The notes beneath the pieces were generated by a model. The model did not search any database, had not been told where the DNA came from, and saw only the letters and a program-made list of their open reading frames with translations. Positions 1 to 64,000 of a stretch of 64,000 nt of DNA are shown piece by piece. The stretch is from contig CAMWXP010000003.1 of assembly GCA_947178255.1 (NCBI GenBank), positions 1 to 64,000 on the forward strand, read 5' to 3'. Made by a program: the position numbers and the translations under genes. The stretch comes from an uncultured Clostridia bacterium. Lineage in GTDB: Bacteria; Bacillota; Clostridia; Christensenellales; Pumilibacteraceae. Within the stretch, counting starts at the first letter, position 1; each line of letters begins with the position of its first letter.

Positions 1-898
1 TGACTTTTGTGCGAGTCTCGGTCGCCGTGCAGTTTTCGCAAGGGGCGGTTTCCGTTCCGTCTTTTGCGCACGTTGCGTCGTTGTTGTAACTGTACGCTTC
101 GAATAAATGTCCCGTCTTTAAGTGAGCTTGACTTGTGCGCGTATCGGTGACAGTGCAGTTTTTGCAAGTAGCAGTTTCGGTGCCGTCCTTTACGCACGTT
201 ACGTCATTGTTGTAGGAGTACGTTTCAAACGAATGTCCTGTCTTTAAGTGTGCTTGACTTGTGCGCGTGTCGGTGGTCGTGCAGTTTTCGCAAGTAGCGG
301 TTTCCGTGCCGTCTTTTACGCATGTAGCGTCGTCGTTGTACGTATATTCTATATATGTATGCAGTCCCGTTTTTAAGTGGCTTTGACTTGTGCGAATGTC
401 GGTAGCTTCGCAATATTTACATGTCGCCGTTTCCGTGCCGTCCTTTACACACGTCACGTCGTCGTTGTACGTATACGTTTCGTACTTGTGTATGCCCGTC
501 TTTAAATGACTTTCGCTCGGGCGCGTAAACGTAGTTTTGCACAATGCGCACAATGCGGTTTCGGTGCCGTCTTTTACGCAAGTAGCGTCGTTATTGTATT
601 TGTATATTCCCAAAGAATGACCTGTCTTTAAATGAGTTTGACTGGTACGCGTAAACGGAATTTTGCACTCCTCGCATACCGCCGTTTCCGTGCCGTCTTT
701 TTCGCAAGTGGCGTCGTTGTTGTAAATAAAGGTGACAAGCGTATGCGTGGTATGAGCTTCGTTGTCCCCCACGTTGTCGACAGGCACATACTTACCGTTA
801 TCGTTATCGCAGCCGACAAAAAGCAGCATGCAAATGCACGCCGCGATCGCAACGATAACGAGTAACGCTATTCTATAAACCTTTTTACCGATCGACAT
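1..898 (-). CDS. Partial lipoprotein with at least six tandem ~42-aa Cys/His repeats (TCVKDGTETATCENC...SHLKTGH); runs off the left edge
   Basis: Manual translation from ATG at 898: MSIGKKVYRIALLVIVAIAACICMLLFVGCDNG (lipobox LFVGC), then repeated DATCVKDGTETATCENCTTTDTRTSQAHLKTGHSFETYSYNN units of ~126 bp. No stop before base 1, so absent from the ORF track. Confidence 0.85.
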   Translation of the reverse strand, partial: MSIGKKVYRIALLVIVAIAACICMLLFVGCDNDNGKYVPVDNVGDNEAHTTHTLVTFIYNNDATCEKDGTETAVCEECKIPFTRTSQTHLKTGHSLGIYKYNNDATCVKDGTETALCALCKTTFTRPSESHLKTGIHKYETYTYNDDVTCVKDGTETATCKYCEATDIRTSQSHLKTGLHTYIEYTYNDDATCVKDGTETATCENCTTTDTRTSQAHLKTGHSFETYSYNNDVTCVKDGTETATCKNCTVTDTRTSQAHLKTGHLFEAYSYNNDATCAKDGTETAPCENCTATETRTKV

Positions 899-1019
899 AA
901 TACATTATCCCTTTGTACATAAATTCACTTATGTACAATACCATTATATCACGCTATTATTAAAAGGCAATTTGAAATATATTAGAATTTGATTAGAAAA
1001 ACCAAAACGTCTACGCCGA

Positions 1020-3404
1020 CTATTCCGCAGACGGCGCCGTATTCGGTTCTATCGGCTCGCCGATATCGGGCTGTTCGCTCGATGTAGCACCCTCGCCTGC
1101 TTGGTCGGCGGGCGGCACACCACCGCCCTTATTTTTGCGGCGTATAACCGTCTTTTTGAGCAACGGACCCAAAAGGTACAAAATAGCGGGCAGCACAAAC
1201 AGCACGCATATTATGGATATAATAGTGCCGAAGCCGAGCGTCATGCCCATCGATGCTATGAGCGGGTTGCTGGTCATAAGTCCGACCAAGAATGACGCCA
1301 CAGTCATAATTGTGCCCGAAGTGACTATCGTGGGGAATGCCGCAGATATAGCGCCGATAACGGCGTCACGATTAGTCGTGCCGTCCTCTGCGTTCATATA
1401 CCTGTTTGTCATAAGTATGGCGTAGTCTATAGTCGCGCCCATTTGTATGGCGCTCGCAATAAGATACACAAAGAAGAACAGGTTGTTGCCCAACATTACG
1501 GGTATCGTAAAGTTGATGAATATAGCGCCTTGGATTACCGCAACAAGCACGATGGGAATACCCCACGACCTGAACGTGACCGCGAGTATTATAAATATGA
1601 AAGCGATAGTGAGTAGCGTTATAAGCAAATTGTCCGTTTTGAACGAGCCGTTAAGGTCGTAGGCGCTCATACTCGAGCCGGCGAAAATCGCATCAGGCGC
1701 AGTCTTTTTGACCGAACCGTACAGTTTTTCTATAAAGTCAAACGTTTCCTTAGACTCCACCGACGACGATATGTTGAACACAAGCCTGTAATGATTTTTG
1801 CCTACAAGCTGTGACTTGCCGAATTCGAGCAGCGACTTGTATTCGAGAATATCGCCCGCGCCGGACGCCATTGCCAATATTTCGGGATTGTCAAACACGT
1901 ACTCGACCAAGTCACCTATTTGCACAGCGTAGTTTTGAAGGGTGCCCGCCTCGCCGTAGCCGCCGTGCGACATGGCGTACGCAAAAAACAGCATACGCGC
2001 CGTACCGTCCTCGATTTCTATAATATCGTTAAGCTCGGTATACTTAATCTCGTCGGTAAGATAATGCGGTTTTCCTCCGTCGATGCGCGACGGCAGCTCG
2101 ATAGCCGCCCAGCCGAGCGACGAAGTGACAAGCTGCTTATCGCCCACAACCGACAGTTCTTGCACGTCCGACATTACTTTGCGCTGCAAGTCGGGGGCGG
2201 TATCCTTTGGCAGAAGTATTACAAAGGTATTGCTCGCGCCGAAGGTCTTTTCCATTTCGCGCTGCGCTATAACGGTGTCGGTCGGGCGCGAAGTGTCTAT
2301 GGAGTCTTGGCTGTAACAGTACGTTATGGTTTGGCTTAGCCATGCGCACACGCCGAACAGCGCGACAAACACCGCCACGAGCGCGTAGCGGATTTTGATA
2401 ACGCCCACGCCGAGCAGTCGCACCTTGGGCACAAAGCTGCGGTGGCGCGTTTTGTCCATAGGCTTTGTAAGCCAAAGCAGTATGCACGGCATTAAAAGGA
2501 ACACGGTGAGCAGCGAGCAAATTATGCTTTTTGCAAGCACCATGCCGAGGTCGAAGCCTAAGCCCAACTGCATAAACATCAACGCGACAAGCCCCGCCAC
2601 GGTCGTGAGCGAGCTGGACGCTATTTCGGGTATCGCCTTGCTAAGCGCCGTTATAAGCGCGCCTTTGGGATCGTCGGGCGTTTTGTCCTTTTCCTCGGTA
2701 AATCGGTGGCACAAAATTATGGCGTAGTCTATCGCGAGCGCCAACTGCAAAATTATACACACCGTATTCGATATAAACGAAATCTTACCGAGCCAGTGGT
2801 TGGTGCCCATATTGAGCACCGCCGCCACCACGAACACTACGGGGAACGCCAGCACCTCGGCAAAGCTTTTTGACGTAAACAGCAGCACAGCCAAAATTAC
2901 CGCCGCCGATATGGCGATAATGATTATCATTTCGCTCGCCAGCGTTTCGGCAAAGTTATTTACAAGCGGCGTAGGCACGCCGTACTTGTACCCGCTTTTG
3001 TCGAGAATTTTTATCGTTTCGTTATACGCGTCGACAGCTTTTTTATCGCCGCTGTCCCCTATGTAAAAAATATTGAAAAGCGCGTTACCGTCCTTGTAGC
3101 TATCTTCCGTGCCGTCGAAGCTGACCGACGTCACGCCGTCGATATTGCCGATTTGTTTTGCCAAATCGTCCGCCGCTGCGGCGTCTATGTTCTTTACCAT
3201 AACGGTTGCCGAACCGAGCGAAGCGAACTCGTCGCTCATTATTGCGAGCGCCTTTTTGGTGTCCGTGCCTTCGGGCAAATAGGTAGTAATGTCGTTCTCC
3301 ACCTGTATTCGCGTAATGCCGAATATGCAGTAACCGATTATCGCTATAAATATGAAAAACAGCCAAAGCCGCTTTTCAACTATAAATTGCGCAATTTTTT
3401 TCAT
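1020..3404 (-). CDS. MMPL/RND-superfamily transporter
   Basis: 794 aa, two repeats of TM bundles with large loops; RND-like motifs (AIDYAIILCHRF..., GATIDYAILMTNRY...). Confidence 0.9.
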   Translation of the reverse strand: MKKIAQFIVEKRLWLFFIFIAIIGYCIFGITRIQVENDITTYLPEGTDTKKALAIMSDEFASLGSATVMVKNIDAAAADDLAKQIGNIDGVTSVSFDGTEDSYKDGNALFNIFYIGDSGDKKAVDAYNETIKILDKSGYKYGVPTPLVNNFAETLASEMIIIIAISAAVILAVLLFTSKSFAEVLAFPVVFVVAAVLNMGTNHWLGKISFISNTVCIILQLALAIDYAIILCHRFTEEKDKTPDDPKGALITALSKAIPEIASSSLTTVAGLVALMFMQLGLGFDLGMVLAKSIICSLLTVFLLMPCILLWLTKPMDKTRHRSFVPKVRLLGVGVIKIRYALVAVFVALFGVCAWLSQTITYCYSQDSIDTSRPTDTVIAQREMEKTFGASNTFVILLPKDTAPDLQRKVMSDVQELSVVGDKQLVTSSLGWAAIELPSRIDGGKPHYLTDEIKYTELNDIIEIEDGTARMLFFAYAMSHGGYGEAGTLQNYAVQIGDLVEYVFDNPEILAMASGAGDILEYKSLLEFGKSQLVGKNHYRLVFNISSSVESKETFDFIEKLYGSVKKTAPDAIFAGSSMSAYDLNGSFKTDNLLITLLTIAFIFIILAVTFRSWGIPIVLVAVIQGAIFINFTIPVMLGNNLFFFVYLIASAIQMGATIDYAILMTNRYMNAEDGTTNRDAVIGAISAAFPTIVTSGTIMTVASFLVGLMTSNPLIASMGMTLGFGTIISIICVLFVLPAILYLLGPLLKKTVIRRKNKGGGVPPADQAGEGATSSEQPDIGEPIEPNTAPSAE

Positions 3405-3504
3405 AGCAATATATTACTATTTTCGTGGCGAAAACGCAAGCGTTTAAGGGAATTAAGAATTAAGAATGCAGAATTAAGAATTATGGCGGCTTCGCCGCAT
3501 TAAT

Positions 3505-3630
3505 GTCGCCCCTCATCCACCGCAAGCGGTCCCCCTTCCCCCACGGGGAAGGTCACCGGTGATACGGCTAATCCGAGTGATGAGCTTCCCTCGGGGGAAG
3601 CTGTCACCGAAGGTGACTGATGAGGGCAAT
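3505..3630. repeat. Interspersed intergenic repeat family C, copy 1
   Basis: GTCGCCCCTCATCCACCGCAAGCGGTCCCCCTTCCCCCACGGGGAAGG...CTGATGAGGGCAAT; near-identical ends at 25807..25928. Confidence 0.85.
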
Positions 3631-3739
3631 CGATTTAAAATCACATCCTTATTAATCATTCTGCATTCTGCATTCTGCATTATTCCAACCGCGATAGCCG
3701 ATAATAAAACAGTATAACATTGTTTAGGAGAACGTTTTT

Positions 3740-4678
3740 ATGGATTTACGCAAAGTGGGAATAATAGGCTGCGGAATGGTGGGAAGCACTACCGCGTTTT
3801 CGCTGCTACACAGCGGGCTGTTCACCGACATGGTGCTGATTGACGCTAACCGCGCCCGCGCCGAGGGCGAAGCTATGGATCTATCACACTGTCTGCCTTA
3901 TATTCGTCCGCTGGAAATCATTGCCGGCAACTACCCCGACCTTAAAGACTGCGGCATAATAATAATCGCGGCGGGCGTCGGGCAAAAGGACGGCGAAACG
4001 CGGCTGGACTGCATACACAACAACGCCAAGGTTTTCCGCTCGATTATCCCGCAAATCGTAAAGTACAACAAGGACGCGTTTTTGCTTATCGTTACCAACC
4101 CCGTAGACGTGCTGTCGTACGTGGCGTACAAGCTGTCCGGCTTTCCGAGTAGTCGCGTGTTCGGAAGCGGCACGGTGCTGGACTCGGCGCGGCTTAAATT
4201 TATGGTCGGGCGCAGGCTGAACGTAGACCCGCGCAGCGTGCACGCCTTTATAGTCGGCGAACACGGCGACAGCGAGCTTGCCGTATGGTCGAGCGCCAAC
4301 GTAAGCGGCATACCTTTGGACAGCTACTGCGACCATTGCGGTTGCGACTGCAAAAATAACCGCGCGCAAATGGAGGACGACGTGCGCAATTCGGCGTACG
4401 AGATAATAAAAAGAAAGGGCGCAACCTATTACGGCATTGCCGCCGCCACCACCAAGATTTGCAAGAGCATTGTGCGCGACGAGCATTCCATCATGCCCGT
4501 AAGCGCGCTTGTAAGCGGCCACTACGGCCTTGACGACGTGTATATTTCCGTCCCCACCCTCGTCGGCTCGGGCGGCGTGGAAGATATAATAGACATCGAA
4601 CTGTCCGAGGAAGAACACGCCAAGCTGATAGAGTCCGCAAATACGCTGAAAGAAGTGATAAAACAAATTAAATTATGA
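3740..4678 (+). CDS. ldh: L-lactate dehydrogenase
   Basis: 312 aa; GCGMVGSTTAF Rossmann motif, IVTNPVDVLSY, VGEHGDSELAVWS active-site motif. Confidence 0.93.
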   Translation: MDLRKVGIIGCGMVGSTTAFSLLHSGLFTDMVLIDANRARAEGEAMDLSHCLPYIRPLEIIAGNYPDLKDCGIIIIAAGVGQKDGETRLDCIHNNAKVFRSIIPQIVKYNKDAFLLIVTNPVDVLSYVAYKLSGFPSSRVFGSGTVLDSARLKFMVGRRLNVDPRSVHAFIVGEHGDSELAVWSSANVSGIPLDSYCDHCGCDCKNNRAQMEDDVRNSAYEIIKRKGATYYGIAAATTKICKSIVRDEHSIMPVSALVSGHYGLDDVYISVPTLVGSGGVEDIIDIELSEEEHAKLIESANTLKEVIKQIKL

Positions 4679-4727
4679 ATTCGGAATGCGGAATGCGGAA
4701 TTATTCGGTAGTATAGCTTGACACCTA

Positions 4728-4879
4728 TGCGGCGGTTCGCCTAGATTTCTCAGCTTCGCGCTGACGCGCTTCGGTCGAAATGATGGGAGTTAAAGGTTGC
4801 TGCTATTCTAATAAAGGATAGCACCGCTTTATTCCACATCACCCCGAGCGTAGTCGAGGGGTCTAGGCGAACCGCCGCA
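4728..4879. repeat. Interspersed intergenic repeat family B, copy 1 (terminal inverted repeats TGCGGCGGTTCGCCTAGA.../...TCTAGGCGAACCGCCGCA)
   Basis: Related copies at 5526, 22591, 28879 and 47310; internal constant strings GATTTCTC and TCGAAATGATGGG. Confidence 0.85.
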
Positions 4880-5109
4880 ATGTTGATATGCCATTATTTC
4901 CAATAACAACAACGCAGCGGCATTATACCGCTGCGCCGTCATATTAGGTCGGCACCATAATTTTTTACTGTGACAAACCATACGCGTTCTGAGTACCCGA
5001 AATAGATATGAGCCTTGTTCAACTGCCGTATGCGTTCTCACAAAATAACTACAAGCTTCTTATAACAGTGCGCCTTAATACTATTTACTATCATACCACA
5101 TTTTTACCT

Positions 5110-5186
5110 GTTGGTCAACCAACTGTTGGTACACCAACTACATATTTTTTGAAAATTTCACATAATAACCATGTTGGCACACCAAT
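5110..5186. promoter_or_regulatory. Three GTTGGTnnACCAAC palindromes upstream of an XRE gene (probable operators)
   Basis: GTTGGTCAACCAAC at 5110-5123, GTTGGTACACCAAC at 5125-5138, GTTGGCACACCAAT at 5173-5186. Confidence 0.75.
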
Positions 5187-5206
5187 AATCAACATGAGGT
5201 TTTTCT

Positions 5207-5440
5207 ATGAGATTAGTAGATGCGGTTTACGCAAGAATTATCGAATTGGTTAAAGAACGACAAATCACGGTCAATGCTTTGGCAAATTTAAGCGGCGTAC
5301 CTCGCCCGACCATTGTGACAATGACAAGAAGCACCACCGTAAAGCTTTCGACTATTTACGGCATATGCGACGGACTGAAAATCACTTTGCAGGACTTTTT
5401 TAATTCTCCGCTGTTCACGCCCGAAAATATTACCGATTAA
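5207..5440 (+). CDS. Small XRE-family HTH transcriptional regulator
   Basis: 77 aa; VNALANLSGVPRPTIVTMTRSTTVKLSTIYGICDGLKITLQDFF is a typical Cro/C1 HTH. Confidence 0.85.
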   Translation: MRLVDAVYARIIELVKERQITVNALANLSGVPRPTIVTMTRSTTVKLSTIYGICDGLKITLQDFFNSPLFTPENITD

Positions 5441-5447
5441 TATGACA

Positions 5448-5480
5448 CAAAAAAATCCACCCGCGTGGGTGGATTTTTAT
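5448..5480 (+). terminator. Rho-independent terminator
   Basis: AAAAAAATCCACCCGCGTGGGTGGATTTTTAT hairpin plus U-run after the XRE gene. Confidence 0.8.
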
Positions 5481-5525
5481 TTATAATTAATTCAGAATTA
5501 TTTGGTAGTAATAGCTTGACACCTA

Positions 5526-5671
5526 TGCGGCGGTTCGCCTAGATTTCTCGACAAGCTCGAAATGATGGGTGTATTGTCTGTACTATTCTACTACAACAAT
5601 TCGGCACAAAAAAGTGCGGCTTTACTCCCATCACCCCGACCGAAGCGGAGTGGTCTAGGCGTTAGCCGCAC
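5526..5671. repeat. Interspersed repeat family B, copy 2
   Basis: TGCGGCGGTTCGCCTAGATTTCTCGACAAGCTCGAAATGATGGG...CATCACCCCGACC...GGTCTAGGCGTTAGCCGCA. Confidence 0.85.
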
Positions 5672-5727
5672 AATTACTTAATTAAATTATTTCATTCAAT
5701 TCCGAATTCATAATTCCGAATTCCGAA

Positions 5728-6213
5728 TTAAATTATATTAATTTCTTTGAGCCAATCCTTGATGTCGTCTATCGTCGTATCGTCTTTTATCAGCTTGCCG
5801 GGCAGCCAGTTGGCGCCCTTTGCTTTGCTTTGCAAAACGGCTTCCGCCTTTGCCATATCGCTGCTGCCGCTGGTTGCAAACGGCACAAGCGTTTTGCCCG
5901 AAAAGTCGTAGCTCTTTAAAAATCCGTTGATAATTGTCGGCGCGATATACCACCAAATGGGAAAGCCGACAAACACGGTGTCGTAGTCCCCCATGTTTTC
6001 CACCTTGTCGGCAATAGCCGGTTCTTCCAGCGTGCGCATTTCAACCGAGGTGCGGCTATTTTTGTCGTTCCAGTCGAGGTCGGCCTCGGTGTACGGCACC
6101 AAGGGCTTGATTGCGAACAAGTCGGCGCCGCCCGCTGCCTTGGCTATTTGCTTTGCCGCCATTGCGGTGTCGCCGCCGCACGAAAAATACGCTACCAATA
6201 TTTTATTGCTCAT
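5728..6213 (-). CDS. Flavodoxin
   Basis: MSNKILVAYFSCGGDTAMAAKQIA..., DTVFVGFPIWWYIAPTIINGFL; start trimmed from 6312 to the ATG at 6213. Confidence 0.9.
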   Translation of the reverse strand: MSNKILVAYFSCGGDTAMAAKQIAKAAGGADLFAIKPLVPYTEADLDWNDKNSRTSVEMRTLEEPAIADKVENMGDYDTVFVGFPIWWYIAPTIINGFLKSYDFSGKTLVPFATSGSSDMAKAEAVLQSKAKGANWLPGKLIKDDTTIDDIKDWLKEINII

Positions 6214-6235
6214 TTTATGTTCTCCTTGTAAAAAA

Positions 6236-9200
6236 TTATTTCCAAAGTACGATATTGTCGATATTGGCAGTTTCGTTGTTGCAACGTATTTCCACGGTGT
6301 GCTTGCCGTCATCTAAATCTTCGGAAAGGAACACCATTTGCGAACCGTTGCCTTCACCCTTCAACGATACTTTACCCGCGGACTTACCGTCTATAAACAC
6401 TTCCATACCGCCGTACTGTTCCGACTTGTATGAGAATATGGCAAACGCCTTGCCTGTGAACGTAAACTTCATTGTCGCGTTGTCGTTGCCGTTGTAAATG
6501 TGTCCGAAGGTGTAGAAGCCCTGATCAATCGCCCATCTTCCGTCGTACCTGAACATTTCGTTATCCGCCTCGAATACCGTTCCGTTAACAAGCGCGCGGC
6601 GCGTGGCAAAGCCGATTGCCGACGCAACAAAGTAATCGTTTTCGGTTTTGGTTACCGTCAAGGTATAATACCCGAACGTTATATGCTCGCCCAATGCGAC
6701 TTCCAAATCGGCGCCGTTGGCGTGCGTGGCGCCGGTAAACGTTTTGGTAGCCACAATCTTGCCGTCCGGCTTATCGCGGAATTCGAGAGTGAAGTTTTGA
6801 GGCAGTCCCGTCTTGTTTGCACTGTCGTTACGCGCATACACTATAAAGGCGTTTGCGGTAATGGGATTGTCGAGCTGAACGGACAGCCTAAACGGATTAT
6901 CCGCATTCACCGACGTTTCGGGCTTGCCGCTTACGTGCTGTGCACTGTGCGCCGTGGTATTGGGATTGCCGTCGAAAAGATTTTCTATTTTGTACTCCGC
7001 CGACCAATGCAAAAAGTTATGCTCGACTATGCTTTGTTCGACCTCGTGATACTCTACGTCCTCGCTGCGGTACGTATAACGGTAGTCGCGCAGGAAGAAA
7101 TATTCCGAAGTGAAATTGCTGTTGATAATCTCGTACGTGGAACGGTACGCATTGGAATAGCTTACGCTAACGGTTGCCTGAGCGTTTTCTATAACGTTTC
7201 CGTTGCCGTCCACAAGCTGCCCGTCCTCGTTGATAGTGCCTTGCGGCATGGTATACTCGCCGCTGCCCAGTCCGATATATGCGTTTTTGCCGCCGCGGTT
7301 CTCGCATTTAAGCACCGCCTTAAAGTATATCCAGTCGCCCGCCGTGAACGTTTCGTCAAAGTACGTTTCGGGATTGTCAAGATAGAAATTGGCGTGGCTT
7401 GCGTCCGTCTTGATTTTCGCTTTAAGCGTGTAATTGCTGTCGGCGTTTACCGCAACGTACAGCGCGCAGTCCCAACGCCCGCGCAACGCAATGCGGTACT
7501 TGGCGGTTTCGGGTACGTACAGCTTGCCTTTTATTTCGTAATACGTGTTGGCGGGCAAAGCATCGTACGACCAAACCTCGGTATTGCCGTTTTGCGTGGG
7601 GTTAATGTTATCCACTACCTCTTTTTCTTCATAGCCGTCGTAGTCCGATTCAAACGCGGCCGTCGCGCTTTCCGGCAACGTATCTTCCGTAAAGGTATAA
7701 ATGGTGCGCGTCAAAATGTTCTTGTTCATTTCGTGCGACTGCTCGAATTCAAGAACCAAATCAACATCCTCTACGCTGAACGCGCGGTCGTCCTTGGTGA
7801 TGGCAAGCGTGACTACCATCTTGCCCGAACGCAAGTAATTGGATGCAGGCGTGTACGAATACACGTTGTCGCCCTTGTTTGTAAGAGCGCCGTACTGCGG
7901 TGCAACTACCTTTTTGATAGTATAGCTGAATCCGTCGGGAATAACAACACTGCCATGCTGATACATGCCGTTTTCGTTTACGGTGTACTTGCGCATATCC
8001 ACGTCTATGGTTTCGCCAAACTTAATCTTGTACGGCTGCATAGTTGTTATGTACCGTTTTTGATTGTCGTACACATAGCTTCTGCCCGTTTGATACACCG
8101 ACGACACGGGAACGAACATGGGATAGTCTTTTTGCGACTCGGCAAGCGACGAATAATCCGCAGTAGCATATGCACTTATCATTTGCGTGTAGTACGACAT
8201 GTTGTGGTGCGTAACGTTGCCCCAGTTTTGGAAATACGCTAGGTCACGCCCGCCGACGGTCATAAACGCTTCCTGTCCGAAATTGTGCAGCAGCGTTGCG
8301 TACAGCGCAAGACCGTTGGTGGAAGAAATTTCGCCCGTTTTGACGCGGTTAAGCGCCCACGTAGCGCTGGTGTAGCAGTTCCAACCACTCAATCCGCCGC
8401 CGCCGTACGCGCCGATATTGCGCGACCCCGATACTTCGGTAAACAGCGAGTATTCCACAAGCGAAATGGCGTTGTTGGTTACCTCGCCGTCGGCGCCGCC
8501 GCAGCCGTAGCCTTGGAAGTTGTGGTTGTATTCGTGAACGTTACCCCACGACCCCGAACGCACAAACGCGTCGTAGTTGAGCGATCCGTTCATCCAGTCG
8601 GCAGGACAGTTGACCGACATTTGTCCGGGGAATGCAACCGCCGCGCCCGCCGCAACAAACGGGTCGTAAATAAACACTATACCCTGCTTGACGCGCTGTG
8701 TGGATACAAGCGCTATCTTTTCCCAAAGCACCGCGGCCTTGTATATATTGTTGTAGGTAAGCAGTCCTTCGCCGACCGAGCTTCTCGGCCCCGAATGAAG
8801 CACGCCGTTTTCGCGCACCTCCAAATCGAAGTACGGAACGGAAGATTTAAGGTTTTCGGCATAATCCTCGGGCGTGGTGTAACCGAGTATGTAGTGCGCA
8901 TAACGCACGCCGCCCGATATCGTCACCGAAAAAGTAACGTTTTCGTTGTATATGTAAATAGGTCCGCCGTAGAACGAGCCGACGTACGCGGTGTAAACCT
9001 GACGTTCGCTGTCGTACGTGGAGTTGTCGGCGTTTACCACCCAAGTGTTGAGTATGACCGGCATGCGGTTGATATTGCGCGCCGCCCAAATGTTGTTGGC
9101 CTTGTGGTTGTACAGCGCTTGACCGATCATGACCTCTATGCCGCCAGTGGCTTGCATATGCGCCTGGCTAATCTCTATCTTTATTATTTCGCCGGCGGGC

Positions 9201-10540
9201 GCGTATACGCCCGTAACGTTGTACGACGTGCCGTCGGCGCGCGGCGCGAACGTAACGCGCTTTATAATGGCGGGCTCGCTGTCCGACACGTTGCCGTAAT
9301 ACATTCCGACAGCGGCGGTATGCTTGTAAAGCTTTTTGCCGGTAAGCTCACCGTTAAGATAAAGGTTACCGTCGGAGTCCATCTTGTTATACGTGTTTTG
9401 AGGGAAGCCGTCCGAACCGATGCGCGTGTTGATTGTAGTCAGCTTCCAGCTTTCGTTAATAACCGCTTGTCTTTGAGCTTCGTCGTAAGACGTGCCACTG
9501 CCGTACGTGGGATAAGCGGATATAGTGCCGTTTGCTACCAATCCCTCGTCGCTCGTTCCTGTGGGAATCTTGCGCGCGACCGTGCCGAGGTATTCCGCAT
9601 TGTACCCTACCTTGGTGCGGTTTTTGTAAGTGTTAACGTACGAACCATCGCTAAAATCGTCCTCGCCGACAAAAGCATTGTCCGAAGGTTTTGTGCCATA
9701 CAAAGAGGCGTCGTTGTGCCATGCGTAAATTCCGTCGTTGGGTGCGCCACCGTTGCACGATACAAGCGATACCGTAAGTATCACCACAACAATCGCTACC
9801 GCAAGCACAACGCCAACTATGGCCAATATCATTTTGGTTTTGGGCGACATAGCTGCCAAAACACCGCCGCCTTTGCCTTTGCCATTGCCGCTTTTTTTGC
9901 TATTGGACTTGCTCGACTTTTTGTCGGTCTTGACCGCTGCCGCCTTTGCTTTGCCCTTAGCCTCGGGCTTTGCCGCCGTTTCGGCTTTGGCATTTGCGGG
10001 CTTTACGGGAGTAGCCGCGGGCTTTTCAGCCGGCGTAGACTTAGTAGGCGCGGGCGCTGCCTTTGCCTCGGGCGTCGCGGGTTTAGCCGCCGCAGGTGCG
10101 GGCTTTGCCGCGGGCGTTATAGGTTTTACCGCAGGCTCGGGCCTTGCAGGCGCCGAGGTCGCGGGCTTTGCCGCTGTCGGCGCAGGCCTTGCCGCAGGCG
10201 CAGGACGCGTTGTCGTAGCCGCGGGCTTTGCCGCGGGTACAACAGGCTTTGCCGCCGTGGGTGCGGGTCTTGTCGCGGGCGTTATCGGTTTAACCGCAGG
10301 CGCGGGCTTTGCAGGCGCCGTGGCCGCAGGCTTTGCCGCGGGCGTAACAGGCTTCGCCGTCGTAGCCGTCGGTCTTGCCGCGGGCGCAGGACGCGCTGCC
10401 GTCGTGGCGGGTTTTGCCGTCGGTGCCGCCGGTTTTGCCGCAGGCGTTATGGGTTTAACGGTAGTGGGTTTTGCAGGTGCTTTGCCCGCCGCCGTAGGTG
10501 TTGTCGATTTTACCGGAGGTGTATTTTTGTTATCTACCAC
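6236..10540 (-). CDS. Membrane-anchored M60-like (enhancin/mucinase-type) metallopeptidase with ~200-aa Pro/Ala/Lys-rich N-terminal arm and C-terminal carbohydrate-binding-like region
   Basis: HEYNHNFQGYGCGGADGEVTNNAISLVEYSLFTE (HExxH plus downstream Glu), YGGPIYIY; TM segment MILAIVGVVLAVAIVVVILTVSLVSC. GTG start at 10540 with AAGGAG at 10548-10553; the tracked 10612 start lacks this support. Confidence 0.8.
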   Translation of the reverse strand: MVDNKNTPPVKSTTPTAAGKAPAKPTTVKPITPAAKPAAPTAKPATTAARPAPAARPTATTAKPVTPAAKPAATAPAKPAPAVKPITPATRPAPTAAKPVVPAAKPAATTTRPAPAARPAPTAAKPATSAPARPEPAVKPITPAAKPAPAAAKPATPEAKAAPAPTKSTPAEKPAATPVKPANAKAETAAKPEAKGKAKAAAVKTDKKSSKSNSKKSGNGKGKGGGVLAAMSPKTKMILAIVGVVLAVAIVVVILTVSLVSCNGGAPNDGIYAWHNDASLYGTKPSDNAFVGEDDFSDGSYVNTYKNRTKVGYNAEYLGTVARKIPTGTSDEGLVANGTISAYPTYGSGTSYDEAQRQAVINESWKLTTINTRIGSDGFPQNTYNKMDSDGNLYLNGELTGKKLYKHTAAVGMYYGNVSDSEPAIIKRVTFAPRADGTSYNVTGVYAPAGEIIKIEISQAHMQATGGIEVMIGQALYNHKANNIWAARNINRMPVILNTWVVNADNSTYDSERQVYTAYVGSFYGGPIYIYNENVTFSVTISGGVRYAHYILGYTTPEDYAENLKSSVPYFDLEVRENGVLHSGPRSSVGEGLLTYNNIYKAAVLWEKIALVSTQRVKQGIVFIYDPFVAAGAAVAFPGQMSVNCPADWMNGSLNYDAFVRSGSWGNVHEYNHNFQGYGCGGADGEVTNNAISLVEYSLFTEVSGSRNIGAYGGGGLSGWNCYTSATWALNRVKTGEISSTNGLALYATLLHNFGQEAFMTVGGRDLAYFQNWGNVTHHNMSYYTQMISAYATADYSSLAESQKDYPMFVPVSSVYQTGRSYVYDNQKRYITTMQPYKIKFGETIDVDMRKYTVNENGMYQHGSVVIPDGFSYTIKKVVAPQYGALTNKGDNVYSYTPASNYLRSGKMVVTLAITKDDRAFSVEDVDLVLEFEQSHEMNKNILTRTIYTFTEDTLPESATAAFESDYDGYEEKEVVDNINPTQNGNTEVWSYDALPANTYYEIKGKLYVPETAKYRIALRGRWDCALYVAVNADSNYTLKAKIKTDASHANFYLDNPETYFDETFTAGDWIYFKAVLKCENRGGKNAYIGLGSGEYTMPQGTINEDGQLVDGNGNVIENAQATVSVSYSNAYRSTYEIINSNFTSEYFFLRDYRYTYRSEDVEYHEVEQSIVEHNFLHWSAEYKIENLFDGNPNTTAHSAQHVSGKPETSVNADNPFRLSVQLDNPITANAFIVYARNDSANKTGLPQNFTLEFRDKPDGKIVATKTFTGATHANGADLEVALGEHITFGYYTLTVTKTENDYFVASAIGFATRRALVNGTVFEADNEMFRYDGRWAIDQGFYTFGHIYNGNDNATMKFTFTGKAFAIFSYKSEQYGGMEVFIDGKSAGKVSLKGEGNGSQMVFLSEDLDDGKHTVEIRCNNETANIDNIVLWK

Positions 10541-10629
10541 GATAAAACTCCTTACTTTTAGTAAGCATATTAGCTCATAATATATAATAACACAAAAAAT
10601 ATCTAAATGCAAACATTTATAAGAAATAT

Positions 10630-10694
10630 AATATCACTAATCACTTTTAGCCGTCAGGCTAAAAATATCACTGCGCGTAAGCGCAATATCACTC
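10630..10694. repeat. Short array of palindromes separated by ATATCAC
   Basis: TTTTAGCCgtcaGGCTAAAAatatcacTGCGCgtaaGCGCAatatcac; same design at 39826..40000. Confidence 0.7.
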
Positions 10695-10742
10695 ACCAAA
10701 AATCCCACCGCCGTAAGCAGTGGGATTTAACGTTATTGCATA

Positions 10743-13700
10743 TTACGCGGTTTCGGTTACGCGATTTAATATAACGTTGGCGTCGTCGCCGGAAATAATC
10801 AGCTTTTGAATCGGTTCGGTTTGTTCGGAAAAATTACCCATGTAATTGACGTACGAATAATTTATTTTGGATATTTTGACGGTAAATCTTGTGCGACTAG
10901 CCGTCGTTTCGTAATTCCTGATAGTTACCTTAACGGGTTCGGCGTCGTCCACTTTTAGCGTCATACCCGTTTCGGTTACGGTAAGCACGAATTTTACGCC
11001 GTCGCTCCTCGTCCCCTCGTACACGCCTATAAACAGCTCGGGAACGGTAAACGTGTCGTAGCCTTCGTCCGGATCGTAGTCGTCGCGCAGCAGCTCGACT
11101 TCTATGCCGTCGTCGCCCGTCTTGTCGTTTTTGAACGTGATAATATTGTAATTACCGTCGTCGTTGATATTATCGACAGAGCCGTACAGATAGAAGATTT
11201 TGCCGTTGATTGACACCTTTATCACCGAGGGATTTTGCTCGTCGAACTCCAAGATTTCCGCGGTGTACTCGTTGCTCGACATATCGATAAGCGCGAAAAT
11301 TCCGTCATCGTCTATGGATAACGAGTAGAACACGCCGTTGGGTATATCGCTGAACGTGTAATCGCCGTAAAACGCTTCGGGAATATCCACCTTTACTACC
11401 GGCGGCGCAGCGGGATCGTCGTCTGCCGTCCGAGAAAGAGTTACGTCGGCACCGTCACCCGCAAAATAAACGCCGTCTCTACCGTACGGATCTTGCGCTA
11501 TTGCGTAGCTTTCGCCGTTCAGCTTGAAGTTGATGACCGTGCCCATAGTATCGTCTTCGCCTACCGACACGTCGGCTGCAACGTACTGCTTGTTATCTAT
11601 TTGTACGGTAACGCCGTTGAGAGTAACAACCACCTTGTATTGAACAAGGCCGTCGGCCGTATACGTACCTACAAATGTTTGCGGTATTATAAATCCGTTT
11701 TGCACTTTGGACATGACGTACGTTTGCGACATCATACCCGAGTTGAGCGCACGTACGGAAAGCACCGTCTTGCCCTGCAACTGACCCAAAATAAGCCTGT
11801 AAGTGTAGTCGCCGCGCAGCGCTACCAAACCCTCGGTTTCGTCATACGACAGCACTTTGAGCATGTTCGTCCCGAACGTGATCTTGTTGTAGGCTATCGT
11901 TACGCTGTTGGCATTTTCGTCCTGCCACACGCCGTTATACGCTTCGGGGATTTCCACGGCGTCCAGTTCGATATTGGTTACAACGTACGACCTGTTGTCC
12001 AGTACCACGGCAAGCTGTTTTTCGGACATGTACATTACGTAACATTCTTTACCGTTAACCGTTCCGCTGAATATCTGCTGCGTGGCGGAATAAGTGGAAA
12101 TAACCATAGGCACGTTGTTTACGCTTATGCCGTCGGTAGTCACCTTTACCACAATATTTCGGTCTGTGTATATTCCTACGTAACTGTCGAACACGCTTTC
12201 CTTGACGTAGTCGTCAAACGATAACGGCATAGTGGTTTCGTCCCACGCCGAATACGTGACAGTGCGCTTGACCAACGCGCCGTAAACGTAATAGTACATT
12301 TCCACTTGGTACAGCTTTCCGTCCTTCAACGTAATCTGTACGCTAAGCGTATAGTTGCGGTACAAAATAATATTGTCGGCACCGTCCGAAAAGTGTACGA
12401 GCACGTCGCTAGTGTACCGTATGCAATCGCTTTGCAGCGTGTAAACCTCGCCGTCGTTTTGGAATATTTCGGGCGCAAAACCGCCAAAGTCTGCGCGCAT
12501 CGCTTTGACCGTCGGATAATTGACGGCGTCGCCTATAACGACTTTGCCTTTCTTTTCCTCGCTGTCCTTTTCGCCGCCGATACGGAAGGAATACACCCGC
12601 ATTCCGTCCTCGTTGTCGGGAGTTAAATTCTTTTCGACGTAACCCGCTTCCCAGCCCGTGCAAGAGTCGTAGATTGCCGTTTCGGTAACGTACACGTCGT
12701 ATTCCAAATCCTCATAGCCCGCTTCCTGCTCGTATATATGCGCCGTGTAGTTTTTAGCCTCGCTCGCCGCTTGCAGCGCGTTTTTGAGCGCGGTGTGCGC
12801 CGCAGTCGTCGCGTACGGCGTAAGCGCATCGGGATCGACGGCCGCCGTTCCCCATCCGCTAACCGTAAACGCGTAGCTGGAAGTGTAATAGTATTCGTTA
12901 CCCTCGGGGCCGCGCTTAATGCGGTCGGTAACGATATTTATTCTTGTCACCTTTCCGTCCCTGATCGTCACGGTAAAGCTTGCTATATCCTCCACCCAGC
13001 CTGTAATTGCGGTGGCCGCCTTTTTGGCTTTGGCTGCGTCGGTAAGCGCAAAAATATTTTCGGTATCGGTCGCCGCAAAGTCGGCAGCTGTCAACGCTTT
13101 AAACGGATTGTCGTAATCGGCAAACGCCTCGTCCTCGTCGGGGCTGTTGTATTCCATCTTGTTGTCAATGGTGTGATACGGCTCGGCAAGCTTGCCGTCC
13201 TTGTCCACGTAAACACTGTCGTACAAAACCCTGCCGGTTTCGTCGTCCATTTCGACGATATTCACCGCGCCGTCGCCGAACACCGTAGTTACGTTGTTGA
13301 CATGCGGGTCTTGACCCTCCTCCTTGTACGTGTAAGACCCCACCGCCATAAACGTGGTTTTTACGCTTTTAAACGCCTCGGCAAAAAGCTCCTCCGGCGT
13401 TTTTTTGTTGTCGTCGTCATCGTCGTCGTCTTTCGATTTTTTGAACGTGGCTTGAACCAAAGTATTGGAGCTTACGGAAAACGTATAACTGCCGTTGTCA
13501 AGCTCGCAGCTCTCGCCGTTGACTATAAAGCGGTCAAGCTCGTAGCCCTCGTTTGCTTCCACGTTGATTACAGCCTTGTCGCCGGCCGCGAACTCGGTTT
13601 TGGCTTTGCCGTCCTCGGCGGTAACAGACACCGTACCCTGCTCGGAATTATAATCGGCGATTACCTTGTACGTAACGCCGTCATCTCCGCACGCCGCAGT

Positions 13701-13760
13701 AAACAGCGACAGCGCGAGTATAACAGTCAATATTATTGCGGTAAGAATTTTCCTTTTCAT
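10743..13760 (-). CDS. Large secreted lipoprotein with InlB-type bacterial repeat at the N-terminus
   Basis: MKRKILTAIILTVILALSLFTAACGDD lipobox; YKVIADYNSEQGTVSVTAEDG...INVEANEGYELDRFIVNG; start trimmed to the ATG after GGAGG. Confidence 0.8.
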   Translation of the reverse strand: MKRKILTAIILTVILALSLFTAACGDDGVTYKVIADYNSEQGTVSVTAEDGKAKTEFAAGDKAVINVEANEGYELDRFIVNGESCELDNGSYTFSVSSNTLVQATFKKSKDDDDDDDNKKTPEELFAEAFKSVKTTFMAVGSYTYKEEGQDPHVNNVTTVFGDGAVNIVEMDDETGRVLYDSVYVDKDGKLAEPYHTIDNKMEYNSPDEDEAFADYDNPFKALTAADFAATDTENIFALTDAAKAKKAATAITGWVEDIASFTVTIRDGKVTRINIVTDRIKRGPEGNEYYYTSSYAFTVSGWGTAAVDPDALTPYATTAAHTALKNALQAASEAKNYTAHIYEQEAGYEDLEYDVYVTETAIYDSCTGWEAGYVEKNLTPDNEDGMRVYSFRIGGEKDSEEKKGKVVIGDAVNYPTVKAMRADFGGFAPEIFQNDGEVYTLQSDCIRYTSDVLVHFSDGADNIILYRNYTLSVQITLKDGKLYQVEMYYYVYGALVKRTVTYSAWDETTMPLSFDDYVKESVFDSYVGIYTDRNIVVKVTTDGISVNNVPMVISTYSATQQIFSGTVNGKECYVMYMSEKQLAVVLDNRSYVVTNIELDAVEIPEAYNGVWQDENANSVTIAYNKITFGTNMLKVLSYDETEGLVALRGDYTYRLILGQLQGKTVLSVRALNSGMMSQTYVMSKVQNGFIIPQTFVGTYTADGLVQYKVVVTLNGVTVQIDNKQYVAADVSVGEDDTMGTVINFKLNGESYAIAQDPYGRDGVYFAGDGADVTLSRTADDDPAAPPVVKVDIPEAFYGDYTFSDIPNGVFYSLSIDDDGIFALIDMSSNEYTAEILEFDEQNPSVIKVSINGKIFYLYGSVDNINDDGNYNIITFKNDKTGDDGIEVELLRDDYDPDEGYDTFTVPELFIGVYEGTRSDGVKFVLTVTETGMTLKVDDAEPVKVTIRNYETTASRTRFTVKISKINYSYVNYMGNFSEQTEPIQKLIISGDDANVILNRVTETA

Positions 13761-14000
13761 ATTACCCTCCACATAAAAACAGCACCGAAAAACATATCTT
13801 CGACGCCATTGTCAATAGGATTTTCGTCAAAAAAGCCGTGTGCTTTTTTCCGAGTATTTGCAACAATATAACATATACGCACATTATCCGTCAAGCGAAT
13901 TATGTATATAATTGTATATAACCCAAATTGAAAAAATAAATACTAACCGCGCAAAAACGGTTGACAACCGCAATAATATTTGGTATTATATCATTCGCAT

Positions 14001-14076
14001 GGGGATTTAGCTCAGTTGGTAGAGCATCTGCTTTGCAAGCAGAGGGTCAGCGGTTCGAGTCCGCTAATCTCCACCA
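14001..14076 (+). tRNA. tRNA-Ala (TGC anticodon)
   Basis: GGGGATTTAGCTCAGTTGGTAGAGCATCTGCTTTGCAAGCAGAGGGTCAGCGGTTCGAGTCCGCTAATCTCCACCA; cloverleaf arms and encoded CCA. Confidence 0.95.
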
Positions 14077-14085
14077 ATATAATAT

Positions 14086-14101
14086 AGGAATGTAGCTCAG
14101 C
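14086..14101 (+). pseudogene. 5' remnant of tRNA-Ile (AGGAATGTAGCTCAGC)
   Basis: 22-nt repeat TAATATAGGAATGTAGCTCAGC at 14080-14101 and 14155-14176; the rest of the cloverleaf is missing from the first copy. Confidence 0.7.
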
Positions 14102-14160
14102 TGTCGGGCAGCGCAATGATACGCTACGCGACCAACACACAAACAACAACATTTTAATAT

Positions 14161-14237
14161 AGGAATGTAGCTCAGCAGGTTAGAGCACCACCCTGATAAG
14201 GTGGGGGTCGGTGGTTCGAGTCCACTCATTCCTACCA
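14161..14237 (+). tRNA. tRNA-Ile (GAT anticodon)
   Basis: AGGAATGTAGCTCAGCAGGTTAGAGCACCACCCTGATAAGGTGGGGGTCGGTGGTTCGAGTCCACTCATTCCTACCA. Confidence 0.95.
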
Positions 14238-14268
14238 CGAAATAGCGCCCTTGCGGCGCTTTTTTCGT
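14233..14268. repeat. 36-bp direct repeat, left copy (tRNA-Ile 3' tail plus terminator)
   Basis: TACCACGAAATAGCGCCCTTGCGGCGCTTTTTTCGT, identical at 15045-15080. Confidence 0.9.
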
Positions 14269-14507
14269 GGTAGGAATGAGTAGCAAGACCATGCGGTGCG
14301 GAGAAAAGCCTATCAAAACATGTACCGCTCGCCCACCGCATGGTTCGCTAGGCGCTTGCGCTGTATAGCCGTACAAACTATTTAAGCAAAAATAATCGTT
14401 AGCTAATACAGAGCAAAAAAAATGGAACGCAAAGCCCGCCCGCGCTGTTCGCGGGCATTCCACTCATTCAACGAAAATAGGACGCATAAGCGTCCTTTTT
14501 TCGTTTA

Positions 14508-14708
14508 TTACTCTACAAATAATTTGCAAATAGGAACGTTCATTGTCTTTGCAATTCTAAAAAGATTAATCATATCAAAATCCTGATTAGTCATTATTTT
14601 ATTAAATGTATAAATGCTTATTTTACATAGCTTACAAAACTTCGTTTTGTTTAAATTGTTAGCTTTTATATAGCTATTGATTAGTGCTGTATTGACCGCA
14701 TTATCCAT
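14508..14708 (-). CDS. Small HTH (XRE-like) regulator
   Basis: 66 aa; NKTKFCKLCKISIYTFNKIMTNQDFDMINLFRIAKTMNVPICKLF. Confidence 0.75.
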   Translation of the reverse strand: MDNAVNTALINSYIKANNLNKTKFCKLCKISIYTFNKIMTNQDFDMINLFRIAKTMNVPICKLFVE

Positions 14709-14743
14709 AATCGCCTCTCAAAGCATAATGATAATTATATTGT

Positions 14744-14789
14744 ACTATTACCGATTGGTAATAGTCAAGTATTTTATTACCATTTGGTA
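14744..14789. promoter_or_regulatory. Two TACC-N4-GGTA operator-like palindromes between divergent XRE genes
   Basis: ACTATTACCGATTGGTAATAGT perfect 9-bp arms at 14744-14765; TACCATTTGGTA at 14778-14789. Confidence 0.7.
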
Positions 14790-14813
14790 TAAAATATTAT
14801 TGAGGTGATAACT

Positions 14814-15017
14814 ATGAACAAATTTGCAGAGAGATTAAAAGAGCTTAGAATTGAAAAAAATCTTTCTCAAAACGAGTTGTCAAAACAAATCGGTATTAGC
14901 GTTGCTTGTATAAACAGATGGGAAAACAATTTACGCATACCGAATATTGATAGCATAATGATTCTCTGCAAATTCTTCGGTTGTACTGCCGATTATTTAA
15001 TTGGATTAGAAGATTAA
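14814..15017 (+). CDS. XRE-family HTH transcriptional regulator
   Basis: MNKFAERLKELRIEKNLSQNELSKQIGISVACINRWENNLRIPNIDSIMILCKFFGCTADYLIGLED. Confidence 0.92.
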   Translation: MNKFAERLKELRIEKNLSQNELSKQIGISVACINRWENNLRIPNIDSIMILCKFFGCTADYLIGLED

Positions 15018-15044
15018 ATGAATTTGTTTTAGGCGATAATGCAT

Positions 15045-15080
15045 TACCACGAAATAGCGCCCTTGCGGCGCTTTTTTCGT
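15045..15080. repeat. 36-bp direct repeat, right copy
   Basis: Identical to 14233-14268. Confidence 0.9.
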
Positions 15081-15164
15081 TGGCGGGAATATGCGGTGCG
15101 GTAATTTATAAAAATTATCCGTACCGTATTGCGCTTTTTATCTTTTTGTTATATACTATTCAGT

Positions 15165-17675
15165 ATGGAAAATAACGTTCAAAAAGACAGTTTGATTGTA
15201 ATAGACGCCAATTCGCTGGTGAACCGTGCGTTCTTTGCCATGCCTGCTATGACCACCACTCGCGGCGAACCCATAGGCGCGGTGTACGGCTTTGCCACAA
15301 TGCTTATAAAGCTTATCGAGCAGTACCGCCCCAAATACGTTGCGGCGGCGTTTGACGTGCACGCCCCCACCTTCCGCCACAAAATGACGCCGCTGTACAA
15401 GGCGACGCGCAAGCCTATGCCGCCCGACCTCAAAGCGCAAATGGGCGTGCTTAAATCCCTGCTTGCCGACATGAACATAAAAATGTTCGAAATGGCAGGC
15501 TACGAGGCGGACGATATTATCGGCACCATTGCGCGGCGCTCGGGCGTATTCACCTACATTCTTACCGGCGACCGCGACAGCCTGCAACTGGTAAACGACA
15601 CCACGCACGCCCTGCTCACCAAAAAAGGCATAACCGAAATACTTGACGTTTCGCCCGACAACGTGGAAGACGTTTTCGGCGTTGCCGCAGACCGCGTGGT
15701 CGACTTTAAGGCGCTTGCCGGCGATTCGTCGGACAACATCCCCGGCGTTGCCGGCATTGGCGAAAAATCGGCTGTCGAACTTATCCGCACGTACGGCTCG
15801 CTGGACGGCGTTTACGCCAACCTCGACGACATAAAAGGCAGCCGCCACGACAAGCTTGCGGCGGGCAAAGACAACGCGCTCCTGTCGTACAAGCTGGCAC
15901 GCATAGACGTAGACGCGCCCGTAGACTTTTCGCTGTCCGATTGCGAACTGACTTTTCCCTTCCCCGCCGCCGCTAAAAACCGCTTTGTCGAGCTGGAATT
16001 TAAGTCGCTTATAAACCGCGTAGACTTGTTTGCGCAAGCGGACGAGAGCGCGCCCGCGCCGACCGCGACCCAAATAAAAACGGTCACGCTTAACAGTCCC
16101 GCCGAACTCGGCGACCTTGTAAACGGCGTGTACCCCGACGGCAAGATGGCGCTGCTGCTCACCCCCGACGGCCTGCATATAGCGTTTGACAACACCGATT
16201 ATTTTGCGCCCATAGCGGACACGCTGATGAGCGTGTTTACGCTGCCGTCGTGCATAGATATACTTAAACAGGCATTGACATCGCGTAAAGTTATTACGTT
16301 CGATTTGAAATCGCTGCTCCACGCCATTGCGCCCGTAATGCCCATCGAGGCGGACGACGTCGCGCTAATGGGATATCTACTCGAATATAGGCTATCGCCC
16401 ACCACCGCCGCCGAGCTGTTCACGCTGTACGACGAATGTTCGGTAGAGCTTGCCGCGCGCGGCGTGACACCGCTGTACCGCGATATAGAGCTGCCGCTAC
16501 TGTACGTGCTGTTCGATATGGAAAGCAAGGGCTTTGCCGTCGACCGCAAGCGGTTGGACGAGATAGACGTTAAGTTTTCGGAGCTTGAGCGCGCCAACGT
16601 TGCGCGTATACGCGAGCTGTGCAACACCGACATAAACCTAAACTCGCCCAAACAGCTTGCCAAATTGTTGTTCGAGGACATGGGCATACCCTATCCCGAC
16701 AAGTCGGCAAAGACGTACTCCACCAAAGCCGAAATACTGCAAAAGCTTTCGGGCGATTACGAAATAGTGGACGAGATATTAAAGTACAGATTTAACTCCA
16801 AGCTGAAATCGACCTTTATCGACGGCGTGCGTAAGGCGCTCAGTCCGAGCGGCAAGGTGCATACGCGGTTTAATCAAACGCTTACCACCACCGGACGGCT
16901 GTCGTCCACCGACCCCAACCTGCAAAACATTCCCACGCGCGTCGAGGAAGGCAAGCTGTTACGCTCCATGTTCGTCGGCTCCAAGGGCAACGTGTTGGTG
17001 GACGCCGATTACAGCCAAATAGAATTGAAGCTGCTCGCCCACTTTTCGGGCGATCCAAAAATGGTGGAAGCATTCCGCAGCGGCGGCGACATTCACGCGT
17101 CCACCGCGGCAGAGGTGTTCGAGGTCACGCCCGAAGAGGTCACGCCGCAAATGCGCCGCGACGCCAAGGCGGTCAACTTCGGCATAGTTTACGGCATAAG
17201 CAATTACGGGCTGAGCCAAAACATACACATCCCGCCGCGCAAAGCTGACGAGTATATAAAGCGGTACTTCGAACGCTTCCCCGCCGTCAAGGCGTATTTG
17301 GACGGGCTTATAGAGGACGCCAAAAAGCATGGCTACGCCGTTACCATGTTCGGACGGCGGCGCACTATCCCCGAGCTCAACTCCGCCAAATTTACAGAAC
17401 GCAAGTTCGGCGAGCGCGTGGCAATGAACACGCCGTTGCAAGGCTCGGCCGCCGACATAATTAAAATCGCAATGGTGCGCGTGCACAAGCGGCTTAGCAA
17501 CATGAAGTCCAATCTTATACTCCAAGTGCACGACGAGCTTATCGTGGACGCCCACCCCGACGAGGTGGAACAGGTAAAGGAAATACTCAAAACCGAAATG
17601 GAAGGCGCAGTGTCTCTTTCCGTGCCGCTGGACGTGAGCATATCGGTAGGCGCTAATTGGATGGAGTGCAAATAA
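15165..17675 (+). CDS. polA: DNA polymerase I (family A)
   Basis: 5' nuclease domain at N-terminus; TTTGRLSSTDPNLQNIPTRVEEGKLLRSMFV, DADYSQIELKLLAHFSGD, LQVHDELIVD. Confidence 0.95.
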   Translation: MENNVQKDSLIVIDANSLVNRAFFAMPAMTTTRGEPIGAVYGFATMLIKLIEQYRPKYVAAAFDVHAPTFRHKMTPLYKATRKPMPPDLKAQMGVLKSLLADMNIKMFEMAGYEADDIIGTIARRSGVFTYILTGDRDSLQLVNDTTHALLTKKGITEILDVSPDNVEDVFGVAADRVVDFKALAGDSSDNIPGVAGIGEKSAVELIRTYGSLDGVYANLDDIKGSRHDKLAAGKDNALLSYKLARIDVDAPVDFSLSDCELTFPFPAAAKNRFVELEFKSLINRVDLFAQADESAPAPTATQIKTVTLNSPAELGDLVNGVYPDGKMALLLTPDGLHIAFDNTDYFAPIADTLMSVFTLPSCIDILKQALTSRKVITFDLKSLLHAIAPVMPIEADDVALMGYLLEYRLSPTTAAELFTLYDECSVELAARGVTPLYRDIELPLLYVLFDMESKGFAVDRKRLDEIDVKFSELERANVARIRELCNTDINLNSPKQLAKLLFEDMGIPYPDKSAKTYSTKAEILQKLSGDYEIVDEILKYRFNSKLKSTFIDGVRKALSPSGKVHTRFNQTLTTTGRLSSTDPNLQNIPTRVEEGKLLRSMFVGSKGNVLVDADYSQIELKLLAHFSGDPKMVEAFRSGGDIHASTAAEVFEVTPEEVTPQMRRDAKAVNFGIVYGISNYGLSQNIHIPPRKADEYIKRYFERFPAVKAYLDGLIEDAKKHGYAVTMFGRRRTIPELNSAKFTERKFGERVAMNTPLQGSAADIIKIAMVRVHKRLSNMKSNLILQVHDELIVDAHPDEVEQVKEILKTEMEGAVSLSVPLDVSISVGANWMECK

Positions 17676-17714
17676 TAATTCGGAATTAGGAATTCGGAAT
17701 GCGGAATTAATAAA

Positions 17715-17822
17715 AAGGTTGAGATTCCTCGCATTGCTCGGAATGACAAAAGTGGTGTTGCTGGTCACGTGGTAAACAAAACTTCTTTTGTCATCCTGAA
17801 CGCAGTGAAGGATCTCATCCTT
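17715..17822. repeat. Interspersed repeat family A, copy 1 (full inverted-repeat element)
   Basis: AAGGTTGAGATTCCTCGCATTGCTCGGAATGACAAAAG ... CTTTTGTCATCCTGAACGCAGTGAAGGATCTCATCCTT. Confidence 0.85.
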
Positions 17823-17837
17823 ATAATAAAGGTAATT

Positions 17838-18446
17838 ATGGATTACACACAAGACAAAAAAAATATATGCGTAATCGGCATTACGGGTGGGATAGCGAGC
17901 GGCAAGACTGTTGCCACGACGGCGCTTACACAAGCGGGCTATACCGTTATAGACGCGGACGAGGTTTCGCGCGCACTGTTTGCATGCGGTACGGACGGCG
18001 AGCAGTCGATGATGCTCACCTTTCCGCAGGCTGTGGAAAACGGCAAGCTTAACCGCGGCGCGCTGCGCAAAATAATAGCAAAGGACAACGAGGCGCGGCA
18101 AAGGCTTAACGCGCTTACCCACCCCGCAATCGTCGCTCAAGTAAAAAAACTCATAGCCGCCGCAACGCCGCCAATAATTCTATCTGCCCCATTGCTGTTC
18201 GAGTCGGGATTATCTTCGCTGTGCGACGTTACCGTATGCGTGTACTGTCCCCGCCCTATCAGGCTGCAAAGACTGACCGCACGCGACAATATTTCATTAG
18301 AGGACGCGGCAAGCATAATCGACGCGCAAATACCCGACGCCGAGCGCTGCACGATAGCCGACTATATAGTCCGCTCCGACCGCGAGCAAGCGGAGTTTGT
18401 CGAGGAAGTTAAAAAATTAATTAAAACCATAATTCCGAATTCATAA
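17838..18446 (+). CDS. coaE: Dephospho-CoA kinase
   Basis: ICVIGITGGIASGKTVATTALTQAGYTVIDADEVSRALF; start trimmed because the tracked N-terminus reads repeat family A. Confidence 0.93.
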   Translation: MDYTQDKKNICVIGITGGIASGKTVATTALTQAGYTVIDADEVSRALFACGTDGEQSMMLTFPQAVENGKLNRGALRKIIAKDNEARQRLNALTHPAIVAQVKKLIAAATPPIILSAPLLFESGLSSLCDVTVCVYCPRPIRLQRLTARDNISLEDAASIIDAQIPDAERCTIADYIVRSDREQAEFVEEVKKLIKTIIPNS

Positions 18447-18459
18447 TTCCGAATTCCGA

Positions 18460-18490
18460 ATTAAAAAAAACCGCCCGAAGGCGGTTTTTT
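18460..18490. terminator. Bidirectional terminator between convergent genes
   Basis: AAAAAAAACCGCCCGAAGGCGGTTTTTTG. Confidence 0.8.
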
Positions 18491-18492
18491 GT

Positions 18493-21400
18493 TTATAAAG
18501 CTCTTATGCTCGCAATGGGCGGTTTGCGCGAATAAATGCTGACGGGGATGACTGTGGATATAAGCGCGGTTAAGAGAGCTATACCTAGCACACACAGTAT
18601 GGACAGCGGTCCAAACACGAATATGCTTACGCTCAGTCCGACGTCCTTTATGATTATGGAGTTGAGCAGCATGCACAGCCCGAACGCACCCAGTGCTGAT
18701 ATCGCAAAGCATATAACAGCGATTATAAGCGCTTCCGACATGAATATCTTGAACACGTCGGTAGTGCGTGCGCCGATAGCGCGGAGTATACCTATATCCT
18801 TCTTTTTGGCGGTGATGGACGCCGATATAAAGTTGAACATAAGAAGGAATGCAAACAGCGCGAATACAGCGCCCGCGATCATAAACGCCATTTCCAGCGT
18901 GTCTGCCGTGTCTATGATCATATCCAGCTGTTCGACTATTGCGTTTTTGATTTTAACTGCCGAATCGTCGTCTTGCCTTGCGCCCGACTTGTCGAGGAGC
19001 TGAGTAATAACCGCCCTCGAGCCGTCGTACGGAATGAGGATATTATTTATATATGCGTCCTTGGGCTGCCTGTACTTGGTTTGCTCTCTGTTTTCGTAGT
19101 AGTCCGTTCGCTCGGTATAGAACGTGTTGTACAAGTCGTCGCCCAGATAACAGCTGTAATGAGCTTCCTCAGTAAAGAATCCGACAATGTTTATTTGTTT
19201 CGGGCTTTCAGTGTCGTTTTGAATGACAAATGACAACGGTATGCCTATTTCGTCAAGCAGCGGCGAGACAAAGTTTACGGCGTACAATATTTTTTCCAAC
19301 GAACGGTCCTTTCCGTCTACGATTTCGCCAAGCACGGAAAGCGGCGCGTTATTGTGGACTGCCGTGTCCAAACCGCTTAGCCACTCGTTGTGCGCGTCGT
19401 TCCATTGTCCGTACGTGTCGTAATCTTCCTCCTTAGGCTCGGGATTTTCGGCGCGGTACTCCGCTTCGACCGCATCCGCCAATCTTTTGAGAACGGCCTT
19501 ATACTTGACGTCTTGCTCGACGCGCGCTTTGTTTACTTCGGCGTCGACGTACGCATTAACATCGTCCAAATACTGTAACAGCGCTTGATGGAATCTGTCG
19601 CTGTTATAATTGCCGTAATTGATTTTGTTCGGTTCCCAATGATACTCGTCGTACTCGCTTAACAGGGTTTCGTATTCTTCCGAGCCTTCCGGATGTCCGT
19701 CGGCAATAATTTGCTGTATATATTCGTTGCGGGAGCTTACGTATTGCGCATGTGCGGCGTTGTAGGCTTCGAGTTGCCCGTCTTCAAAGTCGTAGAACCG
19801 TTCCTCGTCGGAATCGGGCTCGGGATAAGTTTCCCTATACTCTTTATCCGCCGCTTGATACGCCTCACCGAGCATATTCCTATACTCGTCATTAAAAGTG
19901 ACATAGTAATATACATCGTACAAGCACTCATACATCGCGTCGATAACATTCAAAGCGCTTACCGCGCCCTCGCCGTTGCCTAACGAAGTTATTTTTTTGC
20001 CGTCGAATCCGTAAAGCTCCAAGGGCCTGTCCTCGTACTTGGCAAACCTTTGAAACGTTTTTGACCATGCTACTTCATCGTTGAGCGATTTACCGTCAAC
20101 ACGTATATTCGCGGAGTACATGCTCGATTTAAAATATGCATAGTTGTAATCGATATCGCCGCCGCCAAATGCCGCTTCGCGGAACACTTCGGGCGCTACG
20201 GCAACCGTCATGTACAGTCCGTTGTCGCGCTCGTTGCTCCAAGTATACGCCGAATAGCCTGCGTCCGTAGACTCGTTGTTATCCGCCGCTTGCTTTAAGG
20301 ACGCGTAGTTGTCGGGCACGTTCATACCCTTGAACACGCCGACTATTTTGTACTCCTCGTCGTCCACTTTTGCGGTGATCGGCTTGTCCTCCGACCACAA
20401 AATGTCTTGATATGAGCTTATCGTAAGCTGAGTGTTGTTTTCGCCGTAAACAAACTTGCTGCCGCTCGCTTTGCCCGCGTCGAATATAAAGTCGGTTATA
20501 GCCACTTCGTCGGCGGCGGTGGGCATTCTGCCCGCCAAAAGCCGAAGCTTGTCGCTTGCGGGCACCATTCCGCTTATGTTGGTAGAATAGAACATTTGCG
20601 CGGCGCCGCTTATGCTGAGGTTGGATATATTGTTGTTACCGCGATAGGATATCATAGGTATCGCGCCTTCGTACGACTTGGCGTAATCCTCGTACTCCTT
20701 TTCGGTAAACTTGGTGCTGCGGTAATCGGTATAAATCTCGCCGTCGCCGTAGTCGTACGTTACGTAATAAATCTTGCCCAGCGAAACGTAATTGATATTG
20801 GAATCGGTAAACGACTTGACGCTGACTTCCCTGCCGTCAAAAAGCATAAGCGTGGACGCCAAGCCGAACAGCACAAACGCGATAACGGAAAGGAATATGG
20901 TAAATACCAAACGTATAGGCTTGGTTTTAAGACTGCCCGCACCCATCTTGACGGCATGCTTTATCGGCAAGTGCGAACGTATGAGCTTTTGCGGCTCGTA
21001 CTGTTTGGGTACGGGCTGCTCCTTAATGTTCTCAAACGTACCCGAGCTTATTTCGGGACGATCCTCCTTAAACTGCGCTATCTTCTCCCGCGAAGTGGAT
21101 ATTACCGCAGTGCCGCCCGCCTTAGCCAAAAAGTTTTTTATGCTGACCAAGTCGGCGTCGGTAAGGCTGGCGCCGCTAGTAACGCACACCGTGTCCGTGC
21201 CGTAAAACTTGACGTTTTGCTCGTCCGTCGTTTCGGCTCTCGTCTGGTCGGAAATTATTTTGCCGTCTTTAAGCTCTATTATGCGGTCGCCGTACTGCTC
21301 GGCAAAATCGCGGTCGTGCGATATTACAATAACAAGCTTATTTTGGGACAGCTTTTTGAGCGTGTCGAAAACCTGCTGACCAGTCTTGCTGTCAAGCGCG

Positions 21401-21906
21401 CCCGTAGGCTCGTCCGCCATTATTATTTCGGGCTCCTTGACGAGCGCACGTGCAATGGCTACGCGCTGCTTTTGTCCGCCCGACAAAGTGTTGGGCTTGC
21501 GCGAAGCAAAGTCGGTAAGGTCGACGTCGGCAAGGATGCGGCCTATGACCGCCTTGTCCGGCTTTTTGTTTTGAAGCTCCAACGCGAGCGCAATGTTTTG
21601 CTCGACGGTAAACTCGTCCAGAATGTTGTATTCCTGAAATACAAACCCGACGTATGTATTGCGGTAGCTGTCAAAGTCCTGCGCGGAGAAATCCTTGCTG
21701 CTTTTGCCCTTGATTATTATTTCGCCCTCGTCCATACGGTCGAGTCCGCCGCAAACGTTGAGCAGCGTAGATTTACCGCTACCCGACTTACCGAGTATAA
21801 AAACCATTCCCGTTTCCGGGAAGTTGAGCGACACGTCGTCCAACGCTTTGGTGACCGCGCCCTTTTTGGTTGTGTACTCCTTTTTTAAATGTTTTACCTC
21901 TAACAT
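18493..21906 (-). CDS. ABC transporter, ATPase-permease fusion (MacB/FtsX type)
   Basis: [80 protein letters not shown]-terminal FtsX-like TM segments. Confidence 0.92.
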
Positions 21907-21997
21907 TTTTTTCTCCGAGTGAAGTAGTAAGATAATTTTATCACGACGCAAGCTGTTTGTCAATAAAGAATGCCGTTGCCGAGTGTTCTTTAAATAT

Positions 21998-22507
21998 TTA
22001 TCCGAACAGTCCGTACACCCTTTGCGCCTTGGATATATTGGCAATGTACTTTTGCGTTTCGGGAAAAACCGCTTCGCCGTCCAAAAATTTGCGGGCGTTG
22101 ACTTCCCCCGCATTGTACGCCATAAGCGCGGCGGTTACGTTGCCGTCGAATTTGTCTATAAGCAGCGACAAATAATAGCACCCGCAGCGCAGTGAATTTT
22201 CCGCGTCGTACATATCCGCGTTTTTGGGCAGTCCAAGTGCGACGGCGCACGCGTCGAAGGTTTCGGGCATCAACTGCATAAGCCCCTTTGCGCCCTTATG
22301 CGAAGTAGCGTTACGATCGAACCTGCTTTCCGCCCACACCACCGACTTGACGAGCGGGCGCGACAACCCGAACTCGTCCGCCGCCGCACATACCTTGTCC
22401 GTGTACTTGTTGGGAAATATTACGCACAGCGTTACCGCGGAAATGGAAATGAACGCAAACGCCGCCGCTATTACAGCGGTAGCCAAAAACCTAATGGACT
22501 TTTTCAT
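21998..22507 (-). CDS. Lytic transglycosylase (SLT domain)
   Basis: VKSVVWAESRFDRNATSHKGAKGLMQLMPETF...LIDKFDGNVTAALMAYNAG. Confidence 0.92.
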   Translation of the reverse strand: MKKSIRFLATAVIAAAFAFISISAVTLCVIFPNKYTDKVCAAADEFGLSRPLVKSVVWAESRFDRNATSHKGAKGLMQLMPETFDACAVALGLPKNADMYDAENSLRCGCYYLSLLIDKFDGNVTAALMAYNAGEVNARKFLDGEAVFPETQKYIANISKAQRVYGLFG

Positions 22508-22590
22508 ATATGTAGTGTATGCGAATAATCAATTCGGAATGCGGAATTATGAATTCGGAATTGAATGAAAAGATTTTATTAAAGTAATTG

Positions 22591-22732
22591 TGCGGCTAAC
22601 GCCTAGATTTCTCCGCTTCGTTCGCTACGCTCACTTCGGTCGAAATGATGGGAGTAAGAGCTTTACTTTTTAGCTCAGTCTACACCACCCATCACCCCGA
22701 GCGTAGCCGAGGGGTCTAGGCGAACCGCCGCA
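22591..22732. repeat. Interspersed repeat family B, copy 3
   Basis: TGCGGCTAACGCCTAGATTTCTCC...TCGAAATGATGGGAG...CATCACCCCGAGCG...GGTCTAGGCGAACCGCCGCA. Confidence 0.85.
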
Positions 22733-22771
22733 TATAGGTATCGCTATTATCGCCATTAATTCCGAATTCAA

Positions 22772-25657
22772 TTAATACACCGTTGTCGGCTTGCCGTCGG
22801 CGCCGTAATGCCAGCAGTTGCCGCCCTCTATTTCCGTTTCCGAATAGAAGTATTTTGTAGCGTTTTTAAGCACGGTATTGTCGTCGACTATTTGTATTGC
22901 GTTCCACTGCTCCTCGGTGCCTTCGTAATATATAGCAACGGTTTCGGGACAGCCGTTTAATGCACCGCCGGCGAAGTAATTGACAGACTGCGGGATAATC
23001 ACGCTTTCCAATGCGTCGCAAGAATCAAAATAGCTAAACTTAACGGACGTTATTCCCGCAGAAAGCTTGACGTATTCCAAACCGGAACAGCCCGAAAATA
23101 CCGACGAATACATAGTCTTAACGCTATCCGGAATAGTCACCTCCGTAAGACTGCTGCAATTGTAAAACGCGCCGTGATCTATGGTAAGCAGTCCGTCGTT
23201 CATTATTACCTCGGTGAGATTATTGCAATATTCAAAGGCGAACGACCCGACGTATTTCAGCTCTGCGTTAAACTTGAACGACCTTACCACGCTTCTCGAA
23301 TTTTCATACCTAAACAAATTGTTGCATATACCGACAGTACCCTCGTCGAGCTCCAAGTCAACGGGTTCGGTGCTACTGCTTTTAAACGCATACGCCCACT
23401 TATCCACGTATTGAAGCCCGTTATCGGCCATGCGTATCAAACCGTCGCAACCCTCGAACGCATAAGCAAGTACGCTTGTAACGCTGTCGGGAATGCTGAA
23501 CGCGTCGCTTGTTATAGTCGTATTACGGCAAAACACGTGACCTCCGATTGCCGTAACGCTGCCGTCGGTTGGAATGACCGAAGTCTTACAACCGAGCTCA
23601 AACAGCTTGGAGTTTGTCCTAATTACGCAGTTGCCCGACGACGCGTATACTTTGTTGCCGTCGGCCACGGTAAGCGACGTAACGTTGTCGCTGCCGAATA
23701 AAGTCATATAACCGACGTTGGTAACACCGGCGGAAAACTTGACGCTTTTTAAATTCGGTTTATACGCCAAACCGTACTGATATATCTTATAGCCTGCGCC
23801 GTTGTAGCTGTTCGGCAAAACGACGTCCTCGTCGTCGCCCCAATAATCCATAAGGTACGTTACTTGCTCGTTCGGAAAGGTTCTGTCATTTAAAATAGCA
23901 AACGAAAAACCGTCGTCGGTATCGTGTATAATGCTCTCCTCCGAAGCATCGGTATGCACTACCACCGACGAGCCGAAGGAATACGACGCTTGCGAAAGGT
24001 TGTATACCTCCACAAGCTTGTAGCAATAGTTAAACGCCCATGTCTCAATATATTCCACGTTAGACGGAATGGTAATGCTGAGCAGTGAAATGCACCCTTC
24101 GAAAGACCTAAACCCTATTTTCTTTACGCCGCTGCCTATCGTGACGTTGCGCAAGGAATAACAGTTTACAAAGGCGCTGGTGCTTATTTCTTCTACTCCG
24201 TCGCCTATTTTGACGGTGCGTAAATTAGTGCAGCCGCAAAATCCAGCCGACAGCGTCGTTACCGTATCGGGAATATCGACCTCGGTAAGCGCTGTACAAA
24301 AATCAAATGCAGCGTCTATGTTGCGCACTTCCGCACCGAACGTAATATCCGTGAGCGCCGAGCAGTATATAAACGCTCCGTCACATATTTTTTCGCAATG
24401 AAATTGGGCGCTTGTAAGTGCCGTACACTTAACAAAGGCATATTTGCCTACCGATTTACATGTCGCGGGAATGGTTATCGATTTAAGCGACGAGCAACGC
24501 TCAAACGCGTAATCGCCAAGCTCCTCCAATGCGGCGGGAATTTGAATATCGTCAAGCGCCGTACAGTCCTCGAATGCGCTACGTCCTATTTTGGTTACGT
24601 TATCGGTCAGCTTAACTTGTTTTAACGCCGTGCAACGGTAGAAGGTATAATTTTCCACTTCGGTCACGCCGCTCGGGATTTCTATACTTTTGAGCGCCGC
24701 GCAGCCTCTAAAAGCATACTCGTCTATCTCGGTAACGGTATTCGGCAAACGTATACTTTCAAGCGCAGTGCAGCCGTCAAAGGTGTACTCCTCTATACCC
24801 TCCAAGCCCCCCGACAGCGTTATACTTTTCAGCTTTTCGCAGTTTTGGAACGCTTTTTGTCCTATATAAGTTACGCCGTCATGCATAGTGACGGAAACAA
24901 GGTTGTGGCAGTCAGAAAAAGCCGCCGTGTCTATCCACGTGACAACGCTCGGAATAGTGATTGTAGAAACATTGTTGTCGACAACGCCGGTTACCGTATA
25001 TCCGAACGCATTCCTCGCATACTTAAACGGCGCAAGCTGCCTTTGGATATCCTTTTTTATATCCAATTTGGCATAAAGATACATGTCGCCTTTTATTACT
25101 TCATTCAACAAATCATAGCTATTGCCAAGCGTGGTTTCCCAGCCCTGCAATTCCATATATTCGTCGTACGGTGTGACTGTAGGCGCGGTTACTTTGGTGC
25201 CGTATACGGCCTTTACCGTGCGCACGTCGGAGCCGTCGTCAAACCTGCCTTCCTCGGCATAGAACGTGACAGTACATTCCCTAACCCATACCGCATAGAT
25301 AAACGTATCCTGCGAAATCTTTTCGACGTCGAACAGCCACATAGGGTCGTCTGCTCGACCGGTGGTATTCCAGCCCCAAAACACGTAGCCGTCGCGCTGC
25401 GGGATTTCGGTCGGGCGAGCTACGGTGGTGTTCTTGTCTATCGTCACCGTATACAGCCTTTCACCGTTTATCCTGCCGTCGCCCGCGTCGAACGAGACTG
25501 TGCATGAGTACGGATCTTTGGGTCTGTCGCCCGTACCGCCGCCGTTGCCACTGCCATTGCCGCCGCCAAAACTACACGCAAAAACGGTGACTATTATCGC
25601 CGTTACGACGACGATTGCCCACACCGCTAATACTATTGGTCTGCGTGTAAACTTCAT
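22772..25657 (-). CDS. BspA-like leucine-rich repeat (LRR_5) surface lipoprotein with N-terminal Listeria-Bacteroides-type repeats
   Basis: Many ...AFSDCHNLVSVTMHDGVTYIGQKAFQNCEKLKSITL... units; lipobox-like VTVFACS; WGWNTTG repeat. Confidence 0.92.
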   Translation of the reverse strand: MKFTRRPIVLAVWAIVVVTAIIVTVFACSFGGGNGSGNGGGTGDRPKDPYSCTVSFDAGDGRINGERLYTVTIDKNTTVARPTEIPQRDGYVFWGWNTTGRADDPMWLFDVEKISQDTFIYAVWVRECTVTFYAEEGRFDDGSDVRTVKAVYGTKVTAPTVTPYDEYMELQGWETTLGNSYDLLNEVIKGDMYLYAKLDIKKDIQRQLAPFKYARNAFGYTVTGVVDNNVSTITIPSVVTWIDTAAFSDCHNLVSVTMHDGVTYIGQKAFQNCEKLKSITLSGGLEGIEEYTFDGCTALESIRLPNTVTEIDEYAFRGCAALKSIEIPSGVTEVENYTFYRCTALKQVKLTDNVTKIGRSAFEDCTALDDIQIPAALEELGDYAFERCSSLKSITIPATCKSVGKYAFVKCTALTSAQFHCEKICDGAFIYCSALTDITFGAEVRNIDAAFDFCTALTEVDIPDTVTTLSAGFCGCTNLRTVKIGDGVEEISTSAFVNCYSLRNVTIGSGVKKIGFRSFEGCISLLSITIPSNVEYIETWAFNYCYKLVEVYNLSQASYSFGSSVVVHTDASEESIIHDTDDGFSFAILNDRTFPNEQVTYLMDYWGDDEDVVLPNSYNGAGYKIYQYGLAYKPNLKSVKFSAGVTNVGYMTLFGSDNVTSLTVADGNKVYASSGNCVIRTNSKLFELGCKTSVIPTDGSVTAIGGHVFCRNTTITSDAFSIPDSVTSVLAYAFEGCDGLIRMADNGLQYVDKWAYAFKSSSTEPVDLELDEGTVGICNNLFRYENSRSVVRSFKFNAELKYVGSFAFEYCNNLTEVIMNDGLLTIDHGAFYNCSSLTEVTIPDSVKTMYSSVFSGCSGLEYVKLSAGITSVKFSYFDSCDALESVIIPQSVNYFAGGALNGCPETVAIYYEGTEEQWNAIQIVDDNTVLKNATKYFYSETEIEGGNCWHYGADGKPTTVY

Positions 25658-25689
25658 GCGTACAATCCTTTCGTGGTATTCTTAATAAA

Positions 25690-25765
25690 ATTATACGCGA
25701 GCTTTTTTCCGCTGTCAATAGCGCAAAAGCCCTTTACGGCAATTCTAATCATATTCTAATGTTGT
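25690..25765 (-). promoter_or_regulatory. Sigma-70-type promoter plus conserved upstream element
   Basis: Minus strand TTGACA (25718-25713), 17-nt spacer, TATAAT (25695-25690); upstream ATTAGAATATGATTAGAATTGCCGTAAAGGGCTTTT shared with the next gene's promoter. Confidence 0.75.
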
Positions 25766-25806
25766 ACTAATAAAGCATTAAGAAAACAATTCGAAATGGT
25801 GAATAG

Positions 25807-25928
25807 GTCGCCCCTCATCCACCGCAAGCGGTCCCCCTTCCCCCACGGGGAAGGTAATCGGTGATAAAGCCACACCACATGAGGACCTTCCCTTGGGGGA
25901 AGGTGCCCGAAGGGCAGATGAGGGCAAT
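25807..25928. repeat. Interspersed repeat family C, copy 2
   Basis: Same ends and core as 3505..3630. Confidence 0.85.
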
Positions 25929-25987
25929 TACTAAAATTTCAACCTTATTTTTAATTCCGAATTCATAATTCCGAATTCCGAATTTAA

Positions 25988-28741
25988 TTAATACACCGTT
26001 GTCGGCCTGCCGTCGGCGCCATAGTGCCAGCAGTTTACGCCTTCGATTTCCGTTTCCGAATAGAAGTATTTTGTTGCATTTATAATAGCGGTATTACCGT
26101 TTTCTATTTCAATTGCATTCCATTGCTGCTCGCTGCCGCAATAATAAACGTTTACGGTGTCGGGGCAGTTTAGAAACACGCTGTAACCTATATGTTCGAT
26201 CGACTGCGGAATTACTATCGCGTTAAGCGCATGGCAATTATAAAAAATTTGAGTGTTCGATTTATTAAACGCTGCCGGCAGTTTGGCGTAAGCGAGTGCC
26301 GTACAACCGTAAAATGCGCCCCAGCCTACCGTCGTTACGCTGTCGGGCAACACTGCTTCTTGCAGCTTTTCGCAATCGTAAAACGCACTGCCGTTTATAA
26401 TTAAAAGCCCGTCGTTAAAGTTAACGGAAGTAAGCTCCTTGCAATCGAAAAACGCCGCGCTGCCCACGTATCTCATGTCGTCGTTAAACGTGACCGACCG
26501 TATGCAATTATAATAAAAAAACGCATACTCCGCTATGCCCACCGTGCCCGATTGAAATTGCAAATCGAGCTTTTCCTGACTCATTTGATCGAAGTCGCCC
26601 AACGCAATCGCCCATTTATCCACGTACACGATATGATTGACCGTGCGCATTATCCCGCTGCAACCGTTGAATGCGTAGCGCTCCACTTGCGTAACGGTAT
26701 CGGGAATTTTAAACACTTGGTTCCCCATCATCTCGTTTGCGCAAAACACGTAGTTGCCTATCGTCGTAACGCTGCCGTCCGTCGGAATGACCGACGTCTT
26801 GCAACCGAGTATAAACTTTTTGTCCGCGGTGTTAATTACGCAGTTGCCCGCCGACGAAAGCCACGGGTTTGCACTGTCCACTATCAGCTTCGTAACGTTG
26901 TCGCTTGCATACAAAACGTTTTCCTTGACGTCCTTAACGCCCGCCGAAAACTTGACGCTGTTTAATTTGCGGTTGTGCGACAATGCGTACTTGAATATCT
27001 TGTAGCTGCCGCCGTTGTAGTTATCGGGCAAAACGATATCCGCACTACCACCCGAATAGTCCAAAAGGAAGGGCGTTTGCGAGTACGGATACACTTCTTT
27101 ATCCCTATACATGCAGAACGAAAATCCGTCGTCCGTCGTATGTATAATACTCTCATCGTCCGCGTCTGTATGCACGGCGGCGTACGTATCGATGCTCGTA
27201 CCGTCAAGCGATACGCTCGACAGGTTGTATACCTCCACAAGCTTTTGGCATCCCATAAACGCACCCGAGCCGATTGACTGCACGCTAGACGGTATGGTAA
27301 TGCTTTGCAGCGACGCACAATTTTGGAAAGCGCTCATTCCTATCGATTGCACTCCGCTGCCGATGGTCACGTTTCTTAAAGCTGCGCATGATGAAAACGT
27401 CAAAGCCGGTATTTCTTTTATGCCGTTGCCTATCGTAACGGTGCGAATATCACGGCTGCTACTTAACGTCGAACCTATATTCTGCACTTCGTCGCCAAAC
27501 GTAAATTCCGTAATTGCCGTGCAACCGTCAAACACCGAATTCCTTATTGATTTGCAATGCAATTCGACGCTTGCCAACTGCGTGCAATCTTTAAACGCGT
27601 ATGCACCTAACAATATGCAAGTAGCCGGTACCGTTATCTTTTTCAGCGCAGCGCAGTTCTGAAAAGCGTAATTGTCAATAGTGACAACGACGGGAATTTT
27701 GACGTCGGTAAGCGCCGTGCAACCCGCGAAAGCATAACCGCCGATATTTTTGACAGTGGCGAGCATTTGAAAATCGGTCAGCGCAGTACAGCCTTGAAAC
27801 GCACGACTCCCCACCTTGGTGAGCGTATCGGTCAGTCGTATTCGTTCGAGCGACGAACAACCGTCAAATGTATAATCTTCTATACTCGTCAAGCCCGACG
27901 GTAGGGTTACGCTTTTCAGCTTTTTGCAGTTTTGGAATGCGTTTTGCCCTATCTCGGTTACGCTGTCCGATATGACAATCGAGGTAAGGTTGTCGCACCC
28001 CGCAAAAGCCCCCGGGCTTATGCTTGTAACAATGTCGGGCACGGTGAGCGCGCCCGAAACGGTTTTGTCCACAATGCCGTCTATTCTGTAACCGTCGTCC
28101 GTTTTGGTATACCTAAACGGCGCAAGCACTTTTCGAATATCCTTTTTGAGATCCCAATGGGCATAAAGCTCAACGCCGAAATATCCGATTGTCGGCTCCG
28201 AAAAATCCCATCTATCTCCCCATTTGTTTGCCCAGTACGCCAACTCCATTGATTCGTCGGGCGGAGTAACCTTTGGCGCGGTCAGCTTGTCGCCGTACGC
28301 AATGGTGAATGTGTACGTGTCGGTGCCGTCCTCAAAGGTGCCGCCATCGGCATAAAACGTGACCGTACATTCTTTTACCCACACGGCGTAGATAGTCATA
28401 TCGTCGGTTATCTTTTCGACGTCGAACTGCCACATAGGGTCGTACTCGTAGCCGGTTGTGTTCCAGCCCCAAAATACGTAGCCTTCCGCATACGGGATTT
28501 CGCTCGGGCGCTTGACAAGCGTACCCTTCTCTACCTCCACCCTGTACGAGGTATAGTCGTTTATCCTACCGCCGTTCATGTCGAACGTGACGATACATGA
28601 GTATTTGTTGGCAATATCGCCGTTGCCGTCGCCGTCGTCTTTATCGGAACTGCCGCACGAAAAAACCGTGGCGATTATAGCCGCAATAACGGCGGCAACC
28701 CAGACCACAAGTATAATAAGTTTTTTGCGTGTAAGCGTCAT
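25988..28741 (-). CDS. BspA-like LRR_5 surface lipoprotein, tandem paralogue of 22772..25657
   Basis: Same architecture and C-terminus (TKYFYSETEIEGVNCWHYGADGRPTTVY); ATVFSCGSS lipobox-like; ATG at 28741. Confidence 0.92.
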   Translation of the reverse strand: MTLTRKKLIILVVWVAAVIAAIIATVFSCGSSDKDDGDGNGDIANKYSCIVTFDMNGGRINDYTSYRVEVEKGTLVKRPSEIPYAEGYVFWGWNTTGYEYDPMWQFDVEKITDDMTIYAVWVKECTVTFYADGGTFEDGTDTYTFTIAYGDKLTAPKVTPPDESMELAYWANKWGDRWDFSEPTIGYFGVELYAHWDLKKDIRKVLAPFRYTKTDDGYRIDGIVDKTVSGALTVPDIVTSISPGAFAGCDNLTSIVISDSVTEIGQNAFQNCKKLKSVTLPSGLTSIEDYTFDGCSSLERIRLTDTLTKVGSRAFQGCTALTDFQMLATVKNIGGYAFAGCTALTDVKIPVVVTIDNYAFQNCAALKKITVPATCILLGAYAFKDCTQLASVELHCKSIRNSVFDGCTAITEFTFGDEVQNIGSTLSSSRDIRTVTIGNGIKEIPALTFSSCAALRNVTIGSGVQSIGMSAFQNCASLQSITIPSSVQSIGSGAFMGCQKLVEVYNLSSVSLDGTSIDTYAAVHTDADDESIIHTTDDGFSFCMYRDKEVYPYSQTPFLLDYSGGSADIVLPDNYNGGSYKIFKYALSHNRKLNSVKFSAGVKDVKENVLYASDNVTKLIVDSANPWLSSAGNCVINTADKKFILGCKTSVIPTDGSVTTIGNYVFCANEMMGNQVFKIPDTVTQVERYAFNGCSGIMRTVNHIVYVDKWAIALGDFDQMSQEKLDLQFQSGTVGIAEYAFFYYNCIRSVTFNDDMRYVGSAAFFDCKELTSVNFNDGLLIINGSAFYDCEKLQEAVLPDSVTTVGWGAFYGCTALAYAKLPAAFNKSNTQIFYNCHALNAIVIPQSIEHIGYSVFLNCPDTVNVYYCGSEQQWNAIEIENGNTAIINATKYFYSETEIEGVNCWHYGADGRPTTVY

Positions 28742-28773
28742 GAACAAAACCCTTTTTCAGCGTTCTTAATAAA

Positions 28774-28850
28774 ATTATACGCCCGCCCACGCACCGCTGT
28801 CAATAGCGTAAAAGCCCTTTACGGCAATTCTAATGATATTCTAATGTTGT
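28774..28850 (-). promoter_or_regulatory. Sigma-70-type promoter plus conserved upstream element
   Basis: Minus strand TTGACA (28803-28798), 18-nt spacer, TATAAT (28779-28774); upstream ATTAGAATATCATTAGAATTGCCGTAAAGGGCTTTT. Confidence 0.75.
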
Positions 28851-28878
28851 TATAATGATTGATATGACAAGATCACTA

Positions 28879-29019
28879 TGCGGCGGTTCGCCTAGACCCC
28901 TCCGCGTTGGTCGGGGTGATGGGAGTAAGCAAATCTATTCAAAAAAGTCAAATCCAAATCCCATCATTTCGACCGAAGCGCGTTAGCGCGAAGCGGAGAA
29001 ATCCAGGCGTAGCCGCACA
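28879..29019. repeat. Interspersed repeat family B, copy 4 (opposite orientation)
   Basis: TGCGGCGGTTCGCCTAGACCCC...CCCATCATTTCGACCGAAGCGCGTTAGCGCGAAGCGGAGAAATCCAGGCGTAGCCGCA. Confidence 0.85.
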
Positions 29020-29051
29020 ATATTTAAATCTAATCCTTATTTCTTATCTAA

Positions 29052-29084
29052 CAAAAAATCCACCGAACGGCGGATTTTTGTATT
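29052..29084 (-). terminator. Terminator hairpin, best base-paired on the minus strand
   Basis: Minus strand AAAAATCCGCCGTTCGGTGGATTTTTT. Confidence 0.7.
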
Positions 29085-29167
29085 TTTAAATTCCGTTATA
29101 TGTCAGCTTGTCGTTGTAGGCATAGCCCGCTACGACAGTATGTCTGCCGCGCAGCATCGGCTTTCCT
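29070..29167 (-). pseudogene. Duplicated 3' end of the topoisomerase A gene (98 bp, 26 codons plus stop and trailer)
   Basis: Aligns without gaps to 31334..31431, 89/98 identical; translation [26 protein letters not shown] in both; all 9 differences are synonymous. Confidence 0.9.
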
Positions 29168-29170
29168 TTG

Positions 29171-31120
29171 TTATTCAACAGGCTTCCAAACTGCGTATAA
29201 GAGTAAACCGTTAGGTGGCTTTTTATACTGCGCTAACGGACTCGATGATAATATCGGGTTAGGCAATGTTACATAGCGAGAACCGCTATGCAAGATATTT
29301 TCGTACTCGACGTCTGTACTGCCCTCTTCGGTAGTCCAGCCCTCAAACGTGTAACCCTTGCGGGTGGGCAAATACGCAAAAGAACACGAGACAGTATCTT
29401 GAGCGTTGTAATCTACCGAGTACACATACGGTAAACCGTCATCGTACCGTATATCGCATCCCGAAATAACGCTTGCGTTTGAAGCGAAGCTATCATATAC
29501 ATTTTTACGATACCAGTCCAACGGTATCTCTTTGAACGGCATGTATACGGTCGTTTCGGAAAAGGCATAAATTTCTATTTTTGTAACGTTAGCCGGAATA
29601 GTAACAGATCTAAGCGCGCCGCAACCCTTGAATGCATCTGTACCGATTTTTTCCAGCGTAGACGGTAAAAAAACGCTGTCTATATTATCGTTGCCCATAA
29701 AAGCGTCCGCTTGTATTGTATGCACGCCTTCCGGTATTACCACACTATGCTTGACATCGCTTATTAAATCGGGGGCCATCGTTATAAAGAAATCTTTATT
29801 GCCAACGGCAAACGCTCCCTTGCCTATTACCTCTATATAATCCGGTATAACGTAATTGCTGCCGGCGCGAACCAATACATTACCCGATTTTTTTATAAGA
29901 CATCCGCCGTCGCTTTTGTATACCTCGTTGTCTTCCGCTACGGTAAAGTTTAAATTAACGCAACCTTCAAACGAAGACGAGTAAATATATTCTATCGAAG
30001 CAGGTATATAAATTTCCGTTAACGCTGTACAATAACCGAATGCAGGTCTGCTTTCATAGCTATTAATCGCTTTAATTCCCTCCTCCAACGTTATACTTTT
30101 AAGCGCCTTACAGTTGCCAAAAGCATCGGCCTTTATAATTTCCACATTGCCGGGGATTGTTATTTCAGTCAAAGACAAACAGCGATAAAAAGCATGTTCA
30201 CCGATAGACTTGACGTAATCGGGTATTACGCTTACGCCACAGCCCTCAACAAGCTCGTTATTATCTATTTTTATTATGCAGTTGCCGTCGCTTTTGTAAA
30301 CGGCGTTACCTTCGTCCACGGTTATCGATTTTAAGTTATCGCAACTCTCAAATACGGATATCCCTATTTTTTTAACCGAATCCGGAATAACAACGGATTC
30401 CAAGGACGTGCAGCAAATAAATGCAATATTACATATTTCTTTAATGCTATTGGGAATTGTTATTTCCGTCAAGCTCGAGCACTCGTAAAATACTCCGTTA
30501 TTCAATCTTTCCAAAGATTGGGAAAGTCGGACCTGCTTTAGGTTTTTGCACCTATAAAATGCCTCGCTCCCTATGGTAGTAATACTGTTAGGGATAATAA
30601 TGCTTGTCATAAGATTACATTCACTAAAAGCCCTTTGCCTTATAGAAGTAACGGGCTTGCCGTCATACGTCGGCAAAATAGTTACCTTGCCTCGAACTTT
30701 GGTTTTGTCCGCGCTTACAATTTCGATTTCCGTTCCGTTATTTATTAAAGCAGTCTTAAGCCCGTCGGGGATGAACGTCTCATAACCTACCGCGTCCGAC
30801 CATGTAGAATCGTTTTGCGTATTTTTATCTCCGTACGCCTTTACCCGCAACGAATACTCGCTCGGCAATGACGTAAGCATAAATATATCTATACTGTTGG
30901 TTTCCGTCTTGTACTCTTTGCCGCTTATATCCACCACATAACCTCGGGCGTTTTCCACCTTGTCCCACTGTAATACTTCGTCCACTATTCGCAGGTTTGC
31001 GGGCGCGGCCAAATCCTCGCGTTGGACGTCACTTCCGCACGCGAGACACAGCACACAAAGCGCCGTTGCTATCAAAGCAAGTGGCAATATAAGGAGATGC
31101 TTCTTTATAAATACTTTCAT
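29171..31120 (-). CDS. BspA-like LRR_5 lipoprotein with N-terminal Fn3-like and C-terminal Listeria-Bacteroides-type repeat
   Basis: MKVFIKKHLLILPLALIATALCVLCLACGSD lipobox; AFSECNLMTSIIIPNSITTIGSEAFYRCKNLKQVRL; KGYTFEGWTTEEG. Confidence 0.9.
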   Translation of the reverse strand: MKVFIKKHLLILPLALIATALCVLCLACGSDVQREDLAAPANLRIVDEVLQWDKVENARGYVVDISGKEYKTETNSIDIFMLTSLPSEYSLRVKAYGDKNTQNDSTWSDAVGYETFIPDGLKTALINNGTEIEIVSADKTKVRGKVTILPTYDGKPVTSIRQRAFSECNLMTSIIIPNSITTIGSEAFYRCKNLKQVRLSQSLERLNNGVFYECSSLTEITIPNSIKEICNIAFICCTSLESVVIPDSVKKIGISVFESCDNLKSITVDEGNAVYKSDGNCIIKIDNNELVEGCGVSVIPDYVKSIGEHAFYRCLSLTEITIPGNVEIIKADAFGNCKALKSITLEEGIKAINSYESRPAFGYCTALTEIYIPASIEYIYSSSFEGCVNLNFTVAEDNEVYKSDGGCLIKKSGNVLVRAGSNYVIPDYIEVIGKGAFAVGNKDFFITMAPDLISDVKHSVVIPEGVHTIQADAFMGNDNIDSVFLPSTLEKIGTDAFKGCGALRSVTIPANVTKIEIYAFSETTVYMPFKEIPLDWYRKNVYDSFASNASVISGCDIRYDDGLPYVYSVDYNAQDTVSCSFAYLPTRKGYTFEGWTTEEGSTDVEYENILHSGSRYVTLPNPILSSSPLAQYKKPPNGLLLYAVWKPVE

Positions 31121-31223
31121 ATTACAATATATGTCCTTTTAATAGATATTGAAATTGTCAAACATATTTATTCCCTTTTTTCGATAATCGCAAAAAGTTA
31201 CAAAAAGGAACAAAAAACAATAA

Positions 31224-31255
31224 AAAGGCGCTGCAAAACACTTTGCGACGCCTTT
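31224..31255 (-). terminator. Hairpin plus T-run (minus strand) downstream of the topoisomerase A gene
   Basis: Minus strand AAAGGCGTCGCAAAGTGTTTTGCAGCGCCTTTTTATTG. Confidence 0.65.
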
Positions 31256-31349
31256 GTCATTTGCGGTATTTTATCATATTATCTTTGATATGTCAACACT
31301 TTTTAATAAAATACTACAATTCTTTTGGTTAAAGCGGATTTTTGTATTT

Positions 31350-33812
31350 TTAAATTCCGTTATATGTCAGCTTATCGTTGTAGGCATAGCCCGCTACGAC
31401 GGTGTGGCGGCCTCTAAGCATCGGCTTGCCTGCGTGGGTGCGGTTTTCTATGGAGAAGTTTTCCGTCGAGTACGCGGTTAGGTATTCGTCGTCCACGTTG
31501 AACACTACCTTGTACGGCACGGTTACGCACGCCGCAAACGCGATGTAGCTGCCGTTGTCCGCTTTGCCCTTGCCGAAGTCTATTATCTTGATACCCTTGC
31601 GGTACCTGCCCATAACGTCTATCTGGCTGACAAGCAAGCGCTTGGTATAACCGCGGTCGGTGCACAGCGCTACCTCGCCGTCGCCGTTGACCTGTCTAAT
31701 GAGTATGCACTCGTCGTCGTCCGCGAGCATCATGCACCGTACGCCTATCGCTATGCGGTTTTGGCTGGGTATATCCGACATATCCGCGTTAAGGCACATG
31801 CCGCCCTTAGTGACTATCATAAGCGAGCAGCCGTCCTGTTCGTCCTCTATGCCGATAAGCGTGTCGCCGTCGCGCAGCTTGGTCGCTTGGAACGCCGACT
31901 TGACAACGCCGTACTCGCTCCACGGCGACTTCTTTACGAGTCCGCCCTTGGAATAGAACAGCAGGTTGCCCTTAGGCAGTTTTTCCTCGACTACGCGCAT
32001 ATACAGCGGGTACTCGCCCTCCACAGCTTCGGCGACAATCTTTTTGAGCTCGACGCCCTTTTCGCGCCACTTGCCGTCGGGAATTGCTTCCACGTCGATC
32101 TTGTAGCAGTTGCCGAGGTTGGTAAAGCAGAACACTCTGTCCGTCGACTTTGCGCGCACCAAGCAGTTGCAAATTTCGTTGAGCGTGGAATTGTCGGTAA
32201 AGTCCTTTGTCGCCATCGTAAAGTTTTTGACAAGCATGCGCTTGATTTGACGATTGGCGTTGGCGGCAATCACGTACTCGAACGTCGGCTTTTCGTCGTC
32301 GCTCGGTATTACGTAATGCTCGAGGTCGGGCACAATCTGCGATTTGCGGTTTTCCTTGTACTGCTTGCGAATGGTGAGCAGCTCGCTCTTGACAAGCTCC
32401 ATTTGCAGCTTTTTGGAGCCGATAATCGCCTCCAACCGCGTAATTTCGCTCTTGACGTCGGCAAGCTCTTTTTCCAGCTTGAATATTTCAAGACTGGTAA
32501 GCCTAGCAAGGCGCATATCCAGTATGGCTTGCGCTTGTATTTCGGACAGCTCGAAGCGCTTGCGTAACGCCTCTTTTGCGGCGGTCGTGTTTGCGCTCGA
32601 TTTGATGATTTTTATAACTTCGTCAATGTTCCTTACGGCTATGACCAAGCCTTCCAAAATATGCTCGCGCTTTTTGGCGGCGTCAAGCTCGTAACGCGTT
32701 CTGCGCAGCACGACCTCGCGCTGGTAGTTTACGTAGTACGCTATTATGTCCAAAAGGCCCATGAGCTGCGGCTTGCCGTCCGCAATGGCGACCATGTTGA
32801 ACGAGAAGTTGATTGCAAGGTTTGTGTACTTGAACAGCGCGTTGATTATGTCCTTGGGGTTACTGTCACGCTTGAGCTTGATAACGGCGCGCATACCCAC
32901 GCGGTCGGATTCGTCCACAACGTCGGTTATGTTCGACAGCACGCCCTTTTTGTCCTCGCGCACCTTTATAATGGTTTCCAGCAGCTGCGCCTTGTTTACG
33001 CCGTACGGGATTTCGTCTATTACTATTATCTTTTTGTCGTTGTCGTTTTCGATATGAAGCTTGGCGCGTATCGCCACCTTGCCCTTGCCCGTTTCGTACG
33101 CCTGCGCAAGCTCGGTGGGTATGATAACGCCGCCCGTCGGGAAGTCGGGACCTTTGATTATCTTCATCATATCTTTGAGCGTTATGCGCGAATTGTCTAT
33201 ATACGCGATAACGCCGTCAATCGCTTCCATAAGGTTGTGCGGCGGAATGTTGGTGGCTAATCCTACCGCTATACCCGTAGCGCCGTTGACCAAAAGATTG
33301 GGGAACCGCCCGGGCAGAATGTCCGGCTCCATTATGGTGTCGTCGAAGTTCCAGCTCCACTTGACGGTGTTTTTGTCTATGTCGCGAAGTAGCTCCAACG
33401 CAAGCGGAGTCAGCCTAGCCTCGGTATAACGCATAGCCGCCGCGCCGTCGCCGTCCACCGAACCGAAGTTGCCGTGTCCGTCCACGAGCGTCGCGCCCAT
33501 GTTAAAGGGCTGCGCCATACGCACCATTGCTTGATATATGGACGAGTCGCCGTGCGGGTGCAGCTTACCCAAGCAGTCGCCGACGATACGCGCGCTCTTG
33601 CGGTACGGCTTGTCGGGCGTAATGCCGAGCTGCTGCATTGTGTACAGTATACGGCGCTGAACGGGTTTAAGTCCGTCCTCTACGCGCGGCAGTGCACGAT
33701 CCAAAATAACCGATTCCGAGTACGGAATCATGGAGTCGCGCATAACGTCTTCCATCGTTTGTATTACAAGTTTGCCAATGGGCTTGTTTTCTTGTTCGTT
33801 ATCTTGTGCCAT
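31350..33812 (-). CDS. Type II DNA topoisomerase A subunit (GyrA/ParC)
   Basis: [70 protein letters not shown]. Confidence 0.95.
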
Positions 33813-33835
33813 AAGGTGTTCCTAAAATAAGAAAT

Positions 33836-33886
33836 AAGGTTGAGATTCTTAGCGGCGCGCTTCGCGCTTGCTCTGAATGACAAAAT
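33836..33886. repeat. Interspersed repeat family A, copy 2 (single arm)
   Basis: AAGGTTGAGATTCTTAGCGGCGCGCTTCGCGCTTGCTCTGAATGACAAAAT, between the two topoisomerase genes. Confidence 0.85.
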
Positions 33887-33889
33887 ATT

Positions 33890-35836
33890 TTATTTGTTGA
33901 ATGAGTCTACTTTGTTGAAGTCTGCGTGTTCGATAATGTACTCGCGACGAAGCTCTACCGCGTCGCCCATAAGCACCGAAACAAGCTTTTCGGCCTCGGC
34001 GGCGTCCTCGATAGTAACCTGCATAAGCGCGCGGTTTTTGGGATCCATAGTCGTTTCCCAAAGCTGATCGGCGTTCATTTCGCCCAAGCCTTTGTAACGC
34101 TGGACTTGCGCGTTTTTGCCCATTCTCGCCTTGGCGGCTGCAAGCGCCGCGTCGTCGTAGGCGTATTCCACTTGGTTGCCCTTTTCTATCTTGTACAGCG
34201 GCGGCAAGCCGATATACACGTGTCCTTCGTTGATAAGCTCCTTCATATAGCGGAAAAAGAAGGTCAAAAGTATTGCGCGAATATGATATCCGTCGACGTC
34301 CGCGTCGGACAGGATTATTACCTTGTGGTAGTTGAGGTTGTCGGGGTTGTAGTCCTCGCCGATGCCCGACCCGAGCGCCGATATAAGCGTACGAATTTCC
34401 TCGTTGGCAAGCACTTGGTCAATGCGCTTTTTCTCGGCGTTGAGCGGCTTGCCCCTGAGCGGCAAAATCGCTTGGTACGACCGTGCGCGCGCCTGCTTAC
34501 ACGTTCCGCCTGCGCTGTCGCCCTCGACTATAAACAACTCGTTGTTCTCCGGCTTTCTGCCTGTGCAGGGCGTGAGCTTACCTACAAGGTTGAAGTTGTC
34601 TATTGCGTTCTTTGCTCGCGTAATTTCCTTTTCCTTGCGCGCCGCTTCGCGCACCTTGGCGGCAAGCATACCCTTTTTGAGTATAGCCTCGCCCACCGCG
34701 CCGTTCTTGGGATCGGCAAAGTATTCGCCGAGCACCTGCGACACAATGCCCTCCAACGCGATACGCGCCGCGGGATTGCCGAGTTTGGTCTTGGTCTGAC
34801 CCTCGAACTGTACGTTGGTCATTTGCACCGAAAGTACGGCGGTAAGACCTTCGCGGTAATCGTCGCCGAGTAGGTTTGCATCTTTGTCTTTGAGCATGCC
34901 CACGCGCCGCGCAAAGTCGTTCATGACCTTGGTGTACGCCGCCTTAAAACCGGTTTCGTGCGTGCCGCCCTCGGTGGTGGGAATATTGTTTACGTACGAG
35001 AAAAGGTTTTCGGTATACGCGTCGGTGTGCTGGAAAGCAAGCGACATCGAAATGCCGTCCTTTTCGCCGCTGATGAGTATAGGCTCGTCGTACAGCGTGT
35101 TACGCGCCTCGTTGATGTACTTGACGAAGTCCACGATACCGCCGTCGTAGCAGTATTCCAGCGAACGGTAGCCCTCGCCCACACGCACGCGCTCGTCTAT
35201 AAGTTTTACCTTTAAGCCCTTGTTAAGAAATGCAAGCTCTTTGAGCCGACGCGCAATGGTATCAAACTGAAAGACAACCGTTTCGAATATGCGCTTGTCG
35301 GGCATGAACCGCACGTATGAGCCGTGCTTGTCCACCTTTTCGCCCGTGTCTATAAGGCTGTACTTGGGCACGCCGCCCTTGACCTCGCCGTTGACTTCCC
35401 TGGACTCGAACTCCATGCGGTAGGTCGTGCCGTTTTTGAATACTTCTACTTTGAGCCATTCGGACAGCGCGTTAGTGACCGACGCGCCGACGCCGTGCAG
35501 ACCGCCCGAGTGCGCATAGTTGCTGCTGTCGAACTTGCCGCCCGCGTGAAGCTGCGTAAATACTACCTCTACGCCCGATACGCCCAGTTTGGGGTGAATG
35601 TCAACGGGTATGCCTCGTCCGTCATCGCCTACCGACGCACTGCCGTCGGCGTGAATGGTCACTTCTATGCCCGTGGCAAAGCCGTTGGACACCTCGTCGA
35701 TGGAGTTGTCCACAATTTCCCACAAGATATGGTGCAAACCTTTTATTCCCGTTGTTCCTATATACATACCGGGACGGAGCCGAACCGCATCCAATCCCTC
35801 CAAAACTCGTATATTACCTGCATTATAGTCAGACAT
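33890..35836 (-). CDS. Type II DNA topoisomerase B subunit (GyrB/ParE)
   Basis: LEGLDAVRLRPGMYIGTTGIKGLHHILWEIVDNSIDE, YKGLGEMNADQLWETTMDP. Confidence 0.95.
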   Translation of the reverse strand: MSDYNAGNIRVLEGLDAVRLRPGMYIGTTGIKGLHHILWEIVDNSIDEVSNGFATGIEVTIHADGSASVGDDGRGIPVDIHPKLGVSGVEVVFTQLHAGGKFDSSNYAHSGGLHGVGASVTNALSEWLKVEVFKNGTTYRMEFESREVNGEVKGGVPKYSLIDTGEKVDKHGSYVRFMPDKRIFETVVFQFDTIARRLKELAFLNKGLKVKLIDERVRVGEGYRSLEYCYDGGIVDFVKYINEARNTLYDEPILISGEKDGISMSLAFQHTDAYTENLFSYVNNIPTTEGGTHETGFKAAYTKVMNDFARRVGMLKDKDANLLGDDYREGLTAVLSVQMTNVQFEGQTKTKLGNPAARIALEGIVSQVLGEYFADPKNGAVGEAILKKGMLAAKVREAARKEKEITRAKNAIDNFNLVGKLTPCTGRKPENNELFIVEGDSAGGTCKQARARSYQAILPLRGKPLNAEKKRIDQVLANEEIRTLISALGSGIGEDYNPDNLNYHKVIILSDADVDGYHIRAILLTFFFRYMKELINEGHVYIGLPPLYKIEKGNQVEYAYDDAALAAAKARMGKNAQVQRYKGLGEMNADQLWETTMDPKNRALMQVTIEDAAEAEKLVSVLMGDAVELRREYIIEHADFNKVDSFNK

Positions 35837-35914
35837 AGTAATCCTCCGTAATACGCTTACAGTTCATTGTAACATAATCGAAAAAATTTTGCAATCAAAT
35901 TAAATCAATTAAGA

Positions 35915-36376
35915 TTAAACAAGGTTTTTAAACCCGTTTTGCCTAAGCGCTTCGTACAACACCAACGCTACGGTGTTGGACAGATTAAGCGACCGAAGCC
36001 CCTCCGCCATAGGTATGCGAAGCGCCGTATCGGGATTGTCGAACACTATGTGCTCGGGCAAACCTTTGGTCTCCTTGCCGAATATCAAATAGTCGCCGTC
36101 CTTGAAATCTATATCGGTGTAACGCTTACTCGCCTTTTTGGATAGGTAAAAATATCTGCCGCCTTTTGTCTTTTCGAAAAACTCTTCCATGCTTTCGTAA
36201 TAAGTTAAGTCGAGCTTGTCCCAGTAATCGAGCCCCGCGCGCTTTAAGTGCTTGTCGGTAATTTCAAACCCCATAGGCTTGATTATGTGTAGCGCGCTGC
36301 CCGTGCACGCGCAGGTACGCGAAATGTTGCCGGTGTTTTGCGGAATTTCGGGTTGGTAAAGTACAATGTTGAACAT
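35915..36376 (-). CDS. trmL: tRNA (cytidine(34)-2'-O)-methyltransferase (SPOUT)
   Basis: MFNIVLYQPEIPQNTGNISRTCACTGSALHIIKPMGFEI...IPMAEGLRSLNLSNTVALVLYEALRQ. Confidence 0.92.
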   Translation of the reverse strand: MFNIVLYQPEIPQNTGNISRTCACTGSALHIIKPMGFEITDKHLKRAGLDYWDKLDLTYYESMEEFFEKTKGGRYFYLSKKASKRYTDIDFKDGDYLIFGKETKGLPEHIVFDNPDTALRIPMAEGLRSLNLSNTVALVLYEALRQNGFKNLV

Positions 36377-36381
36377 AACGC

Positions 36382-37290
36382 CTAATCCATTTTTCCTTCG
36401 CAATCATTGATGAACTGCAAAAAGTCCTCGTACACCTCGCCCTTGTTGAGCTCGTTTAACAGCTCATGCCGTGCGCCGTCGTACATTTTGACGCGCGGAT
36501 AAAGTCCGTGTTTTTCGTACGCCTTGACAAGCTTTTTGATAAGCTTGCCGTAGCCGCCCACGCCGTCCGCCGTGCCCGAAGCTATCATAAGCTTAAAGCC
36601 GGTCGGCGTTTTGCCGCGGTTCTTGTTTATGCGCGCGCAGCCTTCTAACATTTCGCGGTAGAACATATACGAGCAAGTACCCACGCCCGCGCACTGCTCG
36701 TCGGCGTTGTACTTTTCCACCTCCGCTTTGTCGCGGTTTATCCAGCCGCTTTTGCCGTCCTTCCACTTTTTGTCGTACGCCGTAAAAGTCATTTTGGCAA
36801 AAAACTCACCGTCGCGGTCGGGATTCTTTTTCGCGCCGCGCCGCGCTATCCATCTGCCCAAAGAAAGCATAATTCCGCTTTGCAGCGTACTGCCGCAAAG
36901 TATGGCGCCGCTTACGTAGCTGTGGTACTTTTGTATAAACCGCTGCGTAAGTATACTGCCGTAGCTGTGGCCTATAACGTACACGCGTTCCACGCCCCAG
37001 CGCTGCTTTGCGATATCCACTTCCTGCTTGATGTCGTCCACCGTAGCTTCGAACATGCCGTCCGTGCCCTTGCCGCGAGTATCGGCGTCGGTAGCGCCGA
37101 AAGAGCGGTTATCCATACCGATCACGTTATATCCGTTTTTGCCGAGAAAGTTGCAAAAGTCGTCGTACCGCGCTATATATTCGCACATGCCGTGAACCAT
37201 TACCACGGCGGCGCGGGGCTTGTCTACGTTATCCCAATACGTTACCGCAACGTCCTTTCCGTCACGCATTTTTACAAACTCTGTTGTCAT
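36382..37290 (-). CDS. Alpha/beta hydrolase (monoacylglycerol lipase-like)
   Basis: AAVVMVHGMCEYIARYDDF, VYVIGHSYGSILTQ; ATG at 37290 preceded by GGAGGAAATA. Confidence 0.88.
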   Translation of the reverse strand: MTTEFVKMRDGKDVAVTYWDNVDKPRAAVVMVHGMCEYIARYDDFCNFLGKNGYNVIGMDNRSFGATDADTRGKGTDGMFEATVDDIKQEVDIAKQRWGVERVYVIGHSYGSILTQRFIQKYHSYVSGAILCGSTLQSGIMLSLGRWIARRGAKKNPDRDGEFFAKMTFTAYDKKWKDGKSGWINRDKAEVEKYNADEQCAGVGTCSYMFYREMLEGCARINKNRGKTPTGFKLMIASGTADGVGGYGKLIKKLVKAYEKHGLYPRVKMYDGARHELLNELNKGEVYEDFLQFINDCEGKMD

Positions 37291-37376
37291 TATTTCCTCC
37301 GTCAATTCATATAATTCAATCTTTGCCATTATACTATATAAGATAATTTTTGTCAATATAGAGGTAGCAATATAAC

Positions 37377-38393
37377 ATGAAAACAATAGTTTTTGCGGGC
37401 GGCGGCACGGCAGGGCACGTAATGCCCAACATAGCGATTATAGACCAGTTAAAGCACGACTACAACTGCGTATACGTCGGCGGCGACGGAATGGAAAAGG
37501 ATATTTGCGAAAAGCGTAATATCCCATTTTACCGCATAGACACTGTTAAATTCCGCCGCGACAAAATGCTGTCCAATATAGGCGTGCCGTTCAAGCTGCA
37601 CTCGTGCGTAAAAGCCGCCAAGCGCGTGCTTAGTGAAATTAACCCCTCGCTTATTTTCAGCAAGGGCGGTTACGCCGCGCTGCCCGTGGTGCTTGCGAGC
37701 AAGGTGCCAGTGCTGTGCCACGAAAGCGATTTTTCGGCAGGGCTTGCAACAAAAATGAGCAAGCGCAAGGCAGTCAAGATTTTGTGCGCGTTCGAGCCGT
37801 GCGCCAAAAAGTTCAAAAAAGGACTGTACGTCGGCACGCCGCTCAACCAAAGCCTATACCGCGGCGCAAAAGATTTATCCCACTACGGGCTTAGCGGCAG
37901 CAAGCCGATTGTCGCGGTCGTCGGCGGCTCGTCGGGCGCGGCGGCGGTCAATTCCGCGGTTATCGAAGCGCTGCCACACCTGCTGCAAAAGTATGAGGTC
38001 ATACACATGACCGGCAAAAACAAAGCGGGCGGCATGGCCCAAAAGGGCTACGCCACCGTGGAGTTTGAAAACGATATGGCGCGCCTTTACGCCACCGCCG
38101 ATATAATTATCACCCGCGCGGGCGCCAACGCGCTTGCCGAGTGCATTGCGCTGAAAAAGCCGACTATCGCCATTCCGCTTGAAAAAGCGTCGCGCGGCGA
38201 TCAGGTACAAAACGCCGAATATTATTCGGGCTGCGGCGCTATCAAGGTTTTACGCGAAAACGAGTTAAAGCCCCTCGTCGCCGCCGTGGACGAGGTTTAC
38301 AACAACAAGTACAAGTACGTCAGCGCTATGAGCTGCATAAACGTTGACGGCACGAAAAAGATTGTTGCGGAAATAAATAAAATCCTTAGTTAG
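37377..38393 (+). CDS. murG: UDP-N-acetylglucosamine--undecaprenyl-PP-MurNAc-pentapeptide GlcNAc transferase
   Basis: MKTIVFAGGGTAGHVMPNIAI...SLIFSKGGYAALPVVLASKVPVLCHESD...VVGGSSGAAAVN. Confidence 0.93.
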   Translation: MKTIVFAGGGTAGHVMPNIAIIDQLKHDYNCVYVGGDGMEKDICEKRNIPFYRIDTVKFRRDKMLSNIGVPFKLHSCVKAAKRVLSEINPSLIFSKGGYAALPVVLASKVPVLCHESDFSAGLATKMSKRKAVKILCAFEPCAKKFKKGLYVGTPLNQSLYRGAKDLSHYGLSGSKPIVAVVGGSSGAAAVNSAVIEALPHLLQKYEVIHMTGKNKAGGMAQKGYATVEFENDMARLYATADIIITRAGANALAECIALKKPTIAIPLEKASRGDQVQNAEYYSGCGAIKVLRENELKPLVAAVDEVYNNKYKYVSAMSCINVDGTKKIVAEINKILS

Positions 38394-38394
38394 T

Positions 38395-39717
38395 TTACAG
38401 CTTTACCGATATCGCGTAAACGTCCGCGCCGCCGATTGGTGCGGAAAGCGCGTCCCCGCCCTTGGCGGTCATTACGATAAGCATTTCGTTATACCCTGTT
38501 TTGATTACGCGGCTTATTGCGCAGTCCTTAATATCGAGCACCACCGATATATCGCCGCCGTCCTTGATAGTTACGGCCGAATCGGTAGTACACACGTACA
38601 ACGGGTTATCCATATTTACCACACCGCCCAGCCGTGTGCCGCTTATTGCGGACACGGTTTTTCGGTTGAGCTGCTTATCAAGCTCGTACGTAATGCCGCC
38701 GTCCGCGCCCACAAAGCACGCGTAATATTTTCCGTTCAATTCGGTCAGCGACCCGTCGGTAAACTTGAAGCCGAGCATGTCGCGGCGAAAGCTTTTAAAT
38801 CCGTAGTCCACAGTGACTATCGCAGCCTCGCCGTTTTTGTCGCACACCGCCATGTAACCGTTGTCGTACGGCAGCACCGCGTACGGGCGCAGCATGCTCT
38901 CGTCGTTGCCGCCGTAGTAATGCGGTACGGCGTCACCGCCAGCTTTGAACGTGTAAAACACTATCGCGTCGTACCGCGGAATGCTGAACGCCCTCGCGCT
39001 TATAATATACTCCTCGTTTAATATATAGCAATCGAAATACTGCAATTTAAGCGCGTTGGATATGCGCGTGCTGCTGCCAAGCGCCCAGCCGCCGCCCGCG
39101 CGCGTAAACTCGGTAAGCTTGAGCGTGCCTTCGCCTATCGCAGCGATAACAGCCATTTTTTTGCTGCCCACAGGCATTACGTCCACAACCGTTCCCTCGA
39201 CGGTCGAAAGCCTGTCGGTGGTGCCGTCGTCGCCCACCGCGTACAGCATTGACTTTTCGTCGTCCGTTCCCGCACCCGACACAGTGGCGGCGCAAAACCC
39301 GCCTTCCACAACGCCCGCCGCGCACAGCTTGCCGTCGAAGTACGTAAAGCCGAGTATCTTGCCGTCCGAGCCTATACGGCACAAAAACCCGCCGCTGCTG
39401 TCGAAATCGTAATCGGGTACGACCGCATTGCCAAATATGTACGTTACCCCGCCCCCGTTAAACGTGAATATCACGCTTTCGTCGCCGCTGCCCATCAACT
39501 GCGTTTCGTGCGAAATTTCCTTTACCTTGCCCTTTTGCGCGTCGCGCAGTTTTTCGTGCGGCGGAGCAACGACCACCGTGCCACCGTCGTCGGGCTCGGT
39601 GCCGCCGATACCTTCGGCAAGCCGCGGCGCGCGCAATAATACTATTGCGGCAATCAGTCCCGCTATTACGATATTAAGTACGGTAATTACCGCTATTTGC
39701 TTTTTTGTTATGCGCAT
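38395..39717 (-). CDS. Membrane-anchored protein of unknown function
   Basis: 440 aa, N-terminal TM (IAVITVLNIVIAGLIAAIVLL); repeated beta-rich segments. Confidence 0.75.
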   Translation of the reverse strand: MRITKKQIAVITVLNIVIAGLIAAIVLLRAPRLAEGIGGTEPDDGGTVVVAPPHEKLRDAQKGKVKEISHETQLMGSGDESVIFTFNGGGVTYIFGNAVVPDYDFDSSGGFLCRIGSDGKILGFTYFDGKLCAAGVVEGGFCAATVSGAGTDDEKSMLYAVGDDGTTDRLSTVEGTVVDVMPVGSKKMAVIAAIGEGTLKLTEFTRAGGGWALGSSTRISNALKLQYFDCYILNEEYIISARAFSIPRYDAIVFYTFKAGGDAVPHYYGGNDESMLRPYAVLPYDNGYMAVCDKNGEAAIVTVDYGFKSFRRDMLGFKFTDGSLTELNGKYYACFVGADGGITYELDKQLNRKTVSAISGTRLGGVVNMDNPLYVCTTDSAVTIKDGGDISVVLDIKDCAISRVIKTGYNEMLIVMTAKGGDALSAPIGGADVYAISVKL

Positions 39718-39825
39718 AATAACCCCCACGCAAGAGAATGTATCCTATAATATACCACCGAACGCCGCATATTTTCCGCCCGCGCAAATTCCGTCAAATT
39801 ATGCAAGAAATGCTTCGCAGTTATA

Positions 39826-40000
39826 TTTGCCTCACGGCAAGTTATATTCGCCTGCGGCGAGTGTTATACTTCGTGTGTTATTCGCCTACGGCGAGTGATA
39901 GCAACAATATCTTTGCGCAAGCAAAATATCACTATTTGCGAAGCAAATAATATCACTTTTAACCACAGGTTAAAAATATCACTGCGTTAGCAATATCACC
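39826..40000. repeat. Array of short palindromes of differing sequence separated by ATATCAC/GTTATA spacers
   Basis: TTGCCtcaCGGCAA, TCGCCtgcGGCGA, TCGCCtacGGCGA, TTTGCgcaaGCAAA, ATTTGCgaaGCAAAT, TTTTAACcacaGGTTAAAA, TGCgttaGCA. Confidence 0.8.
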
Positions 40001-40039
40001 ATAACAAAAAAAACTCGCTAACCATAGCAAGTTTTTTTG

Positions 40040-40582
40040 TTATTTTCCTGTTGTTCGCGGCACGGGCAGCATAAATTCCTTTGCCTCGCGCACTGCCTGT
40101 TTGTAGTATTTGCAAGGCCGCGCTATGTCGGGCAACAGCGGCTTACGCCAAGCAAACGGCACCAGCTCGTCTTCGCCGCCCACCCATACGGGTTCGTCAA
40201 CCGGCTTTGCGGAAGTGACGGACGGCTTGCGCGATACCGTTCTTTCTATCGGGCTTTCCGTACGCGTAATAGTTTTGGTGACGGTACGCGTAATAGTTTT
40301 GGATATGGGATTGAGCGTGACAGTCGCCGCGGTTTCCGACTGTTCGTCGGTCTTTTTTGTGCGACGGGAAACGGCGGAGGTTTTTTGGTTGAGTCTGCCC
40401 TTGGCTTCCTCGTAACGCTCCGCTTTGGTCTTTGGCAAAACCACCTCGGGAATTTCGTCAATCGTCACCGTCTTAATGGCATTTTTGTCCTTTTTGCCCT
40501 TTGTCTTTTTTTCGTAGGACGGCGAGTACTCCATTTCGGGAATGACGAATTCCTCTATTAACTTTTCTATGTCCTTTGCCAT
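40040..40582 (-). CDS. Hypothetical protein, charged, low complexity
   Basis: 180 aa; no family recognised; terminator-like hairpin immediately downstream. Confidence 0.6.
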   Translation of the reverse strand: MAKDIEKLIEEFVIPEMEYSPSYEKKTKGKKDKNAIKTVTIDEIPEVVLPKTKAERYEEAKGRLNQKTSAVSRRTKKTDEQSETAATVTLNPISKTITRTVTKTITRTESPIERTVSRKPSVTSAKPVDEPVWVGGEDELVPFAWRKPLLPDIARPCKYYKQAVREAKEFMLPVPRTTGK

Positions 40583-40602
40583 GCAACTCCCAGACTATAT
40601 TA

Positions 40603-41208
40603 TTATGCGTTATCGACGTGCATATGTGTATCGAAACCCGAAAACTTGTTTTTGTTTTTATTCAGTATGAATTTTAGCTTTTGAACGTCAGACTTGGCCA
40701 CCTTAAACGGCGTAGTCAGATTGCGCAGCGAGGAAAACGTGTGCTTGTTGGACGTCAATACAAGTATGCCGCGTTGCTCGTCTATTATGTAATCGCGCAC
40801 TTGGTGCCAGTCCAGCATGTCGAAGTTGGTGTACACGCCCTTGTCCACCACCGCGTTTTTGCTTATGCCGAGAACTATTACGAACGCTTCGGCGGCTATC
40901 ATAACTATAAGCACGAACATCAGCGCGATATTGGTGTACAGCCGCCCCACGCCGAACAGTCTGTAAAAGTCATCCACGCTGGGCGCGTCGGGGTCGGCCA
41001 TTTGCATTATCACGTAGAATATCAAAAACCCTATCGCCGCCGCAAATATCCAATAGAATATCTTTTGCGTTTTCAGCTCGACAAGCGTGATGGAATGATA
41101 CAGCTTGATCTGCCGCATAATGAGCGCGACCAGCTTTTGCACAAGCACCGCCGTCATTGTGACCGACACTATTGCCGTAATAATTACGGTTGTCAAATAT
41201 CCCGTCAT
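40603..41208 (-). CDS. Membrane protein with C-terminal PH-like region, unknown function
   Basis: Multiple TM segments then YTNFDMLDWHQVRDYIIDEQRGILVLTSNKHTF... Confidence 0.65.
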   Translation of the reverse strand: MTGYLTTVIITAIVSVTMTAVLVQKLVALIMRQIKLYHSITLVELKTQKIFYWIFAAAIGFLIFYVIMQMADPDAPSVDDFYRLFGVGRLYTNIALMFVLIVMIAAEAFVIVLGISKNAVVDKGVYTNFDMLDWHQVRDYIIDEQRGILVLTSNKHTFSSLRNLTTPFKVAKSDVQKLKFILNKNKNKFSGFDTHMHVDNA

Positions 41209-41289
41209 AAAAATAATTATACAGTGTTTTATATTTATTGTCAAGCCGATAAAGGGCGCGGCAGAGCGCCCTTTATCGGCTTGAAAGCG

Positions 41290-44200
41290 TTATTTAAAAT
41301 ATTTAACTCCCGCCTCGAACAAACGCATGTCGGTCTTGGCGTAGTACTCCACCGTGTTTTTAAGCAGGAATTCGCCCGTGCGCTCACTGTGTCCGTTCAT
41401 GCCCAGCACTCTGCCGTCGGGACTGACTATGCCCTCTATTGCGAGCGCAGTAGCGTTGCCGTCCAAATCGCAGTATTGCGTCGCTATTTGTCCGTTTTTT
41501 GCAAGCGCTTCAATTACTTCCTCGCCCGCAGTCAGCTTGCCCGTGCAATATGTCGGCACTTGGTACACGTCGCCTACCTTTAAGTGTTTGAGCCACGGAC
41601 TGAACGTAGAACACACCCGTATATTCGCAAGCGTCGACACAGGTCTGTCTATGCTGTCGAACGTAAGCATGTTGTCGGCTTTATCGGGCGCGTGTATATG
41701 TCCGCTCGGCAACAGTCCGCATTTAATAAGCGCGTTAAAGCCGTCGCCCAAGCCTATTGCCAGGCCGTCGCGCTTGTACAGCATATGCTCCACAGCCTCG
41801 GCAATTTCGGGGTTCAAAAGCAACTCCGCCATTTTGTCGCCGCCGCTCGGCAATGCAAGTATATTGCAATCTTTAATCGCCGCCGCCAGTGCTTTGACAC
41901 ACTCTCCGATATCGTTTTCGTCGCGGTTACGCACGACAAAAATTTGAGGCTGTGCGCCCGCTTTTTCAAACCGCCTTGCCGTTTCGATTTCGCCGCTTCC
42001 GTCAAGCACGGGTATAAGCACTTTTACTATTTGCGGCTTGGCTTTTGCGCGTTTGCGTTTACCGCCCTTGCCGGCGTAATCGGCGTTATACGCTTCGCCC
42101 TCCGCATTGGACGTTGCGGGTACGCCGCCGAACGCATTGGTAAAGCTGTTTAATAATCTCGTGCCCTCCACCTTTTTGCCGTCGTACACGACGTCGGTAC
42201 CGTCCGCCGTTTTCGTTATGCTCGCGCCGAAAAGAAAGTCAGGCTCGTCGGTAGTCATACCCAAAAATTCAAGGTCGTAACCGAAAAAGTCGTCACCTAT
42301 TCGCGCCGCGAAAATTATATCGCCCTCGCTCTCTTCGAACAAGTTTCTGTCCGTGGAAGCGAAAGCAAAGCCCAAGCCGTTACCGAAGCACGATTTGGCT
42401 ACCGTCGCCGCCGCGCCGCCGCGCTCGACAACCGCCGCCGCTGTTACGTTTTGCCGTCCTATCTCGCCCGCGAGCAGCATTAAAAAGTCGCAAAGATTAT
42501 CGAAGTCGGGCACGCCGTACATATCGCGTTTCAGCCTGTAACGGTACACGCGCTCGCCCTTGGTTTTGAACGTGTTGTCCACTATTACGGCGCTGTCGGC
42601 CACGCCCAGCCCGAACGCTATAAGCGTGGGAGGCACACCTTTATCCAAAGCTTCCGCTATGCAATCGCTGTTACCGATTGCCGCGCGTTTAAGATTGAGC
42701 TGCGCCGTGAGCGCGCCTAAGCCTGCGCTCATTTGCTCGCCCCACTTTTCGGAATTCGCACCCCGCGCGAAAAACTGTTGCAACGAAAGATAAATATGGT
42801 CGAGCCGCACGCCCGCCGCCGCCAGCTTTTCCACCGCGAGTATTACCGAATACATTCCGCCCATAAACGGTGACTCGGCAAGTATCGCCGAAAGCCCGTG
42901 CGCGCTCACCGTACACATATCGGTGTCGGCGGGAATTTTATTCGCCGTAACCTCGTTGGGCGTTAGCTGCTTTTTGCCGCCTAACGGCATAAACACGCTG
43001 CTCGCGCCGACGGTGGAATCGAAGGTTTCCGTCAAACCCTTTTGCGAACACACGTCGGGTCTACCGAGTATATCGCTCATAAGGCTTGCGTAATCGCCCT
43101 TTGCGTGCATAGAAGCGCGCTTGTGGTTGAGCGAGCCGAAGTAGTTTGTCTTGCGTTCTTTTATTAATGCGGTAGCTTCCCGCCGCACGCCGTTGCTGTC
43201 CAAAAACCTGCGTTCCAAATCGACGATCATATTGCCGTTTAGGAACATACGCAGTCTGTCTTTGTCTGTGATTTTGCCAATCACCGCAGCGTGCGAATTT
43301 TCGCTGCGGCACAGCTCGGTAACCGTATCGAGATCGCCCTCGTCGATTACTGTAACAATGCGCTCACCGCTTGCAGATACCGCAAGTTCGGTTGCAGAAC
43401 GTGCCGCGCCGACCGTCGGAATTGAATTAAGCTCTATATCCACACACGACGAAAGCTCGCCCGCAGCCACGGCAACGCCGCCGATGCCGCAAGCCTTGCC
43501 GCGCTTTACAAGCCGCGTAAAATCGCAATTACGCATAAGCCGTTGCAGCCCGAGTACCGTAGCAGGGTTATTCTCCGCGCCGCCTATAAGCACTACCAAG
43601 TCGCCCGCTCTCGGCACGTCGCCCGCCACGTTCGACTGCGGCGCCCCGCCCACGACAAAGCTCGTTTCCCGGTGCTGCGCCGTTTCCGCATTGTAATAAT
43701 CGCGCGCCTCGCCGATCGGTATGCCCGCTTGATTTGCATACGCCGAGTACACATTTGCCGAACGCGCGGCACCGTCCACTCCGTCGTTTACACGCATAGC
43801 TTGATAGGCATACGCTCTGCCCGAAACAGTTCCGAGTACGGCGTCACGAAGGCATGTTGTTCCGTTCGCCGGCTCAGTATCCGCGCGGCTTATACCGTCG
43901 TTTTTGAACGTTATATACCACGGCTCGACGGTGCCGTCTTTTTTTACCACGTCCTGCGTTATCGTGCAGGCGTTGTTTTCTGGCTGAATATATTGCGCGG
44001 CGGGCGCACAGCCCTTTTCGCGCAGGCGTAGCACCTTTGCACCGATAGTCGCCACGTCGTTAAGCGACGGGTATATATCGTCTCTACCATTATACAAGTG
44101 ATTGAACAGCTCGGTATAGTCGGCGTATGCCTGAGCTATGTGCGGGTTGTCCGATTTGATTTTTGTTTTGAGCGCCGTCGTAAATGTTCTGTGGCGGCAG

Positions 44201-44433
44201 CCGTCCGACCAGTACGCGTCTATAACCTTCAACTCGGTGTACGTCGGTTCCCTGCGCTGACCGCGAAAATACGATTGCACAAAAACAAGGTCGTCGAGGC
44301 TCATAGTAAACCCCTGCTCCTTGTACAGCGCCGACAGCGCGGAGTACGACTTTTGCGTAAAGCCGTCGACCATGCGCACGGGCTCGAACGGCGCGTCGTT
44401 ATTTACCTGTTTTTCGGTATCAATGCGTTTAAT
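41290..44433 (-). CDS. purL: Phosphoribosylformylglycinamidine synthase (PurL-PurQ type) lacking the usual N-terminal PurS-like region; possible ATT start at 44433
   Basis: VIDAYWSDGCRHRTFTT, C-terminal glutaminase-like domain (LALPSGGDKMAEL...YCTGKLTAGEE). Tracked GTG start (44379) has no Shine-Dalgarno; GGAGG at 44444-44440 sits 6 nt before ATT at 44433-44431 in frame. Confidence 0.85.
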   Translation of the reverse strand: MKRIDTEKQVNNDAPFEPVRMVDGFTQKSYSALSALYKEQGFTMSLDDLVFVQSYFRGQRREPTYTELKVIDAYWSDGCRHRTFTTALKTKIKSDNPHIAQAYADYTELFNHLYNGRDDIYPSLNDVATIGAKVLRLREKGCAPAAQYIQPENNACTITQDVVKKDGTVEPWYITFKNDGISRADTEPANGTTCLRDAVLGTVSGRAYAYQAMRVNDGVDGAARSANVYSAYANQAGIPIGEARDYYNAETAQHRETSFVVGGAPQSNVAGDVPRAGDLVVLIGGAENNPATVLGLQRLMRNCDFTRLVKRGKACGIGGVAVAAGELSSCVDIELNSIPTVGAARSATELAVSASGERIVTVIDEGDLDTVTELCRSENSHAAVIGKITDKDRLRMFLNGNMIVDLERRFLDSNGVRREATALIKERKTNYFGSLNHKRASMHAKGDYASLMSDILGRPDVCSQKGLTETFDSTVGASSVFMPLGGKKQLTPNEVTANKIPADTDMCTVSAHGLSAILAESPFMGGMYSVILAVEKLAAAGVRLDHIYLSLQQFFARGANSEKWGEQMSAGLGALTAQLNLKRAAIGNSDCIAEALDKGVPPTLIAFGLGVADSAVIVDNTFKTKGERVYRYRLKRDMYGVPDFDNLCDFLMLLAGEIGRQNVTAAAVVERGGAAATVAKSCFGNGLGFAFASTDRNLFEESEGDIIFAARIGDDFFGYDLEFLGMTTDEPDFLFGASITKTADGTDVVYDGKKVEGTRLLNSFTNAFGGVPATSNAEGEAYNADYAGKGGKRKRAKAKPQIVKVLIPVLDGSGEIETARRFEKAGAQPQIFVVRNRDENDIGECVKALAAAIKDCNILALPSGGDKMAELLLNPEIAEAVEHMLYKRDGLAIGLGDGFNALIKCGLLPSGHIHAPDKADNMLTFDSIDRPVSTLANIRVCSTFSPWLKHLKVGDVYQVPTYCTGKLTAGEEVIEALAKNGQIATQYCDLDGNATALAIEGIVSPDGRVLGMNGHSERTGEFLLKNTVEYYAKTDMRLFEAGVKYFK

Positions 44434-44453
44434 AATAAGCCTCCGCGGTATTG

Positions 44454-44798
44454 CTACACTATAAGCTTAAAGTATTCAACAAGCGTTTTGCCGCCCTTTA
44501 CTTTTAGCGCATAGCTTGTGCCGTTATGCGTAAAGCACACCTTTTTGCCGAACACACCCGTAACTTTGAGGTCGGTCAATTTATCTATGGAATCGGAAAA
44601 CACCTTTTTCATATTGTCCTTTTTGACGGTGACGCCGTTGTCATCGGCGCAAATCAAAATAGGATTGACAAGCGTGACGATTTCGCCGTTTACGCAAAGC
44701 AACAGCCTATTGCCACCCGCGCCCACTACCTCGGCGGCAATGCCCGCGTCGTCGGCGTACCCACACGCTATAAGGTGCTGTAATAATTCTTTATTCAT
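44454..44798 (-). CDS. Hypothetical protein
   Basis: 114 aa, directly upstream of purL; no family recognised. Confidence 0.6.
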   Translation of the reverse strand: MNKELLQHLIACGYADDAGIAAEVVGAGGNRLLLCVNGEIVTLVNPILICADDNGVTVKKDNMKKVFSDSIDKLTDLKVTGVFGKKVCFTHNGTSYALKVKGGKTLVEYFKLIV

Positions 44799-45027
44799 TT
44801 GTAGCTCCTTGGTATTAATATAATTATAATTTATTTACTCATCATTGTCAATAGAATTTACTATTAGCATCTTTCACGTATGACGAAAATAATTGTTAAT
44901 TCTGCATTCATAATTCCGAATTATTTTCAAAACCCTCTTGACTATGTCACTATATTGTTGTATAATGTAATATGCATACAAGTATACGTATAAGTGTGCG
45001 CAAGCAATACACCACAACGGAGTAATT

Positions 45028-45780
45028 ATGAAGCTACTGACAAGTTCTATCTGCAAGCAAGGCGGACGCGAATACAACCAAGACTACCTCGATCAAATAG
45101 TCTACGACGACGGCGCGTGCCTTGTTGTTTGCGACGGATTGGGTTCGTACTACGGCAGCGAGGTTGCCAGCCGTACCTGCGCCACGCACATTATCGACGC
45201 GTACTCGCAAGTTAAGCAAGTCGACCCCGAACGCGCGGTCAAGCCCGAATATTGCCAGAGCTATATTCAGTCGGCGCACAACCGCGTGGTGGACGAAAAG
45301 GAGCGCAACGCCAAAATCCGCTCGTCCTGCACCACCGTCGCTTGCGTGACCACCGACTTTAACTCGACGGTCATTTCGCACATCGGCGACACGCGCGTGT
45401 ACTTCTTTAAGAACAACAAGCTGCACTTCCAGACCAAGGACCATTCCCTGTCGCAAATCGCGGTGGAAATGGGCAAAATCCCGCTACGCGATATTCGCTC
45501 GGACAAGGACCAAAACAAGCTGACGCGCGTGCTCGGCTCGGATTATTACATTCCGCCCGACTGCGATATCTATAACAATCCCCTTCAACCGGGCGACGCG
45601 TTCATCCTTTGCTCGGACGGGTTCTGGGAGTACGTGTACGAAGAGGAAATGGAGGAGGATTTGCAGTCCTCCGCAACGCCCGAGGAAGCGCTGGCCAAGA
45701 TGGAACAGCGCCTGCTCTCCCGCGTGACCAAGTATAACGACAACTATTCGGCCATTGTAGCTATGGTAAAAGAAGGCTAA
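45028..45780 (+). CDS. PP2C-family Ser/Thr protein phosphatase
   Basis: GREYNQDYLDQIVYDDGACLVVCDGLGSYYGSEVAS, SHIGDTRVYFF, LCSDGFWEYV. Confidence 0.93.
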   Translation: MKLLTSSICKQGGREYNQDYLDQIVYDDGACLVVCDGLGSYYGSEVASRTCATHIIDAYSQVKQVDPERAVKPEYCQSYIQSAHNRVVDEKERNAKIRSSCTTVACVTTDFNSTVISHIGDTRVYFFKNNKLHFQTKDHSLSQIAVEMGKIPLRDIRSDKDQNKLTRVLGSDYYIPPDCDIYNNPLQPGDAFILCSDGFWEYVYEEEMEEDLQSSATPEEALAKMEQRLLSRVTKYNDNYSAIVAMVKEG

Positions 45781-45784
45781 CCGC

Positions 45785-47218
45785 ATGGCAAGAATTCGCA
45801 CAAACAAAAACATATGTTTGTTTTGCTTCGGCGACCTTGACACCGACCGCGTGTGCATGAGCTGTCACCACAAGGCGGACGACGTGCCGTCGCCGCCCCA
45901 CCACCTACCGCAGCGTTCGGTAATCGGACCGCAAAACAGATATCTTATAGGTAAAGCGCTCGGCGAGGGCGGCTTTGGTATTACGTATTTGGGTTGGGAT
46001 TTGCAGCAAGGCATTAAGGTAGCCGTCAAGGAATACTTCCCGTCCGGCTACGTAACTCGCGTCGCGGGCAACAACCAGGTAATTATCAACTCCAAGCAAA
46101 ACCAAGCGGCAAGCAACCGCGGCCTTAAACGGTTCGTGGAGGAGGCGCGCGCGCTCGCCAAAATAAAGAACCTTAACGGCGTGGTAAACGTTCGCGACTT
46201 CTTTTCCGCAAACGGCACCGCATATATCGTTATGGAATTTTTGGACGGCGTGTCGCTTAAAAAATACCTGCAACGCCGTGGCGGCAAGGTGGGCGCGGAC
46301 GAAATACTCACCATTATGCGCCCCGTAATGGACTCGCTTACCCAAGTCCACAAAATCGGGCTTATCCACCGCGATATATCCCCCGACAATATTCTTATAA
46401 CCAAATACAACGAGGTCAAGCTTATTGACTTCGGTGCGTCCAAATACTCCAACCCCGACGGCAGATCGCTGTCCATCGTTCTCAAACAGGGCTTTGCCCC
46501 GCCCGAGCAGTACGACACCCACGGCGAACAAGGCCCGTGGACGGACGTGTACGCGCTGGGCGTTACCATTTACTTTGCAATTACAGGTGTGCTTCCGCCC
46601 GAATCCATTCGCATAATGATGGGCAAGGAAGCGATTAAGCGCCCGTCAGAAATGGGAATCGCTATCGACCCGGGTGTGGAAAACGCGCTTATGAAGGCAC
46701 TTGCCGTCGATAAAAAGAAGCGGTACCAGGACGTACAGCAAATGATTAACGGCCTGTACAATCCCCGCGCGCCGCGCAAGACTGTCGCAGCCGCCACTAC
46801 CCCGCCGCCCGCAGCGCCCAAAAAATCGGTCATTCCCAGAACGGCTATGGGCGTTTCTGCCGAAAAGCCCGTAGAGCCCGAGGTAAAGCCCGCGGCAAAG
46901 GCGTCAGCCGTTAAACAAGCAGTTGCCAAGCCCGAGGTAAAGCCTACGCCTGCGGCAAAGTCCGAAGCGGCAAAACCTGCGACAGCAAGAGCGACGACGC
47001 CGACCGCCAAGCCAGCTACCGCAGTAAAACCGATTGCGAAGCCTACCCCCGCAGCAAAGCCCGCGACGCCTGCAAAGCCGGCGACCGCAACGGAACCCAA
47101 GCAAACAGCAAAACCCGCGACAGCTAAACCCGAAGCGGCAAAGTCCGAAGCAAAGCCGATTACCACGACGACAACTTCCCCTAAAAAATCGGTATTTTCC
47201 AAGCTGTTCAAAAAGTAA
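45785..47218 (+). CDS. Ser/Thr protein kinase with N-terminal zinc-ribbon-like motif and C-terminal Ala/Lys/Pro-rich tail
   Basis: CLFCFGDLDTDRVCMSCHHK; GKALGEGGFGITYLGWD; HRDISPDNILI; DFGASKY; tail ...AKPTPAAKPATPAKPATA...SPKKSVFSKLFKK. Confidence 0.93.
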   Translation: MARIRTNKNICLFCFGDLDTDRVCMSCHHKADDVPSPPHHLPQRSVIGPQNRYLIGKALGEGGFGITYLGWDLQQGIKVAVKEYFPSGYVTRVAGNNQVIINSKQNQAASNRGLKRFVEEARALAKIKNLNGVVNVRDFFSANGTAYIVMEFLDGVSLKKYLQRRGGKVGADEILTIMRPVMDSLTQVHKIGLIHRDISPDNILITKYNEVKLIDFGASKYSNPDGRSLSIVLKQGFAPPEQYDTHGEQGPWTDVYALGVTIYFAITGVLPPESIRIMMGKEAIKRPSEMGIAIDPGVENALMKALAVDKKKRYQDVQQMINGLYNPRAPRKTVAAATTPPPAAPKKSVIPRTAMGVSAEKPVEPEVKPAAKASAVKQAVAKPEVKPTPAAKSEAAKPATARATTPTAKPATAVKPIAKPTPAAKPATPAKPATATEPKQTAKPATAKPEAAKSEAKPITTTTTSPKKSVFSKLFKK

Positions 47219-47219
47219 T

Positions 47220-47253
47220 ACAAAAAAAGCGACTGCAAAGTCGCTTTTTTAAT
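47220..47253 (+). terminator. Rho-independent terminator
   Basis: AAAAAAAGCGACTGCAAAGTCGCTTTTTTAATT. Confidence 0.85.
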
Positions 47254-47309
47254 TCGGAATTGTGAATTCGGAATGCGGAATTTAGGAAAAGATTTTATTA
47301 AATTAATTA

Positions 47310-47368
47310 TGCGGCTGACGCCTGGATTTCTCGGCTGCACTCGAAATGATGGGCGGCTACGCCGCATT
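47310..47368. repeat. Interspersed repeat family B, copy 5 (half element) abutting family A
   Basis: TGCGGCTGACGCCTGGATTTCTCGGCTGCACTCGAAATGATGGGCGGCTACGCCGCATT. Confidence 0.8.
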
Positions 47369-47479
47369 AAGGTTGAGATTCTTCGCGGCGCGCTCCGCGC
47401 TTGCTCTGAATGACAAAATAAATTAACTTAGTACAAAACTATTTTTGTCATTCCGAGCAACGCGAGGAATCTCATCCTT
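47369..47479. repeat. Interspersed repeat family A, copy 3 (full inverted-repeat element)
   Basis: AAGGTTGAGATTCTTCGCGGCGCGCTCCGCGCTTGCTCTGAATGACAAAAT ... TTTTTGTCATTCCGAGCAACGCGAGGAATCTCATCCTT. Confidence 0.85.
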
Positions 47480-47481
47480 TT

Positions 47482-47769
47482 TTAATAATCTTCCAAAATA
47501 TCGTTCCAGTCAGGATTAAACGATTTTATAAGTTCCATTTTTTTACTACGCGACCAACCTTTTATTTCTTTTTCGCGCGCAATTGCATTATTCACATACT
47601 GTGTAGTTTCAACATAAACAAGCTTGTTTACATTATATTTTGCCGTAAAGCTATCTGGGTGCACTTGGTTTTCATGCTCAAACATTCGACGGTATATATT
47701 ATCCGTTACACCAGTATATAATACATTGTTATTTTTATTTGTTGCTATGTATACGTAATATGTTTTCAT
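47482..47769 (-). CDS. Single-domain GIY-YIG nuclease-family protein
   Basis: MKTYYVYIATNKNNNVLYTGVTDNIYRRMFEHENQVHPDSFTAKYNVNKLVYVETTQYVNNAIAREKEIKGWSRSKKMELI; the tracked N-terminal extension is read-through of repeat family A. Confidence 0.92.
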   Translation of the reverse strand: MKTYYVYIATNKNNNVLYTGVTDNIYRRMFEHENQVHPDSFTAKYNVNKLVYVETTQYVNNAIAREKEIKGWSRSKKMELIKSFNPDWNDILEDY

Positions 47770-47811
47770 TCTTTCAATATAAACCAAATATATAATAAAA
47801 GCAAGTAGAAT

Positions 47812-47882
47812 AAGGTTGAGATTCTTCGCGGCGCGCTCCGCGCTTGCTCTGAATAACCTGCGGTTGCTTCGTAGGACAAAAG
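47812..47882. repeat. Interspersed repeat family A, copy 4 (variant arm)
   Basis: AAGGTTGAGATTCTTCGCGGCGCGCTCCGCGCTTGCTCTGAATAACCTGCGGTTGCTTCGTAGGACAAAAG. Confidence 0.8.
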
Positions 47883-47959
47883 TATTTTTTACAGCAATAA
47901 CTTTTCTTTCATAATTCCACATTAAAAAATCCGTCACTATGTGACGGATTTTTATGTAC

Positions 47960-48523
47960 TTATTTTTGTTGGGCTTTGAGCAGCTCGCGGATTTCGGCGA
48001 GGATTTGCTCGGCGGTTTCGGGCTTGTTGGCTTCCGCTTCCGCCTTGGCCTTGGCTTCTTCCTCGGCCTGCTGAGCGGCTACGTATTCTATCATTTGCTT
48101 TTTGTTCATGCCCTTAGCTTTAAGCTCGGCTTTGAGCTGCTTGTCGATCTTAGCGCCTTTAAGCTTTTCGGCATTGGAGCGTACCGTGTTGATAGCCTTG
48201 ATGATAAGGAACAGTACCATTGCCGTGATGAGGAAGCTGATTACAGCCATAATGAGCTCGCCCCAGTTGATAAATACGGACTTAGACATATCGATCAACG
48301 CAGGATCGGAAGTAACCACGCCGTTTGCGTCCTTGGCAACGAGCATGGTGATAAGTCCCGACATATCGCCCATCGGTATGGCGTTGATGAGCGGTGTAAA
48401 AACGCCGTTGACCAGCGCCGTCACGATAGCGGTGAACGCCGCGCCGATAATCATACCTACGGCAAGATCGATAACGTTGCCGCGGGTTATGAATTCCTTG
48501 AATTCCTTGAAAAACTTTTTCAT
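47960..48523 (-). CDS. mscL: Large-conductance mechanosensitive channel
   Basis: [46 protein letters not shown]; charged C-terminal extension. Confidence 0.95.
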
Positions 48524-48557
48524 AATGTACCTCTTTTTATTTTTACCTTGCGGTGAA

Positions 48558-48791
48558 TTACCGTCTGTTAAGCTTATCCAGCTCGTCGTTGAGTAGGCGT
48601 AAATTTTCGCGCTCCAAGTCTATCAGCCCGGAGAATGTTTTGAAGTATTCCACATCCTCGTCCGCGGGCGTTTCGTGATTGATAAGCGCCACGATAAATT
48701 CCGACATCGACCGCAAACGTTTTTGTTCCAGCATGTCGAGCTCGGCTTCGCTTTCTTTTATTTTCTTTAACAATTCGCTTTTTTTGGACAT
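48558..48791 (-). CDS. Small coiled-coil protein, unknown
   Basis: 77 aa, in line with the phosphorelay genes. Confidence 0.6.
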
Positions 48792-48873
48792 AGACCTTTA
48801 CCTATACGAACATCTTGCCGTATTATATCACAACGCCTGAAAATTGTAAACTTTTTTTGCGCAGGTAAAATGA

Positions 48874-49227
48874 CTAATCCAAGTTTTTTATGCACTCCAT
48901 AGTGACTATGTAGTCCTCTTTTACCCTTTCCAAATACTGCTCGAACTCCTCGCTGTACTCCGTTTTGCCGCGAAGCACCTCGGTAATAGCGCTTGCCGAG
49001 TGAAACAGCATGGTAAGCGACAGGTTGGAGCATACGCCCTTTAACGTATGCGCGGCGCGGAACGCTTCCTCTATGTTGTGCGCGGCAAGATTTTCGCAAA
49101 GATTGTTAAAGCTGGCGTCGTCCACTACCTTTAACAAAAACCTTTTGATGCGCTCGTCGGTGCGCAGTCTGCTGGTAACGTCGGCATAGCCGCCGCCCAT
49201 TTTTTCGTAACATTCTTCTACTGTCAT
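48874..49227 (-). CDS. Histidine phosphotransfer (Hpt) protein
   Basis: EEAFRAAHTLKGVCSNLSLTMLFHSASAITEVLRG. Confidence 0.88.
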   Translation of the reverse strand: MTVEECYEKMGGGYADVTSRLRTDERIKRFLLKVVDDASFNNLCENLAAHNIEEAFRAAHTLKGVCSNLSLTMLFHSASAITEVLRGKTEYSEEFEQYLERVKEDYIVTMECIKNLD

Positions 49228-49270
49228 AATATCCTCCAAAGAATAATTCTTAATTCTGAATTTTTAATTG

Positions 49271-51328
49271 TTAATTTTCCAGCAGTCCGCCGCCGCTACC
49301 GGTAAGATCGCTGAAAAACTTGTACGAGTTTTTGCCGCCGTACTTGACCGAGTACGCCGCTTGGTCTGCCATGTGCAGCAGCTTGTCGTAGTCGCCGTTG
49401 CATTCATTGGACAGCGCTATACCCATGCTCACGCTTACGGGGAAGCCGTTAAGATCCTTGGTAAGGCAATTGAATATACGGTCTATCTGGTGCTTATCCT
49501 TGTACTGCATAAATATGACGAACTCGTCGCCGCCGAACCGTGCGCAAATATCCGACGAACGGGTGTTGCTGAGCATACGGTCGGCTATCGCCATTATAAG
49601 CTCGTTGCCGAACAAGTGTCCGTGCTTGTCGTTAGCCTTTTTGAGATTGTCCAGATCGAAGAACACCAGCGCGTACAGCTTTTCGCTTTGCGCCGCAAGC
49701 TTTTTGCTTATTTTGCGTTTGGCTGCGCGGGCGTTGAACAGGTTGGTTATTTGATCTCTATCCGCAAGCACTTCGAGCTGCTGAATCTCCTCCGTTTCCT
49801 CGGTGATGTCTATGCACTTGCCGAGCGCGCCCTCGAATTCGGGCTGTTCGCCGTCGTTGCTCCACAACGCGCGAACAATAACCTTGTTCCATTTTTGTTC
49901 GCCGCGAATATTGAGCAAATATTTACCCTCCACTATCGGCGATTCGGGAGTGGAATTTTTGACGCGCGTCAGCAGCTGGTCGAAATCCTTTCTGTTGAAC
50001 ACGCGCGAGCCGAATTCGCTTTCCGCGGGATTGAGTATTTTTTCGGGCAGCTCCAAGTATTCGGAGCTGTAATCGGTAAGCAATATCATCTCCGGCGAGT
50101 TTACGTATTCGAACATTACCTCGCGGGAAAGACTGGCATAGAAGCTGAACTTCATACGCTCATGCTCGAGCAGGCGCACCGTGCGGTTGGAAACGTCGCC
50201 GCCCGAGGTTTTGAGTATATCCTCCACGTTGGCGCGCGTGCCGCGATCCAAGTTTTGACTGGGCGACTCCATATGCAAAGCGCTTCTAAGGTCGTCTTTT
50301 ATGTCGTCCAAGCATTGAAGTATCAACGGGTTGAATGCGCCGCACTCGCCGTTCTGTATCATTTCCACCGCCTTTTCGTGGGTAAATCCGGGCTTGTATA
50401 CGCGTTTACTGGTGAGCGCGTCGTACACGTCGGCAAGCGCAACCACCTGCGCGCCGATGGGAATTTCGTCCTCTTTAAGCCCGTCGGGATAACCCCTGCC
50501 GTCCCAGCGCTCGTGATGCCAACGGCAAATCTGCTCGCCTACGCGGATAAGCGTTTCGTTGTTGCGGTACGGAATATCGGCAAGCAATTTGGCGCCCTCG
50601 GCCGCGTGGCACTTCATTATCTCGAACTCCTCCTGCGTAAGCCGCCCGGGCTTGTTCAGAATATTTTCGGGCACCGACATTTTGCCTATGTCGTGCAGCG
50701 CCGACGCGTTGACTATAACCTTGATGTCGGCCTTTGACAGATTGTATTTGTCGGTGATGAGCATTAGGTGTTTAAGTATCATTTCGGTAAACGTGCTGAC
50801 ATGCAGTATGTGCATGCCGCTCTCGCCGTTACGAAACTCGACTATGTGCGAAAGGATTTCTACCATCAATCGGCTGTCGCGCTCGCGGGCATAAACCTGC
50901 TCGGACAGAATATCCGCCATTTCCTTTTGTTTGAGAGCCAGCATAAAGTTGCTCATAACGCGGTGCTTAACGGTACGCTCGTCGAACGGACGGCTTATGT
51001 AATCGACGGCGCCCAAGTCGTACGCCCTGTCGATGTACGCAGAACCCGTTTCCGCCGATATCATAATGACGGGTATGGTATTAATCCAGCCCTTCTTATT
51101 CATCATTGCCAGCACTTCGAAGCCATCCATTTTGGGCATTACGATATCGAGCAGTATAAGCGATATTTCCAGCTCGTGCTCCTGCAAAATCATTACGGCT
51201 TCCGTGCCGTCCTCCGCCTCGATGATATTGAAGTCGTCAAACAGCATATCGGAGAGCAGCGAACGGTTGAGCTCGGAATCGTCTACGATAAGTATAGTCT
51301 TTTTTGACTTTGTTGATTTGTTGGCCAT
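49271..51328 (-). CDS. Response regulator with REC, HD-GYP, PAS-like and GGDEF domains
   Basis: ILIVDDSELNR...LLDIVMPKMDGFEV; HDIGKMSVPENILNKPGRLTQEEFE...HHERWDGRGYPDGL; ARFGGDEFVIF. Confidence 0.93.
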   Translation of the reverse strand: MANKSTKSKKTILIVDDSELNRSLLSDMLFDDFNIIEAEDGTEAVMILQEHELEISLILLDIVMPKMDGFEVLAMMNKKGWINTIPVIMISAETGSAYIDRAYDLGAVDYISRPFDERTVKHRVMSNFMLALKQKEMADILSEQVYARERDSRLMVEILSHIVEFRNGESGMHILHVSTFTEMILKHLMLITDKYNLSKADIKVIVNASALHDIGKMSVPENILNKPGRLTQEEFEIMKCHAAEGAKLLADIPYRNNETLIRVGEQICRWHHERWDGRGYPDGLKEDEIPIGAQVVALADVYDALTSKRVYKPGFTHEKAVEMIQNGECGAFNPLILQCLDDIKDDLRSALHMESPSQNLDRGTRANVEDILKTSGGDVSNRTVRLLEHERMKFSFYASLSREVMFEYVNSPEMILLTDYSSEYLELPEKILNPAESEFGSRVFNRKDFDQLLTRVKNSTPESPIVEGKYLLNIRGEQKWNKVIVRALWSNDGEQPEFEGALGKCIDITEETEEIQQLEVLADRDQITNLFNARAAKRKISKKLAAQSEKLYALVFFDLDNLKKANDKHGHLFGNELIMAIADRMLSNTRSSDICARFGGDEFVIFMQYKDKHQIDRIFNCLTKDLNGFPVSVSMGIALSNECNGDYDKLLHMADQAAYSVKYGGKNSYKFFSDLTGSGGGLLEN

Positions 51329-51331
51329 TGT

Positions 51332-54300
51332 TTACTCATCCTTTTTAAGAACATATTTTGCCACAAGCTGTTTAAGCTTGTTCATGTCTACGGGTTTGGC
51401 GAGGTGGGCGTTCATGCCCGATTCCAGCGCCGCTTTTACGTCGTCGTCAAACGCGTTAGCCGTCATTGCGATAATGGGAATCGTCTTTGCCCTTTCGTGC
51501 GAACATGCGCGTATCAAGCGCGTAGCCTCGTACCCGTCCATTATCGGCATTTGAATATCCATAAATATAACGTCGTACTTTCCGGGCGGAGAAGCCTCGA
51601 ACTTTTCCAGCACTTCCTTGCCGTTGGTAGCGACGTCGCAAGTAACGCCCTCTATATCCAACAGCTCGGTTAGGATTTCCACATTTATCTCGTTGTCCTC
51701 GGCGGCAAGCACCTTTAATCCGTCTATGGAAATTTCGTCTTGTACGGGCGCTATTTCCGCTTCCGCGCCGTTCGCGTTTATTTGCGCTACCGCGCGGCGG
51801 AAGTTGGACACAAAGAACGGTTTGGACAGGAATAAGTCTATGCCCGCTTCCTTTGCCTCGTCCTCTACGTCCTCGAAATCGAACGAAGTAAGCACGATTA
51901 TCGGTATTTCGCGTCCCACTTTATTGCGTATGCGCCGCGCTGTTTCCACACCGTCCATTTGCGGCATTTTCCAATCGATTAATACGATATTGTACTCCTG
52001 CCTTCTGGCTACCGCACGCTCCACCGCTCTTACGGCGTCCTTGCCGTTAAGCTTGTAATCTACTACCACGCCGGTATCAGCCATAAGCTCCTTGATGTCA
52101 ATACACACGTCTTCCTCATCGTCCACGACAAGCACGCGCGTGACGTTGTGTTTAAGCCAAAAATCTTCTTCCTCTTGCTCGACGTCGGGAACGGCAAGCT
52201 CCAACTCGACGGTAAACTTACTGCCCTTGCCTTGCGCGCTTTCCACCGAAATAACGCCGCCCATAAGATCGACTATATTCTTGGTGATAGCCATGCCGAG
52301 ACCGGTGCCCTGAATGTTTTTGGTAACGGCTGTCGTTTCGCGGCTGAACGGCTCGAATATTGTTTTGACGTACTCCTCGCTCATGCCTAAGCCGTTATCC
52401 TCGATAGTGAACTTGATATGGGCGTGGTTGTGTACCTGCTGCTTTAACGTTTCCACGCGCAAGGATATCTTGCCGCCCGTAGGCGTGTACTTGACTGCAT
52501 TGGAAAGAATGTTCAACAGTATTTGATTAAGCCGCATTTTGTCGCCCAAAACAAACTCGGGCAGCGTGCCCTTGGTGTGGACGTCAAAGCTTTGCTGTTT
52601 GGCATTGGTTTGCGAAACTATCATCGAATACAGCTCTTCCACAAACTCGGGCAAACAGAACGCTTCGATATTGAGCGAGGTCTTGCCGCTTTCTATCTTG
52701 CTCATGTCCAAAATGTCGTTGATAAGGCTGAGCAGGTGCTGACCGGAGTAAGTGATTTTATGCGTGTATTCGCGCACGCGCTCCTCGTTGTCCGCGTCCT
52801 TTGCAAGCAACGTGGCATAGCCTATTATGGCGTTCATGGGCGTGCGAATATCGTGCGACATATTGGACAGGAAATGGCTCTTGGCCTCGTTGGCGCTTTT
52901 TGCAAGCTCCAACGCCTCCTCCAAGCTGCCGCGTAATTCCCTATCCTTGGTGTTGTCGGAAAATACGAGTATGCATTTTTCGGCTCTTTCCGTTTTGGAA
53001 TGATACAGCGTCACGCGGAACCAATACGTATCGCCCGTCTTGGCGTTTTTAAGCTGTATATCGTTTTCCCACGCGTTGCCGTTGCCCAAGGCTTTCAGCC
53101 CTTCGGTAGTAAACGGCGCATGCTCATCCACCGAGGCTTGAAGAATGGAGCGAACGTCGCTGCGTATGGTCTGCATATCCAAGCCCAAAACCTTTTCGGT
53201 GTTGGCGCTTATATATTCCGCCTCGAAAGTATCGGGCGAAAACATTACGAATATGTTGTTGGTATTGAGCGACAAAACGTTGAGCAGCCGCTCGCGCGAC
53301 TCCGTTTCCAGCTTAGATTCGAGAATCCGGTGGCGGTTGTTAAGTATTATGATAACCGTTATAACAACAGCGACAAACGCAAATATGGAGATCATAACGA
53401 TAAGCGTGACGGTGCGGAACCAGCTCATACTGCTGTTTACCGTATCGGTTGGCGAAAGGCCCAAAAGCATCCAATCGCCGAACTCGACAGGCAAATACGT
53501 AAGATAGTACTCCACGCCGTCTCTTGTAATAATGCAAGAACCGGACTTTTGCTCGCCCCAATCGCGCTCTATCTGCTCCACCGTGGCGTGAGTGATTTCA
53601 CACTCGTCCGACTTTAAAAAATCCAGATAGTTGCCCATTATTTCGCTCTTGCCGCCCGAGCGCGCAAGTATCAAACCGTTGGGGCGCGTAACGTAGCATA
53701 TACCAGCCTTGCCAAAGGTGGAAACCTCCAACAGCCCGCTGAAATCGCCCGTTTTAAAGCTTACGGCAATAGCGTTGTAGTAAAAACCGTCAATGGTATT
53801 GGGGGTGGTCTTTACGGCGAACATCATAAACTCCGGCATCGTCTTTTCACTGCCGTCGTCATAAAAGCCTACCACGCCGCAAGTGTCGTCGGTCAATAGC
53901 TCTTCCACACTGCGGCGCACGCGTATGCTTTCCTCGTCGCCGATTGCCGCATTGCCCTCTTCGTCAACCGTTACCATCTTGACCTGAACCTTGTGCGCGT
54001 AATCGGGGACTTTGTCATCGGTAACTTCTTCGCCGACAAAATAGCACGCCGAAAAATCAAACTCATTTATTTGCGACGCAAAAAAATTTTCGAGCTCCTC
54101 GCGGCGCTTATCGCTTTTATCTTTATCGTCGCCGTTCATGTCGTTTACGATTTCGTCTATGTATTGTTGCCAGCTTTTGAGCATCTTGCGGTTAAGCTCT
54201 ATCCTTTGACCGAATCCGTTTTTAACTTGCTCGTATATTTCGGATAGGTGGTTTATGCTTTCGTTATAAATATGCTTGGACGCAAAAACAGAATACAATA

Positions 54301-54376
54301 CCGCCGTAAGCACAACGGCAATCACGGTTATCGCTATTATAACGGCGTCGCGTATTTTTCTGCTGATCTTTTTCAA
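51332..54376 (-). CDS. Hybrid sensor histidine kinase with extracytoplasmic sensor, PAS, HisKA/HATPase and two REC domains
   Basis: SHFLSNMSHDIRTPMNAIIGYATLL; GTGLGMAITKNIVDLMGG; two REC phosphoacceptor motifs (VLIDWKMPQMDG, IFMDIQMPIMDG). Confidence 0.95.
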   Translation of the reverse strand: MKKISRKIRDAVIIAITVIAVVLTAVLYSVFASKHIYNESINHLSEIYEQVKNGFGQRIELNRKMLKSWQQYIDEIVNDMNGDDKDKSDKRREELENFFASQINEFDFSACYFVGEEVTDDKVPDYAHKVQVKMVTVDEEGNAAIGDEESIRVRRSVEELLTDDTCGVVGFYDDGSEKTMPEFMMFAVKTTPNTIDGFYYNAIAVSFKTGDFSGLLEVSTFGKAGICYVTRPNGLILARSGGKSEIMGNYLDFLKSDECEITHATVEQIERDWGEQKSGSCIITRDGVEYYLTYLPVEFGDWMLLGLSPTDTVNSSMSWFRTVTLIVMISIFAFVAVVITVIIILNNRHRILESKLETESRERLLNVLSLNTNNIFVMFSPDTFEAEYISANTEKVLGLDMQTIRSDVRSILQASVDEHAPFTTEGLKALGNGNAWENDIQLKNAKTGDTYWFRVTLYHSKTERAEKCILVFSDNTKDRELRGSLEEALELAKSANEAKSHFLSNMSHDIRTPMNAIIGYATLLAKDADNEERVREYTHKITYSGQHLLSLINDILDMSKIESGKTSLNIEAFCLPEFVEELYSMIVSQTNAKQQSFDVHTKGTLPEFVLGDKMRLNQILLNILSNAVKYTPTGGKISLRVETLKQQVHNHAHIKFTIEDNGLGMSEEYVKTIFEPFSRETTAVTKNIQGTGLGMAITKNIVDLMGGVISVESAQGKGSKFTVELELAVPDVEQEEEDFWLKHNVTRVLVVDDEEDVCIDIKELMADTGVVVDYKLNGKDAVRAVERAVARRQEYNIVLIDWKMPQMDGVETARRIRNKVGREIPIIVLTSFDFEDVEDEAKEAGIDLFLSKPFFVSNFRRAVAQINANGAEAEIAPVQDEISIDGLKVLAAEDNEINVEILTELLDIEGVTCDVATNGKEVLEKFEASPPGKYDVIFMDIQMPIMDGYEATRLIRACSHERAKTIPIIAMTANAFDDDVKAALESGMNAHLAKPVDMNKLKQLVAKYVLKKDE

Positions 54377-54521
54377 ATTATCTCCACCAATATGATATTT
54401 ACCCCAAACGGCGATAATTCACCGTATAAAGTATACCATAGTAACATTGTAGCATAATTTGTCATTTTAAGCAATAATAACAAAGAAAAAACGCGAAACA
54501 TTTTTGCAATTTTTTTTCACG

Positions 54522-54562
54522 AAAAAATGTCGGCTACGCTCAAATACGTAACCGACATTTTC
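54522..54562. terminator. Bidirectional terminator at the prophage/host boundary
   Basis: AAAAAATGTCGGCTACGctcaaataCGTAACCGACATTTTCTC. Confidence 0.75.
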
Positions 54563-54569
54563 TCTATTG

Positions 54570-54788
54570 TTATTCTTCGTCCTCAGATTTAGGCTTGCCG
54601 CCGTCCTCGCCGTCTTTTGCTTTTGCGGGCGGCGCGGCTATACCCAGCATTATAAGCGCCGAGCAAACGCCGTTTATCACCGTGCTCGCTACCTCGTCGC
54701 CTATTTCCACGCCGAACGCGCTAAGTATAAGAAACACCGCGCCTATAAGCCCCGCCCAAAAGGAAGTGCTTTTTAACCGTTCTATCAT
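54570..54788 (-). CDS. Phage holin-like protein
   Basis: MIERLKSTSFWAGLIGAVFLILSAFGVEIGDEVASTVINGVCSALIMLGIAAPP. Confidence 0.75.
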   Translation of the reverse strand: MIERLKSTSFWAGLIGAVFLILSAFGVEIGDEVASTVINGVCSALIMLGIAAPPAKAKDGEDGGKPKSEDEE

Positions 54789-55684
54789 TTTACCTCTCTC
54801 CCGTACTTGTCGTACAGTCTGTTGTAGTAATAGTTGGAAAGATGTTGGCGGTACATCGAATGGTTGCGTATTTCCAAAAACGCCTGCTGAGGATCGAGCG
54901 AGCCCAAAAAGGCGTCCATACGCTCGAACACCGCCTTGTACACCTCGTCACGGCGTTGATTGGCTGCCCCGTCCAAGCTGTTTTCCTGCTTTTCATGACC
55001 GAGCGCGGCGGTGTACAAATCGCTTTCCGTTTTAAGCCTGTCGTTGTCCAGCGCAGCTTGCTTGCGCTTGATCTCGTTGTTGTATTCTATCACCTCTTGC
55101 AGCTTTTGCTCGCGTTCGGCTTTGAGCTCGTTTAGCCGTTTGTTCAGCTTGGCGGCATAGGTAAGATTAAAGTCGTTGAGCGCCGTTTGCAGCTTTTTGT
55201 CCACAGCGGCAATGTCCGATTCCAGCTTGGATATATTGTTTGCATACTCCCGCGCAACAGCCGCAGTCTGACCCAAATACTCGCGCTCCAACGCCCCGCG
55301 CTCCACAGCCGCTACCGACGACCGCGCCAGTCCGCGCTTAACGACGTCGTTGTCTATGGCGCGCGCCGCCGCTTCGTACCTACGTTCAAGCTCGGCCTCC
55401 GCAGTGGTTTTGGCGCCCTCGTACGCGTCGCGCTTTTGGTTAAGCTCGGTTTTTTCCGCCTCGCTGCTACTGCGAATGCTTTTCTCGCCCTCGGCGCGGT
55501 AGGAAGCAAGCTCGCTTTCCGCAGACTTTTTTAGCGCGCCGTCGTCGGGCGGGTCGTACGTTTTTTCCTGCAAAGTCACCTTTGGCAAGCTCGGCTTGAC
55601 CGCGGCGGAATAATTGGTTTCCAGCCGCGATATCTCGTCTTCCAGCTCGTCGCGCGACTCATTGATTTTAACATTGTTTGCCAT
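54785..55684 (-). CDS. Phage coiled-coil structural (ejection-like?) protein
   Basis: 299 aa, strongly coiled-coil, within the structural cluster. Confidence 0.6.
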   Translation of the reverse strand: MANNVKINESRDELEDEISRLETNYSAAVKPSLPKVTLQEKTYDPPDDGALKKSAESELASYRAEGEKSIRSSSEAEKTELNQKRDAYEGAKTTAEAELERRYEAAARAIDNDVVKRGLARSSVAAVERGALEREYLGQTAAVAREYANNISKLESDIAAVDKKLQTALNDFNLTYAAKLNKRLNELKAEREQKLQEVIEYNNEIKRKQAALDNDRLKTESDLYTAALGHEKQENSLDGAANQRRDEVYKAVFERMDAFLGSLDPQQAFLEIRNHSMYRQHLSNYYYNRLYDKYGREVK

Positions 55685-55814
55685 TACTTTTCATACCTCG
55701 ATTTAAGTAGATTGTAGCGGTACTGCGCATATGCGCGCATAACGCCGCGACACGTGTCCGTACCTCCGTACTTTGCAAGCGGCGACAGCGGTTTGTGCGA
55801 CGACGCGGGACGCT

Positions 55815-56129
55815 TTACGCCGACGCCTGTACGCCGCACTGTCCGCCTCCGCAATGCTTTTTTGCACCGCTTTCCGCGGCGCGTTTTTTGCGCTCGCCGC
55901 CCATAAGCAGAAGCTTTACGTCCGTTTTTATTTCGCCCACGTCGGCCTTGATTTCCTCGGTGGAGGCTTTTACGTCCTCCACCGCACCCAGCCGCTCGTT
56001 AAGCGCATGTATAATTTTTTCGTAATTGTCCTCGCGGTTACGGCTGTCGCGCAGCTCGTACACGAGCAGCCCGCAAAACAGCACCGCAAATATGCCGTTG
56101 GCAACTACAAGCGATATAATTTCCTCCAT
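55815..56129 (-). CDS. BhlA/UviB-like holin/bacteriocin-related protein
   Basis: MEEIISLVVANGIFAVLFCGLLVYELRDSRNREDNYEKIIHALNERL; start trimmed from 56369. Confidence 0.75.
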   Translation of the reverse strand: MEEIISLVVANGIFAVLFCGLLVYELRDSRNREDNYEKIIHALNERLGAVEDVKASTEEIKADVGEIKTDVKLLLMGGERKKRAAESGAKKHCGGGQCGVQASA

Positions 56130-56182
56130 GCTTGCGCATTTCTCCCCCTTTATATATTTAATCCGCAAATGCGGGTGCGCGG

Positions 56183-56560
56183 TTACAATTTGACGTATAT
56201 GGTGTCCAAGGCGAATACAAACGCGCGCACCGTCGTAGAAGCGGTGGTCGTCAGCTCGCCACGCCCCTCCGGCAGCCTTACAAGTATAGGCGAATACCCG
56301 CTGCTGATAGCCTTTCGGCAAAAGTATACTTTTTGCTTTACGTTTTCGTTGAACGAAATCATTACGCACCGTGTGCCGTCAGACTCCAATTCGCCGAACG
56401 TTATGCCGCTGCTAATCGCCGTACCTACCATAAACATACCCTGCGAGCGCTGTGCAATCTTGTCCAGCTTTTCCGCTTGCTCGCTAAGCTTGTTGCTCAG
56501 CACACGTATAGCCGCAGCGTTGTCCTCCGTCGCGGTGAGCGCGGCTTCTATTTTGTCCAT
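56183..56560 (-). CDS. Phage protein, unknown
   Basis: 125 aa in the structural cluster. Confidence 0.6.
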   Translation of the reverse strand: MDKIEAALTATEDNAAAIRVLSNKLSEQAEKLDKIAQRSQGMFMVGTAISSGITFGELESDGTRCVMISFNENVKQKVYFCRKAISSGYSPILVRLPEGRGELTTTASTTVRAFVFALDTIYVKL

Positions 56561-56569
56561 ACTATCCTC

Positions 56570-57982
56570 CTAATACATGTTGTACTTGACGCACAGCGGA
56601 GTGGCGTTCACCTTTGCGCCAACGGTAGACAGCGAAAAAGCGAATTTGCGCCCGCTTACGTTTAGCTTGACTGCGCACTCATCGGCGCTTGCAACATTCA
56701 AGCTGTACCACACTCCGTCGGCGCACACGCCCAAAACAACGTCGTCGTCTCCGCCGTCGTTGCAGAAAAGTATTTCTGTTACGTACTTTATCTTATCGGG
56801 CGCGGACATGTCGGTCACACCACTCTCCCAGTACGACGGCAGCGGTTGTCCAAACCACGAAGCGCCGCGCTCGACAACGCCGCTCTTGCCGCTTTCACAG
56901 CACATAAGATAGTCCTCGCCGTTGTACGAACACGTGTTCATAAAGCTGATATCCAGCCCGCGCGATATCGAGTATTCGCCGCTTTGCGGGTCGTACACTA
57001 TAAGCGCGTTGGTTTTGTGCGCGGCGGACGATTCGCATCCTACGGTCTTGCCGTCGGCAAAATCCATCTTACAAGCCAGGTAGTATTTGCCGTCATAGTA
57101 CGCACAAGCGCAGTTGTTGTCGGGCAGTATGGACGGCGTTATATCGGTAAGCGTGCGCACGCAGTTGTAGCCGTCAAACATGTACAGCCCGTCGGAAGCG
57201 AGAAACATTATGCAATTTCCGCACGTGGTTATGCTGGACGGGAATATCCGCCCCGCAGTGACGAACATGTTTACCACCGAAAACTCGCTTTGGTCGCCAT
57301 ACGCCGTTACGCGGCTTATGCCATGGTCGCGGAATATGTACAAATAGTTGCCAAACGACACGACCTTGTTAAGATACCCGCGCTCGTCCAAAAGCTCTAT
57401 AAACCCGCCGCCGTCCTCGCTTATATCCCACTGCGTGGGGTCGAGGTTTTTGGAAAAGTAAACCTTGGTTCTTTCGTCGCGGCTGGTCACAAACAAGCGC
57501 TCGTAATGCACAGCCATAGACGATATACCCGGGCTGTTGTCGTATTCGGTAAGCGCAGTACCGTCCCAAGTGATAAGCTTACGCCCCTCGCACGACAGTA
57601 GCAAAACGTCCTTGGAATTTACGCGGTAGTTGATTATGTCGAGCGGGGCAAACGGCAAGCCGGAAACATAGATTTCCTTGTGCTTAAACGCGTCGAACCA
57701 CGCGAGCAAGCCGTTAGAATACTGGTAAATATATTGGTCGGCGTAGGCGTTATGCTCCTCCGAATACAGCCTGTATATCCAGTACCGCTGCGCAAGCTTG
57801 GGCACGCAATCATGCTGACGTACGCCGTATCCCTTGCGCAACACCCCCGACGAAAAATCGAGGTTGTAAAATGTTTTTGCAGTCGAAAACGGAAGTAAGC
57901 TGCTGTCGTGCTTAAAGTCGGCGGACGTGTATCTCGTCATTTGCTTTTTGTACCGCTTTATGCGCGGCAATTTAAGTTTCAC
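56570..57982 (-). CDS. Phage structural protein, probable beta-propeller (stabilisation/tail-type)
   Basis: 470 aa with repeated beta-blade-like segments (LFVTSRDERTKVYFSKNLDPTQWD, NYLYIFRDHGISRV). Confidence 0.65.
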   Translation of the reverse strand: MKLKLPRIKRYKKQMTRYTSADFKHDSSLLPFSTAKTFYNLDFSSGVLRKGYGVRQHDCVPKLAQRYWIYRLYSEEHNAYADQYIYQYSNGLLAWFDAFKHKEIYVSGLPFAPLDIINYRVNSKDVLLLSCEGRKLITWDGTALTEYDNSPGISSMAVHYERLFVTSRDERTKVYFSKNLDPTQWDISEDGGGFIELLDERGYLNKVVSFGNYLYIFRDHGISRVTAYGDQSEFSVVNMFVTAGRIFPSSITTCGNCIMFLASDGLYMFDGYNCVRTLTDITPSILPDNNCACAYYDGKYYLACKMDFADGKTVGCESSAAHKTNALIVYDPQSGEYSISRGLDISFMNTCSYNGEDYLMCCESGKSGVVERGASWFGQPLPSYWESGVTDMSAPDKIKYVTEILFCNDGGDDDVVLGVCADGVWYSLNVASADECAVKLNVSGRKFAFSLSTVGAKVNATPLCVKYNMY

Positions 57983-57995
57983 TATCCACCTCGTC

Positions 57996-58391
57996 CTATA
58001 TGAATGCGCGCCGCGGCAATTTAGCCCGACGCTTCAGCCGCAACGCTTCGGCGGCGCTTTCGTACCTTTCCCCGAAAATATCCGCCTCGTCAAGCCGCCC
58101 GCACAAAATGCAGTAGTTGCGCGCCACAAGATTGGCAAGCATATCCATGCCTACGCAATTCGGCATAGCAAGCTCATCGTAAGCCTCCCATACGCTTCCG
58201 TCATCGGCAGCTTCCGTCGTTTTTTCGGCCAAAGGAAAATCGCGTGCAATTTCCGCCACCGAGCTGTTAACCGCACTTTGCAGCTTTTGCACGTTTGGGT
58301 CTTGCGCGTCAAGCTCGTCCGTCACCGCGTCGATAAGCAGCTTGTCCTGCACCATTACCGCGGCGCTCATAGCCAATTGATATCCGTCCAT
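57996..58391 (-). CDS. Phage head-completion-like protein
   Basis: 131 aa between capsid region and propeller protein; inferred from position. Confidence 0.5.
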   Translation of the reverse strand: MDGYQLAMSAAVMVQDKLLIDAVTDELDAQDPNVQKLQSAVNSSVAEIARDFPLAEKTTEAADDGSVWEAYDELAMPNCVGMDMLANLVARNYCILCGRLDEADIFGERYESAAEALRLKRRAKLPRRAFI

Positions 58392-58461
58392 ATTATCCTC
58401 CTTTCGGTATTAGTAAAGTGATACAGCGAGCAACGCATTTCCGCGCTGCCCGCTGCTCGCT

Positions 58462-58770
58462 CTACCTCACCGTAGACAGCGCCTTGTTCACGGTCGTCCT
58501 TAGGCGCTCCGCTTCCAGCCGTGCGTTTTCGCGTTCCATGCGCTCCACTATCTCGCGCGCACGCTCGGCGCGCGTGTACAGCACTGTCCGCACGGTACGC
58601 TCATCCAAGCGGTCGTACGGCAAAACCAAGCACAGCGTCGGGGTGTCTTTTTTGTTATGCACCTCAAACTTTCCGGTCTTGTAGTTTAGGAACACGAAAT
58701 ACCCGTCGTCTATGCTTTTCAGCCTGCGGCACACCCCAAACAAGTCGTCGTCTATAACACGTCCTATCAA
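58462..58770 (-). CDS. Small phage protein, unknown
   Basis: LIGRVIDDDLFGVCRRLKSIDDGYFVFLNYKTGKFEVHNKK...; TTG start overlaps the capsid stop (TTGA), so the longer tracked ORF is probably over-extended. Confidence 0.55.
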   Translation of the reverse strand: MIGRVIDDDLFGVCRRLKSIDDGYFVFLNYKTGKFEVHNKKDTPTLCLVLPYDRLDERTVRTVLYTRAERAREIVERMERENARLEAERLRTTVNKALSTVR

Positions 58771-59924
58771 CTGCGCGTAATACCTTTGAGCACAGCCTGA
58801 CCGTTGGGCTTTTGGCAAATGAGATCGCAGTATTTGACAAGGGTCGCCGTGTAGGTCGGCTTGCCTTGGTTTTGGCGAAGTATCTTGCCGTTTTCCGTTT
58901 CGAGGAAGCGCCAGTCGCAAAGCTGATGCAGCTTGAACGCTTTGGAGTTCAAAAGGTACATGCTGCCCTCGGGCACGAATCTGTCGTACACGAACGGTAT
59001 GCCGTTGTACGACAAAGTCTTGAATCCGCCGTCCAGCTCCATCACGTCGATATTGCGCTTGTATGACGACATATAGTCGATGTACGAATACTTTGCGTCC
59101 TGCGAGCAAGCGATAAAGTCGACGGTAGAGCCCGCCTCGTTTTCCAACGCGTCGATAGCTTCCTGAATGACTATTTCGTCAATCGCACCGCCCACGTTTT
59201 TGCTGTACGGGTTGAGGAAGGGATGAGCGCTCTTTTGCACGCCGTAAATACTGTCACCGTTAAACAACGCGCCTATACCGGTGATTTCCTTGTCCTTGGA
59301 ACCCTGCACGTACATTTTGTCGCCGTCGGCGATAGATATGCTGCCGTCCAATGTCACCTTTTTGTTAGCGCGGTCGACGTACTTTATGCGCGCCGTGCCC
59401 TTTTTGCTTCCGGCGGAAGAATACACGTCCACCACCAAGCCCTCTATAAGATTGCGCACCGTGTCGCAAGTGGTCGTGGTGGTGCTGCCTTCCGTCTTTA
59501 CCGAGAAGGTTGCCAAAAGTCCGCTGCCGTCGCCGTAAAGCATTCTGCCGAGGTTGAACTTGGACGCCGTAAGCAGCCCTTCGAGCTCGGCGTTGAGTAG
59601 ATCGGTAAACGCGCCGCTGCCGTCCTTGGACGCGCGTATCGCTTTGTCCGATATCTCGATTTGACCGTAAAGGTTTTTGAGCGTGGTGACGAACTGCAAA
59701 TAGTTGTTGCCGTACGCCGCCGGAAGATCGCCGTCCTCGTCGCCCGCGCCCACGCCGCCGTTTATGCCGAAGCGTGCCGCAGTGCGTATCTCCTTACCCC
59801 ACACGTCGGCGGTGGTCTGTTCTATCTTGGACAGCAACGGATTGACCCTCGTATTGAGCAAATCTGTCATCGTGCCGAGGTAGACTGTCTTTAACGCGTT
59901 TTCCGCGTTTTGTAATGTTACCAT
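58767..59924 (-). CDS. Phage major capsid protein
   Basis: 385 aa; order portal-scaffold-capsid; LYGQIEISDKAIRASKDG...YDRFVPEGSMYLLNSKAFKLH. Confidence 0.85.
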   Translation of the reverse strand: MVTLQNAENALKTVYLGTMTDLLNTRVNPLLSKIEQTTADVWGKEIRTAARFGINGGVGAGDEDGDLPAAYGNNYLQFVTTLKNLYGQIEISDKAIRASKDGSGAFTDLLNAELEGLLTASKFNLGRMLYGDGSGLLATFSVKTEGSTTTTTCDTVRNLIEGLVVDVYSSAGSKKGTARIKYVDRANKKVTLDGSISIADGDKMYVQGSKDKEITGIGALFNGDSIYGVQKSAHPFLNPYSKNVGGAIDEIVIQEAIDALENEAGSTVDFIACSQDAKYSYIDYMSSYKRNIDVMELDGGFKTLSYNGIPFVYDRFVPEGSMYLLNSKAFKLHQLCDWRFLETENGKILRQNQGKPTYTATLVKYCDLICQKPNGQAVLKGITRS

Positions 59925-59945
59925 GTTTTTTCTCCTTATTCTTTT

Positions 59946-60497
59946 TTAGTTGCCCGAAAGTAATGCGTCGGCTAAGCGCTTTGCTTCTTGTAGTGTTGTC
60001 GGCCTTTTGGACGGCACTATCACCGCACAGCCGCTCGGCGCCGACGCGGGCTGCGGCCGTATAAGCCGCTGTTTGTAGCTTGCAATACACGCGCTCATAA
60101 CCTCGGGAATGGCGCTAAGCGCTTCCGCATATTCACACGCGTTTTGCAATATTTCATTCAGCACGTCGTCTGCCGTTATGACGGGCGTAGGCGCGGCAAT
60201 AACCGCAGCAGCGCATGTATCGCCCTTTTCAGCCTCGTGTACGGGCTGAGCATTATCGGGTTGCTGCGCTTGCTGTTCTGCGTTCTCTCCCTCCTCGTCC
60301 GCCGTTTGCTCGTCTATTTGCTCTTGCGCTTGCGCGCGGAAACTGTCCAGCTCTGTTTGTAACTGCTTAATCAGTTGACAGCGCTTTGTGAACTCGCTTT
60401 CCAGCGCGTTGTAAGCGGCGAGCAAATCGTCCGCCGTGTTGAACTTGCCTATTTTGGAAGCCGTTTTTTCGGCTTGCTCAACAATTTGATTTGTCAT
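59946..60497 (-). CDS. Phage scaffolding-like protein
   Basis: Acidic Gln/Glu-rich coiled-coil protein immediately upstream of the capsid gene. Confidence 0.65.
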   Translation of the reverse strand: MTNQIVEQAEKTASKIGKFNTADDLLAAYNALESEFTKRCQLIKQLQTELDSFRAQAQEQIDEQTADEEGENAEQQAQQPDNAQPVHEAEKGDTCAAAVIAAPTPVITADDVLNEILQNACEYAEALSAIPEVMSACIASYKQRLIRPQPASAPSGCAVIVPSKRPTTLQEAKRLADALLSGN

Positions 60498-60519
60498 ACC
60501 TTCTCCTTAAATTCTTAAT

Positions 60520-62343
60520 TCATAATTCTGAATTCTGAATTGCACCAAGCGCAGCTTGGTGCTCACGTATATGTTCTTTAAGCTTGTCCGCTTTTTTGCC
60601 GCCGTCGCACTCCGTTAGCAAATACTTTATGTGCACGTCGCAGTGCAGCTTGTGGTCGTCAAACTCGTTAATCTCGTACCTGCCGCTTTCGTTTTCCTTT
60701 TCGGCGCGCGATACGTGCGTGCCCGTCATGTCGAGCGCACTATCCCATCCGCCGTAGCCGAGCGCGTCCAAAAACCTGTGCTTGGCCGACTCCGACATCT
60801 TGCCGTCCTCGTCGAACAGCAAGCCCATTTTGTACAGCTCTATCATCATGTTTTGGCGCATTGCCGGCGTGGATAAAAGCTCGTTGTCGGTTGCGAAAAC
60901 AACGTCGTCGCTAGATATGTCGGATGCCGACCACTTTATGAGTTCGACCTCGCCGCTTGCGCCCACAATGCGCGACAGCCGCGAATCGGCGCCGAACTGC
61001 TTGTACAGGCGGAGTATGTGCCGCGCAATATCGCGCGCCGCCAGCCGCACGTACTCGGCGGAAAGCGACAGGCGCGTGTCGTCCTGCTCGATGAGTAGCT
61101 GCAATGCAGCGCCGCTCATATTGGTGGGCAGCGCCTCGTTGGAACGCATAACCTCGCTTACGCCGCTCACCTGCGTGAACTCCGAAAGCAGGCGCAGCTC
61201 CTCGTTGTCGAAGCTACTCGGCACCGAGCCCGCGTCCACCATGCGCGGCGGGGTCGCACCCATGCGGTACACCAAAATCTTACCCGGGGATATTCCTTCC
61301 TGTTCGAGGTTGTCTATATCAACCGAGCCGTCCTCCACCGCCATAACGCCCATTGCAAGGCGGTTTATAAATTCGTGCTTGCGGTTTTTGACGGCGTTGT
61401 ACGCGCGCTGGACGGGTATTGTCCGCTCGACGATAGACCCGCCGAAAAAGCACCCCGCGTTTACCAGCGACACCTGCTTGATTATGGGAATACCGCGCGC
61501 GCCGTCGACCCCGTTTACGTACGGAAGCGAGCCGTAGTGAAGCAGCACACCGTTTGCGACAACCGCGTATTCGCCGTCCGGCTTGTCCGCGCTCGGCACG
61601 GTATAACGCTCTATCAAAACGGCGCTACGCTCGGCACTTCGCACGGACAACTTGTTAAGCGTGCTGTCCGCCGTAAGCCCGCCGCCCACCGCCACAGCCG
61701 ACATCGCTATTATATCGTTATCCTCGGGTTCGACGGTCTTGCCATATATCCTTTTTATTTCGTCCACGTCCACCGACCGAGCACGGATTATCGAGCGGCA
61801 ATCGGACACGTTTTGCGCAAAAAGACTGTCGGGGTAAATCTCGAACGGCGAAACCACGTCGGCAACAATATCGCCCTCGTACACGCCGTCGCCTATTTTA
61901 AGCCCGCCGTTTTCGTTCCAGCCGACGTAATAAAACGCCGTGCCGCAAATTTCCGACCACATAGTGCCCTCGGTGAGCAGCCCGTCCATGTCCAGCTTGT
62001 CGCACGCGGCGTTAAGTATTTTGGTCGAGCTTTTGGCCGTCTTTATATCGTCGTCGTCCGACGAAAACGGCCGCACCGTAAGCGACGGGCGCACGGTGTT
62101 CAGCTTGGCTTGGCGGGTTTCCACAAGCGACGAAATGTGATTGAACACCTCGCGCTCCTGCCAGTAATACTCACGCTCGACGTCGGCAATGTCGCCGGTT
62201 GGCAGCGCCGTGCAATACTGGTTGCCCATGTAAAAATTCAGATTGAGCCGCCACTGCGTTTCGTAAGGGCGCCGCGCCTCCGCTCTATCGCGGTAGTCGC
62301 GCGTAACGTCCTCTATAATGTCCTCTCGGAATTCACGTTTCAT
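60520..62343 (-). CDS. Phage portal protein
   Basis: 607 aa; YETQWRLNLNFYMGNQYC...REVFNHISSLVETRQAKLNTVRPSLTVRP. Confidence 0.85.
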   Translation of the reverse strand: MKREFREDIIEDVTRDYRDRAEARRPYETQWRLNLNFYMGNQYCTALPTGDIADVEREYYWQEREVFNHISSLVETRQAKLNTVRPSLTVRPFSSDDDDIKTAKSSTKILNAACDKLDMDGLLTEGTMWSEICGTAFYYVGWNENGGLKIGDGVYEGDIVADVVSPFEIYPDSLFAQNVSDCRSIIRARSVDVDEIKRIYGKTVEPEDNDIIAMSAVAVGGGLTADSTLNKLSVRSAERSAVLIERYTVPSADKPDGEYAVVANGVLLHYGSLPYVNGVDGARGIPIIKQVSLVNAGCFFGGSIVERTIPVQRAYNAVKNRKHEFINRLAMGVMAVEDGSVDIDNLEQEGISPGKILVYRMGATPPRMVDAGSVPSSFDNEELRLLSEFTQVSGVSEVMRSNEALPTNMSGAALQLLIEQDDTRLSLSAEYVRLAARDIARHILRLYKQFGADSRLSRIVGASGEVELIKWSASDISSDDVVFATDNELLSTPAMRQNMMIELYKMGLLFDEDGKMSESAKHRFLDALGYGGWDSALDMTGTHVSRAEKENESGRYEINEFDDHKLHCDVHIKYLLTECDGGKKADKLKEHIREHQAALGAIQNSEL

Positions 62344-62555
62344 TTACCTTTCACCTTATCCCTTCGTTTGGCTGTTTCTATCGACTTGGGCACGATTGCC
62401 GCGCCGATAGCCGCGTGCAGCTCGTCAAGGCATTTGTCGCACGCATAAATTCGACTGCGTATGCCCACGCGGTCGAACTTGATCGCCTTTGTCGCGCGGT
62501 TTTTGCACGCGCCCAGCTCGCACCTAACGTGCGTATTACATTCCGTTACTTCCAT
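62340..62555 (-). CDS. Small zinc-finger-like phage protein
   Basis: CELGACKNRATKAIKFDRVGIRSRIYACDKCLDEL. Confidence 0.6.
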   Translation of the reverse strand: MEVTECNTHVRCELGACKNRATKAIKFDRVGIRSRIYACDKCLDELHAAIGAAIVPKSIETAKRRDKVKGK

Positions 62556-62588
62556 AAAACCTCCATGTTTTTGTGAATAATAAAACGG

Positions 62589-62861
62589 CTATTCGCCGTC
62601 TTTAACACCTATGTTGTATAACTGATTAATTAAACGCTTGCGCTCGGCTTCCAGCTGTTCGTCGGTAAGGTCGGACACGTCCCCGCCGTCTATAATCATC
62701 TTTGCGGCGGTCATGTCGGGCGGCACGTCCTTGGTTGTCACCTTGCGCTTGACAAGCTCCAACGAACCGTCCACCACAGCGTATTCCTCCACCGTCTCCT
62801 TAGCCTCGTACCCGCATGCACGCTTAACCACCGCGTCTAATATTTCGTCGCGCGTTTTCAC
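62589..62861 (-). CDS. Small phage protein downstream of terminase
   Basis: 90 aa, 4-bp overlap with the terminase. Confidence 0.6.
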   Translation of the reverse strand: MKTRDEILDAVVKRACGYEAKETVEEYAVVDGSLELVKRKVTTKDVPPDMTAAKMIIDGGDVSDLTDEQLEAERKRLINQLYNIGVKDGE

Positions 62862-64000
62862 GTTTTCCCCCTTCCTCTACGCCTAATCAAACGTTCCTTA
62901 TCCAACTGTATTTCCGTCTTGATTTCTTCCCGTCGCGGCGGCGTAGGCCTGCTCATCAGGTAATACCTAAGCTCGTCAAGGCAATGGTCGTCGGTCTTTA
63001 CGGGACGGTCGCCGTTTCCCCAGCGATAGCTTTTTAGTTCGCGAATAAGATTTACGCAGCTGTCGAATATAAATAGGCGCGGCTTGCCGTCCGTCATAAG
63101 ATACTGCTTTACTCGGTTTATGCCGCTGAACAAGTCCTTGTCCACCCGCGTGTCTACGAGTATGCCGTTGTCGCAAAACAGCTCGGCAACCGACTTGTCG
63201 GCGTTCAGCGTGTGCTGCCCCGCCGCACTGTCGATTAGCGCTTCTATCCTGCCCGCGCGGTCGGTGTGCCAACCAATTGCTTCGCTTATCCTTTTAATCT
63301 CTCGCGCGTGGTAGTCGACGGACTTCCCCGCCTCGAAGTGCTCCGCCACAACGTACACGTTGCCGTCGTAGTCCACCGCGTACCAGTGGCATGACAGCGG
63401 ATTGTTTAGCCCGGGGTCGATGGACAGTCTGTCCTGCCAATCGGCGGGAATGGGCGTTGTCGACGGAATTACGTGCACGCGCTCGTCAAACTCGGTGTAC
63501 ACCGCGCCTTTGGCGTCCACAAACCGCCCGAACCGCCTAACGTCCCGCTCGGCGTCCGTCATTGCGGCGGACACGCGCTCAACCTCTTTTTCGTCAAGGT
63601 ACGGATTGTCCGCCCATTCCATAAAGATGTGCCACACCTCGGGATCGTTTTGGCTGTTCAGGTAAATGCGCTTATACACGAAGGTCAGCCCTAGCAGCGG
63701 CGTCATCGTGCCGAACAGCAGACCTTTTTTATCGACCACGCGCATGGCGCACTCGTCGTAAATATCCTCGGGCGGCTCCTCGTCAAACCACACGTAATCG
63801 AGCGACGCACCCGCAAACTTGTCACGCCCCGCCTCGCACGTTTTAAAGCCTATGGTGCTTACCGTGCCGAACACGTTCTTTACCGAAATGTAGTCAATAA
63901 TGCCGCCCGACGGGTTTTGGCTCTTGCCGCTTTCCATCACTATATCGACTATCCAGTCGGGGTTTAGATAGTGCAAAATCTTTTTTTGCGCGACCTCGCG
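62858..64000 (-). CDS. Phage terminase large subunit, C-terminal part (N-terminus beyond window)
   Basis: FAGASLDYVWFDEEPPEDIYDECAMRV...RLSIDPGLNNPLSCHW; frame open to base 64000. Confidence 0.9.
   Translation of the reverse strand, partial: REVAQKKILHYLNPDWIVDIVMESGKSQNPSGGIIDYISVKNVFGTVSTIGFKTCEAGRDKFAGASLDYVWFDEEPPEDIYDECAMRVVDKKGLLFGTMTPLLGLTFVYKRIYLNSQNDPEVWHIFMEWADNPYLDEKEVERVSAAMTDAERDVRRFGRFVDAKGAVYTEFDERVHVIPSTTPIPADWQDRLSIDPGLNNPLSCHWYAVDYDGNVYVVAEHFEAGKSVDYHAREIKRISEAIGWHTDRAGRIEALIDSAAGQHTLNADKSVAELFCDNGILVDTRVDKDLFSGINRVKQYLMTDGKPRLFIFDSCVNLIRELKSYRWGNGDRPVKTDDHCLDELRYYLMSRPTPPRREEIKTEIQLDKERLIRRRGRGKT

Follow-up and report, generated by a model that had tools for sequence, protein, structure and literature searches.

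What lies between the tRNA-Ile gene and polA in an uncultured Clostridia bacterium, and how this interval came to be enclosed by two copies of one sequence, is the question that the present locus raises. The window, i.e. the whole stretch of DNA that was analysed (64 000 nt; contig CAMWXP010000003.1, assembly GCA_947178255.1), carries TACCACGAAATAGCGCCCTTGCGGCGCTTTTTTCGT twice, the two copies being identical at 36 of 36 positions and spaced by 812 bp, which is not chance. A first-pass annotation had reported an exact direct repeat at the tRNA-Ile 3' end, and its description proved accurate: bases 1–5 are the last five of the tRNA as delimited by ARAGORN and the remainder is its intrinsic terminator (Table 1). 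When the whole source genome was searched with up to three mismatches, exactly two copies were recovered, and thus the repeat is not a ubiquitous terminator. The same search of 20 genomes of the genus Anaerocaecibacter (Clostridia, Pumilibacteraceae; mostly metagenome assemblies) found it besides the source genome once in G009, once in G013 with two mismatches, and nowhere else. Other parts of the earlier description stood less well. The interval had been called AT-rich, which is correct for 14500–14999, where GC drops to 0.28, but not for its first ∼240 bp (14269–14504), where a structured element lies together with the terminator belonging to it. What had been noted as looser similarity after each repeat copy (ATGCGGTGCGG) is really the start of the P2 helix of that element. 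A structured, tRNA-matched element of ∼200 nt (14268–14469), directly behind the tRNA-Ile terminator, had been missed.

Table 1. Features of the tRNA-Ile to polA interval and its flanks (positions are those of the window)
Feature	Position	Strand	Basis or remark
Host tRNA-Ile (GAT)	14161-14237	+	ARAGORN; 3' end TCCACTCATTCCTACCA = X
First copy of 36-bp repeat (final 5 nt of tRNA-Ile, then terminator)	14233-14268	+	
X', TGGTAGGAATGAGT, reverse complement of tRNA-Ile 3' end including CCA	14268-14281	+	inverted repeat
Helix P2, ACCATGCGGTG (14288-14298) with CACCGCATGGT (14334-14344)	14288-14344	+	covariation, fold
GGTTCGCTA joint and helix P3, AGGCGCTTGCGC (14350-14361) with CGCAAAGCCC (14428-14437), long type A loop	14342-14437	+	covariation; model R2 match 14280-14460
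Hairpin P4	14438-14456	+	covariation, fold
X'', TCCACTCATTC, direct copy of tRNA-Ile 3' end	14459-14469	+	
Second terminator, behind element	14479-14504	+	
XRE(−), 66 aa, HTH-like regulator	14508-14708	−	weak PHROG repressor match
Two operators TTACCNNTTGGTA, divergent promoter region	14748-14760, 14777-14789	no strand	
XRE(+), HTH_3 regulator	14814-15017	+	start at this ATG gives 67 aa, at upstream GTG (14805) 70 aa
Cassette end motif M, diverged copy TGTTTTAGGCGATAATGCAT	15025-15044	+	7 bp after XRE(+) stop
Second copy of 36-bp repeat (older tRNA end with terminator, displaced)	15045-15080	+	beside polA
polA, flanking gene	15166-17675	+	

The history of the junction can be read from the relatives, among which the distance from tRNA-Ile to polA is not conserved. 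In G007 it is 118 bp, with one terminator and no cassette; elsewhere it measures 328 bp (G009), 339 bp (G019), 927 bp (source genome), 1468 bp (G015) and 3340 bp (G001), and in other relatives other genes lie between tRNA-Ile and polA. With the uninterrupted junction of G007 and the different fillings of the remaining genomes, the earlier proposal of an insertion at the tRNA end, marked by the repeat, is supported, both of the checks named with it having turned out in its favour. In G009 the identical 36 bp are found beside polA, preceded by a different non-coding filler, and the tRNA has a different terminator; because the same copy stands there behind another filler, the polA-side copy is most simply interpreted as an older tRNA end with its terminator, which would have been pushed downstream. 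An integrase is absent from the window's interval, where the two XRE genes are the only genes, and neither an integrase nor a phage gene was seen in the tRNA-Ile interval of 15 genomes by ORF reading, with a domain search for some of the ORFs. The tRNA-Ala/tRNA-Ile block is itself oriented toward polA in seven genomes (G000, G001, G007, G009, G010, G015 and G019), whereas eight have it in the opposite orientation (G002, G003, G004, G005, G014, G016, G017 and G018); as its orientation differs between genomes, it has inverted, perhaps repeatedly. Upstream of tRNA-Ile (window 14088–14146; L010, L012, L030, L034 and L036) there are tandem 5' fragments or pseudo-copies (AGGAATGTAGCTCAGC...), some relatives possess entire tRNA-like copies that bear an insert of ∼24 nt at the anticodon (CTG-CTACGAAGC...-ATAAGG), and tRNA-Thr is preceded by a similar 5' fragment (L040, about 8992–9050). 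Spurious antisense ORFs are often annotated over tRNA genes, and one of 138 aa (GLEPPTPTLSG...; 14047–14463, minus strand) extends across the tRNAs and the element.

The genes within the window's interval had been described as two small XRE-type regulators, which holds for XRE(+), a match to HTH_3 (E = 1.8e-16), but less clearly for XRE(−), which has no match in Pfam and a weak repressor match in PHROG (E = 6e-4). Between them we found two exact TTACCNNTTGGTA sites, the shared TACC-N4-GGTA operators reported previously, with no other exact match in the window. The test for a divergent pair thus returned an HTH_3 protein, two operators between the genes and, for XRE(−), the weak repressor match alone; the two proteins probably bind both operators and would control their own divergent promoter. 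In comparison with G015, XRE(+) has a dN/dS of about 0.07 and XRE(−) one of about 0.29. Both genes are under purifying selection, and the pair is therefore functional cargo and not debris. Furthermore, it is located at tRNA-Ile in G000 and G015 (96 % at the amino acid level) and as a compact unit at tRNA-Met in G017 (88 %), so that it has changed sites. Of the two interpretations initially offered, that of a cassette is supported for the regulator pair, whereas a minimal remnant of an integrase-type element is not supported: the intervals of the relatives inspected hold other small cargo genes with a common end motif, and no integrase was seen in them.

Across the genus, cassette fillings end in a common motif, M (TTCGTTTTAGGTTNGNTATGCTC), placed directly before CTACCA and the terminator. 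We identified M at 10 sites in 8 genomes, with none for the reversed pattern and none in nine genomes outside the genus; a clear M occupies the position in the G015 ortholog that is equivalent to the diverged copy in the window. In four cassettes for which the distance was measured, 4–14 bp separate the stop codon of the cargo ORF from the following M and, at M sites with a tRNA present, that tRNA is tRNA-Ile or tRNA-Met, both of which end in CTACCA. Besides the XRE pair, domain searches identified as cargo a chromate transporter and a protein with AAA_19/UvrD plus PDDEXK_3; reading by eye added a regulator resembling TetR, a zinc-ribbon protein and further small unknowns. No recombinase was seen in cis at the cassettes in the relatives' intervals inspected; six tyrosine recombinases are present in the source genome. 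A ∼370-aa Xer-like recombinase was considered as a dedicated enzyme and rejected, as most of the genus carries it, the genomes devoid of the element among them, without correlation; it is a candidate at most. Additionally, a gene-less palindrome filler (AAACCC.AAACGAAT...ATGAAGCGCCGC...) was observed at Ile and Met sites (L004 in G009, Ile; L274 in G001, Met; L008 in G014, Ile), which ends in M in G009 and G001 and the first hairpin of which resembles the reverse complement of M.

The structured element, which we term the tRNA-tail element, follows a constant layout of X, CCA, terminator, X', P2, GTTCGCTA, P3, hairpin P4, NNTC and X'', in which X'' is a direct copy of X from about T60. Copies behind tRNA-Ile, tRNA-Thr(CGT) and tRNA-Tyr have a P3 loop of ∼68 nt (type A), and in type B this loop is short. 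For type B, 97.2 % of cells pair and double changes occur in 15 of 24 pairs, with none of the shuffles attaining this pairing percentage or the covariation score; the values for type A are 99.1 % and 10 of 25 pairs. Sliding the partners by one to three columns lowered pairing to 28–48 %. P2, P3 and P4 thus covary beyond shuffled and slid controls (P1 was left out of this test), and helix variants across copies, such as CTTGCGC/GCGCAAAG and CTCGGCG/CGCCGAAG, lend further support to the pairing. P1, between X' and X'', is weaker: X' is complementary to the entire tRNA end and, at positions that distinguish X from X'', agrees with X 77 times versus 5, a count biased by the placement of X' through its match to X. 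The window's element folds into P1–P4 with P1 closed (z = −3.6), and the unpaired stretches GTTCGCTA and AAAGAA are conserved. It is not a known Rfam RNA, there being no covariance-model match among 4227 families, and only the tRNA exceeded its gathering score. An extra domain of ∼150 nt (GTAACTCGCGATA...CTTGCAAGCAAG...TATTGACTGCTA) is inserted between P2 and P3 in L264/L265 (tRNA-Glu; G004, G009), L093 (G014) and L138 (G000:C82).

In terms of distribution, model R1 detects 13 copies in the source genome and copies in 17 of the 20 genus genomes, leaving three with none, and in 0 of 21 other genomes of the set; the tally with model R2 is identical (both models derive from copies picked by a common motif, and loci were chosen by model or pattern matches). 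Outside the genus the element was found in one other genome of the family (G135), and an order-wide sample contained it in 3 of 200 genomes, all of them Pumilibacteraceae. Searching 84 980 genomes for the exact core pattern returned the genus plus scattered matches outside; those in Chloroflexi, Actinomycetota, Paraburkholderia, others and one viral contig were dismissed as chance, having no significant R1 support where tested. Within the genus the element follows tRNA genes of 18 anticodons and, in the source genome, starts ∼53–70 nt behind 9 of 39 tRNA genes, about a quarter, on the same strand, an association that cannot be chance. Core similarity is 0.749 within genomes across tRNAs, 0.726 for the same tRNA across genomes and 0.711 for neither (permutation, P = 0.001 by genome and 0.12 by tRNA), and tandem arrays exist, with three 267-bp-spaced units in G010 and three units at tRNA-Leu in G017. 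This similarity by genome, along with the arrays, suggests within-genome copying or conversion of cores with the tags staying local, which in turn would speak for a non-autonomous element and against an RNA gene of purely vertical descent. A precise pair of empty and filled sites for the core was not found, tRNA-Glu in relatives displaying presence, variants and a remnant; what had seemed a clean empty site at this tRNA is just a remnant in G002. Separately, a dispersed repeat of ∼45 bp (GGATGAGATTCTTCGCTTCGCTCAGAATGAC; L134, around 1724–1771) recurs many times per genome in several members of the genus, and similar text is found at 17720–17830 of the window.

The tags of the tRNA-tail element match the tRNA that it follows. 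With tRNAs of other families in the set as reference, the match of the 3' tag to its own tRNA end ranks within the top 5 % for 51 of the 55 elements, nearly always first, and that of the 5' tag for 30 of the 55, a set that includes near relatives and tandem copies and does not amount to 55 independent events. Mean longest matches are 10.3 nt to the own tRNA versus 4.4 nt to others for the 3' tag, and 8.1 versus 4.5 nt for the 5' tag. X'' always begins at the same tRNA position, and X' starts at the exact point where the T-run of the terminator pairs back; X' is present without the core in G007 and G016, and at tRNA-Val of the source genome there is a near-perfect long palindrome (z = −12). The alternative that X' copies the tRNA 5' end directly, and not the 3' end in inverted form, was rejected, as X' runs through TGG, the complement of CCA, and through the complement of the T-stem (TGGTAGGAATGAGT; for Val, TGGTGGGCAATACA). 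In G135, which belongs to another genus of the family, an element with tRNA-Arg-type tags lies directly behind tRNA-Thr(CGT) (L293, 1372–1660); either this is a transferred copy that would have kept the tags of its donor, or a tRNA-Arg may have been deleted. Because of this copy, tags may be able to travel with the element.

Our answer to the initial question is that the interval is probably a small insertion, a cassette, at the 3' end of tRNA-Ile and belongs to a two-layer system of the genus in which cassettes accompany the tRNA-tail element. The cassette sits between the CTACCA of the tRNA and a displaced older CTACCA with its terminator, with M after the last cargo gene, and the tRNA stays intact because the new copy brings the same end. 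We infer that a recombinase with its gene at another locus acts site-specifically at CTACCA, and that cassettes were gained by insertion rather than lost. The likeliest reading of the tRNA-tail element is a non-autonomous, putatively mobile element that resides at tRNA 3' ends: the tRNA 3' end would be duplicated on its arrival (X''), a fold-back copy of that end (X') would be carried along, and the folded single strand may be what is recognized or propagated. These structured units at the 3' ends of many different tRNA genes, with direct and inverted copies of the 3' end of the host tRNA and adjoining integron-like cassettes that would need no integrase in cis, may constitute a new class of element, a proposal that we make tentatively.

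Rather unlikely, in our estimation, is that the tRNA-tail element is instead a functional structured RNA, co-transcribed with the tRNA, vertically inherited, lost in some species and immobile, in which P1 would copy the acceptor/T stack and, for example, control read-through or tRNA 3' processing. Such an RNA would agree with the strong covariation of the helices, the conserved unpaired GTTCGCTA and AAAGAA, the fixed position on the same strand behind tRNAs, the orthologous copies at one tRNA (tRNA-Glu) in several species and the closed P1 of the window's element. In disagreement with it, however, cores are alike by genome more than by tRNA, X' follows the tRNA and not X'' (with the placement bias given above), a terminator separates tRNA and element, and three genomes of the genus lack any copy. 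It seems improbable that the tags are by-products of mutation with neither function nor mobility, template switching at the terminator hairpin yielding X' as a palindrome and slippage yielding X''. This would leave unexplained the ∼100-nt covarying core common to many tRNAs, the absence of that core from most of the family and order, and the constant tRNA position at which X'' starts, even though the beginning of X' at the pair-back point and long palindromes such as that of tRNA-Val point to such a process. Hairpins are known to arise and to be maintained through template switching (PMC8794818), which could account for X' and some of the covariation, but not for the core or X''. More improbable still is a phage-like or integrase-type origin, in which the interval would be the decayed remains of such an element and the XRE pair what is left of its immunity region. 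The direct repeat at the tRNA end and the divergent Cro/cI-like pair with common operators would suit this origin; it is contradicted by the 15 genomes in which ORF reading, with some domain searches, revealed no integrase or phage gene, by purifying selection on both XRE genes, and by the pair forming a compact unit at a second tRNA in G017.

Turning to known systems, the literature searched (mostly outside subscription journals) yielded no description of tRNA-linked structured repeats, tRNA-gene cassettes or integrase-less cassettes, nor of short structured elements with both ends matching the preceding tRNA. We found no counterpart of the tRNA-matched element there or in Rfam, and its status as a class rests on mobility or on its being an RNA: if mobile, it poses the question of how one core acquires tRNA-specific tags in both orientations, and if the copies are RNAs, they would form a tRNA-matched non-coding RNA class. 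REP/BIME and MITE-type repeats are likewise short, protein-less, structured, dispersed, similar within a genome and tandem, yet the element differs from them in residing at tRNA 3' ends and in that its direct and its inverted tags both follow the host tRNA, and no transposase was identified as its partner. GOLLD and ROOL RNAs are also structured, have no known function and often lie near tRNA genes (PMC12286853), but are much larger, occur mainly in phages and prophages and are not known for ends matched to a host tRNA, and our element matches no Rfam family. As for the cassettes, tRNA ends are classic landing sites of mobile DNA. Islands and prophages targeted to tRNAs share with the present locus a direct repeat with the tRNA 3' end, a tRNA restored by the inserted DNA and an older end displaced downstream; unlike them, the unit described here spans hundreds of bases, has no integrase, has a repeat that runs through the terminator and includes a structured element. 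Integron cassettes (attC, IntI) resemble it in being compact one- or two-gene units with a common recombination-like motif just behind the last stop, in their tandem arrays and varied cargo, and in a long hairpin at the junction. They differ in that the cassettes here are anchored in the 3' end of CTACCA-ending tRNAs, which serve as sites in place of attI, with no integrase gene in cis, and M, read by eye, has no obvious match to the attC boxes GTTRRRY and RYYYAAC. The cassette layer is predicted to work like an integron array or a tRNA-targeted island, yet without an integrase in cis, and would represent a site of integron-like gene capture in Clostridia for which there is one cultured host, Anaerocaecibacter muris.
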